64,000 nucleotides of DNA from an uncultured Cryomorphaceae bacterium (GTDB lineage: Bacteria; Bacteroidota; Bacteroidia; Flavobacteriales; Schleiferiaceae), in contig CAKZJV010000007.1 in the NCBI GenBank assembly GCA_937120475.1, positions 2,620,068-2,684,067 of the forward strand, in the 5' to 3' direction. The notes under the pieces are model-generated. The model was given only the letters and a program-made list of their open reading frames with translations, did not search any database and had not been told where the DNA came from. Below, in pieces: positions 1 to 64,000 of the stretch (the first letter of the stretch is position 1; each line of letters starts with the position of its first letter). The position numbers were made by a program, and so were the translations under genes.

Positions 1-9
1 TTCATGGGC

Positions 10-828
10 TTAAAACCGATATCTTACTCCTAAGTTGATATAGGCATTTTGCAAGTAAAAATTTTCTTCTTTTAAAACTCTTCCTTTTATCGGTTCCTGC
101 TGGTCATCACTATACTTATAGTCTCCTTGTCTCGCGGTCAGGTTGTCATAATCCAATATATAATCCCGAACAGTAAAGGATGAAGGAGTAAAAGTATAAG
201 GTAGTTGATACTCCACTCCAATACTGTAGCCAAAATGTTCGCTAAAATATTCCTCCCATTCCAGGCCCAAGGCAAAAGCTACAAAAACACCTGATCTTTC
301 ACTCGCGAATTTTTGATACGTGAAATTTGAAGTATCCACTTCCTCTCGGTAAATTTCAATCTGACTGCGCCAGCCCAGGTTTAATGCTAGCAATAAGTTT
401 AGCGCCTCATTCTGATTTTTATATAATGCATCTAAGGCAATACCAGGCATGATATTCCATTCATTCACCTTAAAAGTGCTGCTTCTTGCAATTGCTACTG
501 TACTGCCATCGGGCTGGCCTTGGTTTGTGGTTCCGGTGGCGCTTCCCTCGTTTGAAGTTCTTTGAGAAAAATAAACTTCAAGCCTTGGCTTTAGATAAGG
601 CTTAAATTGATAATCTGTGGAAACACCTACCCGGTAATGGGTGTAGCTGGTATAAAAAGGCTGTTCATAAGAACCCCATGTTGAAACCGGTACGATGCCG
701 TTTGTAGTAGCCTCGCGATTGTAAAACTGTACGCCCAAACCTGACTTAAGCCCAATGGATAGTTTTTGGGCGCTTGCCACACCGACAATTAAGCATAACT
801 GAAGGATATAAAAAGTAAAAATTCTCAT
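10..828 (-). CDS. Outer-membrane beta-barrel protein, function unknown
   Basis: The protein of 272 residues begins with a signal peptide (hydrophobic residues 5-18, cleavage likely after VASA). The rest alternates polar and aromatic residues in short strands, and it ends in aromatic residues with a terminal Phe (GVRYRF), the usual signature of a BamA-assembled barrel. An outer-membrane location is therefore inferred. No ligand or enzyme motif is visible. I start at the ATG at 828, which opens directly on the signal peptide; an in-frame ATG at 840 would add MLYA. The start lies just below the terminator hairpin of the gene upstream, so it may be read by readthrough or from a promoter I cannot see. 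Confidence 0.75.
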   Translation of the reverse strand: MRIFTFYILQLCLIVGVASAQKLSIGLKSGLGVQFYNREATTNGIVPVSTWGSYEQPFYTSYTHYRVGVSTDYQFKPYLKPRLEVYFSQRTSNEGSATGTTNQGQPDGSTVAIARSSTFKVNEWNIMPGIALDALYKNQNEALNLLLALNLGWRSQIEIYREEVDTSNFTYQKFASERSGVFVAFALGLEWEEYFSEHFGYSIGVEYQLPYTFTPSSFTVRDYILDYDNLTARQGDYKYSDDQQEPIKGRVLKEENFYLQNAYINLGVRYRF

Positions 829-844
829 GGCATAAAGCATAAAA

Positions 845-872
845 GCCAGAACTCCTAATTAGGAGTTCTGGC
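845..872 (-). terminator. Perfect palindrome, intrinsic terminator of the upstream T9SS cargo gene
   Basis: A perfect 28-base palindrome (14-base arms starting GCCAGAACTCC). Read on the minus strand it is followed by TTTT at 844-841. It sits 23 bases after the stop of the 895-3075 gene and only about 17 bases before the start of the next minus-strand gene. Confidence 0.8.
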
Positions 873-894
873 AAGATAATCATCTTAAATATAA

Positions 895-3075
895 TTAAAG
901 TACTTGCAGAAGCTTAGTGACAAAGGTACCGTCCGCAAACTGTAAGCGTACGATATAAGACCCTGTACCTGGAAATATGGAGGTAGGGATTTGCACAAAG
1001 CTTGATTGAGTATAAATAGGTGCAGCAGAAGTATAGATGTTATTTCCGGACATCTGGTACACATAGATATGCATTGGAAATTTATAATCAGGTTCCGGAC
1101 AAGCTTCATAGTCCCAACTAACCCGAAAATACTCTTCGTTAAAACCACCTTCACCAGATACATAGATTGGGTTAGGACTTATACTCAGGTTGTCTTCATA
1201 ACAGCTCATATCTCCCGGATTGTTGTCATCACAAGGGGGAATATTTACAAACTCCAGTGTTTTACAACCTTCATTGGTGATGAAAACGATTTTATAAAAT
1301 CCATCATCCCAGAAAGACATTGGTGACTGAGCGGAGCTTAAGGTTTGATATAACTGGTAATTGCCATTGGCATCTAACCGGTAAATTTTAACCGTTATTA
1401 CAGAAGGGTCAGGCAGGTCGTTAAGGTTGCCAATATAAACATCAACGGCTTGTCCGTCACAAAGACTTCCTTCCTTGCTGAAAATGGGAATCCAGAAGTT
1501 AGGTATTCCATCACCGCGGTCTCCCCACTGCAAATCCCGACAATTACCGCATTGAAATTCGGAATAAACATGGCCAAAAGGATTATCAATAGAGCCAATG
1601 ATATTTCCATTAAGTGTAGCCCCTGATGCATAGTTCCACTTAGTAGCCCCCTGCATATTTGTGTTCAAGTTGGCTTTAATTTGATTTTTTATGGCATCCT
1701 CACGGCTATTTTGATTAGGCCAGTTGTAATGGACCATGCTACCTCGGGTTAACCATTTTCCTATATTTTCATTGCAACACTCTCCCTCATGAAGATCACT
1801 TGGAACCTCCTGCCCGGGAATATAGCCTGCATCCTGAGTAGGTACCTGCCAGTTTAAATAGAAGTTGCTACTAAAGCGAATTTCTCCACGATATTCATTT
1901 CCTGAACCGTTAATGTGACCGGCTATGTTGCTGGCATACACAAAAACGCGAGGAATGTTAGCATGGAGTATTGGCTGGTAAGAGATGTCAATAAACTTAT
2001 CTTCCTGGTGCAGACCTCCATTTTCAACTTCACGATTTACAGTATTAGAGGCACTTTGTAAAAAGTCCACGGAGCTTCCGATTGCAGTGGAATAATCACC
2101 ATCACCAATGGCAATTACAGCATCATATAGGTTCTCTAGAGCATTTTTTAGTTCACCCCAGTCTATGGAGCGGCTTATAGAAGCCCCCATTTCTATGCTA
2201 GCACTCGCTATCTCTTCCATGTTCATAAAGTCGTTGCGATCTACCAGAACATCTCTTTCAGCTGTGAAGGCGTAAAAAGACTCCATAAACTTTGCTTCAA
2301 TTTCAGCAATACCCGCTTCATCTGTAAAAAGGTGATACCTTTTATGGTATTCACCATCTGTGTACATAACTTTATCACAATTACAGGTTTCACTTCGCAT
2401 TCCTTCCTCCGAACAAAGGTTTAAGATTTCAATCTTTTGGTAGTATCCGTTTCGCTCTTGGTTGTCACCTTCCCAAATATCGTTTCCTGAGCCATCCATG
2501 GTAAAGTCATGTGCACAACCATCTCCTTTCCAATACCACCAAGCGTGATACTGTCCATTCCAGTCTTCATCCAATATCTTATCATCCGAATAAGCAGGTA
2601 AAATGCTGGCCGAAGCCCCATCTATGGGCATTATATTTTTACAGGTACATTCTGAGGAATTGCCAGCACCGCTGCTACTTCCTCCCGATCCACTCTCTGC
2701 AGCACCTTTGCCTTTATCGCCACCATTATAGAGTTTATTGGAAGTGCCTGAGTAATACTGAACTAAAAAAGCGTGAACCTCTGCAGGGTTATCATAATTA
2801 TTAAGAAGGTAAGAATCCAAAGTTGTTTCTTCACCTAGAGGTATCCAATCAAGTATAACATCATAAAGGCTCTTGGAAATCTCTATAGTTCCTGAGGGAA
2901 TAGACATGGCCCTGCTGGTCTCCGAACGACTGTCTTGCGCAGAAATTGAATAAGGCTTAGGAGTAATCTCACTGTAAGTGGGGGATTGAGAAACTTGATT
3001 TTGCTCGTTTTGAGCAGTTAATGGAATAGTTAAAATAAAACATAGTAGTGACAGTAAATGTCTGTAATAAAACAT
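895..3075 (-). CDS. Large secreted protein with T9SS C-terminal sorting domain
   Basis: The protein has 726 residues. A signal peptide covers about residues 1-22 (ending PLTAQ). A Gly/Ser-rich linker lies near residues 123-140, followed by several close Cys pairs (CTC, CNC, CC, CGNC) that may form disulfides outside the cell. The last 90 residues hold a type A sorting domain: SPNP motif, beta-rich segments and the ending SYIVRLQFADG...KLLQVL. This predicts export by Sec, passage through the type IX system and surface anchoring or release. The central 500 residues match no family I recognise, and no catalytic motif is clear. It appears monocistronic, with a strong terminator downstream. Confidence 0.8.
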   Translation of the reverse strand: MFYYRHLLSLLCFILTIPLTAQNEQNQVSQSPTYSEITPKPYSISAQDSRSETSRAMSIPSGTIEISKSLYDVILDWIPLGEETTLDSYLLNNYDNPAEVHAFLVQYYSGTSNKLYNGGDKGKGAAESGSGGSSSGAGNSSECTCKNIMPIDGASASILPAYSDDKILDEDWNGQYHAWWYWKGDGCAHDFTMDGSGNDIWEGDNQERNGYYQKIEILNLCSEEGMRSETCNCDKVMYTDGEYHKRYHLFTDEAGIAEIEAKFMESFYAFTAERDVLVDRNDFMNMEEIASASIEMGASISRSIDWGELKNALENLYDAVIAIGDGDYSTAIGSSVDFLQSASNTVNREVENGGLHQEDKFIDISYQPILHANIPRVFVYASNIAGHINGSGNEYRGEIRFSSNFYLNWQVPTQDAGYIPGQEVPSDLHEGECCNENIGKWLTRGSMVHYNWPNQNSREDAIKNQIKANLNTNMQGATKWNYASGATLNGNIIGSIDNPFGHVYSEFQCGNCRDLQWGDRGDGIPNFWIPIFSKEGSLCDGQAVDVYIGNLNDLPDPSVITVKIYRLDANGNYQLYQTLSSAQSPMSFWDDGFYKIVFITNEGCKTLEFVNIPPCDDNNPGDMSCYEDNLSISPNPIYVSGEGGFNEEYFRVSWDYEACPEPDYKFPMHIYVYQMSGNNIYTSAAPIYTQSSFVQIPTSIFPGTGSYIVRLQFADGTFVTKLLQVL

Positions 3076-3372
3076 AAATTTAGTTTGTGATTAATATTAG
3101 GTATGGGTTATATAGCGGGGTAAATGTAAAGAAAGTATAACTACTCTAAATACTTTGAATTTTGCAAAAATAATAATACAAAACACTGGTATTTAGCACA
3201 TTTATATCTAAAATGCACCATTAATTATATTGGTAAATTTGTGAATACCGGTTCTGAATTAGTTAAACCTGTATTTGAAGTATTAAGATAAATTACAGCG
3301 AACGAATCAAGTAAGATTATGGATAATTATTGCCAAGTTGATTTTAAGGGAATTTTATAATTCAATTAATCC
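3076..3372. other. AT-rich intergenic region
   Basis: This stretch of about 300 bases holds no convincing gene. On the minus strand TATTTTTG at 3165-3172 fits the Bacteroidota -7 element and could start transcription of the T9SS cargo gene with a leader of about 85 bases. Nothing else is evident. Confidence 0.4.
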
Positions 3373-3954
3373 TTAGCTTCCAGCAAACAACATCATCACG
3401 TTTTGCGAAAACAACTTCACTGCGATAGCCAGTAGTATAATACCGAACACCTTACGTAAAATGCTGATGCCCGAGCTCCCTAGCTTGCGCTCCAAGAAAG
3501 CGGCACTTTTTAACACCGCATATACCAGTATGCTGTTCAGGATAATGGCCACCACAATATTCTCCGCTGCATATTCCGCCCGAATGGCAATAAGGGTAGT
3601 GAGGGTTCCGGCCCCGGCCACCAGTGGAAAGGCAATCGGTACAATGGAAGCGGCCTTGGGTTCCTCATCTTTCATTAGTTGAATACCCAGTATCATTTCC
3701 AGCGCCAGGAAAAACAACACAAAGGCCCCGGCCACTGCAAAAGAGTTTACATCTACACCCAGGTACTCCAGCAAGGTTTCTCCTAAAAACAAAAAAACGA
3801 TCATAATGCAGGCTGCCACAATAGTGGCTTTACCACTTTCAATATGGCCCACCTTTTGCCTCAGGGAAATTACCAGGGGAATGCTGCCCATAATGTCGAT
3901 CACGGCAAACAAAACCATGGCCGCTGAAAAAATCTCCTTTAAATTAAAAGCCAT
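3373..3954 (-). CDS. MarC family integral membrane protein
   Basis: The protein has 193 residues and about six hydrophobic helices, the size and profile of the MarC/YhgN family (multi-pass inner-membrane proteins of unsettled function; the early link to antibiotic resistance was not upheld). The opening FSAAMVLFAVIDIMGSIP, with a conserved acidic residue and Pro in the first helix, and the repeated SGxGxxxL-type helix turns fit the family. A TAACTTTG promoter lies 21 bases before the ATG. It is transcribed divergently from the Asp-box protein gene beside it and looks monocistronic. Confidence 0.88.
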   Translation of the reverse strand: MAFNLKEIFSAAMVLFAVIDIMGSIPLVISLRQKVGHIESGKATIVAACIMIVFLFLGETLLEYLGVDVNSFAVAGAFVLFFLALEMILGIQLMKDEEPKAASIVPIAFPLVAGAGTLTTLIAIRAEYAAENIVVAIILNSILVYAVLKSAAFLERKLGSSGISILRKVFGIILLAIAVKLFSQNVMMLFAGS

Positions 3955-3974
3955 AAACTTACCTTTTGCGGGTG

Positions 3975-3982
3975 CAAAGTTA
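3975..3982 (-). promoter_or_regulatory. -7 promoter element (TAACTTTG) of marC-like gene
   Basis: Exact match to the Bacteroidota TAnnTTTG element, ending 21 bases before the ATG at 3954, so a leader of about 15 bases is expected. Confidence 0.6.
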
Positions 3983-4012
3983 GGAGGTAGTAGGCGGAAA
4001 AGCAGGCCAATA

Positions 4013-6268
4013 ATGAAGCAATTTTTTAAAGTAGCCTTACTGGTTTTAGCGCTTTTGGAAACAGAAGCGCAAAAGGAAAATTATGCCTGTTTTTGTTCCG
4101 ATGGTCCAAGCGGGTTTCAATGGGAGCCCGTGGGTCCTGATCACGGCCCGGAGATGCTACAGGCAGCAGGTTTACTCACCTTTGTTACCGTTGACCCTTC
4201 GGATACGAACGTATTATATACAGCTACGGAATATTCCGGCCTTTGGAAATCGACTGATGGAGGATTACGCTGGCAAAATATAAGTGATACCATTGCCGTA
4301 CTCAGTTTGGGATTCACAGCCCTGTCCCCCGATCCCCGGAACCCGGACCTGCTGGTAGCCACCACCAAAACCCGCGCTTTTGCTTACCCTAACTGGCAAG
4401 GAAGAAGCGATGGCTATGGAATATTTTGGTCGGATGACGGAGGTGGAAGTTGGCAACCGTCACACATGCGGGACGCGGAAAATGCGCTTTCATTTTTCAG
4501 TACCTTAAAGCGTAACCCCATTGACCCTGATCACTTGCTGGTAGCGGGCAACCGCAGTATTTGGCAAAGCCGTGATAATGGTAAAAGTTGGGAAAAAGTA
4601 TTTCAAAATCCTACGGGGCAACCCTCCTGGTTCATCGACCTGGAATTTTCACTTCACGATCCCTCTACCGTATATGCCTCCACTAAACTATTTGGATATG
4701 GTGGGGCAGAGTCAAAAAAGGGAATGGAAGCCCAGGCACACGCAGCACAGTTGTTCAGTTCATCGCAAGGCGGAATGAAAGGCAGTTGGAGCGAGGTAAC
4801 CCCTCCCCGTACCCAACGGAAAGATGAGTTCGCCATTCACCTGGTGATGGACGTAAGCCCCGCTGACCCGGCCTGTGTTTATAGCTTTCATGCCCTGGGT
4901 AAAACCCATTACCGCTATAAAAGCTGCGATGGTGGATCAAGCTGGACCTTGCTGGATAGCGTTCCCAATTCCGGGTTGGTAGCAGGCAACTGGGGCTATT
5001 ACCGGCATGAAATAGAACTGTCTGATGTTGATCCATCGGTAATTTATGCCGGAACCAATACCCTTATACGTTCGGAAGACGGGGGTAAGACCTGGAAGCC
5101 GCTAACCCAATATATTCCCGGTGGTGATCCTCAAAAAAGCACTCATGGTGATATTCGTGGTATTCACAACCTGGGCCACGGCCCGGAAGGTGACCGGCTG
5201 TGGATAGTGAATGACGGAGGAATTGCTTATTCGAAGAATAGTGGCCGGAGCTGGCAAAACCGCAACGGTAAGGGCCTTCAGATTACCGAGTTTTATGGGG
5301 TAGATGTCTTTCGGGATTCCGGTGAGGAAAGGTTGGTAGCCGGGGCTTTACACAACGGAACCTTTTTATATGCTGATTCCGTATGGAAACCTTTTGTTTT
5401 AGGAGGTGATGGCGATTGGACGGAAATAGCGGGCCCACCCGGCAAGGAAAGGGTTTATGCCATGGGCAATGGACGATTGTACTATTCTGAAAACCGGGGT
5501 AAAGGGTATCGTGCATTGCCTGCGCAACCCGAAGTTCGCTGGATACAGGGCCAGCGTTTTGAGATCAATCCTCACAATAACCATCTTTTATACGGGCTAT
5601 ACCATTTGTTTAGCCTGAACCCAGCCACCGGAAAATGGAAACAGCTTTTTAAAAAAGAAGCCGATGATAAAACTGCTTCGGAAGTTTCAGTGATGAAGGT
5701 AGCCCCTTCAGACAGTTCAGTAATGTATCTCGCTTTTGACGGGGTAACCTGGGGCGATAAGGCTTCCAACTACAAATTTTACCGCACCGAAGATGATGGT
5801 AAAAGTTGGGTTAACCTTACGGAAAAGCTCAAGGGTTCCGTAGGAGTCCTTTATCAGTGGTCAGCTATCACAGATCTGATTATTGATCCTGAAGATGCCA
5901 GTGAGATTATGGTGGCGATGAAAAATTACAGTCGTTTACAAGGAGGAGAAACCCGGGACCGGGTATTGAAAAGTAATGATGGTGGTGAAAGCTGGGAAGA
6001 CCTTTCTGTGGGCCTGCCACCTGTGCCAGTCAATTATCTGCTGTATGAAGAATCCCTGGGTTTATGTTGCGCGGCTACCGATGCCGGGGTGTATTACTGG
6101 CACTGGGGTCATTCCAGGTGGGAGTGTTTTAACCGGGGTTTTCCCAACGCCATAGTTACCAAGCTGGAGTATAGCCCGGTGTATGAAGCTCTTTATGCTT
6201 CTACCTGGGGGCGGGGTATTTGGAAAGTATCGTTGAAAGGTTTTCTGCCATCTGTTTTCAGTGAGTAG
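4013..6268 (+). CDS. Secreted Asp-box (BNR/sortilin-like) beta-propeller protein
   Basis: The protein has 751 residues. I start at the ATG at 4013, because it opens a signal peptide (MKQFFKVALLVLALL...EAQ) and the open frame upstream runs back into the divergent marC-like gene. At least eight Asp-box motifs of the form S-x-D-x-G-x-x-W are visible (for example SDDGGGSW, SRDNGKSW, SEDGGKTW, SNDGGESW), spread through the protein as in VPS10/sortilin-type ten-bladed propellers and BNR glycosidase-like proteins. The C-terminus (YASTWGRGIW) is a family signature that closes the last blade. No T9SS tail is present. The likely location is periplasmic or exported; the ligand or substrate is unknown. 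Sialidase activity is not implied by Asp boxes alone. Confidence 0.85.
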   Translation: MKQFFKVALLVLALLETEAQKENYACFCSDGPSGFQWEPVGPDHGPEMLQAAGLLTFVTVDPSDTNVLYTATEYSGLWKSTDGGLRWQNISDTIAVLSLGFTALSPDPRNPDLLVATTKTRAFAYPNWQGRSDGYGIFWSDDGGGSWQPSHMRDAENALSFFSTLKRNPIDPDHLLVAGNRSIWQSRDNGKSWEKVFQNPTGQPSWFIDLEFSLHDPSTVYASTKLFGYGGAESKKGMEAQAHAAQLFSSSQGGMKGSWSEVTPPRTQRKDEFAIHLVMDVSPADPACVYSFHALGKTHYRYKSCDGGSSWTLLDSVPNSGLVAGNWGYYRHEIELSDVDPSVIYAGTNTLIRSEDGGKTWKPLTQYIPGGDPQKSTHGDIRGIHNLGHGPEGDRLWIVNDGGIAYSKNSGRSWQNRNGKGLQITEFYGVDVFRDSGEERLVAGALHNGTFLYADSVWKPFVLGGDGDWTEIAGPPGKERVYAMGNGRLYYSENRGKGYRALPAQPEVRWIQGQRFEINPHNNHLLYGLYHLFSLNPATGKWKQLFKKEADDKTASEVSVMKVAPSDSSVMYLAFDGVTWGDKASNYKFYRTEDDGKSWVNLTEKLKGSVGVLYQWSAITDLIIDPEDASEIMVAMKNYSRLQGGETRDRVLKSNDGGESWEDLSVGLPPVPVNYLLYEESLGLCCAATDAGVYYWHWGHSRWECFNRGFPNAIVTKLEYSPVYEALYASTWGRGIWKVSLKGFLPSVFSE

Positions 6269-6275
6269 AAACCTC

Positions 6276-6283
6276 TAATTTTG
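6276..6283 (+). promoter_or_regulatory. -7 promoter element (TAATTTTG) of DUF3109 gene
   Basis: Exact TAnnTTTG match whose final G lies 5 bases before the ATG at 6288, so the transcript should be leaderless or nearly so. Confidence 0.65.
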
Positions 6284-6287
6284 CGCC

Positions 6288-6863
6288 ATGATTGCTATTC
6301 AGGAAGCCCTGGTCTCAGAAGACCTTTTGGAAAAAGAATTTGTGTGCGACCTCTCACGTTGCAAAGGTGCCTGCTGTGTAGAAGGGGATGCCGGTGCTCC
6401 ACTCAATTTGGAGGAAGTGGACATTTTACAGAAAATTTACCAGGATGTAAAACCCTTTTTAAGAGAGGAAGGGCAAAAGGCTATTGAGGAGCAGGGGACG
6501 GCCGTACAAGATCCTTCCGATGGAGAATGGGTAACCCCCCTGGTGAATGGTGCCGAATGTGCCTACGTTATTTTTGACGAAAAAGGCGTGACCAAATGCG
6601 GTATTGAAAAAGCCTGGGAACAAGGTGCGGTGAACTGGCAAAAACCGGTAAGCTGCCATTTGTACCCGGTGCGCATTAACCATTACACTTCGTACGATGC
6701 CGTAAACTACCATAAATGGCAGATCTGCAGCCCTGCCTGCGATCTGGGGGAACAGCTTAAAGTTCCTGTCTATAAGTTTGTTAAGGATGCGCTCATCCGT
6801 AAATACGGTACCGACTGGTATCAGGAGTTGGAAGAAGTGGCTTCCTACTGGCCCCAAAAATGA
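6288..6863 (+). CDS. DUF3109 family cysteine-rich protein
   Basis: The protein has 191 residues and matches the DUF3109 family of Bacteroidota. Its Cys residues are grouped: C-x4-C-x3-CC near residues 20-30, then single Cys in ECAYV, KCGIE and SCHLYPVR, and a final CSPAC. Such a pattern, shared with the YkgJ-type CxxCxxxCC proteins, suggests a metal or iron-sulfur site, but that is inference. It is cytosolic with no signal peptide. It has its own near-leaderless promoter, and its TGA overlaps an ATG that opens a 36-codon frame of doubtful reality. Confidence 0.85.
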   Translation: MIAIQEALVSEDLLEKEFVCDLSRCKGACCVEGDAGAPLNLEEVDILQKIYQDVKPFLREEGQKAIEEQGTAVQDPSDGEWVTPLVNGAECAYVIFDEKGVTKCGIEKAWEQGAVNWQKPVSCHLYPVRINHYTSYDAVNYHKWQICSPACDLGEQLKVPVYKFVKDALIRKYGTDWYQELEEVASYWPQK

Positions 6864-7191
6864 TTTCACGCGAGGTTTTTAACAATTGGTGTGAATTAAA
6901 AAGTGTAAAACCAGGTCTTTTTCATTTGCTTTTTTACTACCTCAGTGTGCCATTGGCCTCTCGGGCTTAACACACTTCACACTGTGTTAATAAAAGCGGG
7001 GTAATGTTAAAAACTAGCGGTTGCCTCAAGCTCAATTTATCTTAAAATTTGTGAAGCAAGTTATTGTATTGGTTGTCTGGCCAATTGATCCCCACACTGA
7101 TAAATCGTTGTTTTTCAAAACTTAAGCGAATTTTAAGAGGGGCTTCTGGCCTCTGACCGCAAGTAGAACAGGAACCACAAAAACAAGCTTT
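6864..7191. other. Intergenic region upstream of nrdB
   Basis: 328 bases with no convincing gene. It contains the dyad at 6967-6990, a short imperfect repeat near 7137-7154, and a 36-codon ATG frame (6860-6970) overlapping the previous stop. No clean TAnnTTTG element is visible; TAAAATTTG near 7043 has one base too many in the spacer. Confidence 0.5.
6967..6990. promoter_or_regulatory. Dyad symmetry, possible operator for nrdBA
   Basis: TTAACACA, 8 bases, then TGTGTTAA: perfect 8-base arms. The spacing is operator-like rather than terminator-like, with no T-run after it. The ACAC...GTGT core loosely recalls NrdR boxes, but the centre does not match their consensus and only one copy is seen. 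Confidence 0.35.
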
Positions 7192-8166
7192 ATGAGTAGT
7201 GTTGAGCCCATCTTAGAAGAAAACAAAAACCGCTTTGTACTCTTCCCGATCGAGCATCATGATATTTGGAAATGGTACAAAAAGTCGGAAGCCAGCTTCT
7301 GGACGGCCGAGGAAATTGACCTTCACCAGGACATTTCAGACTGGGAAACCAAATTGAACGATGACGAGCGCTATTTCATAAAACACGTGCTGGCCTTTTT
7401 TGCCGCCAGTGACGGTATTGTAAATGAGAACCTGGCTGAGAACTTCGTTAACGAAGTGCAATACACCGAAGCCAAATTCTTCTATGGTTTCCAGATTATG
7501 ATGGAAAACATTCACAGTGAAACCTATTCACTGTTGATCGATACCTACATTAAGGACAAAGAAGACCGCAACCGCCTTTTTACGGCCATTGAAAACTTTG
7601 CAGCCATCAAAAAGAAAGCAGATTGGGCTTTACGCTGGATTGAGTCGGACTCTTTTGCAGAGCGCCTTATCGCCTTTGCGGCTGTGGAAGGCATATTCTT
7701 CAGCGGTTCTTTCTGTTCCATCTTCTGGCTTAAAAAACGTGGCTTAATGCCCGGCCTCACCTTCTCCAATGAACTGATTTCACGCGATGAGGGTATGCAC
7801 TGCGACTTTGCCTGCCACCTGCACAACAACCATTTGGTCAATAAAGTGCCTAAAGAGCGCATCCGCCAGATATTGGTGGAAGCCCTGGATATTGAAAGGG
7901 AATTTATTACCGAATCACTACCGGTTAACCTTATCGGTATGAACTCCAAACTGATGACCCAATACCTGGAGTTCGTTACCGACCGTTTATTAGTAGAGTT
8001 GGAGTGTGAAAAAGAATATAACGTAGAAAATCCATTTGATTTTATGGATATGATCAGCCTTCAGGGCAAAACCAACTTCTTTGAAAAAAGAGTGGGAGAA
8101 TACCAGAAAAGTGGTGTTGTTCAGGGTCAGGAATCGAACCAGATTTCTTTTGACGCTGACTTTTAA
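7192..8166 (+). CDS. nrdB: Ribonucleoside-diphosphate reductase, class Ia, beta (radical) subunit
   Basis: The protein has 324 residues and is the R2 subunit that houses the di-iron centre and tyrosyl radical for deoxyribonucleotide synthesis. The ligand set is complete: D74, E105, H108, E166, E200 and H203. Tyr112 stands four residues after H108, the position of the radical Tyr in E. coli R2, so the class Ia mechanism (not Phe-type Ic) is indicated. The C-terminus ([10 protein letters not shown]) is the usual acidic/aromatic tail that docks on NrdA. nrdA follows after 49 bases, so the two form an operon in the order B-A. No nrdG, nrdH or nrdI is nearby. Confidence 0.97.
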
Positions 8167-8215
8167 CCAGGTGCCTTAACCAGCTCAGGAATCCAAACAA
8201 CCCAAAAAAAGCATT

Positions 8216-10681
8216 ATGTACGTAATTAAAAGAGACGGTAGAAAAGAAACCGTAAAGTTTGATAAAATCACCGCACGCATACAAAAGCTATGCTATGGCC
8301 TTAGCGACTTGGTAAATCCTACCAACGTAGCTATGAAGGTGATTGAAGGAATTTACGAAGGCGTTACCACGTCCGAGTTGGACAGCCTCGCAGCGGAGGT
8401 GGCGGCTTCTATGACTACCCGTCACCCTGATTATGCGCAACTGGCGGCACGTATAGCCGTTTCTAACCTGCATAAAAACACTACCAAGTCCTTCTCTGAA
8501 ACCATGAAGGATTTGCACGAATATGTAAACCCCAAAACCGGTTTACACTCCCCGCTCATTGCCGATGATGTGGCTGAAATCATTGAGAAGAATGCCGCCC
8601 TGCTGGATTCCACCCTCATCTATGATCGGGATTTCAGCTATGACTATTTTGGTTTTAAAACCCTGGAGCGCTCCTACCTGCTGCGCATGAGTGGTCAGAT
8701 TGCCGAGCGCCCTCAGCACATGCTTATGCGGGTAGCTATTGGTATTCATAAAGAGGATATGGAGAATGCCATTGAGACCTACGATCTCATGTCTAAAAAG
8801 TATTTTACCCACGCTACGCCTACTCTTTTTAATGCTGGTACGCCCAAGCCACAAATGTCGTCTTGCTTTTTGTTGACGATGAAGGATGATAGCATCGATG
8901 GTATTTACGATACTTTGAAGCAATGCGCCAAAATTTCCCAATCGGCCGGGGGTATAGGGCTTTCTATTCACAGTGTAAGGGCTACCGGTTCTTACATCCG
9001 TGGTACCAACGGAACTTCCAACGGCATTGTGCCCATGCTCAGGGTATATAACGATACCGCCCGTTATGTAGATCAGGGGGGTGGTAAGCGCAAAGGTTCC
9101 TTTGCTATTTACATGGAGCCCTGGCATGCGGATATCTTTGACTTCCTGGATTTAAAAAAGAACCATGGTAAGGAAGAGATGCGCGCCCGTGACCTGTTCT
9201 ACGCCCTTTGGATACCAGACCTGTTTATGAAGCGGGTTAAGGAAGATGGTGAGTGGACCTTGATGGACCCGAACGAATGTCCCGGATTATCCGATTGTCA
9301 CAGTGAGGAGTTTGAAAAGCTTTACATGAAGTACGAAAGCGAGAAACGTGGCCGTAAAACCATTAAAGCGCGTGATCTTTGGCAAAAAATTACGGAGTCG
9401 CAAATAGAAACCGGTACGCCTTATATGTTGTACAAGGATGCGGCCAACAGTAAATCCAACCAGCAAAACCTGGGTACTATTCGTTCATCCAACCTTTGTA
9501 CGGAGATTATCGAATACACGGCTCCCGATGAGGTAGCAGTGTGTAACCTGGCTTCCATCGCCCTGCCGATGTACATTGAAAACGGTGAGTTTAACCACGA
9601 CCGCCTTTTTGAAGTTACGTATAAGGTTACTAAAAACCTGAATCGCATTATCGATCGCAATTACTACCCGGTAGCGGAAGCCCGTAACAGTAATATGCGC
9701 CACCGCCCGGTAGGTTTAGGTGTTCAGGGTTTGGCCGATACCTTTATCCGGTTGCGCCTGCCTTTTACTTCGGATGAAGCGAAAGCCCTTAACAAGGAAA
9801 TTTTTGAAACCATTTATTACGCGGCTCTTTGTGCCTCTAAGGATGAGGCTAAAGTGGACGGAGCTTATGAAACGTATGAGGGCTCACCCATTAGCCAGGG
9901 TAAATTCCAGTTTAACCTTTGGGGAGTGGATGATAAGAATCTGAGTGGCCGTTGGGATTGGGATGCCCTGCGCGGTGAAGTAAAGGAGCACGGAGTACGC
10001 AACTCCTTGTTGCTGGCTCCCATGCCTACTGCTTCTACCTCTCAGATACTTGGAAACAATGAGTGCTTTGAGCCTTATACTTCCAATATTTATACCCGCA
10101 GGGTATTGTCCGGAGAGTTCATTGTAGTGAATAAACACTTGTTGGTGGACCTGGTGGATTTGGGCCTATGGAATGAAGACCTGAAGAACGAGATCATCCG
10201 TGCCAATGGTTCCATCCAGCATATTGACATTATTCCGGACAATATCAAGGAAATGTATAAAACCGTGTGGGAGATGAGCATGAAGGATATCATTGATATG
10301 AGTGCTGATCGCGGAATGTTTATCGATCAGTCGCAATCCCTCAACCTGTTTGTGGAGAATGCCAACGTGGGTAAACTAACCTCTATGCACTTTTACGCCT
10401 GGGAAAAAGGTTTGAAAACCGGTATGTATTACCTGCGTACCAAGGCTGCCTCCGATGCCATCAAGTTTACCGTGCAAAAGCAATCCAAGGCGCAGGTGGA
10501 GCCGGTTACCGAAGCCCGGCAAACCGAGAAGATTCAGGAAAAAGAAAGTCTTCAGAAAGCAGCTACCATGGGCGAGGCCCGCGTAGCGGAAATGGCCAAG
10601 GCTGTACAAACGTACAGCTCCGAGGAAACCATTGCTTGTTCTATTGACAATCCGGACGATTGTGAAGCTTGTGGTTCATAA
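8216..10681 (+). CDS. nrdA: Ribonucleoside-diphosphate reductase, class Ia, alpha (catalytic) subunit
   Basis: The protein has 821 residues. An N-terminal ATP-cone ([15 protein letters not shown], about residues 1-90) gives allosteric control of activity by ATP/dATP. The catalytic barrel carries the redox Cys in MSSC, the radical Cys in SNLCTEI, and its partner in VCNLASI; the phosphate-binding MPTASTSQI and the radical-transfer Tyr pair in YTSNIYTRR region are present. The protein ends DDCEACGS, the mobile Cys pair that is re-reduced by thioredoxin or glutaredoxin. It converts NDPs to dNDPs with NrdB. A Lys/Glu/Gln-rich linker (about residues 757-790) precedes the tail. An intrinsic terminator follows. 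Confidence 0.97.
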
Positions 10682-10706
10682 ACCGTAACTTCAGAATTAA
10701 ATAGAA

Positions 10707-10742
10707 AAAGCCACCTTGCTAAAGCGGGGTGGCTTTATTTTT
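10707..10742 (+). terminator. Intrinsic terminator of nrdBA
   Basis: Arms AAAGCCACC and GGTGGCTTT around a 12-base loop, followed by ATTTTT. Its T-run overlaps the -7 element of the next gene. Confidence 0.85.
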
Positions 10743-10743
10743 G
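10736..10743 (+). promoter_or_regulatory. -7 promoter element (TATTTTTG) overlapping the nrdBA terminator
   Basis: Exact TAnnTTTG match, final G 5 bases before the ATG at 10748. It is built from the T-run of the terminator, so one sequence serves both ends. Confidence 0.6.
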
Positions 10744-10747
10744 CCTC

Positions 10748-11242
10748 ATGTTTCAAATGCGATATAAGTTTGGTTGGTTGGTGCTGGCTTTTTTTCCTAT
10801 GGTACTCAGTGCGCAAGGCCTGGAAACCGAAGGGCAAAAAGCACTTCAGAAAGTATTGGAGGTACTTACCCTCGAGGAGCCACAGCTACCCGATTCTGCG
10901 GAAGTAAAAACGCACCTGATGAATGGTGCCTGGGAATCCCTTTCCTACCTCAATGAAGGGGGTGGTGATTATCAAACCGATGATCTTTTGGAGGCCGTAC
11001 CCGATTATTACCACTTCAGGGAAGGGAAGGTGATTATCAAATTGATTGATCCGAACGATTATAATCAATATGGGATGGAGGCTACGGTGAACTACAGCCT
11101 CCGGAACGATGAGATATTGCTCATAAAACCCGGGGGAGAAATTAAAGACCGTTGGCAACTACTGTATCTGGATGGCCATTACATGGCACTTGATATGGGC
11201 GACCTGCGGGTGTTTTTTACCCATACCCCGGCTCAGGAATAA
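10748..11242 (+). CDS. Small exported protein, unknown (weakly lipocalin-like)
   Basis: The protein has 164 residues (161 if the second ATG, at 10757, is used). A signal peptide ends at about VLSAQ. The mature part alternates short strands, with GAWE near its start and DRWQLLYLDGHYMAL near its end, which recalls lipocalin-like folds, but I cannot assign a family. The promoter spacing fits the first ATG as a near-leaderless start. It lies between nrdA and another small unknown, each with its own TAnnTTTG element, so the three are probably not one operon. Confidence 0.6.
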   Translation: MFQMRYKFGWLVLAFFPMVLSAQGLETEGQKALQKVLEVLTLEEPQLPDSAEVKTHLMNGAWESLSYLNEGGGDYQTDDLLEAVPDYYHFREGKVIIKLIDPNDYNQYGMEATVNYSLRNDEILLIKPGGEIKDRWQLLYLDGHYMALDMGDLRVFFTHTPAQE

Positions 11243-11252
11243 AGGGATGCCT

Positions 11253-11260
11253 TATTTTTG
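11253..11260 (+). promoter_or_regulatory. -7 promoter element (TATTTTTG)
   Basis: Exact TAnnTTTG match, final G 6 bases before the ATG at 11266. Confidence 0.6.
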
Positions 11261-11265
11261 CTCGC

Positions 11266-11670
11266 ATGAGTGCAGACAGACATAACCTTGAAATAGCAAA
11301 AGTCCAAAGAGAAATTGAAAATTACCTGAACCTGGGAAATACCCAGGTTATTTTTGATTATAAAGAAGGGGGTGGTGGTACCCGCCTCGATCTGATCACG
11401 GTGAACCCTCGTCATCACCAATCCTTCCTTTTTCATTCATCCGAAGGCTATGATAAAATAGATGCGCTAAAGCAAATGCTGGATTATGTGCGCACCTTTC
11501 GTGACAAGAAAAACTCCTACACTATTCAGTGGTCTGTAAAAGGTGAGGATGAGCTGCACACTTCCTATTTCAGAGCAAAGGATATACCCGAAGCTATCGA
11601 TAAATTGCACTACGGGCGCGACCCGAATAGCCTTACCATTTTTAGCGTGGTGCTTAACCCCATCGCTTGA
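11266..11670 (+). CDS. Cytosolic protein of unknown function
   Basis: The protein has 134 residues, no signal peptide and no membrane segment. It is rich in charged and aromatic residues, with a GGGGT turn near residue 37 followed by a predicted strand (RLDLITVNP) and amphipathic helices. I recognise no family. The near-leaderless TATTTTTG promoter and normal codon use support it as a real gene. Confidence 0.6.
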   Translation: MSADRHNLEIAKVQREIENYLNLGNTQVIFDYKEGGGGTRLDLITVNPRHHQSFLFHSSEGYDKIDALKQMLDYVRTFRDKKNSYTIQWSVKGEDELHTSYFRAKDIPEAIDKLHYGRDPNSLTIFSVVLNPIA

Positions 11671-11740
11671 TTCTGGATTTTTTTTGGTAACTTACTGTTC
11701 ATATTAGGGAAGTACGTTCTCACTCATTTGATAAGTTATT

Positions 11741-11899
11741 ATGTCCGAACAAAGCAGAAGGGCTGTCCGGAGAAGGGCACGCCAAATACGCAGGGCCGGC
11801 AAACCTAAAGCCACTGCCAAAGACTATTTACAAATAGCCATGGTAATATTGGTTATACTGGTGATATTGGTGGCGGCCTATGTTTTAACCTACCAATAA
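11741..11899 (+). CDS. Small basic single-pass membrane protein (52 aa)
   Basis: Translation from the ATG at 11741 gives 52 residues. The first 30 are strongly basic (many Arg and Lys, for example RRAVRRRARQIRR), and residues 33-49 form one hydrophobic helix rich in Ile, Val and Leu, ending YVLTYQ. The positive-inside rule puts the basic part in the cytosol, where it could touch RNA, DNA or lipid head groups. No family is recognised. The clear amphipathic design and a clean start argue against chance. Confidence 0.6.
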   Translation: MSEQSRRAVRRRARQIRRAGKPKATAKDYLQIAMVILVILVILVAAYVLTYQ

Positions 11900-11926
11900 G
11901 ATTGGGTTAAGTCTGTTCCGGGATCA

Positions 11927-11957
11927 TTGTTTTTTCGATACGATTCTCCTAATTTTG
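11927..11957 (+). promoter_or_regulatory. Two-part promoter: TTG, 20-base spacer, TAATTTTG
   Basis: TTG at 11927-11929 and TAATTTTG at 11950-11957 match the Bacteroidota -33/-7 arrangement with a usual spacer. Transcription would begin near 11962, about 65 bases before the 34-residue frame at 12029. Confidence 0.65.
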
Positions 11958-12028
11958 AAGGTGTAAGAAATAGATTACCAACAAGTTAGGAAAATTTTAT
12001 TAGATTCACTGTGCGAAATCAAACCAAA

Positions 12029-12133
12029 ATGAACACAGCTAAACAAAAAACGAGTGTTACCCTTCAGATCGTGGGAGTGGTAGCTCTTATTACGCTTATT
12101 GTTGGCTTTGCCTTGTACATGACGAGTCAGTAA
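12029..12133 (+). CDS. Very small single-pass membrane protein (34 aa)
   Basis: An ATG at 12029 opens a 34-residue frame: a short basic head (NTAKQKTS), one hydrophobic helix (about residues 10-31) and the tail MTSQ. A good two-part promoter lies upstream, and the frame ends just before the convergent HTH gene. It pairs in style with the 52-residue protein 130 bases upstream. The function is unknown; tiny membrane proteins of this sort often bind larger membrane complexes, which is only inference here. Confidence 0.55.
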   Translation: MNTAKQKTSVTLQIVGVVALITLIVGFALYMTSQ

Positions 12134-12175
12134 TAGTTAAAGCGTATCTCGAAAATCAATTTTCCGTACCGGTCG

Positions 12176-13216
12176 TTACAGAAATGGGTCGGTAGAGGAT
12201 ATCTTATCCTTAAGCTGATCAATCCGTGACCGTATGCGTATAAAGAACCGGTTGCGATCCTTCTCTGAAACATCACTGATCAGTGAACACTTCTGAACCT
12301 GGTGTTGCAGGTAGTCCTGCATGTTTCTGGTTAATTCCGGATCAGCGGTAGAAAGGAAGTTTACCCCTGCATATGGGATAAAATATAGTGCCTTGCGTTC
12401 ACCGTATTCCACCATAATGTGATTGTCCATAATCAGTATTTCATGGAAATACATTTTATAGGTAGCTGGTGAAAGCACCTCCCTGTTTACATAATGTACC
12501 TTACTGCTATTCAAGGCTTGCTTGTAAATGATCTTCATCATATCCTTAAAGCGTTCGCAAATAGATAAGGCTTCATCACGACTGCTCAGTAAACCGGCTT
12601 CATAATAATAAGCCACTTGGTTGATCAGGCTCAATATGGTGGTGTCATTCCAAATTTCCACGGAATTGATTTGCGAATAAACCTCCCATTGTTTTTGGGC
12701 CAGATCCAAAAGATCCTCGGGTATCATACTCAGGTTGTAGTTCTCCCCGTTCAGTTTATCAATACCATATACCGACTTTAGCCATACGTACATTTTAAAC
12801 CCGGCCAATTCCGGAAAGGCATAATGGTAAAATACCGGTATGTCCTTAGCGAAATAGTACATCGCATGGCCTTTTTGCTTTTGAATGCTTTTTAATTGCT
12901 CCAGGCTGCGCTGCATGTAATCCCTGAAATCATCAATGGAACGAATAAACGAAGGCCTTTTAAAAATGGCGGAATCTTCAGCATATCCGGCTACTTCGCC
13001 CAGCGAAATCCGGAAATGTTTCGCCAGCTTCACCGCTTCTTCAAAGGTAATTTCGGTATCTCCTCTTATTCTACGATAGGTGGCATCCCGTCCTATTTCA
13101 AGCACATCCATAATAAGGTCTGAGAGTTTCATTGAAGGGTCGGCCACCTGTTTTATCTTATCTACCAATACGGCCTGAAAGGATGGGTTAATTGAGTCGT
13201 TTTGCATGTTTTCCAT
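12176..13216 (-). CDS. HTH-type (XRE-like) transcriptional regulator with long C-terminal sensor domain
   Basis: The protein has 346 residues. Residues 28-75 form a helix-turn-helix unit (SDLIMDVLEIGRDATYRRIRG...FEEAVKLAKHFR), which reads like an XRE-type DNA-binding domain that counts positions in a 'type, threshold, step' pattern. The remaining 260 residues are mostly helical with many aromatic residues and no recognised ligand-binding motif. Such proteins are common in Flavobacteriales beside membrane or barrel genes. It is divergent from the barrel gene at 13441, and the dyad between them could be its operator. An in-frame ATG at 13207 is an alternative start. Confidence 0.7.
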   Translation of the reverse strand: MENMQNDSINPSFQAVLVDKIKQVADPSMKLSDLIMDVLEIGRDATYRRIRGDTEITFEEAVKLAKHFRISLGEVAGYAEDSAIFKRPSFIRSIDDFRDYMQRSLEQLKSIQKQKGHAMYYFAKDIPVFYHYAFPELAGFKMYVWLKSVYGIDKLNGENYNLSMIPEDLLDLAQKQWEVYSQINSVEIWNDTTILSLINQVAYYYEAGLLSSRDEALSICERFKDMMKIIYKQALNSSKVHYVNREVLSPATYKMYFHEILIMDNHIMVEYGERKALYFIPYAGVNFLSTADPELTRNMQDYLQHQVQKCSLISDVSEKDRNRFFIRIRSRIDQLKDKISSTDPFL

Positions 13217-13267
13217 GGTGCATACGCGTATTAAGGTCGAGTAAATATATGAATTATTGCAATTAAT

Positions 13268-13297
13268 AGATTTCCGTAACCCGTAAATCTGCGGAAA
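13268..13297. promoter_or_regulatory. Overlapping dyads in divergent promoter region
   Basis: AGATTTCCG and CGTAAATCT form an imperfect dyad at 13268-13290. TTTCCG (13271-13276) also pairs with CGGAAA (13292-13297), and TTTCCG recurs at 13313-13318. It lies between the divergent HTH regulator and barrel genes, so an operator is plausible. No exact TAnnTTTG element was seen here. Confidence 0.35.
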
Positions 13298-13440
13298 ATA
13301 GGATTTATAGACTTTCCGAATATGGCATTTTGTGCAGTTAGGGTATTTGAGGCAAATTAAAATTAGGTGTTGGTAAAATGCAGTTTTATCAGGTTTGTGA
13401 AAGTGCGGTCATTTGCTCCATCAATTTAAACCTGAAAATT

Positions 13441-13995
13441 ATGAAAGCAACTAAAATGATCTTTGTTCTGGCTTTTTCCTCAGTGTGGAGTATAGGTTAC
13501 GCCCAGGAAATACCAGTAGTGCGAGATCGGGAAACACCTATAGTAGAACCATTAAGATTGAGTGGCCCAAGGGTGGGAGTAACTTATGTGCCCAATATCA
13601 GCCAATACAATTTAGGCGAAACTTTTAACGACAGCACCTTAAATCCCAGCCCCTGGGTGTCACAATTCGGTTGGCAGTTTGAATGGAACTATTTTGAAAC
13701 CATTGGAGGTAGTGCCGGTCTTTTTGAGGTAATTCCTCTGATTGGAGGTCTTGATCAGGGGGTCATCATCCCCAGTTTAAATTTACTGACCGGTTACCGC
13801 GATGCCAGCGGTTTTGAAATTGGTGCAGGCCCCAACCTTAACATGATCAATTCGGGTTTTACCCTGGCCATAGGGTATAACATTAAATCCAAGCACATGA
13901 ACTTCCCGCTGAACTTTGCTTTTACTCGAAGCAGGGAAGGCATACGCACCACTTTGCTGGTAGGGTTTACCAAACGAAGAAGAGAGCACCCGTAA
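13441..13995 (+). CDS. Outer-membrane beta-barrel protein, unknown
   Basis: The protein has 184 residues from the ATG at 13441, which opens a signal peptide (MKATKMIFVLAFSSVW...YAQ). I prefer this to an in-frame ATG at 13378, which would put 21 unrelated residues before the signal. The mature part shows alternating strands with Gly-rich turns (GPRVGVTYVPN, GAGPNLNMINSGFTLAIGYN), as in small barrels. It ends LVGFTKRRREHP rather than in an aromatic residue. It is divergent from an HTH gene that may control it, and a hairpin terminator follows. Confidence 0.7.
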   Translation: MKATKMIFVLAFSSVWSIGYAQEIPVVRDRETPIVEPLRLSGPRVGVTYVPNISQYNLGETFNDSTLNPSPWVSQFGWQFEWNYFETIGGSAGLFEVIPLIGGLDQGVIIPSLNLLTGYRDASGFEIGAGPNLNMINSGFTLAIGYNIKSKHMNFPLNFAFTRSREGIRTTLLVGFTKRRREHP

Positions 13996-14008
13996 TTACC
14001 AAAAACGA

Positions 14009-14039
14009 AACAAGGGGTCCTTACCGGGGGCCCCTTGTT
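14009..14039 (+). terminator. Hairpin terminator after barrel gene
   Basis: AACAAGGGG and CCCCTTGTT arms, extended by TCC/GGG pairs, with a short loop. Only a weak T-run (ATTT) follows. Confidence 0.6.
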
Positions 14040-14079
14040 ATTTGATGGCAGGGTTTTATATTTTTAGGAAAAAATAGCC

Positions 14080-15534
14080 ATGAAAAGGTTACTTGCGTTT
14101 TCAGGAATAATACTGCTGGTGCTGATAGGGGTAGTATTATTCAATACCCTAACCTTTGAAACCCGGATTGCGGTTGAAGCCGGGGAGCGAGTGGATGCTA
14201 AGGCCAACCCGGAATGGCTGGGCAAGGCCATAAGTTTCCCCACTATTTCTCATAAAGCCGAGATGATGGATACGGCCGCTTTCGAAGGGCTGCATGCCTA
14301 CCTGGATTCTGTTTTTCCCCTGACGGATAGCCTTTTAATTAAAGAAAGGATCAATAAATACGCTTTGATCTATACCTGGCCAGGTACGGATGAGTCCTTG
14401 CCTCCCTTGGTTCTCATGGCTCACCAGGATGTAGTTCCGGTGGAGTATGCTACCCTTGACCAATGGGATTACCCACCCTTTGATGGAGTGGTTACCGACA
14501 ATTACATTTACGGTCGGGGTGCGCTGGATGATAAAGGCTGCCTGGTGTCTATCCTGGCGGCAGTAGAACACCTTTTACAGCAAGGTTTCAAAACCAAAAG
14601 AACGGTTTACTTGTGTTTTGGTCATGACGAAGAAATAGCTGGTTTGGACGGTGCCCGAGTAGTTGCGGAAACCCTCAGGGAGCGGGGCATTAAGGCAGGG
14701 CTGGTGCTGGATGAAGGTGGAACGCTGTCGCGAGGCATAGTTCCGGGTGTGGAGCAGGAAGTAGCTTTAATAGGCACGGCTGAAAAGGGTTACGTATCTT
14801 TAAAATTGGCGGTGGATCTGGCTGGCGGACATTCTTCCATGCCTGAAGAAAGAACGGCTTTAGGCGTGTTAAATGAGGCTTTATATAATTTACAGCAGAA
14901 CCCCTTCCCCAACCGTTTAACGGAGCCATTGGAAGGCTTTGTGGAGAGTGTTGGCCCGGCTCTTCCGTTTACCCAAAAAATGGCCTTTGCCAATACCTGG
15001 CTTTTTAAACCTTTGATTTTTAACGTGTACGAACAAAGTGCCTCCGGGGCGGCCCTGATTCATACTACCCAGGTGCCTACCATTTTTCAATCGGGGGTAA
15101 AAGACAATATCGTACCCAACCGGGCCTCGGCTGTAGTAAACTACCGCCTTTTACCGGATGACGAACCTGCGGAAGTACTGCAAAGAGCCCGTGATATTAT
15201 CGCTGATTCAGCCGTGCGGGTAAGTATTTTAGACGATGTGGCTATAAAGGCTTCTCCGGTAAGTCCGCATGATAGCGAACCTTTCAAACGCCTGGCAGCT
15301 TCTGTAAAGGCCATATATCCAGACGCAGTGGTAAGCCCTTATTTAGTATTGGGTGCTACGGATGCCCGTTACTTTTATTCGATCAGCGACCATGTGTATC
15401 GCTTCAGTCCCTTCCCGATGGAAAAAGAAGATTTGCCCCGCATTCATGGCATCAACGAAAGAGTCTCTATTAAGGGCTTTAAAAACAGCGTGGATTTTTA
15501 CGCCACCCTTTTAAAAGACTGGGGAAATTTTTAA
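14080..15534 (+). CDS. M20 family metallopeptidase (carboxypeptidase S / PM20D1-like)
   Basis: The protein has 484 residues. It has an N-terminal membrane anchor or uncleaved signal (residues 3-21), so it probably faces the periplasm. The di-zinc site of the M20 family is complete: H115 and D117 (MAHQDVVP), bridging D150 (GALDDKG), general base and ligand E184/E185 (GHDEEIAG), D211 (VLDEGG), and a late His in PRIHGINE. The bimetal core is split by the usual dimerisation insert near residues 225-345 (GTAEKGYVSLKL start). The size and the long N-terminus resemble the Cps1/PM20D1 branch, which cuts or forms N-acyl amino acids and short peptides. A near-match promoter (TATTTTTA) is just upstream. 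Confidence 0.9.
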   Translation: MKRLLAFSGIILLVLIGVVLFNTLTFETRIAVEAGERVDAKANPEWLGKAISFPTISHKAEMMDTAAFEGLHAYLDSVFPLTDSLLIKERINKYALIYTWPGTDESLPPLVLMAHQDVVPVEYATLDQWDYPPFDGVVTDNYIYGRGALDDKGCLVSILAAVEHLLQQGFKTKRTVYLCFGHDEEIAGLDGARVVAETLRERGIKAGLVLDEGGTLSRGIVPGVEQEVALIGTAEKGYVSLKLAVDLAGGHSSMPEERTALGVLNEALYNLQQNPFPNRLTEPLEGFVESVGPALPFTQKMAFANTWLFKPLIFNVYEQSASGAALIHTTQVPTIFQSGVKDNIVPNRASAVVNYRLLPDDEPAEVLQRARDIIADSAVRVSILDDVAIKASPVSPHDSEPFKRLAASVKAIYPDAVVSPYLVLGATDARYFYSISDHVYRFSPFPMEKEDLPRIHGINERVSIKGFKNSVDFYATLLKDWGNF

Positions 15535-15556
15535 CTTTAAGAGATTTTAAATTGCG

Positions 15557-15877
15557 ATGGAAACTCACCGGGAATACAATAGTTTAAAGGAATTTTACCC
15601 CTATTACCTTTCTGAACATAGGGATTATACCTGTAGGGTACTTCACTTTATTGGTACAGGACTGGTGATTCTATCTTTCCTCACCTTCTGGGTTACCTTC
15701 AACTGGATATTTTTGGCTATTATTCCGTTTTTGGGGTATGGTTTTGCCTGGGTGGGTCATTACTTCTTTGAACAAAACAAACCCGCTACCTTTAAATACC
15801 CCGGATATAGTTTAGCTTCGGATTTTATTCTTTTCTGGCACCTTCTTACGGGCAAAGAGAAATTTTCAGTGCAGTGA
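15557..15877 (+). CDS. Mpo1-like (DUF962) membrane protein
   Basis: The protein has 106 residues and matches the short bacterial DUF962 family, related to yeast Mpo1, an Fe-dependent dioxygenase for alpha-oxidation of 2-hydroxy fatty acids. The marks are the opening YPYYLSEHRDYTCRVLHFIG (with family His residues), two hydrophobic helices (about 35-70), and GHYFFEQNKPATFKYPGYSL. The His residues that bind iron in Mpo1 (HRD, LHF, GHYF) are present. Catalysis in this protein is inference. It follows the M20 peptidase gene by 22 bases and may be cotranscribed with it. Confidence 0.85.
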   Translation: METHREYNSLKEFYPYYLSEHRDYTCRVLHFIGTGLVILSFLTFWVTFNWIFLAIIPFLGYGFAWVGHYFFEQNKPATFKYPGYSLASDFILFWHLLTGKEKFSVQ

Positions 15878-15962
15878 TATTTGCGCTCTATAATTAGGAA
15901 TATTTCCAATTTTGAGAATATATTAATTCACAAACATCTGATAAAGAGAATTTTAATTATGG

Positions 15963-15987
15963 CACCCCTATTGAAACATTAGGGGTG
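15963..15987 (+). promoter_or_regulatory. Hairpin in the leader of the first LruC gene
   Basis: Perfect 8-base arms CACCCCTA and TAGGGGTG with a 9-base loop, ending 15 bases before the ATG at 16003. An A-run, not a T-run, follows, so it is not a normal terminator for this strand. It could shield the start or stabilise the transcript. Confidence 0.45.
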
Positions 15988-16002
15988 ACAAAAAATTACA
16001 TC

Positions 16003-18216
16003 ATGAGATACTACGTAAAAATTCTGGTCGTACTTCTGATAGCATACGCCTGTAAAAAAGAGACCCAAGGACCCGGAGAAAATGTTAATCCAAACCCGGA
16101 AAGCTTTACAGAACTTAAAGTTCCCGATAACTTTGATTATAAAACCACTAAAACCCTGAATTATAATTTCGACTTGTCCAATCCTGTCATGAATGGCAAG
16201 TATAAAATCAAGGTTTATGATTTTGTGCCTACGGCAGGGGGCGGGCTGGTAAAGTCCGAGTTCATCGATAATAATGCCGGGGTAAGTGGTGAGCTATCCA
16301 TAGCATCAGACGTTAACAAGTTATACCTGCAATTAGAAGCACCGGATGGTAGTAGCTCTTTACATATCCTGCCCGTAAGTTCCGGTTCTCTGAACTATAC
16401 TTTTCAAAGTGGTAAAAAGGCCAAATCCAAGGCACAGCAGGTAATCAGTACCAATTGTAACAGTGGTTGCGATGTGAGTTATACCAACCACAATAGCAAT
16501 GTAAATATCAATAATAATGATCCGGGTAGTGTTTTTTGTATTGTGGGGGGCTTCAATAACCGGAATCTTAATGTAAATAAAGCCAATGTTACCATCAGGG
16601 TATGTGGCAATGTAGATTTCAGAAATGTGAGTCTGAACAACGGTAGCCGCATGGAAATTACGGATGGTGCTGTGGTAGATTTTGACCAGTTAAACCTGAA
16701 CGGTAGTTCCGGTGAAGTAGTTATTTATGACGCTGAAGTATTCGTAAAAGGTAATTTTAGTCCCAATGGAGCAGTAGTGAATCATGGAGAACTGGAGGTA
16801 GAGGATAATTACAACATTAACGGGAACGGAAGCTTGGTTAACAATGGTCTTCTCAAAGTAGGAATAGACCTGAACCAGAACAACGACCTTACCAACAACG
16901 GAACCATGGAGATAGGTGATGACCTTAATCTGAATGGTTCTTCTTCAACCATCAATAACTGCTCAGTAGTTATTGATGATGATCTGAATGCCAATAGCAA
17001 CCTTACTAACAACGCCTATATGTTTGCGGGTGACCAATTCTTAATAAACGGTGGCTCCAACGTTACTATGGTTGATGGGGCTATGATAGAAGCCAATCGC
17101 AGTACCATCAACGGAACTATTACCGGAACCGGTTCTACCTCGTTGGTAAAGTTGTTTGATAGTAGCGTTTTTGGTAATAGCCTGGAAACCATCATAAACG
17201 GAGGAGGAACACTAACCGGAAATCTGCAATATTGTGATAATAATGGTATTGAAACCAACACAGGAAATGTAACCAATGGTGCTTCTTTTGACTGTAGCGT
17301 TTACATCCCCACCTCGTCTTGTTTCCTCAATGGAAACGGTGTTCCCACCATTGTAGATTCGGATGGCGATGGTGTAGCTGATGAAAATGATGAATACCCC
17401 AATGACGCTCTAAGAGCCGCCAACAGTTATTATCCCGGTGCCAATCAAACCGCTACACTGGCATTTGAAGACCTGTGGCCCGGCAAAGGAGATTACGATT
17501 TTAATGATATTGTTTTAGACTATCGTTTTCGCTCGGTTACCAATGCAGATAATGAGGTGGTTGATCTGGAAATACTGTTTGCATTAAGGGCCATTGGTGG
17601 CTCACTGCGAAACGGAATGGGTATTCAGCTTGAAGTGCCAGCTTCAGATGTGGCATCCACGGTTCGTACCAATACTCTGGGTAACCTGGTATCAATAAAT
17701 GGTAATGGTATGGAAAGTGGCCAGAGTAAAGCCGTTATTATATTATTTGATGATGCGTTTAACGAGTTGACCAATAATGGAACCCAAACGGTGAATACCA
17801 ACCCTCAGGAAACACCATCTGCGATAGATACGACCATAATTACCCTTACCTTCAACAGTCCTAAAAACCCATCTGAACTGGGAGTGGCTCCTTACAATCC
17901 ATTTATCTTTATTAACCAGGACCGGGGTAAGGAGGTGCACCTCACGGATATGGAACCTACCGATCTGGTAAATACCAACTTCTTCGGAACGGTGGATGAT
18001 GATTCAAACCCGGGTCAAGGCCGTTATTACGTAACCTCCGGAAATCTGCCCTGGGGTTTGAATATTGCTCAGCGCTGGGACTACCCTGTTGAAAAACAGG
18101 ATATTGTTCAGGCCTATCTGAAGTTTGCCGAATGGGCGCAGTCAGCAGGTAATAACTTTGAGGACTGGTATTCCCAGGAACAACCCGGTTACCGCGATGC
18201 TTTAAAGATTTTTTAA
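16003..18216 (+). CDS. LruC domain-containing lipoprotein with Asn-rich repeats (copy 1)
   Basis: The protein has 737 residues from the ATG at 16003. A short signal ends at Cys17, and the mature end CKKE resembles the Lys/Asp-Glu lipoprotein export signal that sends lipoproteins to the cell surface in Bacteroidota. A conserved block (TELKVPDNFDYKTTKTLN) follows. Residues about 185-430 are a repetitive Asn/Gly-rich region in which units like NNGxxxVGxDLNxN recur about every 20 residues, as in a beta-helix. Next comes a calcium-type loop (DSDGDGVADENDEYP) and the LruC domain (DLWPGKGDYDFNDIVLDYRF). An adhesive or matrix role is inferred. The next gene is a diverged copy of the same length. Confidence 0.85.
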   Translation: MRYYVKILVVLLIAYACKKETQGPGENVNPNPESFTELKVPDNFDYKTTKTLNYNFDLSNPVMNGKYKIKVYDFVPTAGGGLVKSEFIDNNAGVSGELSIASDVNKLYLQLEAPDGSSSLHILPVSSGSLNYTFQSGKKAKSKAQQVISTNCNSGCDVSYTNHNSNVNINNNDPGSVFCIVGGFNNRNLNVNKANVTIRVCGNVDFRNVSLNNGSRMEITDGAVVDFDQLNLNGSSGEVVIYDAEVFVKGNFSPNGAVVNHGELEVEDNYNINGNGSLVNNGLLKVGIDLNQNNDLTNNGTMEIGDDLNLNGSSSTINNCSVVIDDDLNANSNLTNNAYMFAGDQFLINGGSNVTMVDGAMIEANRSTINGTITGTGSTSLVKLFDSSVFGNSLETIINGGGTLTGNLQYCDNNGIETNTGNVTNGASFDCSVYIPTSSCFLNGNGVPTIVDSDGDGVADENDEYPNDALRAANSYYPGANQTATLAFEDLWPGKGDYDFNDIVLDYRFRSVTNADNEVVDLEILFALRAIGGSLRNGMGIQLEVPASDVASTVRTNTLGNLVSINGNGMESGQSKAVIILFDDAFNELTNNGTQTVNTNPQETPSAIDTTIITLTFNSPKNPSELGVAPYNPFIFINQDRGKEVHLTDMEPTDLVNTNFFGTVDDDSNPGQGRYYVTSGNLPWGLNIAQRWDYPVEKQDIVQAYLKFAEWAQSAGNNFEDWYSQEQPGYRDALKIF

Positions 18217-18238
18217 GGGACCGATTAAATAAATAGAC

Positions 18239-18272
18239 AAAAGCCCGTGCCGCAGGTACGGGCTTTTTTTTT
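18239..18272 (+). terminator. Intrinsic terminator after first LruC gene
   Basis: AAGCCCGT and ACGGGCTT arms around a 9-base loop, followed by a run of nine or more T. Confidence 0.92.
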
Positions 18273-18517
18273 GGAATAGAACCTACTTATTAGAGATTGG
18301 ATAGGAGAGATGACTGGCTCTTTCTGGTTGGCTTATGGGGTTAGATCTGATTTGGAACAGTTAAAGCGGCTCTTCGGGTTTCCTTCGGAAATGTACCACG
18401 GCATGAGAGAAATGCCTGGGTATTGACCAAGGACCCATCCTGCAAAAGTCAATTTGGCGTGAAAGATTTTTCCGAAAGAAAAGTTCATCGACATTTCTAC
18501 GCGTTTAAACTAAATTA
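18273..18517. other. Intergenic spacer between the LruC genes, no gene seen
   Basis: About 245 bases without a sustained open frame on either strand. Its base use is less AT-rich than other spacers here, and fragments in several frames look faintly protein-like, so it may be the relic of a lost gene, but I cannot identify one. Confidence 0.3.
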
Positions 18518-18548
18518 TTGCCTAAGTGTCTCTTAATTAGTAATTTTG
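18518..18548 (+). promoter_or_regulatory. Two-part promoter of second LruC gene: TTG, 20-base spacer, TAATTTTG
   Basis: TTG at 18518-18520 and TAATTTTG at 18541-18548 match the Bacteroidota -33/-7 layout, with the same 20-base spacer as the promoter at 11927. The leader to the ATG at 18605 is about 50 bases. Confidence 0.7.
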
Positions 18549-18604
18549 TATTATACTTTTAACGATTAAAACGTAGATGCTTTTGATCGCTAAGCCCTGA
18601 AAAA

Positions 18605-20818
18605 ATGAAGAAGTTAAAGAATTCCCTGTATTTGTTGCTCCTGGCTTCAGCTATGCTAGTAAGCTGTAAAAAGGATCAACCATCCAATCAAGCTCCACCC
18701 GTTGCAGAGTTTACGGATTTAAAAGTGCCTGATAATTTTAAGTTTGAAACCCAACGTAACATAAGTTTGAACGTGGACCTTGATGATCAGGGGGTGGGCT
18801 ACAAATACGGAATTAGGGTTTACGATGCAATGCCCTCCTCAGATAACAGTAGCTTATTATATAGTGGCTATTCCTCAACGGGTTCTATCACTACGGAATT
18901 AACCGTTCCGCAAACGCTAAGGCGTCTTTACCTGGTTCGCATGGCACCCGATGGTTCTTCTTCTTTAAGTGTTGTAGAGGCCACCGGCTCAAGTATTACC
19001 CATGATTTTAAAGGAAAAAATGCCGGCAAAAGAAAAACGGTGGTAGTAAGCCCTGATTGTAATAGTGGGTGTAACCAAACCGTAAGCAGCGGCTGGTTGA
19101 ATACCAGTGGCTCCACCGTTTACTGTATCACTGGAAATATAAATGGTATTAACGATAACAGTGGTAATGCTACCCTACGAATTTGTGGTAACATCACTAT
19201 CTCTAACAATATTTCCATTTCAGGTAATACCAAATTGGAAATTACCGATGGTTCCAGCCTTACTGTGCCGGGTATCAACATGAATAATAATAATGGAAAT
19301 CAGGGTCAGATAATAGTTTATACTACGGGTACCCTTACCATTACCAATAATTTTTCGGCCTATGGTACCATAACCAACCACGGTACTTTTAACATTAATA
19401 GCGAATCTTACCTATACGGGGTGTTTACCAATAACGGTACTTTCCATACCAAGGGCGTGAACTCATCCACGCACAATAATAATGGACCTATCACTAACAA
19501 TGGTACCATGATTTACGATGGTAACCTCACGGAAAATAACAACACCACCTTTAACAACAACTGTTATTTATGGGTTAAAAAGAAGTATGAGATTAATAGT
19601 TTGGTGAATAACTACTCATACATTCAGGTGGATGGAAATTTTCGCTCTAACGGTAATTCTACTTTGAACTTTTACAATGGTGCCATGATGTTCGTAAAAG
19701 GCAATGCTGCTGGGCCTTTGAATGGTGATATGGTGGGTAACGGAACTACTTCAGTGGTTAAAATTACCGGAGGAATAAGCAGCAACTCCGGAGCCGATTT
19801 TACCGGGAACCTGGAGGTTTGTGCCAGCTCTTACGGCACCAACGGCAGCAATAACATTACACAAAACGGTGCCCTTAAAAACGGTGCAGTGGCAGTATGC
19901 GATCAAGCTTACATTCCTACCGGTGCCTGTAACCCCGAAGGTAATGGTACTCCCACTGTAACGGATACAGATGGCGATGGGGTGGCTGATGATAATGACT
20001 TATTTCCCAATGATCCACTCAGGGCCGGAGAATCTTTTTATCCGGGTTCAAACCAAATGGGAACCCTGGCCTATGAAGACCTTTGGCCCGCTAAGGGTGA
20101 CTACGACTTTAACGACATCGTATTGGATTACCGTTACCGCTTGATTACGGATGCCGACAACAATGTAAAGGACATTGAGGTGACTTACGCGCTGCGGGCC
20201 ATAGGTGGAACGTTTCGTAATGGTTTCGGCCTTCAATTGGGTGTAGCACCCTCAGCCGTAGCCTCAGTTAGTCGCAATGTTAATTTTGCGCCCAACAGTT
20301 CATCTGGAACCGGGGTGGAATCAGGTCAGGCTAAAGCCGTAATTATTTTCTTTGAGAACGCCTTTGACGTGCTGGCCAATAACGGTACGCAAACTGTGAA
20401 TACAAACCCGGCTGAAACCTCTTCTCCGGTGGATACCAACAGTTTGACCATTACCTTTACCAATGCGGTAAGTGCGGCCAGTTTAGGAACCTTTCCTTAC
20501 AACCCCTTTATTTACACCAATCGTACCCGGGGGCAGGAAGTACACCTGAGCGGTAAAGAGCCCACTGATCTGGCTAACTTAGGGCTGTTTGGTCAGGTTG
20601 ATGATGATACTGAACCCGGCCAGGGCCGGTATTATGTTACTGAGAATAATTTGCCGTGGGCCATTAATATCACTCAACAATTCGACTATCCGCAAGAGAA
20701 GAAAGACATTGTACAGGCTTATCTGAACTTTGCCAGCTGGGCTCAGTCCGGTGGTGCCAGCTCAACCGATTGGTACTTGGACAATCCCGGTAACCGTACC
20801 AATAGTTTGATCTACTAA
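18605..20818 (+). CDS. LruC domain-containing lipoprotein with Asn-rich repeats (copy 2)
   Basis: The protein has 737 residues, exactly the length of its upstream neighbour. The lipobox is clear (LVSC, Cys21) and is followed by KKDQ, again like a surface-export signal. The order of parts is the same: the block FTDLKVPDNFKFETQRN, a Cys-containing SPDCNSGCNQ segment, an Asn-rich repeat region (about residues 185-420) with many NNGT turns, the loop DTDGDGVADDNDLFP, and the LruC domain (DLWPAKGDYDFNDIVLDYRY). The two copies diverge widely in the repeats and little in the C-terminal domain, so this is an old tandem duplication. It has its own promoter and terminator. Confidence 0.85.
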   Translation: MKKLKNSLYLLLLASAMLVSCKKDQPSNQAPPVAEFTDLKVPDNFKFETQRNISLNVDLDDQGVGYKYGIRVYDAMPSSDNSSLLYSGYSSTGSITTELTVPQTLRRLYLVRMAPDGSSSLSVVEATGSSITHDFKGKNAGKRKTVVVSPDCNSGCNQTVSSGWLNTSGSTVYCITGNINGINDNSGNATLRICGNITISNNISISGNTKLEITDGSSLTVPGINMNNNNGNQGQIIVYTTGTLTITNNFSAYGTITNHGTFNINSESYLYGVFTNNGTFHTKGVNSSTHNNNGPITNNGTMIYDGNLTENNNTTFNNNCYLWVKKKYEINSLVNNYSYIQVDGNFRSNGNSTLNFYNGAMMFVKGNAAGPLNGDMVGNGTTSVVKITGGISSNSGADFTGNLEVCASSYGTNGSNNITQNGALKNGAVAVCDQAYIPTGACNPEGNGTPTVTDTDGDGVADDNDLFPNDPLRAGESFYPGSNQMGTLAYEDLWPAKGDYDFNDIVLDYRYRLITDADNNVKDIEVTYALRAIGGTFRNGFGLQLGVAPSAVASVSRNVNFAPNSSSGTGVESGQAKAVIIFFENAFDVLANNGTQTVNTNPAETSSPVDTNSLTITFTNAVSAASLGTFPYNPFIYTNRTRGQEVHLSGKEPTDLANLGLFGQVDDDTEPGQGRYYVTENNLPWAINITQQFDYPQEKKDIVQAYLNFASWAQSGGASSTDWYLDNPGNRTNSLIY

Positions 20819-20836
20819 AGGAAATTAACCTCCAAT

Positions 20837-20868
20837 CAAAAAAGGCCATCCCTAGGGATGGCCTTTTT
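20837..20868. terminator. Bidirectional intrinsic terminator
   Basis: A perfect palindrome with arms AAAGGCCATCCCT and its complement, A-run before and T-run after. It lies between the convergent LruC2 and Lys/Glu-rich genes and should serve both strands. Confidence 0.92.
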
Positions 20869-20894
20869 GCATATATAGGTAGATAGATGGATTC

Positions 20895-21158
20895 TTATCG
20901 ATTTTCTTCTTCCCGGGCGTTTTCCTTACGGGTAGCCTTTTCTCCTTTCTTTGCTTTGGCTACCTCTTTGGCAGTTGCCTTCTCTCTCTGCTCCGGTTTT
21001 GCTTCAGTTTTCTGAGCGGGAACTTCTTCCTTTTGCTTTTCTACCGGAACTTCTGTTTTTGGCTTTTCGTTGGGCTCTGTTTCACTTTGAGCAAGAGCCG
21101 TGGTGGTAGATAATCCAACGGCTAACAGCAGCAGGGCAAAATTTTTCAGACTTTTCAT
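20895..21158 (-). CDS. Small exported Lys/Glu-rich protein
   Basis: The protein has 87 residues. A clear signal peptide (MKSLKNFALLLLAVGL...ALAQ) is followed by about 60 residues made almost only of Lys, Glu, Ala, Pro, Thr and Gln. It is probably disordered in the periplasm. The low-complexity tail prevents family assignment; functions such as charge buffering or binding of another envelope protein are guesses. It is monocistronic and convergent with the second LruC gene. Confidence 0.6.
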   Translation of the reverse strand: MKSLKNFALLLLAVGLSTTTALAQSETEPNEKPKTEVPVEKQKEEVPAQKTEAKPEQREKATAKEVAKAKKGEKATRKENAREEENR

Positions 21159-21306
21159 AAGTTCATTTTTACAATTGAACTAAAGAGGTCATAAATACTG
21201 CCAAAGCTTAATTTTAAGCTAATTTTCTTAAAAACAGCGATTTGGATAATTGAGCATGGGGATCAAAGTGTTTCAAAATTCCCCGGGATGAGGTGTGGAA
21301 GGCCAC

Positions 21307-21831
21307 TTAATAATTAACCAGGCTATGAATTTGGTGTGGACGAAGGGCCTCCCGGCCATTCAGAAAATTAAGCTCCGCAATAAAGCTAAAGCCGGTAAGC
21401 GTGCAATTGAATTCACGGATAAGTTGGGCAGCTGCGGCTGCCGTTCCGCCCGTGGCCAGTAAGTCGTCATGCACCAGCACATTACCGTTGGCTTTAATAT
21501 CTTCCCTGTGAATTTCAAGTTCCGCTGACCCGTATTCCAGGTCATAGCTTACCGACCGGGTGCTACGTGGTAGTTTTCCCTTTTTGCGCAGCATTATAAA
21601 ACCGGCATTTAACTTTTGCGCCAGGCCGGGGCCCAACAAAAACCCCCGTGATTCAATACCCACCACATAATCCACTGACTGGTTTTCAAAAGGCTGTGCC
21701 AATGCCTCAATCATTTGAGGATATAATGAAGGTTCCAGAAAAAGGGGGGTAATATCTTTAAAGGAAATACCCGGCTTTGGGAAGTCCGGTACTTCCTTGA
21801 TCCGTTGTTTTATCTGATCGGCCAGGCTCAT
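21307..21831 (-). CDS. apt: Adenine phosphoribosyltransferase
   Basis: The protein has 174 residues, normal for Apt. It makes AMP from adenine and PRPP in purine salvage. The PRPP-binding motif VLVHDDLLATGGTA is at residues 118-131, and the base-binding GIESRGFLLGPGLA segment is at 59-71. The start PDFPKPGISFKDITPL is typical of the family. The ATG overlaps the stop of the upstream acyl-CoA dehydrogenase gene by four bases (ATGA), so the two are translationally coupled, although no metabolic link is obvious. Confidence 0.97.
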   Translation of the reverse strand: MSLADQIKQRIKEVPDFPKPGISFKDITPLFLEPSLYPQMIEALAQPFENQSVDYVVGIESRGFLLGPGLAQKLNAGFIMLRKKGKLPRSTRSVSYDLEYGSAELEIHREDIKANGNVLVHDDLLATGGTAAAAAQLIREFNCTLTGFSFIAELNFLNGREALRPHQIHSLVNY

Positions 21832-23006
21832 TTAAATGCATTTTCACCGGTAATATCAAGGCCGGTGATGAGCAAGTGAATATCATGGGTTCCCTCATAA
21901 GTTACCACTGATTCCAGGTTCATCATATGACGCATGATCGGATACTCACCAGTAATTCCCATGCCTCCCAGCATTTGCCTTGCTTCACGGGCTATCTTTA
22001 GAGCCATATCCACATTATTGCGCTTGGCCATCGATATTTGGGCTGAAGTAGCCCGGTTTTCATTTTTGAGTTTACCAAGGCGCCATACCAGCAATTGAGC
22101 TTTGGTAATTTCAGTGATCATTTCAGCCAGCTTTTTTTGTTGCAATTGAAATCCTGCAATAGGCCGGTCAAACTGAACGCGTTCCTTAGAGTAACGCAAA
22201 GCGGTATCGTAACAATCCATGGCCGCACCCAATGCTCCCCAGGCAATGCCATAGCGGGCACTATCCAGGCAACCTAAAGGGGCGCCTAAACCCGACTTAT
22301 TGGGAAGTAGATTTTCTTTAGGGACCTTTACATTGTCAAAAACCAATTCCCCCGTTGAACTGGCGCGTAAGCTCCATTTATTATGTGTTTCTGGAGTAGT
22401 AAAGCCTTCCATACCGCGCTCCACAACCAAGCCGTGTATGCGACCTTCTTCGTTTTTGGCCCATACCACGGCCACATCACAAAATGGGGCGTTGGAGATC
22501 CACATTTTAGAGCCGTTCAGCAAGTAATGGTCACCTTTATCCTTAAAGTTGGTTACCATTCCTCCGGGGTTACTTCCAAAATCGGGCTCTGTTAATCCAA
22601 AACTCCCCAGGTATTCACCACTGGCGAGTTTAGGGAGGTATTTTTTACGTTGCTCCTCATTGCCATAGGCATAAATGGGGTACATTACCAATGACGACTG
22701 TACACTGCAAGTAGAGCGGATACCTGAATCACCCCTTTCAATTTCTTGCATCATCAAACCGTAGGAAATTTGATCCAGGCCGGCACCGCCATATTCTTCA
22801 GGAATATACGGCCCAAAAGCACCGACCTCCGCCAATCCCTTTACCACGTGCTGGGGAAACTCTGCTTTTTGGGCGTATTCCTCTATTACAGGACTTACAT
22901 CCTTTTTAACCCAATCGCGGGTAGCATTGCGCACCAGGATATGTTCTTCGGAAAGAAGCTCATCAATATTATAATAATCAGGGGATTGGAATAGATCCGT
23001 AGCCAT
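21828..23006 (-). CDS. Acyl-CoA dehydrogenase, glutaryl-CoA dehydrogenase-like
   Basis: The protein has 392 residues with the three-part acyl-CoA dehydrogenase fold. FAD and substrate motifs are FGLTEPDFGSNPGG and WISNAPFCDVAVVWA. The catalytic Glu lies in VVTYEGTHDIHLL near the C-terminus, the position found in glutaryl-CoA and short-chain types, and the sequence RQMLGGMGITGEYPIMRHMMNLE is typical of GcdH. It likely oxidises glutaryl-CoA (lysine/tryptophan breakdown) or a close substrate, passing electrons to ETF. A TACCTTTG promoter lies 20 bases upstream. Confidence 0.88.
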   Translation of the reverse strand: MATDLFQSPDYYNIDELLSEEHILVRNATRDWVKKDVSPVIEEYAQKAEFPQHVVKGLAEVGAFGPYIPEEYGGAGLDQISYGLMMQEIERGDSGIRSTCSVQSSLVMYPIYAYGNEEQRKKYLPKLASGEYLGSFGLTEPDFGSNPGGMVTNFKDKGDHYLLNGSKMWISNAPFCDVAVVWAKNEEGRIHGLVVERGMEGFTTPETHNKWSLRASSTGELVFDNVKVPKENLLPNKSGLGAPLGCLDSARYGIAWGALGAAMDCYDTALRYSKERVQFDRPIAGFQLQQKKLAEMITEITKAQLLVWRLGKLKNENRATSAQISMAKRNNVDMALKIAREARQMLGGMGITGEYPIMRHMMNLESVVTYEGTHDIHLLITGLDITGENAFK

Positions 23007-23025
23007 AGGTGTAAAAGTTTAGAGG

Positions 23026-23033
23026 CAAAGGTA
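23026..23033 (-). promoter_or_regulatory. -7 promoter element (TACCTTTG) of acyl-CoA dehydrogenase-apt operon
   Basis: Exact TAnnTTTG match, its final G 20 bases before the ATG at 23006. Confidence 0.6.
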
Positions 23034-23078
23034 TAAAGGAAAAAAATTAACCTTAGCCCTACATAAACTAAAATTCAA

Positions 23079-23438
23079 ATGATGAGAAAACCAGTCCTTG
23101 CAACCGTTTCCCCGGAGCGGCTGTCTTAATTTCATTTGAAGCCCTAACCAATTCCGGTGGCACACCCTTAAGAAGTACGGGTCACCCTAAAGTAACAATC
23201 AAACCTGTGCAAGGGCTGGTTGCCGTAGTGGAGGTCCGGCCGCAGGCACACGAATGGTTTCCATTACCAGCGATATGCCAGCTGGAGGCTTTGCGGAAAA
23301 CAGATCAAAAAACTGGAAGGTCAGGAAGCCTCTATGGGTAAGCTTTCAGTTTTACTGGACGCTGTTAATCCCGGTCACTACCTGCTTACCGTTATAACGG
23401 AAGACGGCAGGAGTTCCAAAAGTTTGGTTGTGCAGTAA
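23079..23438 (+). pseudogene. Decayed remnant of a T9SS-secreted protein (C-terminal sorting tail)
   Basis: No intact gene spans this stretch, but pieces of a sorting tail are readable in different frames. Frame from 23201 gives KPVQGLVAVVEV, like the PNPVxGxVxV opening of type A tails. Frame from 23295 gives GKQIKKLEGQEASMGKLSV and then NPGHYLLTVITEDGRS...LVVQ, ending at a TAA at 23436-23438. The two parts lie in different frames, with further shifts between them, so the gene is broken. The body of the protein is gone, apart from unclear fragments at 23079-23200. Deletion of a cargo gene is the simplest explanation. Confidence 0.6.
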
Positions 23439-23479
23439 AACCAAAAATTTTTAATAGCAATTGAGGCCTCCGGATTCTT

Positions 23480-23487
23480 TAATTTTG
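23480..23487 (+). promoter_or_regulatory. -7 promoter element (TAATTTTG) of DUF4271-hemD
   Basis: Exact TAnnTTTG match. It lies inside the longest possible open frame (from 23461), which argues that translation starts downstream of it. Confidence 0.55.
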
Positions 23488-23505
23488 GGACCTCACTTTT
23501 TAGCA

Positions 23506-24144
23506 TTGCAAGAACGGGCAACACATGAAATAGATTGGATACTACCGGCCTTCCTGGTTGGGGCACTTCTCATTGTGTTTGCACGACTATACCACCCCCG
23601 GAAGTTTGGTATTTTCTGGGCTTTACCCTTTAACCGTGGCGTTAAGAATTTTGAGTCAGAATTTAACCCTAACGGTGTAAAGGATGTTTTTGACGTACTG
23701 CTGACCCTCAACTTTTACCTGGTTTATACCCTGGGTTGCCTTTTGGTATTGCCGGTACAGATGGGCATCTTCAATTTTGTACGCATCCTCTTTATCATTG
23801 TACTTTTCTTTTTGGTTCGCAACTTCATGTCGCTGCTGGTGGGTTGGTTATTCAGGCAGCAAGAGGGCATTGCGGTGGTTCAAAATACCAGCCTGGCCTA
23901 CCGCAGTTGGTCGGCCTTATGGCTATTTCCCCTGGTAGTGCTCGGTACCTATTCGCCATTTCTAAGTGATGGTAGTCATCCGGTAATCTTATTTTTTATG
24001 ATGGGCGGCTATCTTATTTCCATGTGTATTAGTGGTTTGAGATTGTGGAATTTACCTGCTGGATTAAACTATAAAATTTTATACCTTTGCGCGCTGGAAA
24101 TCATCCCCTTTTCCTTTTTAATTTATTGGCTGACAAGCCTTTAA
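23506..24144 (+). CDS. DUF4271 domain-containing membrane protein
   Basis: The protein has about 212 residues and six hydrophobic helices, and it matches DUF4271, an inner-membrane family of Bacteroidota found directly before hemD. Its function is unknown. The frame is open from 23461, but the promoter element at 23480-23487 lies within that extension, so I place the start at the TTG at 23506; no in-frame ATG occurs early. Features are a Trp in the first helix (WILPAFLVGALLIVFARLY) and the motif NRGVKNFESEFNP in the first cytosolic loop. hemD follows after 41 bases. Confidence 0.8.
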   Translation: MQERATHEIDWILPAFLVGALLIVFARLYHPRKFGIFWALPFNRGVKNFESEFNPNGVKDVFDVLLTLNFYLVYTLGCLLVLPVQMGIFNFVRILFIIVLFFLVRNFMSLLVGWLFRQQEGIAVVQNTSLAYRSWSALWLFPLVVLGTYSPFLSDGSHPVILFFMMGGYLISMCISGLRLWNLPAGLNYKILYLCALEIIPFSFLIYWLTSL

Positions 24145-24185
24145 AATTAGAGGACTGTGATTGCTAACGTAAAAAAGGCAAACCT

Positions 24186-24932
24186 TTGAAAGTAAAGACT
24201 ATTCTTGTTTCGCAGCCTGAGCCCCAAACAGAAAACTCACCTTATTTTGATTTAGCCGAAAAGCAAAAGCTCAAAATCGACTTCCGTCCTTTTATCCACG
24301 TTGCCGGAGTGGAGGTTGCCGATGTGCGCAAGCAAAAGGTAAATATCCCGGGCCATACGGCCGTAATTCTTACCAGTCGTAATGCGGTAGATAACTTTTT
24401 CAGGATTTGTGAAGAAATACGTTTCAACGTACCGAACGAGATGAAGTATTTCTGCACCTCGGAGGCCATTGCTTATTACCTGCAGAAGTATGTGGTGTAC
24501 CGGAAGCGTAAAATTTATTTTGGAAGCAATACTTTCCAGGATCTTATTCCTTTGATTAAGAAACATAAGGATGAAAAATTCCTGCTTCCTTCATCGGACG
24601 TATTGAAGCCCGAAATTCCGAAGCTTTTAAAAGAAAACAAGATCAACTACACGCGCGCCATACTCTATAACACGGTATCCAGCGACCTTTCCGATCTCTC
24701 CGATGTATATTACGATATACTGGTGTTCTTCAGCCCTTCCGGAATTAAATCATTATTGGAGAACTTCCCTGATTTTGAACAAAATAATACCCGCATAGCC
24801 GCTTTTGGCAGCAGTACGCACCGCGCTATAAAAGATGCCGGTTTACGCCTGGATATTAAAGCACCAACCCCAAAACTGCCCTCTATGACCATGGCTTTGG
24901 AGGATTACATTAAGAAGGTGAATAAAAAGTAA
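24186..24932 (+). CDS. hemD: Uroporphyrinogen-III synthase
   Basis: The protein has 248 residues, normal for HemD, which closes and inverts ring D of hydroxymethylbilane in haem and sirohaem synthesis. The opening MKVKTILVSQPEPQTENSPY and the block VILTSRNAVDNFF are typical of flavobacterial HemD. The second half holds LVFFSPSGIKSLLENF and AAFGSSTHRAIKDAGL, the conserved active-cleft segments. It appears to start at a TTG. Other haem genes are not next to it; the place between DUF4271 and rnpA is conserved in the phylum. Confidence 0.9.
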   Translation: MKVKTILVSQPEPQTENSPYFDLAEKQKLKIDFRPFIHVAGVEVADVRKQKVNIPGHTAVILTSRNAVDNFFRICEEIRFNVPNEMKYFCTSEAIAYYLQKYVVYRKRKIYFGSNTFQDLIPLIKKHKDEKFLLPSSDVLKPEIPKLLKENKINYTRAILYNTVSSDLSDLSDVYYDILVFFSPSGIKSLLENFPDFEQNNTRIAAFGSSTHRAIKDAGLRLDIKAPTPKLPSMTMALEDYIKKVNKK

Positions 24933-24959
24933 AACAATCGTTAAAGCTTTAAAATCGTG

Positions 24960-24995
24960 AGCCACCTTTACCATAAGGTGGCTTTTCGTTTTTTT
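24960..24995 (+). terminator. Intrinsic terminator between hemD and rnpA
   Basis: AGCCACCTT and AAGGTGGCT arms with a 6-base loop, then TTTCG and a seven-T run. The T-run ends TTTTTTTG five bases before the rnpA ATG, so it may also act as a weak -7 element for rnpA. Confidence 0.85.
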
Positions 24996-25000
24996 GTACT

Positions 25001-25375
25001 ATGGCTCAAAGTTTTGGAAAGGCAGAAAAGTTGAAAAGTCGCAAATGGATCGAGCAGATATTTGCGGCAGGTAAGGCAGAAAAGGCTTTCCCTGTGCTGG
25101 CTATTTTTGCTCCCTTTGAGGCTAAAGATGAGGTGGCGGTAAAAGCCGGTTTTTCGGTTTCAAAGCGAAAAATGAAAAGAGCGGTTGACCGGAACCTGAT
25201 CAAACGCAGAATGCGGGAAGCTTATCGCCTGAATAAATCAAAGCTTAAAAATGTGGCTGAACCGGGACAAACCCTGGGGGTTATGTTCATTTATATGCCT
25301 TCAAAAGCGCTTGACTTTAATTCCATAAACCAGGCTTTTGAACGTCTGTTGGAAAAACTTAATAAAGAGCAATGA
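25001..25375 (+). CDS. rnpA: Ribonuclease P protein component
   Basis: The protein has 124 residues, very basic, and partners the RNase P RNA to trim the 5' ends of tRNA precursors. The RNR signature is present (RNLIKRRMREAYR, about residues 64-76), preceded by FSVSKRKMKRAVD. The start FGKAEKLKSRKWIEQIFAAGK is typical of Bacteroidota RnpA. Unlike many bacteria, rpmH is not upstream; hemD is, as usual in this phylum. Confidence 0.95.
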   Translation: MAQSFGKAEKLKSRKWIEQIFAAGKAEKAFPVLAIFAPFEAKDEVAVKAGFSVSKRKMKRAVDRNLIKRRMREAYRLNKSKLKNVAEPGQTLGVMFIYMPSKALDFNSINQAFERLLEKLNKEQ

Positions 25376-25400
25376 AATGGCAAGTTTACACGTTTGTATT

Positions 25401-25408
25401 TAAATTTG
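25401..25408 (+). promoter_or_regulatory. -7 promoter element (TAAATTTG) of S41 peptidase gene
   Basis: Exact TAnnTTTG match about 50 bases before the preferred ATG at 25458. Confidence 0.55.
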
Positions 25409-25457
25409 ACCCAAGCCTGTTTTCTGCTATTTGGAGGTGACGAAAAGTAAAGTATTC

Positions 25458-27107
25458 ATGAAAAAATTTTTAAAACCGGGATTAGGGGTTTTTGCCGCTG
25501 CGGTATTATTAGTATCGGTAGCCTATACTCCTGATTACTTCGAAATCAGTAAGCAGCTTGATATTTTTACCAACGTATTCAAGGAGGTTAATCTCTACTA
25601 CGTAGATGAGACCGAACCCGGGGAGCTAATGGACGAGGCCATTGTTTCCATGCTTTCCTCACTGGACCCCTACACCAATTACATTCCTGAAGAAAGTGTG
25701 GAAGATTATAAAATCCAAACCACGGGTAATTACGGTGGTATTGGTGCAGGTATCCGGTCCCGGGATGGGCAAATCATAGTGACGGTTCCCTACGAGGGCT
25801 TTGCGGCTGATAAAGCCGGACTCATGGCCGGTGACCTTATTCTTAGCGTGGACGGAAAAAGTGTAGAAGGCAAAAGCACCGAAGATGTAAGCAAAATTCT
25901 TAAAGGTGCTCCGGGAACGAAGGTTACCGTGCTCCTGGAACGGGATGGTAAACAGATTACCCGTGAAATTGAAAGGGAAGAGGTACAGGTAAAAAGTGTG
26001 CCTTACTACGGAATGCTCAATTCAGGTATTGGTTATATTACCTTGAGCAACTTTACTGACAAGGCTACTACCGAGGTAAAGGCCGCCTTTGAAGACCTGA
26101 AAAAAAATAATGAGCTCAAAGGGCTAATACTGGACTTAAGAGGGAACCCCGGAGGTTTGCTTAGTGAAGCGGTGAACATCACCAACCTGTTTGTAGAAAA
26201 AGGCCAGGAAGTGGTAAAAACCAAAGGAAAAATGGAGGAGTGGGAGAAAACCTACCGCACCCTGAATAAGCCTATGGATAAAGAAATTCCCCTGGCTGTA
26301 TTGATCAACCGCGGTAGTGCTTCTGCCTCTGAAATTGTGAGTGGCACGCTCCAGGATTATGACCGTGCGGTGGTAATAGGTCAGCGCAGTTTTGGAAAAG
26401 GACTGGTGCAGCAGACCCGTAAACTTTCCTACGGAGCCCAGTTAAAGGTGACCATTGCCAAATACTATACGCCCAGCGGGCGCTGTATTCAGGCCATAAA
26501 TTATGCCGAAAGGGCCGAAGACGGTAGCGTTTCCAAAGTTCCCGATTCATTACGCACCCGTTTTGAAACCACTAATGGCCGCCCGGTGTATGACGGTGGT
26601 GGTATTGACCCTGATATTACGGTAGAAGACAGTGATGTAAGCAATGCCATAATCGCCTTGTATCAAAAGATGCTCATTTTCGATTATGCCACGCAGTACC
26701 GCAAGGTTCATGAAACCATTGCTCCGGCCAGTGAATTCCAATTGAATGATAATGAGTACCAGGATTTTTTGGGTTGGCTCAATCAACAGGGTTTCGAGTA
26801 TAAAACCAAAACAGAAGAGAAACTGGAGGAGTTGAAGAAATTTGCCGAAAAGGAAAACTACCTGACCGATCTGGAGGCCGATATTAATTCCCTGATGGCC
26901 AAATATGCCCAGGAAGAAAATCAGGACCTTAAGGCATACGAACCGGAAATCAGGGTACTGTTGGAAGAAGAAATTGTTTCACGCTACTATTACGAAAGGG
27001 GACGTATTCAAAATGCCATTGAGCACGATGAAGACGTAAAGGCAGCCATTGCTGTTCTTACGGATGCTCCTGAGTATGCCAATATATTAACGGTTGCCAA
27101 AAACTAA
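25458..27107 (+). CDS. S41 family C-terminal processing peptidase (CtpA/Prc-like)
   Basis: The protein has 549 residues. An N-terminal membrane signal (residues 10-27) puts it in the periplasm. A PDZ domain (about residues 85-170: GIGAGIRSRDGQIIV, KAGLMAGDLILSVDGKSV) selects C-terminal tails. The protease core carries the catalytic Ser in NRGSASASEIVSG and Lys in RSFGKGLVQQ. A coiled C-terminal part (about 450-549, Glu/Lys-rich) is common in flavobacterial Prc homologues. It trims envelope proteins. I choose the ATG at 25458 because it opens on the signal; a TTG at 25431 and a GTG at 25437 are in frame upstream. Its last 14 bases overlap the next gene. Confidence 0.93.
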   Translation: MKKFLKPGLGVFAAAVLLVSVAYTPDYFEISKQLDIFTNVFKEVNLYYVDETEPGELMDEAIVSMLSSLDPYTNYIPEESVEDYKIQTTGNYGGIGAGIRSRDGQIIVTVPYEGFAADKAGLMAGDLILSVDGKSVEGKSTEDVSKILKGAPGTKVTVLLERDGKQITREIEREEVQVKSVPYYGMLNSGIGYITLSNFTDKATTEVKAAFEDLKKNNELKGLILDLRGNPGGLLSEAVNITNLFVEKGQEVVKTKGKMEEWEKTYRTLNKPMDKEIPLAVLINRGSASASEIVSGTLQDYDRAVVIGQRSFGKGLVQQTRKLSYGAQLKVTIAKYYTPSGRCIQAINYAERAEDGSVSKVPDSLRTRFETTNGRPVYDGGGIDPDITVEDSDVSNAIIALYQKMLIFDYATQYRKVHETIAPASEFQLNDNEYQDFLGWLNQQGFEYKTKTEEKLEELKKFAEKENYLTDLEADINSLMAKYAQEENQDLKAYEPEIRVLLEEEIVSRYYYERGRIQNAIEHDEDVKAAIAVLTDAPEYANILTVAKN

Positions 27108-28377
27108 AACAATAGGGAACCCCAAACTCTGGAAAAGGCTATATCTCTATAGCCTTTTGTTTTTTGCGATACTGTTACCCTTTCAACCGAAATGGTTGCC
27201 CCTCACCTTGGGGATGATGGTTTTTGGTTTATTCTGGTTATTGAGCGGTGGCTTTCAAAACAAACTGGACCACCTTTCTAAAAACCTTACGGCAGGCTTG
27301 TTCTTCCTGTATTACTTGTGGGTGGTAATAGGTGCATTTTATACCACTTTGCCCGCGGAAGCGGAAAAGGATGTGGTGCTTAAATTACCCTTTGTGGTAT
27401 GGCCTCTGGCCCTGGGAAGCTTATTTCTTTTTTCGTCCAAAAACCTGCAGTACCTGTTACGGTGGTTTATTTTGGCTTCAGCCATCAGCATACTTTTTTG
27501 CTTTACCATGGCCCTGGGCGATTTCCTGAACAATGGAGATGTACGCGAATTTTTCTTTACCCGTTTGGTAAACTATAAGGTGCTACCCCCACACTACCTG
27601 GGTATGTACCTTTCCTTTTCGTACGGATGCCTGCTGTACCAGGGGCTTCGCAAAAAATACTTCTTCAGCCGCAGTACCGATGTGCTGTTAATGATCATTA
27701 TGGCGGTGGGCATACTGTTTATTTCCGTGCGGATGCAGTACATTGTTTTCCTGCTGATCAACGGGTGGATCTTCTTTTCTTTTCTCTATCAAAAAAGTGG
27801 GTTTTTAAAAGCTTCGTTAAGCCTGCTGGTACTGATCCTGATTTTTGGAAGCCTGGCCTGGGTGTTTCCCGGCAGCAAAAGAAGGATTAAAGACACTTAC
27901 AATGAGATCGTTTCCTTTGAAAGGGAAGTGAACCAGAAGCAAACCAATCATCGTAAATTTTTGTGGTTACACGGCTGGGAGGTAGTCAGGGAGCATCTTT
28001 GGATTGGTACCGGAACCGGGGCATCGGATCAGGCCCTGCAACTGAAGTTGCAAAACAATGATCACAAGTTTTGGGATGGGCAGGATGTATATTACCTGCG
28101 CGACCGCAATTACAATTTCCACAATACCTATCTGCAGCAATGGGCCACCCACGGTATCGTGGGTTTACTCATCTTACTGTTGGCCATGTTAGTGCCTTTT
28201 TGGCGAACCCATGACTTTAAAGGGCGACTTTTTATCGTAATATGTGGCCTGAGTTTTTTAACCGAAAGTATGCTGGAACGGCAGGCCGGGGTTTTATTCT
28301 TCAGCTTCTTTTACTGCCTGCTGTTTGTGGTTAAAACCATTGATGAAAACCAAAAGAGTCAACAAGCTATTGAATAA
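27094..28377 (+). CDS. O-antigen ligase/polymerase-like membrane protein (copy 1)
   Basis: The protein has 427 residues and about ten to twelve hydrophobic helices, as in the Wzy/WaaL (O-antigen ligase) superfamily. The long periplasmic loop before the last helices (about residues 260-345) holds the motif LWLHGWEVVREHLWIGTGTG and HNTYLQQWATHG, with the conserved Arg/His and Gly residues of the ligase fold. It probably joins or polymerises undecaprenyl-linked glycans at the outer face of the inner membrane. It appears to start at a TTG overlapping the S41 peptidase gene. Its last 84 bases overlap the tail of the converging second ligase-like gene. Confidence 0.82.
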   Translation: MPKTKTIGNPKLWKRLYLYSLLFFAILLPFQPKWLPLTLGMMVFGLFWLLSGGFQNKLDHLSKNLTAGLFFLYYLWVVIGAFYTTLPAEAEKDVVLKLPFVVWPLALGSLFLFSSKNLQYLLRWFILASAISILFCFTMALGDFLNNGDVREFFFTRLVNYKVLPPHYLGMYLSFSYGCLLYQGLRKKYFFSRSTDVLLMIIMAVGILFISVRMQYIVFLLINGWIFFSFLYQKSGFLKASLSLLVLILIFGSLAWVFPGSKRRIKDTYNEIVSFEREVNQKQTNHRKFLWLHGWEVVREHLWIGTGTGASDQALQLKLQNNDHKFWDGQDVYYLRDRNYNFHNTYLQQWATHGIVGLLILLLAMLVPFWRTHDFKGRLFIVICGLSFLTESMLERQAGVLFFSFFYCLLFVVKTIDENQKSQQAIE

Positions 28378-29589
28378 GGTTACCGCCTTATGGCGAATCA
28401 ACATAGATTCGGTTAGCATACTGAAGAAAAAGTATAAGACCACCATAGCCAGCAAAGCATTCTTTTGCCGGTAGGCCTGCAGGAGTGCGTACATCAATAG
28501 AAGCAGTAGAACAAGAACAGCCGGTAGGCCTGCCCCCAGCCAGCTTTCCAGGTATTGATTATGGCAGTTGAATTCCCTGGCTAAACCTACCACGAAATTA
28601 TTCTCCCGGTAACTGCTCATTAATCGATCGTGGGCATCACCTAAGCCCACACCGCCCAAAATGTTTTCACGGATAACATCCCAGGCGCAGTGCCACTCGG
28701 CCAAACGGATGGTTATACCATTGAATTGATGGATAACCGGAGCATCCATTTGGTAATTCAGGGATTGGAATTCCGTAAACCTTTGGGTTACATCATTGGG
28801 CAAAACGAAAAATAAAACGCTTAAAGATGCTATGGTGATCGCACTGAAGGCAAGGGCCCGCACCGGTTTGGCCCTACGGAATAAAAAGACCACCAATGCA
28901 ATAAAGGTGATGGCGCCAAAGGCCAGTAAATTCATGCGGCCTTGCAACATAAAGAGGAAGACCAGCAGGAAGGCCAGTAAGCCGTAACCCACCCTCCGGG
29001 AAAAGAACCATAGCTTTTGCTCGCGGATTAAACCATATCCCAAATAGATGGCGATGCCCATATAAAGCGATAGGTAACCGGGGTGCATGATAATACGAGA
29101 CAAGCGTAGGTAAGTAAAGTAATATTCCTTTACCACAATACCGTCATCATTAACCGGGGCATAAAGGCTGCCGGTTGAAACTATGTGGAAAACGGCCGTT
29201 CCGATGGCTACTAAAGCGGCCAGTATGCTGGCCCAGAAAAAAGTGTTGATCAGGGTATATCTGCGCTCGCGTAACACCCCGATATCTATGGAAGCCATGA
29301 TCAGTGGCAGCCATAAAAAGGGTTGTAAGGTTTCCAACCTGCGCAAACCATCCGGAAGGTTTTCACTGTACAGAAGGCTAATGGCATTAATGGCAAAAAA
29401 GGAAAGGGCAAGCAGCACCCAGCCTTTATGAGGGTGGGAACGGATATTCCTGAAAAAGTTACGGTTGAAGAAGGAGTGCAGCAAAAAAATAATAATACTG
29501 ATACTGCTTACGGGAATAGGGCAGTACAGGGCAATAATAACCAGTTGAAGGAGTAATACGGAGCGATGGTTTACACTCTTCCAGTTCAA
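28294..29589 (-). CDS. O-antigen ligase/polymerase-like membrane protein (copy 2)
   Basis: The protein has 431 residues with about eleven hydrophobic helices and the same Wzy_C-type loop (EWHCAWDVIRENILGGVGLG, HNQYLESWLGAG). It ends with FSMLTESMLIRHKAVTLF, close to FLTESMLERQAGVLFF of the converging copy, so the two are related. It is the last gene of the polysaccharide operon that begins with the flippase, and it overlaps the WecA-like gene by four bases. It likely acts as polymerase or ligase for the glycan built by the cluster. Confidence 0.82.
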   Translation of the reverse strand: MNWKSVNHRSVLLLQLVIIALYCPIPVSSISIIIFLLHSFFNRNFFRNIRSHPHKGWVLLALSFFAINAISLLYSENLPDGLRRLETLQPFLWLPLIMASIDIGVLRERRYTLINTFFWASILAALVAIGTAVFHIVSTGSLYAPVNDDGIVVKEYYFTYLRLSRIIMHPGYLSLYMGIAIYLGYGLIREQKLWFFSRRVGYGLLAFLLVFLFMLQGRMNLLAFGAITFIALVVFLFRRAKPVRALAFSAITIASLSVLFFVLPNDVTQRFTEFQSLNYQMDAPVIHQFNGITIRLAEWHCAWDVIRENILGGVGLGDAHDRLMSSYRENNFVVGLAREFNCHNQYLESWLGAGLPAVLVLLLLLMYALLQAYRQKNALLAMVVLYFFFSMLTESMLIRHKAVTLFNSLLTLLVFINGFNHKQQAVKEAEE

Positions 29590-30650
29590 TGCTGCAGGGC
29601 TTTTTTCTTTTGCCTTTGCTTGATCAAAAAGGGGATCTGGCTAAGGGCGAAGGCTAAAGTAATATATATCATCAACTGGTACTTCGGTGCCATGATTTCG
29701 TGCAGCAACAAGGCCAGTGCTATAAAAAGTACATTGGTAGATATCAGAACCACGGTGGCCTGTATCTGGCTAAGGCCAATGTCCAGCAAAGCGTGGTGAA
29801 TGTGGTTACGATCCGCAGCAAAGGGCGATCGCCTGAGTACAAAAACCCGGATAATCACCACGCGCAGCGTATCGAAAATAGGAATGATCAATACGGCAAA
29901 TCCAAAAACGGCAGAGGATATTGCAAAGAAAATATTGGGCTGGTAGTACACACTCTTCTGCACAAAGAATATGGCAATTACCGTAATTACAAAACCCAAT
30001 ACCATAGAGCCGGAATCGCCCATAAAAATGCGCGCGTTGCCAAAGTTGTAACGCAAAAAAGCCAATAGAGCGCCCACATAAGCCAGGCACATTATCAAAA
30101 ACAAGGTTTCATTCATTAGGTAAAAAAACCAGGCGAAAGTGCTGATGACCACCACCCCGATGGAGCCCGCCAATCCGTTGATGCCATCGATGAAATTAAA
30201 GCTGTTGATGAGCAGTAAGAACAGAGGAACGGAAAGGGCGATGCTGGTATAATAATCCAGGTTGTGGATATCAAAAAGCCCGTAAAAACTTTGAATGCGG
30301 ATATCTCCCTGGATAATTACAATAATGGCCGCGGCTAACTGTCCGCCAAACTTTTTAAAGGGGGTGAGGGGATACAGGTCGTCCTTAATACCGATGGCAA
30401 AAAGGATAAGGCTCCCGGCCAGTAATGAGTTGAGCTGCGGGTAGTACAACTCGTGGGTAAAAAAGATGAAGGCAAAGATAAACCCGGCAAAAATGGCAAT
30501 GCCCCCCAGCGAGCCAATACGTGCATTATGACGTTTGCGCTGATCCGGCATATCGTATAGCTTTTTAACCAGCGACAGGTTAATGATAGCCGGAATGCTG
30601 AAGTAGGTAATAAAAAAAGCCGTACCGAATGCAAGCAGTGCTAAATACAT
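29586..30650 (-). CDS. Undecaprenyl-phosphate sugar-1-phosphate transferase (WecA/MraY family)
   Basis: The protein has 354 residues and about ten membrane helices. It carries the family's catalytic Asp pair (GIKDDLYPL), the NSFNFIDGINGLAG motif, the FMGDSGSMVLGF motif and the DRNHIHHAL loop that marks WecA/TagO types rather than MraY. It moves a sugar phosphate (probably HexNAc) from its UDP form to undecaprenyl phosphate, the first membrane step of polysaccharide assembly. Its place between glycosyltransferases and a ligase-like gene fits that role. Confidence 0.92.
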   Translation of the reverse strand: MYLALLAFGTAFFITYFSIPAIINLSLVKKLYDMPDQRKRHNARIGSLGGIAIFAGFIFAFIFFTHELYYPQLNSLLAGSLILFAIGIKDDLYPLTPFKKFGGQLAAAIIVIIQGDIRIQSFYGLFDIHNLDYYTSIALSVPLFLLLINSFNFIDGINGLAGSIGVVVISTFAWFFYLMNETLFLIMCLAYVGALLAFLRYNFGNARIFMGDSGSMVLGFVITVIAIFFVQKSVYYQPNIFFAISSAVFGFAVLIIPIFDTLRVVIIRVFVLRRSPFAADRNHIHHALLDIGLSQIQATVVLISTNVLFIALALLLHEIMAPKYQLMIYITLAFALSQIPFLIKQRQKKKALQH

Positions 30651-30680
30651 CTCCAGGGATTATGGGTAAAAGTAGAAAAC

Positions 30681-31514
30681 TTAAGAAAGCCTTTTATTCT
30701 CATTCGCTTTTTTTGCTCGCTGGTTCATACGTTTCCGTTCGCGGTCAAAAAACCAACCCCACTTGGTAAAATATTGCAAAGCTGAGGTAAGGTGCAGCTT
30801 CAGGGAGCTCCATTTGCGGTAAGACGATTTCTGGTATTGATGTACGATGTGCCGCTGCGCAAAGTGCAGGGTACGGTACTCCTTATAAATTCTCCGGCTA
30901 AGATCTACATCCTCCAGGTACAGAAAAAAACGTTCGTCAAACAAGCCGCATGAAGCCAGGGCCTGATCGCGCAACACCATGCAACAGCCGCTCAAAATGG
31001 GCACTTCCAGGTTTTGGTGGTAATCGAAATTGCGCATTTCGTAGCGTTTGATTCGCTCCTCCATTAAACCTTTAAGAAAGGGAGGAATAAAACGCCTCAC
31101 CAAAAGATCAAAGGGAGAAGGCACCAGTTTACAAAGGTGTTGCACCTGCCCATCCGGGTACAGCACTTTGGGGGTGCATAAACCGATATCGGTATGTTGA
31201 TCCAGGTGATCCAGGACCGGCTCAAAGGTATCCGCATCAAAATACACATCCGGATTAATAGCAATATGGTAATGAGCTTTGGTGGCGTACTTCCGGAATA
31301 CCCGGTTATGGCCCGATCCGTAGCCCAGGTTTTTGCCCGGATCATCATAATCCAGGTTTTCGCGGCTACAGAAATCACGAATAGTTGCGGAGCTGGAGTT
31401 ATCCACAAAGGTTAGTGCCCACGGAAATTTACATTGCCGGATACTGTTTACCAATTTCTGCAGGTCCTGCAAATCCGTGTAATAGGTTACTATGGAAAAG
31501 CTGACCCTGATCAA
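30681..31514 (-). CDS. Family 2 glycosyltransferase (rhamnosyltransferase-like)
   Basis: The protein has 277 residues with a GT-A fold. VDNSSS near residue 37 is the nucleotide-binding start, INPDVYFD gives the DXD-like metal site, and FFLYLEDVDLSRRI is the conserved acceptor-side acidic motif seen in rhamnosyltransferases and mycolic-type galactofuranosyltransferases. No membrane helix; the basic C-terminal end may touch the membrane. It overlaps the upstream glycosyltransferase gene by four bases. Confidence 0.9.
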   Translation of the reverse strand: MIRVSFSIVTYYTDLQDLQKLVNSIRQCKFPWALTFVDNSSSATIRDFCSRENLDYDDPGKNLGYGSGHNRVFRKYATKAHYHIAINPDVYFDADTFEPVLDHLDQHTDIGLCTPKVLYPDGQVQHLCKLVPSPFDLLVRRFIPPFLKGLMEERIKRYEMRNFDYHQNLEVPILSGCCMVLRDQALASCGLFDERFFLYLEDVDLSRRIYKEYRTLHFAQRHIVHQYQKSSYRKWSSLKLHLTSALQYFTKWGWFFDRERKRMNQRAKKANENKRLS

Positions 31515-32215
31515 TGGATTTTCCGGTTTTTAAGCCTGCGGTTAACGGCCGTGAGCATATTAATACGCCAGCTCAGTTTTTGCGAAATAGAACTTCCCTT
31601 CAAACTGGCATTGTTACCATGAATACGATATTGAATGGTCAATTCCTCCAGCCACCTTACTTCACCCAACTTTTCAGCCATCAGGCCGATCCACCAATCA
31701 TGCATGGCAATTTCTGAAGGAAAGGGAAGCAGGTAGGGCTTAAGGTCGGCTGTAAAAGCCATGGAACTGCCCATAAAAGTGTTGCGCAGCAAATTGTTCC
31801 AAAAACCCGGATGGGTACTCCATCGCTCAAAAATAGTTTCTCCGGTAGGTGATCCCAGTGCATCCACAATTTGCCCGTTCATCACAATCAGGCGTTGGGT
31901 GGCATCTTCCAGCTGCTTATGCATCAACTCTCTCTTGCCGGGTAGCCAAATATCATCCTGGTCCGAAAAGCAAATGACAGGCTTCGTACTCATCCGAAGT
32001 GCAAACTCAAAGTTGAGTACGGGATTTCTAAAGGAATTTTGAAATATACGGACGTTATCGCTTGGCAATGCACTCAGTATCGACATGGTGCCGTCCGAAG
32101 AGCCGTCATCGGAAATAATCAACTCATCACCCTCTTTCAATTGTGGCAATATGCTGTTTAGCTGGGCTTCCAGGTATTTTTCACCGTTGTATGTAGCCAT
32201 GCACACCGATATCAT
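31511..32215 (-). CDS. Family 2 glycosyltransferase
   Basis: The protein has 234 residues with a GT-A fold: MISVCMATYNGEKYL start, SDDGSSDGTM (nucleotide site) near residue 35, and FSDQDDIW (DXD metal site) near residue 83. It has no membrane helix. The short size is usual for family 2 enzymes in polysaccharide clusters. It overlaps both neighbouring glycosyltransferase genes by four bases. The sugar cannot be told from sequence. Confidence 0.9.
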   Translation of the reverse strand: MISVCMATYNGEKYLEAQLNSILPQLKEGDELIISDDGSSDGTMSILSALPSDNVRIFQNSFRNPVLNFEFALRMSTKPVICFSDQDDIWLPGKRELMHKQLEDATQRLIVMNGQIVDALGSPTGETIFERWSTHPGFWNNLLRNTFMGSSMAFTADLKPYLLPFPSEIAMHDWWIGLMAEKLGEVRWLEELTIQYRIHGNNASLKGSSISQKLSWRINMLTAVNRRLKNRKIH

Positions 32216-33075
32216 AAACGGAAACGCTTTTGGTAAAAGGCCTGGATAAAGTAAGGCGAAAAATATTGCAGTGTGAGGCTTAATGCCCTTTTTAAAGCCT
32301 GCTGGCGTACTCGTTTCGGGTGGGTGGCCGTTTCTGCGTAAACCCTGGCCGATTCCAGGTAACGCTCAAAACGCTTTTTAGCCGTGTTCAACGGAGGTTT
32401 TTCATCGCCCGAAAAAGCCTGTTTAAAGCGGTGATCGCTAACGTAAAATTCGGGGTGAATACGGGCCAGGCGATCGGTAAATTCAATATCACTAAAGTCC
32501 AGCGGTAAATCGGGGTTATAACCACCCGCCTTTTTAAAAAGCTTCAGGCTCAATAACATGCCCGAATTGATGGGGCGAAGGCTTTGCAGATTTTGAATAC
32601 CCGGTGTAACGGTCTTTAAGCGATAGGTTGTATTGCGTTCTATCCCAAATGGACTTAACAATTGACCTTTTGAATATACCTGTGGTACGAATAGCTCTAC
32701 CTTTTCGTGATCTCCGGCTTTTTGTGAAACATCCGTTAAAAATTCAGGGTCAATGAGGGTATCGTCATCCAACAGCCAAAGCCATTTTTTTTCCAGCTCA
32801 GCTGCTTTTTGAGCGGCAAAATTGTAGGCTCCGCTCACGCCCGGGTTTTCCGGGGCATGGTGGTAATACACCTCATTTTTTACTTTTTGTGCAGATGGGC
32901 TATTGTCAAAAACCAGGACACTCAGGCCGGTTTTTAAAAGGCTTTGGAGGCTTTGGAAAGAGTGGCTTTCGGAAATAGGCTTTTGATATAAAACAATAAC
33001 CGCCAGCACCTGTGATGTGAAGGGGACGGCACTCATTTTTGCTGCTGCCTTTTGGTGCGCCAGCGGTAGGCCCAA
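32212..33075 (-). CDS. Family 2 glycosyltransferase
   Basis: The protein has 287 residues. The GT-A core shows VFDNSPSA for the nucleotide site, PENPGVSGAYNFAA (a motif of the rhamnosyl/galactofuranosyl-like branch), WLLDDDTLID for the metal site and LDFSDIEFTDRL for the acceptor side. The true start may be internal (for example at KMSAVPFTS, near residue 13), since the first residues overlap the upstream gene by 43 bases. Cytosolic, part of the polysaccharide operon. Confidence 0.88.
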   Translation of the reverse strand: MGLPLAHQKAAAKMSAVPFTSQVLAVIVLYQKPISESHSFQSLQSLLKTGLSVLVFDNSPSAQKVKNEVYYHHAPENPGVSGAYNFAAQKAAELEKKWLWLLDDDTLIDPEFLTDVSQKAGDHEKVELFVPQVYSKGQLLSPFGIERNTTYRLKTVTPGIQNLQSLRPINSGMLLSLKLFKKAGGYNPDLPLDFSDIEFTDRLARIHPEFYVSDHRFKQAFSGDEKPPLNTAKKRFERYLESARVYAETATHPKRVRQQALKRALSLTLQYFSPYFIQAFYQKRFRL

Positions 33076-33986
33076 CGGATTAGGAAAGAGGGTAGAGGTA
33101 ACAACCTTAGCCAGGTAGCTTTGCGTTCCGGTAATAAATCGGTGCGGGGGTCTTTTAAAAACTGCCGTGCGGTTGGTTTATCCCCGGCCAGCAGGTTCAT
33201 GGAAGCGACCCCAATAAGGTTGGCAGCAATCAGTTTTTCCACCGGCTCGCGGAATTTTTCAGGAACATTGCCCTCCGCCAGTTTCTTTTCCAGTACGGCT
33301 GCGTAGCCGATTTGCTTTTTAGGAACCGTGCGCGATTTCATATTCTGAGCATCCTGGCGGTAAATAGCCAAAGGCTCATTCAGAAAAGCTACTTCATATT
33401 TCAAGGCGATGCGGTTCCACATTTCCATATCCTCGGAGTCCCAAACGGAACGGCTTTCATTAAAAGTACCTACCTCCTTAAAAACCGATTGGGGAATGCA
33501 CACCGAAGAGGCGGTAATGAGGGGCTGACCAAGTAATATAGAGCTAAAATAGTTGGGCACCAGGCTCATTTTCCCTTGCTCCGGCAGGCCGTGGCAGACG
33601 GGGTTATACAGCCGTTTGCCTTGCTTAAAAAGGTAGGCCGTTCCATAAAGTCCAGCTTCCGGAAACTGAGTGACCAGTTTTTGCATACCCGCCAGGAAAC
33701 CCGGTAACCAAAGGTCGTCTGAATCCAGGAAGCACAGGTATTCACCCTTTGCCGATGCAATACCCAGGTTACGTGCACTGGCGGTACCCCCGTTTTTTTT
33801 GGTGAGTACTCTTACTTTGGGCTGACTATCAAATTCCCGGGCCAGGCCCAGGCTGTTATCGGTGGAACCATCATCTACTATCAACACCTCAAAATCCGCG
33901 AAATCCTGTTCCAGCACACTGCGGACGGTTTCACCAATGTGCCGCTCTTTATTGTAAAGTGGTATGACTACGGAAAACAGCATCAA
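33033..33986 (-). CDS. Family 2 glycosyltransferase
   Basis: The protein has 317 residues. It opens MMLFSVVIPLYNKERHI, with the nucleotide motif VDDGSTDNSL (residues 36-45) and the metal motif FLDSDDLWLPG (about 91-101), a classic family 2 pattern. The C-terminal third is helical and basic. It overlaps the flippase gene by four bases and begins the run of four transferases. Acceptor and sugar are unknown. Confidence 0.92.
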   Translation of the reverse strand: MMLFSVVIPLYNKERHIGETVRSVLEQDFADFEVLIVDDGSTDNSLGLAREFDSQPKVRVLTKKNGGTASARNLGIASAKGEYLCFLDSDDLWLPGFLAGMQKLVTQFPEAGLYGTAYLFKQGKRLYNPVCHGLPEQGKMSLVPNYFSSILLGQPLITASSVCIPQSVFKEVGTFNESRSVWDSEDMEMWNRIALKYEVAFLNEPLAIYRQDAQNMKSRTVPKKQIGYAAVLEKKLAEGNVPEKFREPVEKLIAANLIGVASMNLLAGDKPTARQFLKDPRTDLLPERKATWLRLLPLPSFLIRWAYRWRTKRQQQK

Positions 33987-35233
33987 CCAGTTACCGGTTT
34001 TTGGTGGGTTTGAAAACGAAAGGCCAGCAGTATAATGATATCATTTACTAAAACTACGACCGCATTGCCCTGGTAACCCAGCAGCAGGTTAAAAACTATC
34101 AATAAGGGAATGTTAAGCAAGGCAACCCTTAACATTATCCGGGCAATGGTGCGGGTTTGGTCGTAACTCAGTAAAATATGCTCATAAACGGTTTTTAAAA
34201 ATAGAAAGAGTGGAAGCAGTGCCCAAATTCGCAACAACTCCGCTACCACAGGGTGGTAATAGGAAGGGAAAAACTCCCGGAGGGCCAGGGGTGAAAAATA
34301 AATAGCTACGGCTGCAACCAGCAAAACCGAAGTGCCAAGCCGTAAAAGGTATTGGGTGAAGCTTTTAACCTGAGCGTAAGATGCGCTTGCTGCCTCAATC
34401 AGGCGAGGGTAAAAAACGGTGCTGAACAACTGAATTAATACCCGGAAGAGCAACAGTATTTTTTCCACAAAGGCGTAATAACCTACCACGGCTGCACTGG
34501 CAAAAAAGGACAGGATGATGATGGGCATTTGTGCCAGGGAGGTTACGGATGCGGCCGAAACAAAAAGGTTCCAGCCTTCTTTCAGGGAGTTTTTAATTTC
34601 CACAAAGCTCACCCTGGTGAAGCGTACTCCGTAACGCCTGGTGATCCAGAGGATGCCGCCCAGGCCGCCCAGTATCTGGCAGATGGAGTTTAACAAGGGA
34701 ACCCGTATTAAATGGGTTTCGTCTTTTACTAACCAAAAAATGCCCACGGTATAAACGAGGCGGTACAGGAAGTTGAGCAGGTAAAGCTGGCGGAATTTTT
34801 CAAAACCCTGGAAAAACCAGGTGGGCAATAAGGTAGCTCCGGCAACAATACCGAAGGTGGCCATAAACACGCTGGCATTTTCGCGAAACTGGCGGATTGA
34901 AAAAACCGTAATTACGAAGATCAAAGCTCCCAGCACGGTGAGCAGTGCCTGAGCCGCCATCATAGTGCTGAATATTTTATTGATGGCAGATGGGTCATTG
35001 CGGTGCAGCACGATTTTGCGGGTACCCAGCAGGTTGTAACCGTAATCGGAAAGCACAATAAATAAGGTGGTATAAGCCAAGGCGAAGTTTACGGTTCCAA
35101 AACCATCGGCTCCCAAAACCTTGAGTAGGTAAGGGATGGTGAGCAGGGGCAACAACATTCCTACGCCCTGTATAAAACCGGCCGACATAAAGTTGCGCAG
35201 TACTGTTTTTTGAGAATAGGAGTTTGGCGTCAA
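33983..35233 (-). CDS. Polysaccharide flippase (Wzx/MOP superfamily)
   Basis: The protein has 416 residues and about twelve membrane helices, the size and profile of Wzx-type oligosaccharide flippases. The start (TVLRNFMSAGFIQGVGMLLPLLTIPYLLKVLG) and the FGTVNFALAYTTLF segment are typical of the family. It should move undecaprenyl-linked oligosaccharide across the inner membrane. I take the TTG at 35233 as start; TAAATTTG lies 17 bases upstream. It is the first gene of the polysaccharide operon. Confidence 0.9.
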   Translation of the reverse strand: MTPNSYSQKTVLRNFMSAGFIQGVGMLLPLLTIPYLLKVLGADGFGTVNFALAYTTLFIVLSDYGYNLLGTRKIVLHRNDPSAINKIFSTMMAAQALLTVLGALIFVITVFSIRQFRENASVFMATFGIVAGATLLPTWFFQGFEKFRQLYLLNFLYRLVYTVGIFWLVKDETHLIRVPLLNSICQILGGLGGILWITRRYGVRFTRVSFVEIKNSLKEGWNLFVSAASVTSLAQMPIIILSFFASAAVVGYYAFVEKILLLFRVLIQLFSTVFYPRLIEAASASYAQVKSFTQYLLRLGTSVLLVAAVAIYFSPLALREFFPSYYHPVVAELLRIWALLPLFLFLKTVYEHILLSYDQTRTIARIMLRVALLNIPLLIVFNLLLGYQGNAVVVLVNDIIILLAFRFQTHQKPVTG

Positions 35234-35249
35234 ACGAACCGAATTTCCG

Positions 35250-35257
35250 CAAATTTA
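35250..35257 (-). promoter_or_regulatory. -7 promoter element (TAAATTTG) of the polysaccharide operon
   Basis: Exact TAnnTTTG match, its final G 17 bases before the TTG start at 35233. Confidence 0.6.
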
Positions 35258-35278
35258 GGATTACAGGCGGATATGGGT

Positions 35279-37201
35279 TTAAACCACCCGTCCCAGTTTT
35301 TTATTGATCTTAATGCGCAGGGTGGTTAGCCGGTTCAGCATTTGCATTTGTTGTTCCCTTTGTGCGTCATCATCCTGGTTAAATTTGCGCTGGGCTTCCT
35401 GTATAAGTTGAGCAATCTTCTTTTCCTTGAAACGCAACACAGACTCCTGCGTATAGGCCTTGATATAGGCATCCTTTTCGGGGATAAATATCTTGCGGCT
35501 GCTCCAGTTGTGAAGTTCGTACTTTTCACTAACCAGGTCCACCGCTACGCTGAGAAGTTCAGCATCTTCCTCTTTCAGGAAGTCCTCGGCCTTCAATATT
35601 TTTTCATCCCGGTCAAAAGCATCCACAAAATGTTGCAGTATTTTTTGAAAGGAGGGGTTTTCAAATTCCAGTTCATCACCGGCCAACTCAGTAATAATGT
35701 GTTCGGCCACACTTTCCTCTACTTCCTCTTCATCGGCTTCGAAGGTGTAAATGCGGTCGCCATAATTCAGAAGCAGCCAGCACAGGGCTTCTTCCTGCTT
35801 AAAGGTTTCGGATGAGGTGGGAATGGCACTTTGCTCTTCCTCAACCACCTCCATTTTGGGTGATTCCTCCCGCCTGCGATCCTGCTGTTCGCGCTTTTGC
35901 TTGCTCTTGCGGATTTGGGCCAGCTCGCTGAAAAGCACCTTTTCATCCATTTGCAGTACGCGTGCACACTCCTTCACATAGGCATCGCGCTGCAAGGCAT
36001 CCGGGATAAGGGCAATACTTTGTACGATCTCGCGGGCCGCTTTTGATTTTTCAAGGGGGTTGCTTCCGGCTTCATCCAGCAACAAGGAAGATTTAAACCG
36101 TAAAAAATCCTGTTTTTCCTCCTTAATGTAATCTTTCAACTCGGCTGAAGAAACCCTGCGGGCGTAGGAGTCCGGGTCTTCACCATCCGGAAAAAGCAGC
36201 ACCTGTACATTGAGTCCTTCCTCCAGTATCAGGTCAATACCGCGCAGGGAAGCTTTGATACCGGCCGGGTCGCCATCGTATAAAATGGTAACGTTTTGGG
36301 TGTAGCGTTTAATCAGGCTTACCTGCTCTACGGTAAGTGAAGTGCCCGATGAGGCCACGGCATTTTGCACCCCGGCCTGGTGTAAACTGATTACATCGGT
36401 GTAACCTTCCACCAGTAAACACTCATCTTCACGGCTTAAATGATTCTTAGCCTGGAACAACCCATAAAGGGTTTTGCTCTTGTGGTAAATCTCACTTTCC
36501 GGGCTGTTGAGGTATTTCGCAATTTTAGCGTCCTTTTTCAGAACGCGGCCACCAAAACCAAGCACCCGGCCGGTATGGCTCAGGATAGGAAAAATCACCC
36601 TCCCCCAGAAACGGTCGCGTTGACGATCGCCATCCACTTTGGTGAGCCCGGTTTTTTCCAGGAATTCCAGTTTGTAAGATTCTTTCAAGGCAGCCTGGGT
36701 AAGGGCGGTACCCGAATTGGGACAATAACCCAATTGGAAGTTACGGATGGTATCGTCCTCCATACCTCTTTCACGAAAATAAGAGAGCCCGATGCTCTTG
36801 CCTTCTTCGGTTTTCCATAGCTGTTGCTGGAAGAAAGTGTTGGCAAAATCATTGACCAGGAAGAGGCTTTCGCGCTCCGAGCGGAGCTCCTTCTCCTCAT
36901 CGGTTTGTCCGGTCTCCTCAATCTCAATGTTGTACTTTTTGGCCAGGTAGCGCAGAGCCTCGGGATAGGTATAGTGCTCGTGCTCCATCAGGAAACTCAC
37001 CACACTGCCGCCTTTGCCACTGCTGAAATCCTTGAAGATTTGCTTGGCGGGTGACACCATAAAGGAGGGTGTTTTTTCATTGGAAAAGGGACTGAGGCCC
37101 TTGTAATTGCTGCCCGATTTTTTAAGGGTCACAAAATCGCCAATCACCTCTTCAATGCGCGCAGCATCAAAAATCTTGTCTATGGTTTCACGTGAGATCA
37201 T
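35279..37201 (-). CDS. dnaG: DNA primase, with degenerate zinc ribbon
   Basis: The protein has 640 residues and makes RNA primers for replication. The N-terminal CHC2-type domain keeps the framework PFSNEKTPSFMVSPAKQ...SGKGG, but the four zinc ligands of E. coli DnaG (Cys, His, Cys, Cys) are replaced by S37, S40, D58 and S61. The catalytic core is intact: a TOPRIM domain with EGYTD and YDGDPAG motifs (about residues 265-320) and the basic RFWGRVIFP...GFGGR segment before it. The C-terminal 200 residues, which bind the helicase, are acidic and helical. It has its own TAGCTTTG promoter. Confidence 0.96.
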   Translation of the reverse strand: MISRETIDKIFDAARIEEVIGDFVTLKKSGSNYKGLSPFSNEKTPSFMVSPAKQIFKDFSSGKGGSVVSFLMEHEHYTYPEALRYLAKKYNIEIEETGQTDEEKELRSERESLFLVNDFANTFFQQQLWKTEEGKSIGLSYFRERGMEDDTIRNFQLGYCPNSGTALTQAALKESYKLEFLEKTGLTKVDGDRQRDRFWGRVIFPILSHTGRVLGFGGRVLKKDAKIAKYLNSPESEIYHKSKTLYGLFQAKNHLSREDECLLVEGYTDVISLHQAGVQNAVASSGTSLTVEQVSLIKRYTQNVTILYDGDPAGIKASLRGIDLILEEGLNVQVLLFPDGEDPDSYARRVSSAELKDYIKEEKQDFLRFKSSLLLDEAGSNPLEKSKAAREIVQSIALIPDALQRDAYVKECARVLQMDEKVLFSELAQIRKSKQKREQQDRRREESPKMEVVEEEQSAIPTSSETFKQEEALCWLLLNYGDRIYTFEADEEEVEESVAEHIITELAGDELEFENPSFQKILQHFVDAFDRDEKILKAEDFLKEEDAELLSVAVDLVSEKYELHNWSSRKIFIPEKDAYIKAYTQESVLRFKEKKIAQLIQEAQRKFNQDDDAQREQQMQMLNRLTTLRIKINKKLGRVV

Positions 37202-37211
37202 AAAGGGAACA

Positions 37212-37219
37212 CAAAGCTA
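37212..37219 (-). promoter_or_regulatory. -7 promoter element (TAGCTTTG) of dnaG
   Basis: Exact TAnnTTTG match, final G 11 bases before the ATG at 37201. Confidence 0.6.
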
Positions 37220-37248
37220 AGAAAACGGTAGCTGAAGGATAGGCTGAT

Positions 37249-39093
37249 TTAAGCGTTGGCCGCTGCTTCGTTCACCGTTGATTCGTAAAGGCGGAAATAG
37301 AAGCGTGAGCCTCGGCCGATTTTACTCTCCAGGCCTATCTGACCTCCCATTTTCTGGATAAGCTCTTTGGATATGGAAAGTCCCAGGCCGGTTCCTTTCC
37401 CGCCTGAACCGGGAATACGGTAATACCGGTCGAAAATGCGTTTTTGATGTTCTTCGGAAATACCGGAGCCCTGGTCTTTTACGGAGAACTCGATGAACTC
37501 GGAATGATTGGAAACATTGATCTCCACCTGCGAATCCACCGGAGAATATTTAATGGAATTGGTGAGGAAGTTTACCAGTATCCAGGTTACCTTATCTTCA
37601 TCTACCAACAGGGTAGGCAGGTCTTCGGCCATATCCTTTTTAATGGTAATACCCCGGTCTTCGGCCAGGGTAATAACACTGTCAATGGCCTCTTCAACAA
37701 TGACCTCAGGTCGCACCTGCTCCAGGTTAAGCTTAATACTGCCCCCCTCCAACTCAGTGGCATTGAGCAGTTCCTGGGTAATGTTCAGCAGGCGGTTGGT
37801 TTCCCATTCTATGGATTCCACCATTTCCGTCTGTTCTTCTTCGAGCCGCCCCAACCGTTGATCTTTTAACAAACGAAGGCTCATTTTTATAGCCGAAATA
37901 GGTGTTTTCAATTCATGGCTTACCGTGGCTATAAAGTTGGTTTTAGCCTGATCCATCTCCTTAAATTCGGTGATATTCTTTAACATCAGGATGTAACCGT
38001 TCATCTCCTGATCCTCTTCGCTGGTAGCGTAGGTTATAATCACCTTTCGAATAAAATAGGCCGTCTTATTATCCAGGCTACCCTTTACCAGCTTGTTGCG
38101 GGTATAGCGTTTACTGCTACCCTGGGCCTCGATAAGGTCTTGAATTACATTTTGGAAAATGGGGTTTTGCAGGCTCAGGTCTTTGGCGGAAAGCCCCTTG
38201 ATTTTTTGCCGGGAAATACCCAGTAACTTTTTAGCGAAGGGGTTAATGAAAAGGATGTTGAAGTTGGCATCCAGCCCGATGATTCCCTCCGATATTTTCT
38301 GGATCATGGTTTCGATGCGCTTTTTCTCAGTCATCAGCTTGCTGAGATTGAGGCGCTCGAATTCATCCATTTTGGAGGCCATATCGTTAAAGGCTATACC
38401 CAACTTTCCGAATTCATCCTTGGAGTTGATGTTTACCCGGGCGGTATAATCGCCCTTGGCCATTTGATCGATGGCTTCCGAAAATTTATCCACGGGTTCA
38501 GCCACGTAAGCAGGGAAGCGCACCATAAAGGAAAAGGCAATTAGTATGCAGAATACAATAATTCCGGCCACGGTATAAATTACCCTTGAGGCCGTGGCTT
38601 CGGCCCTTTGGGTGCGGTAGTTTATAGTTTGCTCATTCAGCAGGTAAATCTGGCCGATATTGAGGGATATATCTTCCAGCAGGGGCAGAAGACGTTCAAA
38701 GTAATAGTCTTTGGTGCGTGTAACTGCGAGGTACTCCTTCAGGGCCTGAAACTCATTTTCTATTTCTTCCACCAACTGTATTTCACCCTCCTCAATACTG
38801 ATGGCCCGCTGCTTACGAAGGTTGTCTTCAAAACGAAGTATGGCCGACTCCAGTTTAAAATCCACCGTGTTGAGAGCAATCCTGGAGGTAGGATCGGGTT
38901 CGAAGGAATTGCGGATATCGCCCAGTGAGTTAAGTAGCTCATGGGTGTATTCCAGACTTTGGTAATTTTCCTTGAGCAGGTTCTGATTTTGGCTGGTAAG
39001 CAGGTTGAGGTAATGGATGGTAATAATGCCCAGTAGAACGATTACGGAGAACAGGAAAACCAGGCCCAGCGTTATTTTAGTTTTTACCTTCAT
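37249..39093 (-). CDS. Membrane sensor histidine kinase (HAMP-PAS-HisKA-HATPase)
   Basis: The protein has 614 residues. Helix 1 (8-27) and helix 2 (172-192) flank a periplasmic, mostly helical sensor of about 145 residues. A HAMP linker (about 193-250) and a PAS domain (about 262-375) follow. The phospho-acceptor is H393 in VSHELKTPIS. The ATP domain shows ILVNFLTNSIKYSP (N box), VKDQGSGIS (G1) and GTGLGLSI (G2). The layout recalls KinB/NtrB-like kinases. Its ATG directly follows the stop of the sigma-54 regulator gene, so the two form a pair. The signal sensed is unknown. Confidence 0.93.
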   Translation of the reverse strand: MKVKTKITLGLVFLFSVIVLLGIITIHYLNLLTSQNQNLLKENYQSLEYTHELLNSLGDIRNSFEPDPTSRIALNTVDFKLESAILRFEDNLRKQRAISIEEGEIQLVEEIENEFQALKEYLAVTRTKDYYFERLLPLLEDISLNIGQIYLLNEQTINYRTQRAEATASRVIYTVAGIIVFCILIAFSFMVRFPAYVAEPVDKFSEAIDQMAKGDYTARVNINSKDEFGKLGIAFNDMASKMDEFERLNLSKLMTEKKRIETMIQKISEGIIGLDANFNILFINPFAKKLLGISRQKIKGLSAKDLSLQNPIFQNVIQDLIEAQGSSKRYTRNKLVKGSLDNKTAYFIRKVIITYATSEEDQEMNGYILMLKNITEFKEMDQAKTNFIATVSHELKTPISAIKMSLRLLKDQRLGRLEEEQTEMVESIEWETNRLLNITQELLNATELEGGSIKLNLEQVRPEVIVEEAIDSVITLAEDRGITIKKDMAEDLPTLLVDEDKVTWILVNFLTNSIKYSPVDSQVEINVSNHSEFIEFSVKDQGSGISEEHQKRIFDRYYRIPGSGGKGTGLGLSISKELIQKMGGQIGLESKIGRGSRFYFRLYESTVNEAAANA

Positions 39094-40437
39094 TTATACC
39101 ACCAGCTCGTACTCTTCAATTTTACGATAAAGTGTAGTTAAACCAATACCTAATAGTTTGGCTGCTTCGGTTTTGTTGCCTTCGGTATGTTGTAATACAC
39201 GGTTAATGTGATACTTCTCAATATCGGAAAGCAGCATGGAACTGGTATGAAAGGCGGTACCGCCTGAAGCGTGGAAGGGCAGGTCGGCTTTGGTAAGCGT
39301 GCTGCCATCATTCACGATGAGTGCTCTCTCAATGACGTTCCTCAGTTCACGCACATTGCCTTTCCATTCATGGCTTTGTAAGGCTTCCATAAAAGAGTCG
39401 TCCATTTCGGGACGGTCACGCTTAAGCCGTACCGAAAAGTAGTCGATAAAATTATCGGCCAGTAAACGTATATCCCGGGGCCTTTCATTAAGGTTGGGCA
39501 GTGAAATGGTAAAGGTGCTCAGGCGGTAATAAAGGTCCAGCCGAAAGTTTCCTTTGTTTGCTTCCTCTTCAAGGTTGCGGTTGGTGGCGGCAATAATACG
39601 CACATCCACCTTGGTTTCGCGGGATTCGCCCACCTTTAAAAAGGTGCCATTCTCTAAAACCCGTAATAATTTGGATTGAAGGTCGGCATCCATTTCACCT
39701 ATTTCATCCAGGAAAATAGTACCTCCATCGGCCTCTTCAAAAAGTCCCTTTTTATCTTTGGTAGCACCGGTAAATGAACCGGCTTTATGCCCGAAAATTT
39801 CACTCTCCAGTATTTCACGGCTAAAAGCGGAGCAGTTTACCGCAATAAAACTCTCTTTACTCCTGCCACTGGACTGGTGAATGGCGTTGGCAAAAACTTC
39901 CTTACCGGTTCCGGTTTCACCAATCAACAGAACGGAGGTATCGGTAGCGGCTACTTTGGCACTGAGTTGTAGTGCCTGTTTCATGGCGGGGCTCTCGCCA
40001 ATAATGTTATCGAAACTGTGCCTTTGGTTTTGCTTGTTGAGGATGCGCTCCAACTTTTCGGCTTGCAAGGCCTTATCAATAGCCCTTTCTATTAAGGGTA
40101 TAATCTTGTCGTTGTCATCTCCTTTGGTGAGGTAATCAAAGGCACCGTCACGCATGGCCTGTACACCATCTTTTATAGTACCATAAGCGGTAAGCAGCAC
40201 AATTTCGGTAATCGAATGTTTGGCCTTGAATTCCGGAACAAAATCCACCCCGTTGCCATCGGGTAATTTTACATCGCACAGTACAAGGTGATACTGGTTT
40301 TGTTCCAGTTTTTTGCGGCCTTCGCTGAGGTTACCCGCTTCATCCACTTCATAACCTTCCAGGCTGATAATACGAAAGAGAAGTTTCCGCAGCTTTTCTT
40401 CATCGTCAATGATCAGTAATTTGCCTTTGCGAGCCAT
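39094..40437 (-). CDS. Sigma-54-dependent response regulator (NtrC family)
   Basis: The protein has 447 residues. Receiver domain: acidic pocket (IIDDEE), phospho-acceptor D55 (LCDVKLPDG) and a late Lys. The AAA+ domain has Walker A GETGTGKE, the sigma-54 loop as GSFTGA (Ala of the standard GAFTGA is Ser), Walker B GGTIFLDEIGEM, and an arginine-finger region LDLYYRLSTF. The C-terminal Fis-type HTH is EGNKTEAAKLLGIGLTTLYRKI. It activates sigma-54 promoters when phosphorylated by the kinase encoded next. mscS lies four bases upstream, so the three genes may be one operon. No target promoter with the -24/-12 pattern was identified here. Confidence 0.94.
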   Translation of the reverse strand: MARKGKLLIIDDEEKLRKLLFRIISLEGYEVDEAGNLSEGRKKLEQNQYHLVLCDVKLPDGNGVDFVPEFKAKHSITEIVLLTAYGTIKDGVQAMRDGAFDYLTKGDDNDKIIPLIERAIDKALQAEKLERILNKQNQRHSFDNIIGESPAMKQALQLSAKVAATDTSVLLIGETGTGKEVFANAIHQSSGRSKESFIAVNCSAFSREILESEIFGHKAGSFTGATKDKKGLFEEADGGTIFLDEIGEMDADLQSKLLRVLENGTFLKVGESRETKVDVRIIAATNRNLEEEANKGNFRLDLYYRLSTFTISLPNLNERPRDIRLLADNFIDYFSVRLKRDRPEMDDSFMEALQSHEWKGNVRELRNVIERALIVNDGSTLTKADLPFHASGGTAFHTSSMLLSDIEKYHINRVLQHTEGNKTEAAKLLGIGLTTLYRKIEEYELVV

Positions 40438-40440
40438 AGG

Positions 40441-41274
40441 CTACTCCTTTTTATCCTGGTCTTCATGAAACAAGTGAACATCCATTTGCGGGAATGGAAT
40501 ACCGATCCCAGCCTGGTCGAAAGCTTTTTTCACTTTTTCACTCAGATTGTTATGAATATCCCAAAAATCTGAACGTTTGGCCCAAGCCCTCACACGAAAG
40601 TTTACGGAGCTATCGGCCAGTGCCTCTATAAAAATGTCAGGCGCGGGCTCTTTCAAAAAACGGTCATCGTTTTTAACCAGGTCCCATAATATGGATTTGG
40701 CCTGGTCAATATCATCGGTATAGCCAATGCCAAAGGTCATGTCCAGCCTGCGGGTATCGTGAAACGAGTAATTTTGAATGGGGTTGTTGGAGAGCTCTCC
40801 GTTCGGGATAATAATTTCCTGGTTTTGAACGGTGGTCATATATGTATAGAAGATTTGTATTTCGCGAATGGTACCCGAATAGCCGGCTCCTTCAATAAAA
40901 TCACCCACCTTGAATGGCTTCAGGATAAGTATAAGGACGCCCCCGGCAAAGTTGGAGAGGCTTCCCTGCAAGGCCAGGCCTATCGCCAAACCCGCTGCTC
41001 CCAGCACCGCTATAAAGGAGGTCATTTCAACACCCACCATACTGGCCACCGAAATAACCAGCATAATCTTAAGTAAAGCACCGATTATGGAGAGTAGAAA
41101 AGGCTTCAACGAAGGGTCAATATTACGCTTATCCATGGTTTTGGATATTACCTTGTTGATGCGCTTAATTACCCATAAACCGATGATAAGAACAATAATG
41201 GCGAGCAGCACCGAAGCACCATACTTTACTACCAGATCAATGATTTCAGTGGCGTATTTGTCCAGATTTTCCAT
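40441..41274 (-). CDS. Small-conductance mechanosensitive channel (MscS family)
   Basis: The protein has 277 residues, the size of E. coli MscS. Three membrane helices are seen: about 17-37, 62-82 and the Gly/Ala-rich pore helix at 88-112 (LGAAGLAIGLALQGSLSNFAGG), followed by the family's VGDFIEGAGYSGTIREIQIFYT beta domain and the cytosolic cage. It opens under membrane tension to release solutes on osmotic downshift. It is followed within four bases by the sigma-54 regulator and kinase genes; whether envelope stress links them is a guess. Confidence 0.94.
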   Translation of the reverse strand: MENLDKYATEIIDLVVKYGASVLLAIIVLIIGLWVIKRINKVISKTMDKRNIDPSLKPFLLSIIGALLKIMLVISVASMVGVEMTSFIAVLGAAGLAIGLALQGSLSNFAGGVLILILKPFKVGDFIEGAGYSGTIREIQIFYTYMTTVQNQEIIIPNGELSNNPIQNYSFHDTRRLDMTFGIGYTDDIDQAKSILWDLVKNDDRFLKEPAPDIFIEALADSSVNFRVRAWAKRSDFWDIHNNLSEKVKKAFDQAGIGIPFPQMDVHLFHEDQDKKE

Positions 41275-41326
41275 GAAAGAGAATTGGGGTTTAGTTATAC
41301 AAAATCCTTATTTGTTTGAACGCAAA

Positions 41327-42301
41327 TTACTTGGTTCTGGATATTACGTACTCGGCTAACTGTATTAAAGCCTGTTTTGTTTGAGAAGTGGGAAATTGTT
41401 CCAACAGTTGCAAGGCAGAGGACTGGTATTCACGCATTTTTGCTTCAGCATATTCTATACCACCAGACTCCTGTACCATGCGCATAACCTCCTCTACCTT
41501 CTGGCGGTTTTGGTTATGGCGCTTCACTACATTGATCATGAATTTTTTATTCTTGCGCGATGCATGGTTAAGCGCGTAAATAAGGGGGAGGGTCATTTTT
41601 TGCTCCTTAATGTCAATACCGCTCGGTTTACCGCTTTTGTTACTCAGCTGGTAGTCAAAAAGGTCGTCTTTAATCTGGAAGGCAATACCCAATCGTTCAC
41701 CGAAGGTACGCATGGTTTCTACCCGTTCGGGAGTAGAGTTTACCGAAGCAGCACCTACCCCGCAACAGGAGGAGATCAGGGAGGCGGTTTTTTGCCGGAT
41801 AATTTCAAAGTAAATGGCTTCATCAATATCGAGCCTGCGGGCTTTTTCGATCTGCAACAACTCACCTTCGCTCATTTCACGCACGGCTGTGCTCACCAGG
41901 CGCAATAGTTCGTGCTCTTCATTCTCTACAGAAAGTAGAAGGACCTTAGAGAGTAGGTAATCGCCCACCAGTACGGCTACTTTATTTTTCCAAAGGGCGT
42001 TGATGCTGAAAAAACCCCGCCTCCGGTCGGAGTCGTCCACCACATCGTCATGCACTAAAGTTGCGGTATGCATTAGCTCCACCAGGGCGGCACCCCGGTA
42101 GGTGCTTTCATTGATTTCGCCCAGCATTTTAGCGGTGAGGAAAACGAGCATGGGCCGCAGTTGCTTACCCTTTCTTTTGATAATGTAATAGGTAATGCGG
42201 TCCAGCAGGGCTACATTGCTGGCCATAAATTGACGAAACTTCGGCTCGAAAGCATCCATTTCCGCCTGTACGGGTTTTTTTATTTCGTCAATTTGGCTCA
42301 T
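41327..42301 (-). CDS. Polyprenyl (octaprenyl-type) diphosphate synthase
   Basis: The protein has 324 residues, trans-type prenyl synthase family. The first Asp-rich motif is LVHDDVVDDSDRRRG (D85-D90) and the second is FQIKDDLFDY. GKQLRP (residues 45-50) is the conserved diphosphate-binding start. It chain-extends farnesyl diphosphate with isopentenyl diphosphate to make the side chain of menaquinone. Residues upstream of the first DD that set chain length are small (VELMHTATL), which fits a long product. It lies at the end of the run rlmN, small membrane protein, prenyl synthase. Confidence 0.93.
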   Translation of the reverse strand: MSQIDEIKKPVQAEMDAFEPKFRQFMASNVALLDRITYYIIKRKGKQLRPMLVFLTAKMLGEINESTYRGAALVELMHTATLVHDDVVDDSDRRRGFFSINALWKNKVAVLVGDYLLSKVLLLSVENEEHELLRLVSTAVREMSEGELLQIEKARRLDIDEAIYFEIIRQKTASLISSCCGVGAASVNSTPERVETMRTFGERLGIAFQIKDDLFDYQLSNKSGKPSGIDIKEQKMTLPLIYALNHASRKNKKFMINVVKRHNQNRQKVEEVMRMVQESGGIEYAEAKMREYQSSALQLLEQFPTSQTKQALIQLAEYVISRTK

Positions 42302-42338
42302 TATGGCCGGTAAAGGTAATAAGCAATTTCACTTGAGC

Positions 42339-42512
42339 TTAGCCTTCGTCTTTTTTCGGGCCGGAGCCGGGATGTTTCTTTTTAAATGCTTCCCAATCAC
42401 TGAGTGCCTCGCGATAGCTTTTGCGGCCGTCCTGCTTTTTTCTTTTCAGGTTTCGGTTGGCCATATTAAAGAACAGGGCCACCAGTATAAAAGCAATGAC
42501 GTAATAGAGCAT
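42339..42512 (-). CDS. Small single-pass membrane protein (57 aa)
   Basis: Translation gives 57 residues: one N-terminal hydrophobic helix (MLYYVIAFILVALFF), then a basic, soluble tail (NLKRKKQDGRKSYREAL...GPKKDEG). The ATG begins one base after the stop of rlmN, so it is likely translationally coupled to it. The frame is clean between two conserved genes and shows coding-like residue use. No family is recognised. The N-terminal helix may anchor or export the protein; the tail is probably cytosolic by the positive-inside rule. Confidence 0.65.
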   Translation of the reverse strand: MLYYVIAFILVALFFNMANRNLKRKKQDGRKSYREALSDWEAFKKKHPGSGPKKDEG

Positions 42513-42513
42513 A

Positions 42514-43569
42514 TTAAACCGTTTCGGCTATTTCATTTTTATTGGCCAACTGGCCGCAGGCCGCATCAATATCCTTACCCCGGCTGTAGCGTACTTTAGC
42601 TACTATGCCTGCATTTTCCAGGGCACGAATGTAATTTTCCAGGGACTCGGGTTGTGCCTGCTGAAAGACACCGTCATCAATAGGATTATACTCAATGAGG
42701 TTCACTTTGCAGGGAATAATTTTGCAGAATTTTACCAGGGCATCGATGTCTTCCTGCGAGTCGTTGATATCACGCCAAACCACGTATTCGTAGGTTACCT
42801 TTCGCCTGGTTTTTTCGTACCAGTATCGCAGCGCATCGGCCAATTGCGGAATAGGGTTTTTGTGGTTAATGGGCATAATGCGGTCACGCACTTCATCACG
42901 GGCGGAATGCAGGGATACCGCCAGGTTGAATTTTACTTCGTCATCCGCCAGTTTTTTAATCATTTTGGCTAAACCTACGGTGGAAAGGGTGATCCTTTTG
43001 GCGGACATACCCAAACCTTCGTCCGAGGTGATTTTATCCACAGCCTCAAGTACATTGTTGTAGTTCATGAGGGGTTCGCCCATACCCATAAAAACGATAT
43101 TGGTGAGCGGGCGGTTGTAAAAGCTCTCGGCCTCATTTTTAATGGCTACTACCTGGTCGTAAATCTCATCGGCATTGAGGTTGCGCATGCGTTTCAAACG
43201 TGCCGTAGCACAAAAATGGCAATCGAGGCTGCAACCCACCTGTGACGAAATACAGGCGGTTATGCGCTTGTCGGTGGGTATTAAAACCGATTCTACAATT
43301 TTACCATCGTGCAGGCGAACGGCATTTTTAATGGTACCGTCTGTACTGCGCTGAATATGATCTACCCTTATGTGGTTGATCACAAAATTCTCTTCCAGTT
43401 TTTGGCGTAGCTCCAGTGAAATGTTGGTCATATCCTCAAAGCTTTTCACGCTCTTTTGCCACAACCATTCATACACTTGTTGAGCGCGAAAGGCTTTTTC
43501 GCCAATGGAAAGAAAGTATTCCTTCAACTGCTCTTTGGTGAGGGCCCTTATATCCTTTTTTTCTGCCAT
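42514..43569 (-). CDS. rlmN: Dual-specificity 23S rRNA A2503 / tRNA A37 C2-methyltransferase
   Basis: The protein has 351 residues, from the ATG at 43569; upstream frame would cross the promoter. It is a radical-SAM enzyme that adds methyl groups at C2 of adenosine in 23S rRNA A2503 and in some tRNAs. The iron-sulfur ligands C113, C117 and C120 (VGCSLDCHFCATA), the methyl-carrier Cys106 (ACISSQ), and the C-terminal catalytic Cys in AACGQL are all present. The TACCTTTG promoter ends six bases before the start, so the mRNA is nearly leaderless. Confidence 0.96.
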   Translation of the reverse strand: MAEKKDIRALTKEQLKEYFLSIGEKAFRAQQVYEWLWQKSVKSFEDMTNISLELRQKLEENFVINHIRVDHIQRSTDGTIKNAVRLHDGKIVESVLIPTDKRITACISSQVGCSLDCHFCATARLKRMRNLNADEIYDQVVAIKNEAESFYNRPLTNIVFMGMGEPLMNYNNVLEAVDKITSDEGLGMSAKRITLSTVGLAKMIKKLADDEVKFNLAVSLHSARDEVRDRIMPINHKNPIPQLADALRYWYEKTRRKVTYEYVVWRDINDSQEDIDALVKFCKIIPCKVNLIEYNPIDDGVFQQAQPESLENYIRALENAGIVAKVRYSRGKDIDAACGQLANKNEIAETV

Positions 43570-43574
43570 TGGTG

Positions 43575-43582
43575 CAAAGGTA
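43575..43582 (-). promoter_or_regulatory. -7 promoter element (TACCTTTG) of rlmN
   Basis: Exact TAnnTTTG match; the final G lies 6 bases before the ATG at 43569. Confidence 0.65.
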
Positions 43583-43649
43583 AAGGGTTTGAGATCAATA
43601 AAAATGCCGCACGGCAGGTGCAGCATTTTAAGATTGATAAGGACCGGTT

Positions 43650-45209
43650 TTACCGTAAAGTCATGGTTCCAAAACGATTCCTGGAACGCTTTATACCAAA
43701 CAGTATCACCTCCCGGTCACTTATTTGCACCGATTTTTTAGGAACTAAAATGGCACTTAAATCACGGTTGTTAAAAAGCTCTTCACGCGTAACATTACCA
43801 TTTGCATCAACGGTGGAGATGATGGCAACCGATTTTTTTACGTTCCCTAAACCTTTTAAATCCTTATCGTCAGCCATTCGCTGCAGATTTTTACGGTTAT
43901 CGTTAAAGATAAAGTTCAGGGCTTGCTCCTCTACCAATAACAAGTAGGAAGAGTAGAAACCTCCATCGTTAGCGGAAGTCTGGAATTTAGGAATATGGGA
44001 GGTCCAGGCAATTGTTCCATCGGGATTGATATTAATTACAATGATATCATTGTAGTGATAATAATAAGTGGTACTGGTTGCTCCGTTGGCCATTCTTGTA
44101 GTGGAAGTAACTACATAATATTGTTCTGCCACAGCCACTGCTCCACCATCCTTTCTTCTCAGGAACTCCCGAAATTCAAAGTTATATAGCTCACGGCCTT
44201 TTTCCACCTTACGGTCAGACATGAAATTCTTCATAAAATCTTTACCGAAAGGCTCACTGCTAAAAGTGGTCGGGTCAAGTGTTTCCTGATCAATGGTTAT
44301 GTAAAAACTACCACCAACCCGGTTTGCTTTTTGGTCTGAATAGAAACCCGCTATCGCCATCTGATTCTCCCCAAAGTCACTGCTTATGGCAACGCTACTC
44401 ACAAATTTATCATCCAGGCCCAGATCATATTCCATAATATCATCGTTCTCACTTACCCTGAAAACCTTGTAATACTCATTGGATTCTTTCCTTTGTTTAC
44501 GTTCACCTTTGTCACGATCGGGTTCAGCATACCCAATAATAAATACATCGCCATCGTTGGTAACTGTCTGATCTTGCAGCGTGAAGTATTTGTCAGTGTA
44601 TGGTAGCGTCACTTCTTTTTCCCAGAGCATATTCAAGTTGCGGTCAAGTACATTCACCTTGAATTTTTCCGACTCCTTCTTTTCATACGGAAAATCGGAG
44701 TAGATTAAAACTTTGGAACTGTCTTTAGAGTAGTTGATAATAAAGTTACCGTCACTCCTTCTTTCGGCAGGAACGTTGGCTACCTCCTCTGAAGCAGAAA
44801 CACGTCCTTTAGCATCAACAATGCGCCTGATCATAAATTTGGTGTCCAACTGGCTGTGAAAGACTTTGAAAAACACATGCACTTCTCCATTTTCTATCCG
44901 GCATTCGGCAAAATCAGCGTCTTTACCTTTGTATTCAAAGGATTTTATTTCCCGGTCGTAGATCAGCCGGTACTTATCGCGGCTATACTTTTTGATGTGT
45001 AAATCTCGGGCCAGTAACGCGCCAAACATGCCCTTGTCTTCCACACCAAAAGTGTAAAAGAATTCATCATCGGCACCGATAACATAATTAAAATCCGTGT
45101 CTTTGGCTTTTAACAAAGGGCCCCACTCTACCTCTACACTGGAAGCTTGTGAAAACGTAACATTGGAATATAACAAGGTAATCAGAAAGGGAAAAAGTAC
45201 TTTTTTCAT
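43650..45209 (-). CDS. Exported protein of unknown function
   Basis: The protein has 519 residues from the ATG at 45209, which opens a signal peptide (MKKVLFPFLITLLYSNVTFSQ). The open frame continues upstream, but into the divergent gene's promoter and coding region, so the longer start is unlikely. The mature part is rich in beta segments with many charged residues and repeated motifs such as 'FYTFGVEDKGMFG' and 'YYYHYNDIIVININPDG', which reads like a propeller or an all-beta fold. No T9SS tail or catalytic motif is seen. A periplasmic or outer-membrane location is inferred. Confidence 0.7.
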   Translation of the reverse strand: MKKVLFPFLITLLYSNVTFSQASSVEVEWGPLLKAKDTDFNYVIGADDEFFYTFGVEDKGMFGALLARDLHIKKYSRDKYRLIYDREIKSFEYKGKDADFAECRIENGEVHVFFKVFHSQLDTKFMIRRIVDAKGRVSASEEVANVPAERRSDGNFIINYSKDSSKVLIYSDFPYEKKESEKFKVNVLDRNLNMLWEKEVTLPYTDKYFTLQDQTVTNDGDVFIIGYAEPDRDKGERKQRKESNEYYKVFRVSENDDIMEYDLGLDDKFVSSVAISSDFGENQMAIAGFYSDQKANRVGGSFYITIDQETLDPTTFSSEPFGKDFMKNFMSDRKVEKGRELYNFEFREFLRRKDGGAVAVAEQYYVVTSTTRMANGATSTTYYYHYNDIIVININPDGTIAWTSHIPKFQTSANDGGFYSSYLLLVEEQALNFIFNDNRKNLQRMADDKDLKGLGNVKKSVAIISTVDANGNVTREELFNNRDLSAILVPKKSVQISDREVILFGIKRSRNRFGTMTLR

Positions 45210-45222
45210 TGGGTTAAGATTA

Positions 45223-45230
45223 TAATTTTG
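45223..45230 (+). promoter_or_regulatory. -7 promoter element (TAATTTTG) of the 45259 gene
   Basis: Exact TAnnTTTG match, final G 29 bases before the ATG at 45259. One base separates it from the opposing element at 45232-45239. Confidence 0.6.
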
Positions 45231-45231
45231 C

Positions 45232-45239
45232 CAAAAATA
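45232..45239 (-). promoter_or_regulatory. -7 promoter element (TATTTTTG) of the 43650-45209 gene
   Basis: Exact TAnnTTTG match on the minus strand, final G 23 bases before the ATG at 45209. It faces the plus-strand element, so the two transcripts would overlap by a few bases at their 5' ends. Confidence 0.6.
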
Positions 45240-45258
45240 AACTTTAAACCTATTAACC

Positions 45259-45963
45259 ATGACCTTCGCCAGGCTTATAATGACTTGCTTTTTTGTAGCC
45301 ATCACCTTTGCTACGGCCCAGGCTCAGACAGATAAGATAAAGCGCAGAACCATAACCCTTATTGAACACAACTCTGAACCTGAAGAGGCCAGTACTGAAA
45401 CCGTGGTAAATGCGGCTGTAAAAATCAACCCCTTAATGATATTGATTGGCGATTTTCCGGTTTCACTGGAATACTCACCCTGGGACTGGTTTACTATGGA
45501 GCTTGGGGTTGGTATTACTTTCGATAGGATAATCGGGCCGAGTACAAAAAGTGTATCCGGTATAGAGCCGGAGTCAAAATACGGGAATTCGTTTATTGGG
45601 AATGTAAAATTCTTTCCGGGGGAGGATGCCTTTTACGATGGTACATACTACAGCCTGCAGTTTACCCGTAGGGTCTATAATCATGAATATATCTTCCCTA
45701 ACCAGCAGGCATTGACCACGCAGACTGTTGAACAAAGTGTCTCTTTTACGTATGGTTTTCAGTTTTTTGTTAGCGATCATTTTTTCATCGACATGTACCT
45801 GGGAATAGGCTTGGGTGCCACATCAGGTACATCCGCAGAGGAAACGACCGATCCCGCAGGTGAACCTCTTTATTATACCTATGAGTATTCCAATGAAAGG
45901 GAAAACCTGGGGTTTGAAGGAGGAATACTGGTCGGGGGAATAAAAGTGGGATATTGGTTTTAG
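45259..45963 (+). CDS. Probable outer-membrane protein, unknown
   Basis: The protein has 234 residues. A signal peptide (MTFARLIMTCFFVAITFATAQAQ) is followed by alternating strands with aromatic girdle residues and Gly-rich turns (FFIDMYLGIGLGATSG, GGILVGGIKVGYWF). The final residue is Phe, the usual end of a BamA-assembled barrel. No ligand is known. It is divergent from another exported protein gene, and their promoters overlap, which suggests shared control. Confidence 0.72.
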   Translation: MTFARLIMTCFFVAITFATAQAQTDKIKRRTITLIEHNSEPEEASTETVVNAAVKINPLMILIGDFPVSLEYSPWDWFTMELGVGITFDRIIGPSTKSVSGIEPESKYGNSFIGNVKFFPGEDAFYDGTYYSLQFTRRVYNHEYIFPNQQALTTQTVEQSVSFTYGFQFFVSDHFFIDMYLGIGLGATSGTSAEETTDPAGEPLYYTYEYSNERENLGFEGGILVGGIKVGYWF

Positions 45964-45984
45964 GTAGGTAGTCCGGGTATTCAA

Positions 45985-46021
45985 AAAAAAAAGCTCTTGT
46001 GTTGATCAAGAGCTTTTTTTG
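45985..46021. terminator. Bidirectional intrinsic terminator
   Basis: AAAAAAGCTCTTG and CAAGAGCTTTTTT arms around a 7-base loop, between the convergent barrel gene (stop 45963) and queA (stop 46029). Confidence 0.92.
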
Positions 46022-46028
46022 AATTGTT

Positions 46029-47078
46029 TTACAGGATTAACATCGCATCCCCGTAACTCAGGAAGCGGTACTTTTCTTTCACCGCCTCTTTGTAGGCCTC
46101 CATCATCAGGTCATAACCGGCAAAAGCAGCGGTCATCATCATCAAAGTAGATTGAGGTGGGTGTAAGTTGGTAATCATACAATTGGGGATGGTAAACTCG
46201 TAGGGAGGGAAAATGAATTTATTGGTCCATCCCTCGTAGTCCTTCAAATGTCCATCGGTAGATACTGAGCTTTCCAGGGCACGGAGGCTGGTGGTTCCCA
46301 CCGCACATACCTTTTTCTTATTATCAATGGCGCGATTTACCTTTTTGGCGGTTTCGGGATAAATCCAGAATTGCTCGCTGTCCATTTTATGTTTGCTGAG
46401 GTCTTCCACCTCTACCGGGCGGAAAGTTCCCAAGCCTACGTGAAGGGTGAGTTCGGCAAAGTCGATACCCTTAATTTCCAAACGCTTCATCAATTGCTTG
46501 CTGAAGTGCAGGCTGGCAACGGGAGCGGCTACGGCACCTTCTTTTTTGGCAAAAATGGACTGAAAACGCTCTTCATCCTCACCATCAGGGTCGCGCTGAA
46601 TGTATTTTGGTAGTGGGGTTTGACCCAACTCTTCCAGCTTGGCGCGGAATTCTTCGTAGGAGCCATCATACAGGAAACGCAGGGTACGGCCACGGGAGGT
46701 GGTATTATCGATCACCTCGGCTACCAGGCTGTCATCCTCACCAAAATAAAGTTTGTTTCCAATCCTGATTTTACGGGCCGGGTCCACTAATACATCCCAA
46801 AGACGGCTTTCTGAATTGAGCTCCCTTAAAAGGAACACTTCTATGCGGGCACCGGTTTTTTCCTTATTACCGTACATGCGGGCGGGAAAAACCTTGGTAT
46901 TGTTGAGCACCAGGGTGTCGCCATCTTCAAAAATATCCACCACATCTTTAAACATCTTATGTTCGATCTTGCCGCTCTCGCGGTTTATGATCATCAGGCG
47001 ACTTTCATCGCGGTGGGTAGTAGGGCGATCAGCTATAAGTTCCTTGGGAAGCTTATAGTTGAAATGAGATAGTTTCAT
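46029..47078 (-). CDS. queA: S-adenosylmethionine:tRNA ribosyltransferase-isomerase
   Basis: The protein has 349 residues from the ATG at 47078 (three more from the ATG at 47087). QueA transfers the ribosyl part of SAM to preQ1-tRNA to make epoxyqueuosine. Family marks are [19 protein letters not shown], the loop [26 protein letters not shown] and [12 protein letters not shown], all in the standard order. A TACTTTTG promoter lies about 60 bases upstream. It is convergent with the barrel gene, with a shared terminator. Confidence 0.96.
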
Positions 47079-47138
47079 CTTCTTCATAGCTTACGGGCTT
47101 TGAAAAGTTTAAATTTTACGATAAGAACTTGAGGGCGG

Positions 47139-47146
47139 CAAAAGTA
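47139..47146 (-). promoter_or_regulatory. -7 promoter element (TACTTTTG) of queA
   Basis: Exact TAnnTTTG match, leader of about 50-55 bases to the start. Confidence 0.55.
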
Positions 47147-47189
47147 CTATAATTAATACTGCGCACCACAAAAAGTTTAAAACAAGGCT

Positions 47190-47816
47190 TTAATCGCCAA
47201 ACCGGTTTTGAATAAGGTGCCGGAAACGCATTTCGTACTCTTCCTTCTGGCTCCAGTCGTAATCGGGTTTAACAATGGTTTCGATAAACTCCTCCGCTTC
47301 TTCCAAGCTGGTGAAGGTGTTTAACTGAGAAAGCACCCGGTTAAAATCTTCCTGGGCACCACCAAAAAGGTGTTTTACAAAAGCAATGCGATCATTTAAA
47401 CCGATGCGCAATGTGCCACTGCTGAAACGGTCATTTATAGAGGCGTTACGATCGGGCCTGGGTGGGGCAGGGGCGGCTTTGGGGGTAGGTTGCGGTTTAG
47501 GGCCACTCGCTTCTTCAGGTACGGGTGGAACGTCATCCGTCAACTCCTTTTCAATTACCGGGCTTTCATTAATCACTTCCTCCTGAGCTTCAGGCTCTTG
47601 AGGTGCGGGCTCTTTTTGCGGTACAATGGTTTCCGGCTCATCGATGGAAAAGTCCGGGGCATTGGCTGCGGATGACTCCTGAAGGTAATTGATTACCAGC
47701 AGTTTTTCATACAGCATTTGAACCTGCGTAAGCGCTTCAATGATGGATTGCGGGCCTTGATCTTTTAAAATGGTTTCACACAGTTCCCTGAGTTCCCTTT
47801 GCACTTGTTCCTCCAT
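47190..47816 (-). CDS. Cytosolic protein with Pro/Glu-rich linker, unknown
   Basis: The protein has 208 residues. The N-terminal 50 residues are a helix rich in charged residues (ELRELCETILKDQGPQSI). A linker of about 75 residues is almost all Pro, Glu, Gln and Ala. The C-terminal 80 residues form a compact helical domain (LNDRIAFVKHLFGGAQEDFNRV...EEAEEFIETI). No signal or membrane segment. I cannot name the family, but similar three-part proteins are common in Flavobacteriales. It is divergent from tdk, with about 60 bases between the two starts. Confidence 0.65.
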   Translation of the reverse strand: MEEQVQRELRELCETILKDQGPQSIIEALTQVQMLYEKLLVINYLQESSAANAPDFSIDEPETIVPQKEPAPQEPEAQEEVINESPVIEKELTDDVPPVPEEASGPKPQPTPKAAPAPPRPDRNASINDRFSSGTLRIGLNDRIAFVKHLFGGAQEDFNRVLSQLNTFTSLEEAEEFIETIVKPDYDWSQKEEYEMRFRHLIQNRFGD

Positions 47817-47836
47817 GCAGTTGGCTTATCTTTCTG

Positions 47837-47844
47837 TAGTTTTG
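47837..47844 (+). promoter_or_regulatory. -7 promoter element (TAGTTTTG) of tdk-murF/alr
   Basis: Exact TAnnTTTG match, final G 34 bases before the ATG at 47878. Confidence 0.6.
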
Positions 47845-47877
47845 TACGTTTTAGTATAGACGCTTGGAAAGTACAAA

Positions 47878-48459
47878 ATGTTTCTCGAAAACCCCGTAAA
47901 CCAGCACAGTCCATGTGGGTGGATCGAAGTGATCTGCGGCTCCATGTTTAGTGGTAAAACCGAAGAATTGATCCGCAGGATCAAAAGGGCGCAGTTTGCC
48001 ACCCAATCCGTTGAGATATTTAAACCTCTGGTGGACAATCGCTACGATGAAGATGATGTGGTGAGCCATGATCAAAATTCCATCCGGTCCACTTCCGTAG
48101 AAAGCAGCTCCAACATACTTATACTGGCCGATGGCGTGGATGTGGTTGGGGTGGATGAAGCCCAGTTTTTTGACGATGGCATAGTAGAGGTTTGTAATGA
48201 ACTGGCCAACCGAGGTAGCCGGGTAATTGTGGCCGGGTTGGATATGGACTTTAAAGGCCGACCCTTCGGGCCAATGCCTCACCTTATGGCCACGGCCGAA
48301 TATGTAACTAAGGTTCACGCAATTTGTGTACAAACCGGAGGTTTGGCCAATTACTCGCATCGTAAAGTGCCCGGGGAAAAGCAGGTTTTATTGGGTGAAA
48401 AGCAGGAATACGAACCCCTGAGCCGGGCCGCCTTTTACCGTACCATGAAAAAATCCTGA
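47878..48459 (+). CDS. tdk: Thymidine kinase (TK1 type) lacking most zinc ligands
   Basis: The protein has 193 residues. It phosphorylates thymidine with ATP in pyrimidine salvage. Walker A is GSMFSGKT (residues 21-28), and the acidic Walker B-like VDEAQFF is at 92-98. The lasso and zinc part are altered: in TK1 four Cys bind zinc, but here only C150 remains (ICVQTG), and T153, S182 and A185 take the other three positions (TG pair and PLSRAAF). The fold may be held without metal, as in other Bacteroidota. It is followed by the MurF-alanine racemase gene after 8 bases. Confidence 0.95.
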
Positions 48460-48467
48460 CGGCAGCC

Positions 48468-50930
48468 ATGCACTACCGGGTTGCGGAAATAAGCCAGATT
48501 CTGAATGCAGAAGGTGCCCTGAACCTTCCCGAAACGGAAATTCACAATTACCTCTATGATTCGCGGAGGTTAAGAGCGGTAGAACACACCCTGTTTATAG
48601 CCATATCCGGTCATCATCATAACGGTCATGATTACATTGCGGAACTTTTCGATAAAGGTCTTCGTAATTTCCTGGTGGAAGAGGTGCCTGAATCCTTACG
48701 CGGCAAGGCAAACTTTATTATGGTTGATAATACCCTCCGGGCTTTTCAGAAACTGGCCCGGTACACCCGAAGTCAATCCAAAGCCAGGGTGGTGGCGATT
48801 ACCGGAAGCAATGGTAAAACCATGGTGAAGGAATGGTTATCGCAGATATTGGGACAACTGGCCAAAACCACCAAAACCCCCAAGAGTTATAACAGCCAAT
48901 TAGGAGTTCCCCTTTCGGTATTGCAGTTGGAAGGCAATGAGGCTTTCGGTGTTTTCGAGGCTGGAATCAGCCAGCCCGGGGAGATGGCTTACCTGGAAGA
49001 TATTCTAAAGCCGGACTACGGCATTTTTACCAATATCGGTTCGGCCCACCAGGAGTACTTTGAAACACTTCAAGAAAAGGTACAGGAGAAGCTCCAACTT
49101 TTCAGTAAGGTGGGCAGCCTGGTTTATTGTGCCGATCATCGGAGTGTAGCCGAGGGCATTCAACGGTTCGAGTTTGCGGCTCACCCTCAATTGTGGAGTT
49201 GGTCATTGGAGTTCAAACCGGCCTTTATGCAATACCGTTTTGACCGGGATACTAAAAAGCTGAGTTTTGAATGGAAGGGAAAGGAGTGGCAGGTAGAATT
49301 ACCGTTTGAAGATCATGCTTCCCTTGAAAACACCTTGCACATACTAACTCTCCTGTTGGCACTGGAATTTCCGGTGCAAAGCTTTTGGGAGCCCATGAAA
49401 AACCTGGAACCCATAAGTATGCGCCTGGAATCAAAAATGGGGCGCTGGAATACGGTTTTGGTCAATGACGCTTATAATTCCGATCTGGAATCGCTCCGCA
49501 TAGCCCTGGAATATTTTGCGCAACAATTGAAAAGCCGATCACGCGTATTGGTGCTGAGCGATGTTTTGGAAACAGGTATGCCTAAAGAAGATCTCTACCT
49601 GAAAATTGCTCAAATATTAAAGGATTACCGGCTGGAGGAAGTGTTTACCATAGGTCGCGACAGTACGGTTCTGTCCGATTATTATACCGGGCGGCTCCAT
49701 CACTTTAATACCACCGATGAATTTCTGCGGCAGGTGAAACCGGAAGCCTTTGAAGGGAAAGGCATTTTATTGAAAGGAGCCAGGTCCTTTGAGTTTGAAC
49801 GGGTGGACCGGTATTTCGCTGAAAAGTCACACGAAACGGTGCTGGAGGTAAACCTAAGCCGACTGGTGGATAATTTCAACTATTATCGAAGCTTGCTGAA
49901 AGAGGGGGTGAAAACCATGGCTATGGTCAAGGCTTTTGGGTACGGTGCAGGCTCCTACGAAATCTCTTCCCTGCTACAATTTCATAAGGTGGACTACCTG
50001 GCGGTAGCTTATGCTGATGAAGGGGTGGCCTTGCGCAAGGCAGGTATTGAAATTCCCATTTTAGTGCTCAACACCGAACTATCGGCCTTTGATGATATGC
50101 TGGACTTTAACCTGGAGCCGGAAGTGTATAGTTTCCGGGTTTTGGAGGCCCTGGCCGAGCATTTTAAATTATCGGGTTCGGCTGAAATTTTGAGAATACA
50201 CCTTAAGCTGGAAACCGGGATGCACCGCCTGGGCTTTGAAGAAGATGAGCTGGATACTTTGATTCAGAAACTCCGTTCGTATGAAGGCCTGGTAGTACAA
50301 AGTGCCATGTCACACCTGGCGGCTTCGGACGATCCTTCGCAAAGGGAATACACTCTTCAACAAATAGCGCGCTTTCAAAAGATGACCGAACGGCTGAAAT
50401 CGGGGCTCGGTTATTCTTTTGACCGGCATACTCTCAACTCCTCCGGCATCAGTAATTTTCCGGAGGCACAATTCGAAATGGTACGTTTGGGCATAGGGTT
50501 ATACGGTGTGGCGGGCAGTGCGGACGAAGCTCCCTTTCTGAAACCGATTAGCAGCCTTAAGGCCACGGTTTCACAATTAAAATTTTTAAAACAGGGCGAT
50601 ACACTCGGCTATGGCCGGTCTTACACGGCTCCGGAAGATCAGCATATTGCCGTCATTTCCATAGGCTATGCCGATGGCTTTCGCAGGAGTCTCAGCAATG
50701 GTGCGGGGGAGGTGGCCATTGAAGGTAAACGCTACCCGGTGGTAGGTAAGGTGTGTATGGATATGGCCATGGTGAACGTAAGCGAAGGCCTGGTTCAGGA
50801 AGGTGCTGAAGTGGAAGTTTTTGGCCAGCACATCAGCTTGGAAGAATTATCCAGAAAAATGGAAACCATTCCCTATGAGGTGCTGGCTTCCATATCGCAA
50901 AGGGTAAAAAGGGTGTACCTGATGGAGTAA
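48468..50930 (+). CDS. Bifunctional MurF ligase / alanine racemase fusion
   Basis: The protein has 820 residues. The first 450 are MurF-like: P-loop ITGSNGKTMVKEW (111-123), the family's NVNDAYNSD-type Asn/Asp motif (seen as VNDAYNSD) and the Mur ligase C domain. It adds D-Ala-D-Ala to the UDP-muramyl tripeptide. From about residue 455 the chain becomes an alanine racemase, with the PLP Lys at K488 (AMVKAFGYGAGS), a GISNFPEAQFEMVRLGIGLYG segment and the second-base Tyr in GYGRSYTAPEDQ. The racemase makes the D-Ala used by D-Ala ligase. The fusion is common in Bacteroidota. It follows tdk by 8 bases. Confidence 0.95.
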   Translation: MHYRVAEISQILNAEGALNLPETEIHNYLYDSRRLRAVEHTLFIAISGHHHNGHDYIAELFDKGLRNFLVEEVPESLRGKANFIMVDNTLRAFQKLARYTRSQSKARVVAITGSNGKTMVKEWLSQILGQLAKTTKTPKSYNSQLGVPLSVLQLEGNEAFGVFEAGISQPGEMAYLEDILKPDYGIFTNIGSAHQEYFETLQEKVQEKLQLFSKVGSLVYCADHRSVAEGIQRFEFAAHPQLWSWSLEFKPAFMQYRFDRDTKKLSFEWKGKEWQVELPFEDHASLENTLHILTLLLALEFPVQSFWEPMKNLEPISMRLESKMGRWNTVLVNDAYNSDLESLRIALEYFAQQLKSRSRVLVLSDVLETGMPKEDLYLKIAQILKDYRLEEVFTIGRDSTVLSDYYTGRLHHFNTTDEFLRQVKPEAFEGKGILLKGARSFEFERVDRYFAEKSHETVLEVNLSRLVDNFNYYRSLLKEGVKTMAMVKAFGYGAGSYEISSLLQFHKVDYLAVAYADEGVALRKAGIEIPILVLNTELSAFDDMLDFNLEPEVYSFRVLEALAEHFKLSGSAEILRIHLKLETGMHRLGFEEDELDTLIQKLRSYEGLVVQSAMSHLAASDDPSQREYTLQQIARFQKMTERLKSGLGYSFDRHTLNSSGISNFPEAQFEMVRLGIGLYGVAGSADEAPFLKPISSLKATVSQLKFLKQGDTLGYGRSYTAPEDQHIAVISIGYADGFRRSLSNGAGEVAIEGKRYPVVGKVCMDMAMVNVSEGLVQEGAEVEVFGQHISLEELSRKMETIPYEVLASISQRVKRVYLME

Positions 50931-50958
50931 AAAAAAGGCCCCCGTACACGGAGGCCTT
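50931..50958 (-). terminator. Intrinsic terminator of the M1 peptidase gene
   Basis: AAGGCC...GGCCTT hairpin (50935-50958) with inner pairs and one mismatch. Read on the minus strand it ends in a run of six or more T. That run touches the stop codon of the converging murF-alr gene, for which the hairpin is a weaker terminator. Confidence 0.75.
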
Positions 50959-50978
50959 GTATTCAATCTCAAAATTAG

Positions 50979-52877
50979 TTAGGCAGGATTACTTTCCTCC
51001 CCTTCTTCCTCATAACCCAGCAGGTCATCCATAGTCTCACGGCTTACTGCGTGGTAATTGGGGCGGGCTTTTTCATAAATATCCATCGCCATCTCTTCCT
51101 TATCGCTTTCCAGTAATGCACGGTAAGTCGGGGTCAGGAATTTTCTGCGGCCTACCTGGATCAGGAAACTCTCCACCCTGGGGTACACCGGTTCGTAATT
51201 ATTGCGAATAGTAGGTTGGAACCAGGCCGCCAGTATTTCGCTGTTTCCGCTTTGAGTAAACCCATAAGCCGCATCCAGCTGCGCCAGTTTTTCCTGGCTG
51301 ATATCTTTCGGTAGGTGGTTAATAAAGTGCAACCACTCGTGCGTGGTCCAGGCTTCCGCCACACCACTGGCAGGGTAGAGATTTTTCTCCAGTATTTTCT
51401 TTTGGGCCTCATCTACCTTTGCAAAACGGTCTGACTCTACCACCGGTAAATTGTCGGGCAGGCCAGGCTCGTAAATCCATTCTTTAATCTGTAAGCGATT
51501 GGCTTGCTCCTCCGTAAGAAGATTGGCCATCAGGTAATCTATAAAACCTTCGGTGGTCATTACCTTGAACTTGTTTTCCTGGAAGTAATTTTTCAGAAAT
51601 TCATCAAAACGTTCGCGGCCTACTTCTTCTTCAATGAGCCTTAAAAAGAAATAACCCTTGTTATAGGGAATGGAGGTTACTCCTTCATCCGGGTTCCTGC
51701 CTTCCAGGTTGAGTTTCAACTTGGTGTCTTCCGGAATTTCCTTCATCATTTCAGCGGCCGCCTCTTGCAGTTCATCACGGGTAAGGCTGGCCAGCATCTC
51801 CGAATAGTCGCGGCCATATACCTCTTCCATAATGCGGTGTTCAAAGTAAACGGTAAAGCCTTCGTTCAGCCAGAAGTCGTCCCAGGTGGCGTTGGTTACC
51901 AGGTTACCACTCCAGCTATGGGCCAGTTCATGAGCCACCAGGCTCACCAGCGAGCGGTCACCGGCCAGAATGGTAGGCGTGGCAAACGTGAGGCGTGGGT
52001 TTTCCATGCCCCCGAAAGGAAAGGAAGGAGGGAGTACGATAATATCATATTGTCCCCAGGCGTAAGGCCCGTAAAGGCCTTCCGCAGCCTGTACCATATT
52101 CTCCAGGTCCTGAAATTCATATACCGAAGTATCCAACAGTGAAGGCTCGGCATACACACCGGTACGCTCACTAATGGATTTAAAAACTACGTCTCCGGCT
52201 GAAAGAGCCATCAGGTAAGAGGGGATGGGCTGTGGCATACTGAAAGTATATTCGCCACTGGTATTTTTGGACTGCGGGTTTTCCGCACTCATCAGGGCCA
52301 TCATATTGGAAGGTACTTTTACCCGGGCATCGTAGGTAAAGCGTATGCCGGGACTATCCTGGGTAGGTATCCAGGAGCGGGCCAGGATAGCTTGTGACTG
52401 GGTAAACAAAAACGGGATTTCTTTACCAGCCGTTTGTTCAGGGTCCAACCATTGCAAAGCACGGGCACTGTCGGTAGTTTCATAAGTTATGGAAACGGTT
52501 TTTGCGCCTTCGGAAAGAGGTATGCTGAGAGGGCGGCCCAGCTCTTCCTTAAATGAGCCCAGCTTGAAGTCAACCGCCTCACCATCTACCATAACTTTAT
52601 TAATGTTGAGACCGTAGGTATCAAAAATAATCTCTTTGGCTTCATCCTTTGCCTTTATCTCCCATTCAGCAACTGCGCGGATGCGTTCACTGTCAAAATT
52701 TACCTCGGCATCCCAGTTCAGGTGAGTAACCACTGCGGTATTGGGTTTTGCATAGGAATGAGGGTCATTTACATAATCGGTGACATCGTCTTTTTTCACT
52801 TCTTCACTTTTGGAATTGTTACAGGAAAACCCCAGCCATGAAGCCAGGATCACAAACAATATTGATGGGTATTTCAT
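50979..52877 (-). CDS. M1 family metallopeptidase lipoprotein (LTA4 hydrolase/aminopeptidase-like)
   Basis: The protein has 632 residues. A lipoprotein signal ends at Cys19. The zinc site is complete: H316, E317 and H320 in VAHELAHSW, with E339 in LNEGFTVYFE as third ligand. The exopeptidase motif GGMENP is at 289-294. The M1 order is standard: N-terminal saddle, catalytic domain, and a C-terminal helical domain like that of leukotriene A4 hydrolase. It removes N-terminal residues from peptides, probably at the periplasmic or outer-membrane face. Known leukotriene hydrolase activity is not implied. It appears monocistronic. Confidence 0.94.
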   Translation of the reverse strand: MKYPSILFVILASWLGFSCNNSKSEEVKKDDVTDYVNDPHSYAKPNTAVVTHLNWDAEVNFDSERIRAVAEWEIKAKDEAKEIIFDTYGLNINKVMVDGEAVDFKLGSFKEELGRPLSIPLSEGAKTVSITYETTDSARALQWLDPEQTAGKEIPFLFTQSQAILARSWIPTQDSPGIRFTYDARVKVPSNMMALMSAENPQSKNTSGEYTFSMPQPIPSYLMALSAGDVVFKSISERTGVYAEPSLLDTSVYEFQDLENMVQAAEGLYGPYAWGQYDIIVLPPSFPFGGMENPRLTFATPTILAGDRSLVSLVAHELAHSWSGNLVTNATWDDFWLNEGFTVYFEHRIMEEVYGRDYSEMLASLTRDELQEAAAEMMKEIPEDTKLKLNLEGRNPDEGVTSIPYNKGYFFLRLIEEEVGRERFDEFLKNYFQENKFKVMTTEGFIDYLMANLLTEEQANRLQIKEWIYEPGLPDNLPVVESDRFAKVDEAQKKILEKNLYPASGVAEAWTTHEWLHFINHLPKDISQEKLAQLDAAYGFTQSGNSEILAAWFQPTIRNNYEPVYPRVESFLIQVGRRKFLTPTYRALLESDKEEMAMDIYEKARPNYHAVSRETMDDLLGYEEEGEESNPA

Positions 52878-52966
52878 TATGGTAGGTATTTAAATAAACG
52901 TGCAAGGTGCAAATATTGCAGGATTAAGGCTACCTTCAAAATTTAAAATTTCAACCTTAAGCATTT

Positions 52967-53314
52967 ATGAACTGGATCATACGTTTCATCATTAATACAT
53001 TGGCGGTATTTATCACCGCCTGGCTGTTGGGTGATGCCGTTGAGATTTCCAATTTCGCCACCGCTATATTGGTGGCTCTGGTTTTGGCTATATTCAATAT
53101 TACCCTTAAACCTTTAATGATTATTCTTACTTTGCCCTTTACCGTAATCACCTTCGGGCTTTTTCTTTTTGTGATCAATGCCCTGATCATTATGGCTACA
53201 GATAGCCTCATAGGAGGTTTCAATGTACGCAACTTTTGGTGGGCCCTTCTTTTCAGCCTGGTACTTTCGGTGGTCAACTCACTGATGTCACACCTGGGCA
53301 AAAAAAGCGTTTAG
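52967..53314 (+). CDS. Phage holin family 4-like membrane protein
   Basis: The protein has 115 residues and four closely packed hydrophobic helices, matching the PF04020-type 'phage holin family' widely present in bacterial chromosomes without a phage. The opening (NWIIRFIINTLAVFITAWLLGDAVEISNF) and the FNITLKPLMIILTLPFTVITFGLFLFVINAL core are typical. No lysis gene is near, so a phage role is unlikely and the function is unknown. Its stop overlaps the stop of the convergent PNGase-like gene by four bases. Confidence 0.85.
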   Translation: MNWIIRFIINTLAVFITAWLLGDAVEISNFATAILVALVLAIFNITLKPLMIILTLPFTVITFGLFLFVINALIIMATDSLIGGFNVRNFWWALLFSLVLSVVNSLMSHLGKKSV

Positions 53315-55296
53315 TCCAGTACAATTTTACGATAGTGTGTTTCCGATGCACTCCTGAACTCCAGGAAGTAAATACCGGCCGGAAAACCGGAGAAATCGAG
53401 TTGCTCACTCAACATTTCTGACTCGGCATAACTCTCTTGCCATAAGGATCGGCCTTGTAAATCTTTTAAAGTACAATCCAGTTTTTTGCGGTGGTTACTG
53501 TAAAACTCAAAATACACCAAGCCATCTTTGGAAGGGTTTGGGTATAGTTGTATTTCTTCCTTAAGGGCGGACTCCGATAAACCTATCTGCAAGCCCACCG
53601 TAAAATACTCACGGATTTCTGTTCCGAAATTGGCATTGTACATTTTGTTAAAAAAAGGACCACCATTATTGCGCAGGCTAATGGTGCCGCCCCCATCGTT
53701 ATTAGCGAAAAAGGCCATACCGTCCTTATCGGTATCTCCGATCAACAGCTCATAACAACCCGGAGCCAGGTTGAGGGTATCGATGTAGCGGGTGTTGGAA
53801 GCCACATTGGACGGGGAAGAAGTAATCAGGGTTCCATCCGCACTGGTTACCGACCAAAAAGTTTCATGGCCCGCACCATTGGTGCGTAGTTGTAATGTCA
53901 TTTGAGCCGGATAGACCGGTGGTGGTGTAAAAGCAATTTTTTGAGAATTGTTAAGCGGGTACTCATCGTTTTGCCCGTTTGGCTTACTTACTGAAGCCCT
54001 GTAGTGAAGGCTGCCGGTATAGGTTTCCCAGTCGATGGGATTGGGAATATCCACCGTAACAATTTCCGATTCCATGGGAGCGAGGTTACCCGTCCATTTA
54101 TAAGTCAGTTGATTGCCACCATCCATACCATATTGAATATCGCAACTGGTGAGGTTTTGGGCACCCTTGTTCCGGATTTTGAAAATGGCCTTTCCACATA
54201 CGGGGTTCATCCGTCCGAATTCATCTGCATCGGAGGGAGCAATAATTTCCGTTAGCTCCACATCATGGGAAAACTGAAACGCACCGTATTGAAAAAGCTG
54301 GGCGGTAAAATAATACCCGGCTGGCACCTCACCGGGTGGAACCGTGTAAGAATAAGGTTCGATGTCAATATCAATGTCCAGGTTGTTGCCTGTTAAATAG
54401 GAGGATACATCGTGGTCGTAATGCAAGGCTTTGTCACCGGGGCACCAGTTGGCCCGGTCGTATAGCCAGGTGCCTGCCTGCGGCCAAATAGGGTTCAGGC
54501 CACAGTCATTACGCCACATGGCTTGGGTAGCTACCTGCTGGTTGTTCACCTTGAGGTAGTAATCTTTTTCGCAAAATTCAGCACAATTAATACTGTTTAC
54601 AAAGCCATGACCACTTGGTATTACTCGCACCATAGCTCCCTGAGCTCCCGTTTGTAGTGCCATATTTTTAGAATGTAAAAACTCGCTTTCAAAGGCCGAT
54701 GAGTTGAGGTAATCCTTGTAACCGGAATAGATATTTTCCACGCTCAACACCGTCCGTGGTGGAGTACCTTCAATGAATATAAAATCCGTAGTAACACTAA
54801 ATCCACTGGACCAGCCGGAATAAAAGGCACGCACTTTAACCGAATCGCGAAGCAAGGGATAATAATCCGTTACATCGAATATAAATTCGTGTTCCCAGTC
54901 ATTGGGCAGGCTACCACCATAAGGAGTAATTACCCGGGCCATTTCATAGGATTCTTCCACTTCAAACACATTCCAGGTGGTGTCGATCACCAATGGGTTT
55001 GTGGATAAGGTGTCAATACTGCTAATGCTACTGTCCAGTTGTCCGGTGGGTATCCGTAACTGAATTTGAGTGGTGTAATCCCAGTCACTACAGCCACCGG
55101 TGGCGCAGCCCATGGTATATTTTAAGAGTATTTTATGGTAGGTCTGTGCTCCATCGGGAAATTCGGCCCAGGCGTCATAGGCGCCATACCAGGTCATGTC
55201 TGTTTTTTGGTGGGCTGTAATCACGGTGGTGTCACCCGGTGCGGCAATGGTCCATTTGGCTAAAAAGCAAAAGAGCAATAAGTAGCAGTATCTCAT
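53311..55296 (-). CDS. Secreted PNGase F-like peptide-N-glycosidase with T9SS tail
   Basis: The protein has 661 residues. A signal peptide covers about 1-18. The next 350 residues match the two jelly-roll domains of PNGase F-type enzymes: YDAWAEFPDGAQTYHKILLKYTMGCATGGCSDWDYT for the first, and GHGFVNSINCAEFCEKDYYLKVN and NPIWPQAGTWLYDRANWCPGD for the second. Such enzymes cut the amide link between Asn and the first GlcNAc of N-glycans. The acidic residues of the first domain (DWDY) fit the known active-site acid. A middle domain and a type A sorting tail (about 580-661, ending RKIVLD) follow, so it is exported by the type IX system. Activity is inferred. Confidence 0.85.
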   Translation of the reverse strand: MRYCYLLLFCFLAKWTIAAPGDTTVITAHQKTDMTWYGAYDAWAEFPDGAQTYHKILLKYTMGCATGGCSDWDYTTQIQLRIPTGQLDSSISSIDTLSTNPLVIDTTWNVFEVEESYEMARVITPYGGSLPNDWEHEFIFDVTDYYPLLRDSVKVRAFYSGWSSGFSVTTDFIFIEGTPPRTVLSVENIYSGYKDYLNSSAFESEFLHSKNMALQTGAQGAMVRVIPSGHGFVNSINCAEFCEKDYYLKVNNQQVATQAMWRNDCGLNPIWPQAGTWLYDRANWCPGDKALHYDHDVSSYLTGNNLDIDIDIEPYSYTVPPGEVPAGYYFTAQLFQYGAFQFSHDVELTEIIAPSDADEFGRMNPVCGKAIFKIRNKGAQNLTSCDIQYGMDGGNQLTYKWTGNLAPMESEIVTVDIPNPIDWETYTGSLHYRASVSKPNGQNDEYPLNNSQKIAFTPPPVYPAQMTLQLRTNGAGHETFWSVTSADGTLITSSPSNVASNTRYIDTLNLAPGCYELLIGDTDKDGMAFFANNDGGGTISLRNNGGPFFNKMYNANFGTEIREYFTVGLQIGLSESALKEEIQLYPNPSKDGLVYFEFYSNHRKKLDCTLKDLQGRSLWQESYAESEMLSEQLDFSGFPAGIYFLEFRSASETHYRKIVLD

Positions 55297-55904
55297 AGTT
55301 TTGGATTTGATTCCTCGTTCTCGTGATCGGCAGCCAGTGTTTCAGGGTCAACCGGTTTAGAAACGCTGGTAACCCCACCACTCATGGTGTATTTCATAAG
55401 GTCAGACGAGATCACATCCAGCGGCTCCACGTAACTTTCCGGAACAAGATACATATTACCGGAGATGTTATAGGAATGAGGGATATATACCGTAATCAGG
55501 TCGTTGTTGTTGCCTAGCTCTCGAAAGTTGTCATTGGTAATAAATCCCAGTCTGCGTATTTGAGAATCTTCGTAGAGTTTTACGCTTACAGGGCGGCTAA
55601 AACTTTTTTTATCACCCACGAAAGCGTTCATCAAATCTTTAACGGAAGTATAGATCACATTAACCAGGGGTGCCTTTTTAATCCATCCTTCGAAGATCAA
55701 TATCAGGCGGTCGGAGATCAGGTGACTTCCCAAAACCCCCATAGCGGTTATGAAGAGGAAGATAAAAAGTATGCCCAAACCCGGAATGTCGATGGGCAGT
55801 AAACCGTCCAGCATTACAAATACCGACCAGATTACGTAGATGGTCACCGCTAAAGGGACGGTGTAAAGCAGCCCCTGCAGGAAATAGCGAATAATGCTCT
55901 TCAT
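55293..55904 (-). CDS. DUF502 family membrane protein
   Basis: The protein has 203 residues with two N-terminal helices (about 7-27 and 43-66) and a soluble C-terminal part, matching DUF502 (function unknown, widely conserved). The motif TSVKDLMNAFVGDKKSFSRPV is the family hallmark. Its stop overlaps the start of the PNGase-like gene by four bases, so the two are coupled, though no functional link is known. Confidence 0.88.
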   Translation of the reverse strand: MKSIIRYFLQGLLYTVPLAVTIYVIWSVFVMLDGLLPIDIPGLGILFIFLFITAMGVLGSHLISDRLILIFEGWIKKAPLVNVIYTSVKDLMNAFVGDKKSFSRPVSVKLYEDSQIRRLGFITNDNFRELGNNNDLITVYIPHSYNISGNMYLVPESYVEPLDVISSDLMKYTMSGGVTSVSKPVDPETLAADHENEESNPKL

Positions 55905-55910
55905 AGGATT

Positions 55911-56264
55911 TTAAATTATTTGGTTGCGTAATTTTTGGGGAAGTCCTGATACCACTAAATCGTAGGAATTATCGATCCATTGCTTCAGAGTTTCATCCGG
56001 CAGCGTTCCGTCAATCATAACCGTATTCCAGTGCTTTTTGCTCATGTGGTAGCCGGGTAAAACCGTTCCGGGGTATTCCTCTCGTAATTCTATAGCTTGT
56101 GAGGGCTCGCATTTGAGGTTTACGCTCAACTCGGTAGAGGAGAGCGAGGTTAAGGCAAACATCTTTCCCAGTACTTTAAAAACCAGGGTGTCTTCGCCAA
56201 AGGGCAAACTCTCATCGGTGGCGGCTTTGGAGAGGCAGTAAAGTCTTAATTCTTCTATATTCAA
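55911..56264 (-). CDS. MmcQ/YjbR family protein
   Basis: The protein has 117 residues from a TTG at 56264 (MNIEELRLYCLSKAA). The frame is open upstream to 56456, but that part overlaps the divergent gene, and 117 residues is the family's normal size. The LPFGEDTLVFKVLGKMFAL and GYHMSKKHWNTV motifs are the core of the MmcQ/YjbR DNA-binding-like fold. Its cellular job is unknown. It lies seven bases upstream of the DUF502 gene and is probably cotranscribed with it. Confidence 0.9.
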   Translation of the reverse strand: MNIEELRLYCLSKAATDESLPFGEDTLVFKVLGKMFALTSLSSTELSVNLKCEPSQAIELREEYPGTVLPGYHMSKKHWNTVMIDGTLPDETLKQWIDNSYDLVVSGLPQKLRNQII

Positions 56265-56347
56265 GGGTTCGGATGTTGGCTTAATGAATTTCAAAGTTCT
56301 TAATTCTTTAGTAATTTTAAGGTTTGTATTCAAAAAGTAGAAGGAAC

Positions 56348-57079
56348 ATGAAATGGAACGGAATAAACCTGGAAGAAGCATTGCGGAAAGAGCGTAAGAG
56401 GGAGGAGAGGCGTAAGCCCGATGTCGTACTGGAAGCCTACCGTAAATTGATTGCACAAGACCAGGCGGAAGAGGAGCAAATAAGAAAAGTCTTATTGGAA
56501 GGCTCTACTCAACTGGATGACATCAATACCCGGGTTTTGGAGGCCGACCGGATATTTACGGCCAGCCAGATTAAGAAATTATGCACTACTTACCGCCTGC
56601 GTTTTTTACCGGCTATGCACTTTAAAGGCCTTATTCCCAATGAGGCTGTATCACGCATCAAAAACCTGCAACGTAAGGGTAGCGGAGAGCTGAGCAATTT
56701 CAAGGTGCTGGCCCCCGCTTCTATGTTCAATTTGGTGGAGAAGGACAAAGATCCTCTGCTTTTTCTTTCGTTGGGCAACGACCGTTATTACCTGGTGCAT
56801 CAATGGGGGAGCGACCTGAGTATTTTTCGCAAACTTTTGGTTTTTCCGTTCAGGAGCTTCAAAACCTTATTGGCTTGTGTAACCCTGTCAGCCCTGTTAG
56901 TAGTAGTCAGCATACCCGACTCGGTAATTATGGGGCCTTATGACAGTAGTTCGCTAAGCCTGAGGATTATATTTTTCTTTTACCTCTTTATCGCCTTTTC
57001 AGGACTGACCGCTCTTTACGGTTTCAGCCGCATGAAAAATTTCAACGGCCGGCTTTGGGATAGCCGCTACACCGACTAA
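56348..57079 (+). CDS. Membrane protein with charged N-terminal helix, unknown
   Basis: The protein has 243 residues from the ATG at 56348. The first 60 are a highly charged helix (LRKERKREERRKPDVVLEAYRKLIAQ), possibly coiled coil. The middle is soluble (about 60-175). Two hydrophobic helices (about 180-203 and 215-235) lie near the C-terminus. I recognise no family. It is divergent from the MmcQ-like gene and convergent with a lipoprotein gene, with which it shares a 4-base stop overlap. Confidence 0.65.
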   Translation: MKWNGINLEEALRKERKREERRKPDVVLEAYRKLIAQDQAEEEQIRKVLLEGSTQLDDINTRVLEADRIFTASQIKKLCTTYRLRFLPAMHFKGLIPNEAVSRIKNLQRKGSGELSNFKVLAPASMFNLVEKDKDPLLFLSLGNDRYYLVHQWGSDLSIFRKLLVFPFRSFKTLLACVTLSALLVVVSIPDSVIMGPYDSSSLSLRIIFFFYLFIAFSGLTALYGFSRMKNFNGRLWDSRYTD

Positions 57080-57684
57080 GGTTCCTGTACCATCGATACC
57101 TTTTGGTAGGTGAGGCTTTGGGTGTTGTATAAACTGAAGGAAAGGGAAGAACTATCGGCCGCTAATGGAAACAGGTATTCATGCCCCTGGGCAGGCAGGG
57201 GGAGTTTTAAATACTGCCGCCCTTTGAACTCCAATAATTTCCATTTCAGGTTGGCGTGCGCCAGGGACTGGCCGTAGCTGATCAGTCCATCATCCATAAA
57301 AAGGAAGTAATCCTGGTGTGTTCCGGGGCCACGACATTTAAACTTTTGATTGATAAAATCGGAGAAGGCGATAGAAGCGGATGGACCTACACTTTGAGCC
57401 TGGAATAAATGGCCGTTTCTGATAAGTGAGCCGTTACTAATGGTTAAAGTATCGCGAGGAAGGTACACTTCACTTTCACTTTGAAACCATATAGTAGTGT
57501 CGGGTTCTTTTTCAATCGCTGAAATGACCAGTAAACTATCGTTAATAAAGTCCAATTCGGAGAGGCCGTTTGGACCAATAAAAACCCTTCCTGTCAAACC
57601 CTCCTCACTGTTACAGGAAATACACCATAAAAGGACTATTATAAAGCATGGCAGTTTGGAAACAAGTTGGAGGGGCTGTAGCAT
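57076..57684 (-). CDS. Putative lipoprotein, unknown
   Basis: The protein has 202 residues. The N-terminal hydrophobic segment (12-23) ends in CISC, a plausible lipobox with C21 or C24 as lipid site. The rest is beta-rich with polar turns (NDSLLVISAIEKEPDTTIWF), like many small envelope lipoproteins in Flavobacteriales. No family is recognised. It overlaps the convergent membrane protein gene by four bases at the stop codons. Confidence 0.65.
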   Translation of the reverse strand: MLQPLQLVSKLPCFIIVLLWCISCNSEEGLTGRVFIGPNGLSELDFINDSLLVISAIEKEPDTTIWFQSESEVYLPRDTLTISNGSLIRNGHLFQAQSVGPSASIAFSDFINQKFKCRGPGTHQDYFLFMDDGLISYGQSLAHANLKWKLLEFKGRQYLKLPLPAQGHEYLFPLAADSSSLSFSLYNTQSLTYQKVSMVQEP

Positions 57685-57792
57685 ATCTCTTCGAATGTAA
57701 GATAATAACTACATCAAAAAAATTAAACTATTACTTATTTAGTGAAGCGACCTAAATTTTTAAGGAAACGCCCTTTATTTTTAGTGAATGGC

Positions 57793-58500
57793 TTATTGGG
57801 AAGATAACTGATCGGTAAATTCAATTGGATCGGAGGCATTTTCCACCCGGTAATCGCCTATAGCTGTTCTTCTAAGGGCGGTTAAATGCCCACCACTTTG
57901 GAGGGCTTTTCCCAAATCATGAGCCAGGCTGCGGATATAGGTGCCTTTACTGCATATTACCTTGAAATGGATCTTTCCGTTTTCCAGTTGCGCGTTGAAA
58001 CTTTCGATGTTTACCTGCCGGGTTTGGAGCTTTACCTCCTGTCCTTGCCGCGCCAGCTCATAGGCTTTTTGGCCATCTTTTTTTATGGCCGAAAACACCG
58101 GTGGTACCTGATCGATAAGGCCGGTAAAGTGATTTCGGATGACTTCATCCACCATTTCCTGGTGAATGTGTTCGGTGGGAAAGTTGCCGTCAATACCGGT
58201 TTCAAGATCATAACTGGGCGTGGTAGCCCCTAGTTGTATGGTGCCGGTATATTCTTTAGGCAGGCCCATAAAATTGCTTAGTTGCTTAGTGGCTTTACCG
58301 GTACAAATAATAAGCAAGCCGGTAGCCAGTGGGTCCAACGTTCCTGCATGACCCACCTTTATCTTTTTAAGATTGAAGTTTTTACGTATGGAATAGCGGA
58401 TTTTATTGACCACGTCAAAAGAGGTCCACTCCAGGGGTTTATCGATTAACAAGACCTGGCCTTCCTGGAAATAAGCGGCAGAGTAATCAGACAAAACCAA
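57793..58500 (-). CDS. truB: tRNA pseudouridine(55) synthase
   Basis: The protein has 235 residues, short for TruB because it lacks most of the C-terminal PUA domain. It makes pseudouridine 55 in the T-loop of tRNAs. The catalytic Asp is D56 in GHAGTLDPLATG. The PLEWTSFDVVNKIR motif and the CSKGTYIRSLAHDLG segment are conserved. It overlaps uppP by 14 bases at the end of the ftsX-DUF3098-uppP-truB run. Confidence 0.96.
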   Translation of the reverse strand: MVLSDYSAAYFQEGQVLLIDKPLEWTSFDVVNKIRYSIRKNFNLKKIKVGHAGTLDPLATGLLIICTGKATKQLSNFMGLPKEYTGTIQLGATTPSYDLETGIDGNFPTEHIHQEMVDEVIRNHFTGLIDQVPPVFSAIKKDGQKAYELARQGQEVKLQTRQVNIESFNAQLENGKIHFKVICSKGTYIRSLAHDLGKALQSGGHLTALRRTAIGDYRVENASDPIEFTDQLSSQ

Positions 58501-59287
58501 GAAGCACGGCCGTTATGGCGAGACCACCCGCTATAAAACAATACAGTGAAAAGTAGTTGAGGTTGAATCGCTTAACAATATCGATCATCCAGTTACAAGC
58601 CCACAAGCCGGTAATAAAAGCAGCTCCAAAGGCCAGGATGAGGTTTACGGGCTCCACGGTTTGTGCCTGTAAGCCACCTCCGAGAAGGTCTTTGGCCATT
58701 TTTCCGAAAATGAGAGGAACGACCATTAGAAACGAAAATCGGGCGGCTCTTTCCCGGTCCACTTTAAGTAATACCGAAGTAGAGATAGTGGCTCCGCTGC
58801 GGCTGATACCCGGCAATATGGCAATGGCCTGGGCAATACCTATAATTATGGCATCTTTAATGGTGACTTCCTTTTCACCCGGCTTGGCATTGTTGGCAAA
58901 TAGCAACAAAAAGGCCGTAACAATCAGCATGGCACCTACCAAAAGAATTTTACCATCAAATAAGCTGGTAATGAAGTCGTCAAAAAGCACTCCTACCAGG
59001 GCAGCCGGTATCATGGAAATAACAATTCTCAGGCAGAACATGGTTTCCTCGTTCTTTTTAAAACGGAACAAACCTCTCAGCAGGAACAGCACTTCATGGC
59101 GGTAAACAACAATGGTAGCCAAAGCAGTAGCAAAATGCACAACTACCGTAAAGAGCAAACTCTCTTCAGGTACGCTATTGTCTCCTAATATGGCTTTGGC
59201 CAACTCAAGGTGACCACTACTACTAACCGGTAAAAATTCAGTAAGACCCTGGATTATCCCCAGGATAATCGATTCGGCTTTAGTCAT
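58487..59287 (-). CDS. uppP: Undecaprenyl-diphosphatase
   Basis: The protein has 266 residues with seven to eight helices. It removes a phosphate from undecaprenyl diphosphate so that the carrier can be used again in peptidoglycan and polysaccharide export. The catalytic motifs are LTEFLPVSSSGHLELA (E17, S22-S24, H26) and LPGISRSGATIS. It overlaps DUF3098 by eight bases. This gene supplies the carrier used by the polysaccharide cluster and MurF pathway elsewhere in the window. Confidence 0.96.
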   Translation of the reverse strand: MTKAESIILGIIQGLTEFLPVSSSGHLELAKAILGDNSVPEESLLFTVVVHFATALATIVVYRHEVLFLLRGLFRFKKNEETMFCLRIVISMIPAALVGVLFDDFITSLFDGKILLVGAMLIVTAFLLLFANNAKPGEKEVTIKDAIIIGIAQAIAILPGISRSGATISTSVLLKVDRERAARFSFLMVVPLIFGKMAKDLLGGGLQAQTVEPVNLILAFGAAFITGLWACNWMIDIVKRFNLNYFSLYCFIAGGLAITAVLLGFV

Positions 59288-59519
59288 CAGAAGGATGATA
59301 CATTATGGCGAAAATTTCAACGATAAGGCCAATCATGATCAATAAAGGAGCCCAGGTAATCCGCCTGGGTGAAAATATTTCGGGGTTAAAAACCTCAGGG
59401 TTTTCACTACCTCCTCCCATCATTAACAAGTAGCCTATGATCATCAGCACGATACCGGCAATCATTATAACGTAGTTTCTTCTCTCGAAAACAAAAGTTT
59501 GTTTTTCCATAATGTGCAA
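59280..59519 (-). CDS. DUF3098 family membrane protein
   Basis: The protein has 79 residues and two helices, matching DUF3098, a small family of Bacteroidota always found between ftsX and uppP. The function is unknown. Motifs include NYVIMIAGIVLMIIGYLLMMGG in the first helix and RITWAPLLIMIGLIVEIFAI in the second. It lies three bases from ftsX. Confidence 0.88.
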   Translation of the reverse strand: MHIMEKQTFVFERRNYVIMIAGIVLMIIGYLLMMGGGSENPEVFNPEIFSPRRITWAPLLIMIGLIVEIFAIMYHPSDD

Positions 59520-59522
59520 AAG

Positions 59523-60407
59523 TTAAAAATAGAGCTGGTCGGTTTTCAGTTTCAAATATTTTTTGAGTGCAAAGAACGTACAGCTCATCGAAATAAAGAT
59601 GCCCATGACCAAAACTCCGGCAAAAAGGATAATCAGCCACTGTACATTCTGCAATTCCATTAAGAACAAATAGGGTATTTGCTGATCCGCATAGTACAGC
59701 AAAATCACCATTAATGCGATCGCAATTAGAGCTCCGTACAAACCGTGGCGAAAACTTCGCCATATAAAGGGTTTGCGGATGAAGCTCTTGGTAGCACCCA
59801 CCAACTGCATGGTTTTTATCAGAAACCTGCGCGAGTATATAGATAGCCTTATAGAACTGTTGATCAAACCCACCGCAATTAAGGTCAGCAATATGCAACC
59901 CGCCAGCAGAAAAAGCCCAATTCTTTCGATATTCTTATTTACTAATTGGATGAGTGACTTATCATACACTACTTCACGCACAATATCCATTTGGGTGAAT
60001 TCGCTTTCGAGGTAAGCCAACTGCTCCTCATTGGCGTAATTGGCCCTGAGGTGTATCTCAATGGCATTGAGCAAGGGATTATAACCTAAAAATTCTACAA
60101 AGTCCTCTTCAATACTTTCCCGTAATTGAGCCGCAGCCTCCTCTTTAGAAATGTACTCCGTGCTTTTTACGTAAGGCTTTAGCTCCAGGCTTTTTTGAAA
60201 TTGACGCACCGAAGCCTCGGGGGCATCGTCATTGAGCAGTATGGTAAACGAGAAATTTTCGCGCACGTGCGTAGCTATAGTTCCGGCATTAACCAGTAAC
60301 AAGCCAAAAATTCCCAATACCAGCAGAACCAGTGAAATACTGATAACCACCGAGATATAAGAGGAGCGCAATCTGCGCCTGGTAAACTGATCTGCCGAAG
60401 CCGCCAT
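59523..60407 (-). CDS. ftsX: Cell division permease-like protein FtsX
   Basis: The protein has 294 residues with four helices in FtsX layout: helix 1 (about 22-43), a periplasmic domain of about 110 residues (KSLELKPYVKSTEYISKEEAA), and helices 2-4 in the last 130 residues (LTLIAVGLINSSIRLSIYSRR). With FtsE it forms the ABC-type complex that controls peptidoglycan hydrolases at the division site. ftsE is not in this window. A near-match to the -7 element (TATTTTAG) lies upstream of the start. The operon runs on to DUF3098, uppP and truB. Confidence 0.93.
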   Translation of the reverse strand: MAASADQFTRRRLRSSYISVVISISLVLLVLGIFGLLLVNAGTIATHVRENFSFTILLNDDAPEASVRQFQKSLELKPYVKSTEYISKEEAAAQLRESIEEDFVEFLGYNPLLNAIEIHLRANYANEEQLAYLESEFTQMDIVREVVYDKSLIQLVNKNIERIGLFLLAGCILLTLIAVGLINSSIRLSIYSRRFLIKTMQLVGATKSFIRKPFIWRSFRHGLYGALIAIALMVILLYYADQQIPYLFLMELQNVQWLIILFAGVLVMGIFISMSCTFFALKKYLKLKTDQLYF

Positions 60408-60488
60408 ATGCTTAAATTGCGGGCTAAAATAGTAAAAAATGCCCCCCTTGATCGTTAATGATCCGTTAATACCACTAGCCTTTTACCG

Positions 60489-60920
60489 ATGGTTTGGAGA
60501 GTACTAAAATGCTGCGTCACCCTGTTGCCCTTCTACCTGGCCACCATTAGTCCGGATTTTGGCGACCAGCCAGCCAATGGGGAAGAACTGTATAATGAGC
60601 ACTGCCGCAGTTGTCATCAGAAAAACGGCAAAGGTTTCTTCAGGGTTTACCCACCGCTTACCGATAGCGGCTGGGTGGCTGATGATCAGAAGATTATCGG
60701 GAACCTCCTGAACGGATTAAAGGGCCCTATAGTGGTAAATGGAAAAGACTATGAGGGTGAGATGCCTTCCTTCCGCTACCTGACCGATGAGGAAATAGCC
60801 CTTATCGTGAATTACATACGGGAAGACATTGCGGAGACCGGAGCGGTTTTAAAGGCTTCGGAAGTGGCACGTCTGCGACCGTTGCTACAATCGGACAGTG
60901 TGGAGATTTCAACAAAATAA
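60489..60920 (+). CDS. Periplasmic c-type cytochrome
   Basis: The protein has 143 residues. After a signal-like start (LKCCVTLLPFYLATI) comes one haem c site, C39-x-x-C42-H43 (CRSCH), with the distal Met92 in GEMPSFRYL. The motif GEELYNEHCRSCHQKNGKG fits class I cytochromes c of the type found as domains of cbb3/caa3 oxidases and dehydrogenases. It would carry electrons in the periplasm. No oxidase gene is near. A SPOR-domain gene follows after 66 bases. Confidence 0.88.
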   Translation: MVWRVLKCCVTLLPFYLATISPDFGDQPANGEELYNEHCRSCHQKNGKGFFRVYPPLTDSGWVADDQKIIGNLLNGLKGPIVVNGKDYEGEMPSFRYLTDEEIALIVNYIREDIAETGAVLKASEVARLRPLLQSDSVEISTK

Positions 60921-61010
60921 TCTTAATAGAAAGCTGTAAGCCTTCGCTAAACCAACCCGAATGCACCCTACTTTGGCATTTGTAATTTGTTTTGGCCCAA
61001 CAACTACCCT

Positions 61011-62768
61011 TTGAAGAATCTCGCTGTAAAAATTTTAGTTGCCTTCGTACTCCTGATTCCCCTTTGGAGTTTTCTGGCGTGGTTCCTCTGGCCCAGTGAC
61101 CGGTTGGAAAGTATTGTGCTGGATAAATCAGCTACACCTGACTCCAAGGAAGAACATCGCTCGTTCAACTGGATATTGACCCACGAAAAAATGTACCGCC
61201 CCTCCGGTAAGGAGTACGATTATAGCCGCGACTATTACGGCACCCATCGCGAAGGAGATGAAGGCCTGGTACATGGCATTGATGTTTACAATCTCCATGA
61301 AATGGATAGTATGGCCTTTTACATTGACCTGGCCTACTACATTGACGCACGAGGCGTGGAGATGACGGTGGACAGCCTGCAAACCTCTGAAGGTTGGTAT
61401 GGTGGTCTTTCCGATAAGGATTATCAATTGCTGAAAATCCTTTTCAGGGATCGTAAAATGATCATGGCGGAGTACAATACCATCGCCTCACCTACCCGGG
61501 AAAGTGTACGGAAAAAGATGGAAGATCTTTTTGAACTGGATTTTACCGGATGGGTAGGGCGTTATTTCCACTCGCTGGATACCGCTGAGAATGAGGCTAT
61601 ACCCTTGTGGCTGCGTCAGCAATACCGAAATTATTACGGCAAACCCTTTGTTTTTGATAATAAAGCGGGAATTGTGCTGGCCCATGAAGATGGAAAGGTA
61701 GTGGTACTGGAAGGGGGCGATCACCTGGAGGTGAATACACCCGTTATCAATACCCAATTATCGTTTCAGCAAAAGCTGGGTGTGCCCAATTATGTGGGTT
61801 ATACCAACTGGTTTGATATTACCCTCTCGCGTAAGGAAGAAAATGTTTTTTCACGCTATAAGCTGCACACCAATACGGCTGGTGATTCACTGCTCAACTA
61901 TTTTCATATACCCAACCGCTTTCCGGCAGTTATTGGCGACCATGAAGAAGGTTTGCGATATTACTTCTGTGGCGATTTTGCCGATAACGATATTATGCAG
62001 TATTCCGCCTATTTTAAAGGAGTAGAGTTAATATCCAAACTGTTTTACCTTACCGAAGCGCAATTGCGGAACCGCAAGTTTTTCTGGGAGTTTTACCGCC
62101 CTATGATTAAAACCATTTTGAAGGAATACCTGTCACGTGTGCCACTCACGCAGAGAGCCCGCGCACTTCCGGAGGATAGCGGTTACCGGGATTATGAAAT
62201 GGTGGATACGGGAATGGTTTTGCTGCCTGAAAACGGGACGCGACTGGATGAAATAGAGGAATTGTTGGGAGAGCCCGATGACGAGGCTGTGGAAGAGATT
62301 AACGAAGCCGGAGAAATCGCTACAACTAAAACAACTAACTCAAATGTCAACTGGCCGGGTGAATTTTCATCCGATCGTTTTCGTGTGGGTGGAAGGTTGG
62401 CCTACCGGGAATGGTTAACTAAAAAGGAGAGTTCTTCACTTTCGCCCACCACTACCACCGTAAAGGAAAGCGGAACGGATACCTCTTTACAACAAACCGG
62501 CCAGGAGAAAACCTCCTCACAAAACCAGGTTCAAAGGCCCGATCCCGGTCAAAAGAAATGGAGAATAATCATTGCCAGCCTGCAATCTGAGGAAAGGGCG
62601 CGCGATTATGTAAGCCAATTGGGCTATTCCGAATTGGATATACTATATGTGGATCATCTTAACACCAATCGCATAGCTTACGGCAGTTATGATAACCTCA
62701 GGGACGCTCAAATACAGTTTGAGGAAGTGGTAAAGCGCCATCCGGATGCGTGGATGGTACTTTTTTAA
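61011..62768 (+). CDS. Membrane-anchored protein with C-terminal SPOR domain
   Basis: The protein has about 585 residues. I start at the TTG at 61011, which opens directly on a membrane helix (MKNLAVKILVAFVLLIPLWSF); a TTG at 60987 would add eight residues. The large middle part is periplasmic and unrecognised (Tyr/Asp-rich, with 'REGDEGLVHGIDVYNLHEM' and 'DHEEGLRYYFCGDF'). A Ser/Thr-rich, low-complexity linker (about 470-515) leads to a C-terminal SPOR fold (KWRIIIASLQSEERARDYV...YGSYDNLRDAQIQFEEV). SPOR domains bind denuded peptidoglycan at the septum. An envelope-division role is inferred, which fits ftsX nearby. Confidence 0.78.
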   Translation: MKNLAVKILVAFVLLIPLWSFLAWFLWPSDRLESIVLDKSATPDSKEEHRSFNWILTHEKMYRPSGKEYDYSRDYYGTHREGDEGLVHGIDVYNLHEMDSMAFYIDLAYYIDARGVEMTVDSLQTSEGWYGGLSDKDYQLLKILFRDRKMIMAEYNTIASPTRESVRKKMEDLFELDFTGWVGRYFHSLDTAENEAIPLWLRQQYRNYYGKPFVFDNKAGIVLAHEDGKVVVLEGGDHLEVNTPVINTQLSFQQKLGVPNYVGYTNWFDITLSRKEENVFSRYKLHTNTAGDSLLNYFHIPNRFPAVIGDHEEGLRYYFCGDFADNDIMQYSAYFKGVELISKLFYLTEAQLRNRKFFWEFYRPMIKTILKEYLSRVPLTQRARALPEDSGYRDYEMVDTGMVLLPENGTRLDEIEELLGEPDDEAVEEINEAGEIATTKTTNSNVNWPGEFSSDRFRVGGRLAYREWLTKKESSSLSPTTTTVKESGTDTSLQQTGQEKTSSQNQVQRPDPGQKKWRIIIASLQSEERARDYVSQLGYSELDILYVDHLNTNRIAYGSYDNLRDAQIQFEEVVKRHPDAWMVLF

Positions 62769-63139
62769 CGCTTGTTTTCCAGTAACTTTTTAATGCGGGT
62801 AGTCAGGTCCTTAGGGCTAAAAGGCTTGGTCATAAAATCATCAGCTCCCAGGTCAAGGGCCTTGTGAACGGCACTTTCAGAATTGAGGGAGGTAAGCATA
62901 AGTATAGGAGCCTCGGTACCACGCTCCTTTAATATTTGCAGTAATTCAAAACCACTTATAAAAGGCATCATCACATCCGAAATAATGATGTCAAAGCTCT
63001 CCTGGTCCAATATTTCAATGGCCTTTTCACCGTCTTCGGCCGTTTCCACGTAATAGCCTTCCTTGGTCAGTTTAAAAGCCAGAGCATCCCGGATCAAGGG
63101 CTCGTCATCAACAATCAGTATTCTTCCGGATTCACTCAT
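62765..63139 (-). CDS. Single-domain response regulator (CheY-like)
   Basis: The protein has 124 residues, only a receiver domain. Acidic pocket VDDEP, phospho-acceptor Asp in IISDVMMPFISG (about D53), Thr/Ser switch MLTSLN and the late Lys in FMTKPFSPKDL are all present. There is no output domain, so it likely passes a phosphate onward or acts by protein contact. No kinase is adjacent. Its stop overlaps the stop of the convergent SPOR gene by four bases. Confidence 0.92.
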   Translation of the reverse strand: MSESGRILIVDDEPLIRDALAFKLTKEGYYVETAEDGEKAIEILDQESFDIIISDVMMPFISGFELLQILKERGTEAPILMLTSLNSESAVHKALDLGADDFMTKPFSPKDLTTRIKKLLENKR

Positions 63140-63256
63140 AATGGTAAATTAGCCAAATGCCCGGTCAATTATTAAACCAATTCGATAGTGCTTAAAAAAC
63201 TGAGCCGGAATGCACAGCGGATCAAATGTATAGAATTCTATAAAGATAATATTAAC

Positions 63257-63976
63257 ATGAATGATTTTCCTGATCTTGGAAAACTAGGTTCACAAAGTAA
63301 GCTCGTGTTTTTATCCGGAGCCGGAGTAAGTGCCGAAAGCGGTATCAGTACTTTTAGAGACAGTGGCGGACTTTGGGAAAAGCATAATATTTATGATGTA
63401 GCCACTCCCGAGGCCTGGCGGGCAAACCAGGATTTGGTGCTGGAGTTTTACAATCAGCGCAGGAAGCAATTACTGCAGGTAGAACCCAATGCTGCGCACC
63501 GGGCCATAGCCAGGCTTCAAGATTACTTTAAGGTGGAAGTGATTACCCAAAACGTGGATGACCTGCATGAGCGGGCCGGTTCTGAAAAGGTGATGCACCT
63601 GCACGGGGAACTGCGTAAATCACGAAGTTCTGTAGATGATAGCCTTGTTTATGACATAGATGGCTGGGAAATTAAAAAAGGAGACCTCTGTGAAAAAGGT
63701 AGCCAATTACGCCCCCACGTGGTGTGGTTCGGTGAAATGGTACCCATGATTGAGCCTGCGCAGGAGTTGGTGTCGCAGGCTGACCTTTTGGTGGTAGTAG
63801 GCACTTCACTCAATGTGTATCCCGCAGCTGGGTTGTTGCATGCCGTGCGGGCGGGTACGCCTATTATTGCCATTGATCCCGCCCCGCTTGATCTGGATCA
63901 TTTCCCCCGCACTTATCACCTTCGTGAAAAGGCCGGTGAGGGGATGCAAAAATTGTGGTTGAAATTGCGGAGATAA
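63257..63976 (+). CDS. cobB: Sir2 family NAD-dependent deacylase, zinc-ligand-poor
   Basis: The protein has 239 residues from the ATG at 63257, which opens on the family start (NDFPDLGKLGSQSKLVFLSGAGVSAESGIS). NAD-binding motifs GAGVSAESGIS and TQNVDDLHERAG and the catalytic H116 (HLHGEL) are present. The FYNQRR motif (Y65, R68) matches the class III (SIRT5-like) pocket for succinyl- and malonyl-lysine. The zinc module that normally holds four Cys is reduced: RSSVDDSLVYDIDG... contains none, and only C145 (LCEKGSQ) is left. It removes acyl groups from lysines in the cytosol. It is divergent from the receiver gene. Confidence 0.92.
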   Translation: MNDFPDLGKLGSQSKLVFLSGAGVSAESGISTFRDSGGLWEKHNIYDVATPEAWRANQDLVLEFYNQRRKQLLQVEPNAAHRAIARLQDYFKVEVITQNVDDLHERAGSEKVMHLHGELRKSRSSVDDSLVYDIDGWEIKKGDLCEKGSQLRPHVVWFGEMVPMIEPAQELVSQADLLVVVGTSLNVYPAAGLLHAVRAGTPIIAIDPAPLDLDHFPRTYHLREKAGEGMQKLWLKLRR

Positions 63977-64000
63977 GCCTTAAATGTTAAACCGCATAAT

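Follow-up and report, generated by a model that had tools for sequence, protein, structure and literature searches.

The window analysed here is a stretch of 64,000 nucleotides from an uncultured Cryomorphaceae bacterium. On its minus strand lies dnaG, a complete open frame of 640 codons (35279-37201) for a DNA primase of 640 aa, which scores 428.8 bits against the NCBIfam dnaG equivalog TIGR01391 (curated cut-off 283.6). The Pfam domain set of a replicative primase is present on this strand: a CHC2 ribbon (PF01807, residues 3-96, 36914-37195), the N-terminal part of the catalytic core (PF08275, residues 123-252, 36446-36835), the TOPRIM catalytic part (PF13155, residues 263-346, 36164-36415) and the DnaB-binding region (PF10410, residues 380-420, 35942-36064). 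The motifs KYLNSPE at 229 and, within the TOPRIM part, EGYTD at 265 and DGDPAG at 309, which we take to be the DnaG catalytic motifs, are all intact. A PF01807 profile search of the host genome, which is 99.92% complete, gave the window dnaG as its only match (E 2.5e-29, no stops). The protein is probably the cell's ordinary replicative primase DnaG, predicted from its sequence and modelled fold to prime with a ribbon that contains no zinc and is independent of it. Upstream of dnaG on the same strand (37249-40437) are genes that match histidine kinase and sigma-54 response regulator families; for each gene, the 25 families listed all score under their curated cut-offs.

In bacterial DnaG this DNA-reading ribbon normally coordinates a zinc atom; here it has lost its ligands. 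The four columns that hold Cys-His-Cys-Cys in the CHC2 ribbon are occupied by S37, S40, D58 and S61, and residues 37-61 are encoded at 37093-37019 on the minus strand. Knuckle 1 (residues 37-40, 37082-37093) reads S-P-F-S instead of C-P-F-H, and knuckle 2 (residues 58-61, 37019-37030) reads D-F-S-S instead of C-F-G-C; Lys57 (37031-37033) adjoins knuckle 2. Alignments to the Aquifex primase 2au3, to E. coli DnaG and to zinc-bearing relatives all give the same four columns, so the replacement of all four ligands described in the earlier note is correct in both residues and coordinates. The four cysteines of the protein lie at 160, 261, 412 and 474, and the ribbon domain has none. The domain scores 98.5 bits against PF01807 (gathering score 24.9), and no other part of the protein is as well conserved. 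The window protein shares 94, 91 and 88% identity with its three closest named relatives in the ribbon, 89, 77 and 74% in the catalytic domain and 63, 42 and 44% in the C-terminal region. Identity in the ribbon exceeds that in the catalytic domain for the ten relatives compared (L085 included), for nine of them at every pair of values. This conservation bears out the earlier view that the domain has kept its frame and is not damaged, and argues against a decayed relic.

To describe the distribution of the zinc-less form, the ligand columns were read in three bacterial sets. Among the best 80 of 162 named relatives, the nearest of which is an Owenweeksia MAG at 81% identity, 60 lack the zinc site and 20 have Cys-His-Cys-Cys. 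Since 60 of 80 relatives share the loss and the ribbon is better conserved than the catalytic domain, the loss is more than chance. An even sample of the class yielded a primase match in 148 of 149 genomes; 116 of these primases have the zinc site, and the 32 without it fall in 15 of the 64 families. Four families are mixed, with zinc-less rows making up 1 of 4 in f4, 2 of 4 in f9, 4 of 5 in f69 and 3 of 4 in f89. A further phylum set of 109 loci, chosen rather than random (30 top-scoring, 29 taken for low score or family, 50 spread over families), has 84 with the zinc site and 25 without, the latter including families f17, f19, f30, f34 and f50 from outside the class as well as one f4 genus in which each of the four further genomes read is zinc-less. 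The class and named sets probably overlap in some genomes (for example L037 and L131, whose contigs have the same length). The PF01807 profile found no match in the nearly complete genomes G056 and G153, nor did a 120-residue query in the nearly complete genomes G426 and G366, for which an assembly gap or a divergent gene is possible. The earlier note had suggested that the substitution is lineage-wide and proposed checking the ligand columns across many Bacteroidota. On that check the loss is real, conserved and widespread, but a distribution over 15 of 64 class families and five others, on trees that need several changes, does not fit a trait of one lineage. Thus, the zinc-less ribbon is widespread but probably not the property of a single lineage.

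The zinc-less form also occurs in phages, as found in similarity searches of phage and plasmid sequences and in the five annotated phage records examined. Flavobacterium phages laban6-1 and 1H and Cellulophaga phage Ingeline_1, all Duneviridae, encode zinc-less primases. These resemble the window DnaG in having a zinc-less ribbon with the same code (SVDS, STDS and SVCS), and differ from host DnaG in being much longer, with annotated genes of 1065, 1186 and 1087 codons including the stop (record coordinates). In all three of these phages (L260, L261 and L262) the primase sits near a regulator gene. The Porphyromonas prophage that was read has an intact zinc site, as does an unverified faecal 'Bacteriophage sp.' record (H1) that may be bacterial DNA. 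A viral scan whose motifs favour the zinc-less form gave 65 loci, comprising 47 zinc-less, 14 Cys-His-Cys-Cys, two CHCS, one CCCC and one partial. The two CHCS loci, L381 and L382, are viral contigs with identical primase domains; their pattern is possibly a half-way state in which the last ligand alone is gone.

The replacement is stereotyped across families and phages. We pooled the zinc-less sequences, 167 in all (32 from the class sample, 60 from the named relatives, 25 from the further phylum set and 50 viral). They are not independent, as many are near relatives and three phages are counted twice, as annotated record and as viral contig of equal length. Position 37 is Ser and position 57 is Lys in all 167; position 58 holds either Asp (105) or Cys (62); position 60 is Ser in 164 and Ala in three; and position 61 is always Ser or Thr. 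The 32 class rows give the same picture (37, Ser 32; 58, Asp 20 and Cys 12; 60, Ser 29 and Ala 3; 61, Ser 24 and Thr 8), and among them position 40 is variable, being Thr, Ser, Lys, Val, Ala, Gly or His. The three f2 rows read all have a partly changed form that retains His40 (SHDT, SHDT and SHDS). Residues around the knuckles change with the zinc state as well. From zinc-bearing to zinc-less class rows, column 34 goes from mostly Leu or Ile to Lys or Trp, column 48 from Thr, Asn or Ser to Tyr, Met, Ala or Val, column 54 from Gly to Gln or Gly, and column 56 from Tyr to Phe.

We then asked whether this form had one origin or several, using trees of the primase from which the ribbon had been omitted. 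The 153-row tree requires 15 changes of zinc state, seven of them forced by well-supported branches, with warnings of long branches and odd composition in some zinc-less rows; removal of eight rows reduces the number to 11. A 48-row tree under a mixture model requires ten changes, four of them forced. A test on 19 rows rejects a single zinc-less clade, with a log-likelihood lower by 151 (p 1.5e-53), a value that overstates the case because the rows were picked after the first tree had been seen. Change counts give no direction, and we read the changes as losses because regain of four ligands seems implausible. The codons of Ser37 provide a separate line of evidence. AGY and TCY serine codons are each one step from the cysteine codons TGY. 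Every zinc-less row of f1, f2, f3, f8, f9, f69, f73 and f89 encodes Ser37 by AGY, and those of f4, f59, f93, f98 and f109 encode it by TCN, a split that favours separate origins.

One alternative is that the zinc-less ribbon arose once or a few times and spread by domain exchange, through recombination or phage-borne copies, rather than by repeated loss. Trees that omit the ribbon leave room for transfer of the ribbon itself, and the zinc-less form is found on many viral contigs. Families f7 and f62 each contain Ser37 codons of both kinds, as exchange could produce. The ribbon of L142, the zinc-less f4 row, has an identity of 0.71 to the best zinc-bearing f4 member and is closer to other families, both zinc-less (f69 and f1, 0.78) and zinc-bearing (f5, 0.75), although these values were computed on the columns left after removal of co-varying ones and do not decide between loss and exchange. 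However, the same f4 row retains V34 and T48, seen in no other of the 32 zinc-less class rows, and AGY in eight families as opposed to TCN in five speaks against one spreading ribbon. We therefore regard spread by exchange as rather doubtful, and repeated loss as the preferred reading.

The predicted structure suggests that the fold survives without the ligands. An AlphaFold2 model of residues 1-430 has block pLDDT values of 84-93 across residues 1-90, and 98 residues of its ribbon superpose at 1.4 Å (Z 16.9) on 1d0q_A, a zinc-binding domain of known structure; Foldseek gives 0.9 Å over 92 columns. AlphaFold2 takes no account of metals, and ten of the 33 rows in the alignment behind this model are zinc-bearing. 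A second model, built from zinc-less rows alone (37 rows, 110 aa), is poor, with a mean pLDDT of 63.9 and residues 34-47, including knuckle 1, under 50; it places a helix at 51-61, where the 1-430 model has a strand and knuckle 2, and lacks the ribbon fold. By prediction, then, the window ribbon keeps the zinc-ribbon fold, with the zinc-less-only model in disagreement. Compared with solved CHC2 DnaG structures (the 1d0q domain and Aquifex 2au3), the window DnaG shares the domain order, the catalytic motifs, the DnaB-binding region and the modelled ribbon fold. It differs in having no zinc ligands, in the stereotyped Ser, Asp and Ser/Thr at their positions, and in a core changed at 34, 48, 54, 56 and 60.

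We propose a model for how such a ribbon could be held together. The proposal starts from the general geometry of zinc knuckles, in which the first ligands, here at 37 and 58, would take up hydrogen bonds donated by backbone NH groups of their turns. Ser37 and Asp58, or a left-over Cys58, would keep these turn hydrogen bonds as ST- and Asx-turns, Ser60 and Ser/Thr61 would bridge the two knuckles, and the place of the metal would be taken by bulkier side chains at 48 and 56. Capping of the turns in place of metal fits the substitution pattern because positions 37 and 58 allow only hydrogen-bond acceptors (Ser; Asp or Cys), while position 40 varies. The best reading is that side-chain hydrogen bonds and packing, instead of zinc, would hold the ribbon.

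It is also conceivable that the ribbon still binds a metal by means of groups like D58, Ser/Thr hydroxyls and the nearby His74 and His76. Asp at 58 in 105 of the 167 zinc-less sequences would suit such a site, and in one alignment of 37 close relatives every row has His at both 74 and 76. Across the 32 zinc-less class rows, however, position 74 is His in only 19 and position 76 in 12, and no constant four-ligand set emerges, since 58 is split between Asp and Cys and 40 is variable. Because 95 of 116 zinc-bearing rows have His at 74 too, this residue is no replacement ligand, and the window ribbon contains no Cys; taken together, these observations make a substitute metal site quite improbable. 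A further view holds that the ribbon is an idle, decayed relic and that priming starts with low or no site specificity. The poor zinc-less-only model would agree with this, and a precedent is offered by Thermoanaerobacter TtDnaG2, which the parts consulted of its description (PMC5634424) present as an unusual DnaG-type primase with low initiation specificity and a domain modelled away from the active site. TtDnaG2 differs from the window protein, according to the same parts of that paper, in that it has a zinc-binding domain, lacks a DnaB-binding domain and is not the main primase of its host. A relic would drift, whereas this ribbon is the best conserved part of the protein and carries the same replacement pattern across families and phages. 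In addition, B. subtilis DnaG without this domain formed no stable template complex in gel shifts, as stated in the part of that study consulted (PMC5429622). We consider a relic improbable. Finally, the loss could belong to a general zinc thrift in these bacteria. Zinc-free replacements of zinc proteins are known among ribosomal proteins, which lends the idea some plausibility. PriA, the one other zinc protein tested, argues otherwise: it exceeds the zinc-ribbon family cut-off in 19 of 20 genomes, the single non-match being a zinc-bearing genome, and its Cys pairs are present in every one of the 19 stretches, of which zinc-less genomes, among them that of the window, account for 14. Since none of the 14 zinc-less genomes tested has lost the Cys pairs of PriA, there is no general avoidance of zinc ribbons, and zinc thrift is very unlikely. 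Hydrogen bonding and packing within a metal-free ribbon thus remain our preferred explanation.

What the ribbon reads can be approached through Lys57. In the portion consulted of a study of Clostridioides difficile primase (PMC5204125), the zinc-ribbon motif is called essential for primase function. A Lys next to this motif, which Aquifex shares and for which other bacteria have His, is described there as promoting a preference for CCC that relaxes when the Lys is mutated to His. By our own column equation, column 57 is taken to be that of C. difficile K70, with Lys in Aquifex, His in E. coli and Lys in the window. The class sample is uninformative on this residue because Lys occurs in both zinc states (it is also present in all 116 zinc-bearing class primases). 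In the further phylum set, 48 of the 84 zinc-bearing loci have Lys at this column, 28 have His and eight have Tyr, and neither His nor Tyr is found at 57 in any of the 167 zinc-less sequences. Lys57 may therefore be a precondition for zinc loss, or its retention may be mere inheritance. The earlier note had argued that a metal-free domain must read its start site in another way; with Lys57 kept throughout, this is unsupported, though a changed reading is conceivable. Use of the same reading surface without the metal is the simplest expectation, and since the window protein has Lys57, CCC-like initiation without zinc would be expected. Judging from Lys57 and its surroundings, most of which are kept, the metal-free ribbon would still cooperate with the RNA-polymerase domain in selecting start sites, which are probably CCC-like.

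The zinc-less ribbon appears to be an undescribed variant of a known enzyme. A search of titles and abstract openings in the open literature, with most subscription journals outside its scope, found no description of a zinc-less DnaG among the matches listed. A review, in the sections consulted, describes the three Cys and one His as highly conserved and the role of the zinc motif as unresolved (PMC6163395). Tentatively, and with more doubt than confidence, we suggest that zinc is dispensable for start-site choice and that, on a Lys57 background, the ribbon has a second stable, metal-free state with a fixed code (S37, K57, D/C58, S60, S/T61), which may have been reached repeatedly and presumably one-way, phages included. 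It is tempting to speculate that an agent attacking the zinc ribbon, or competing for it, drove the loss. The zinc-less primases of many families and phages offer natural test cases for what zinc does in this enzyme, through close relatives with and without it, and they bear on inhibitors aimed at the primase zinc motif. They also provide an example in which a structural metal is replaced in a stereotyped manner, probably more than once.
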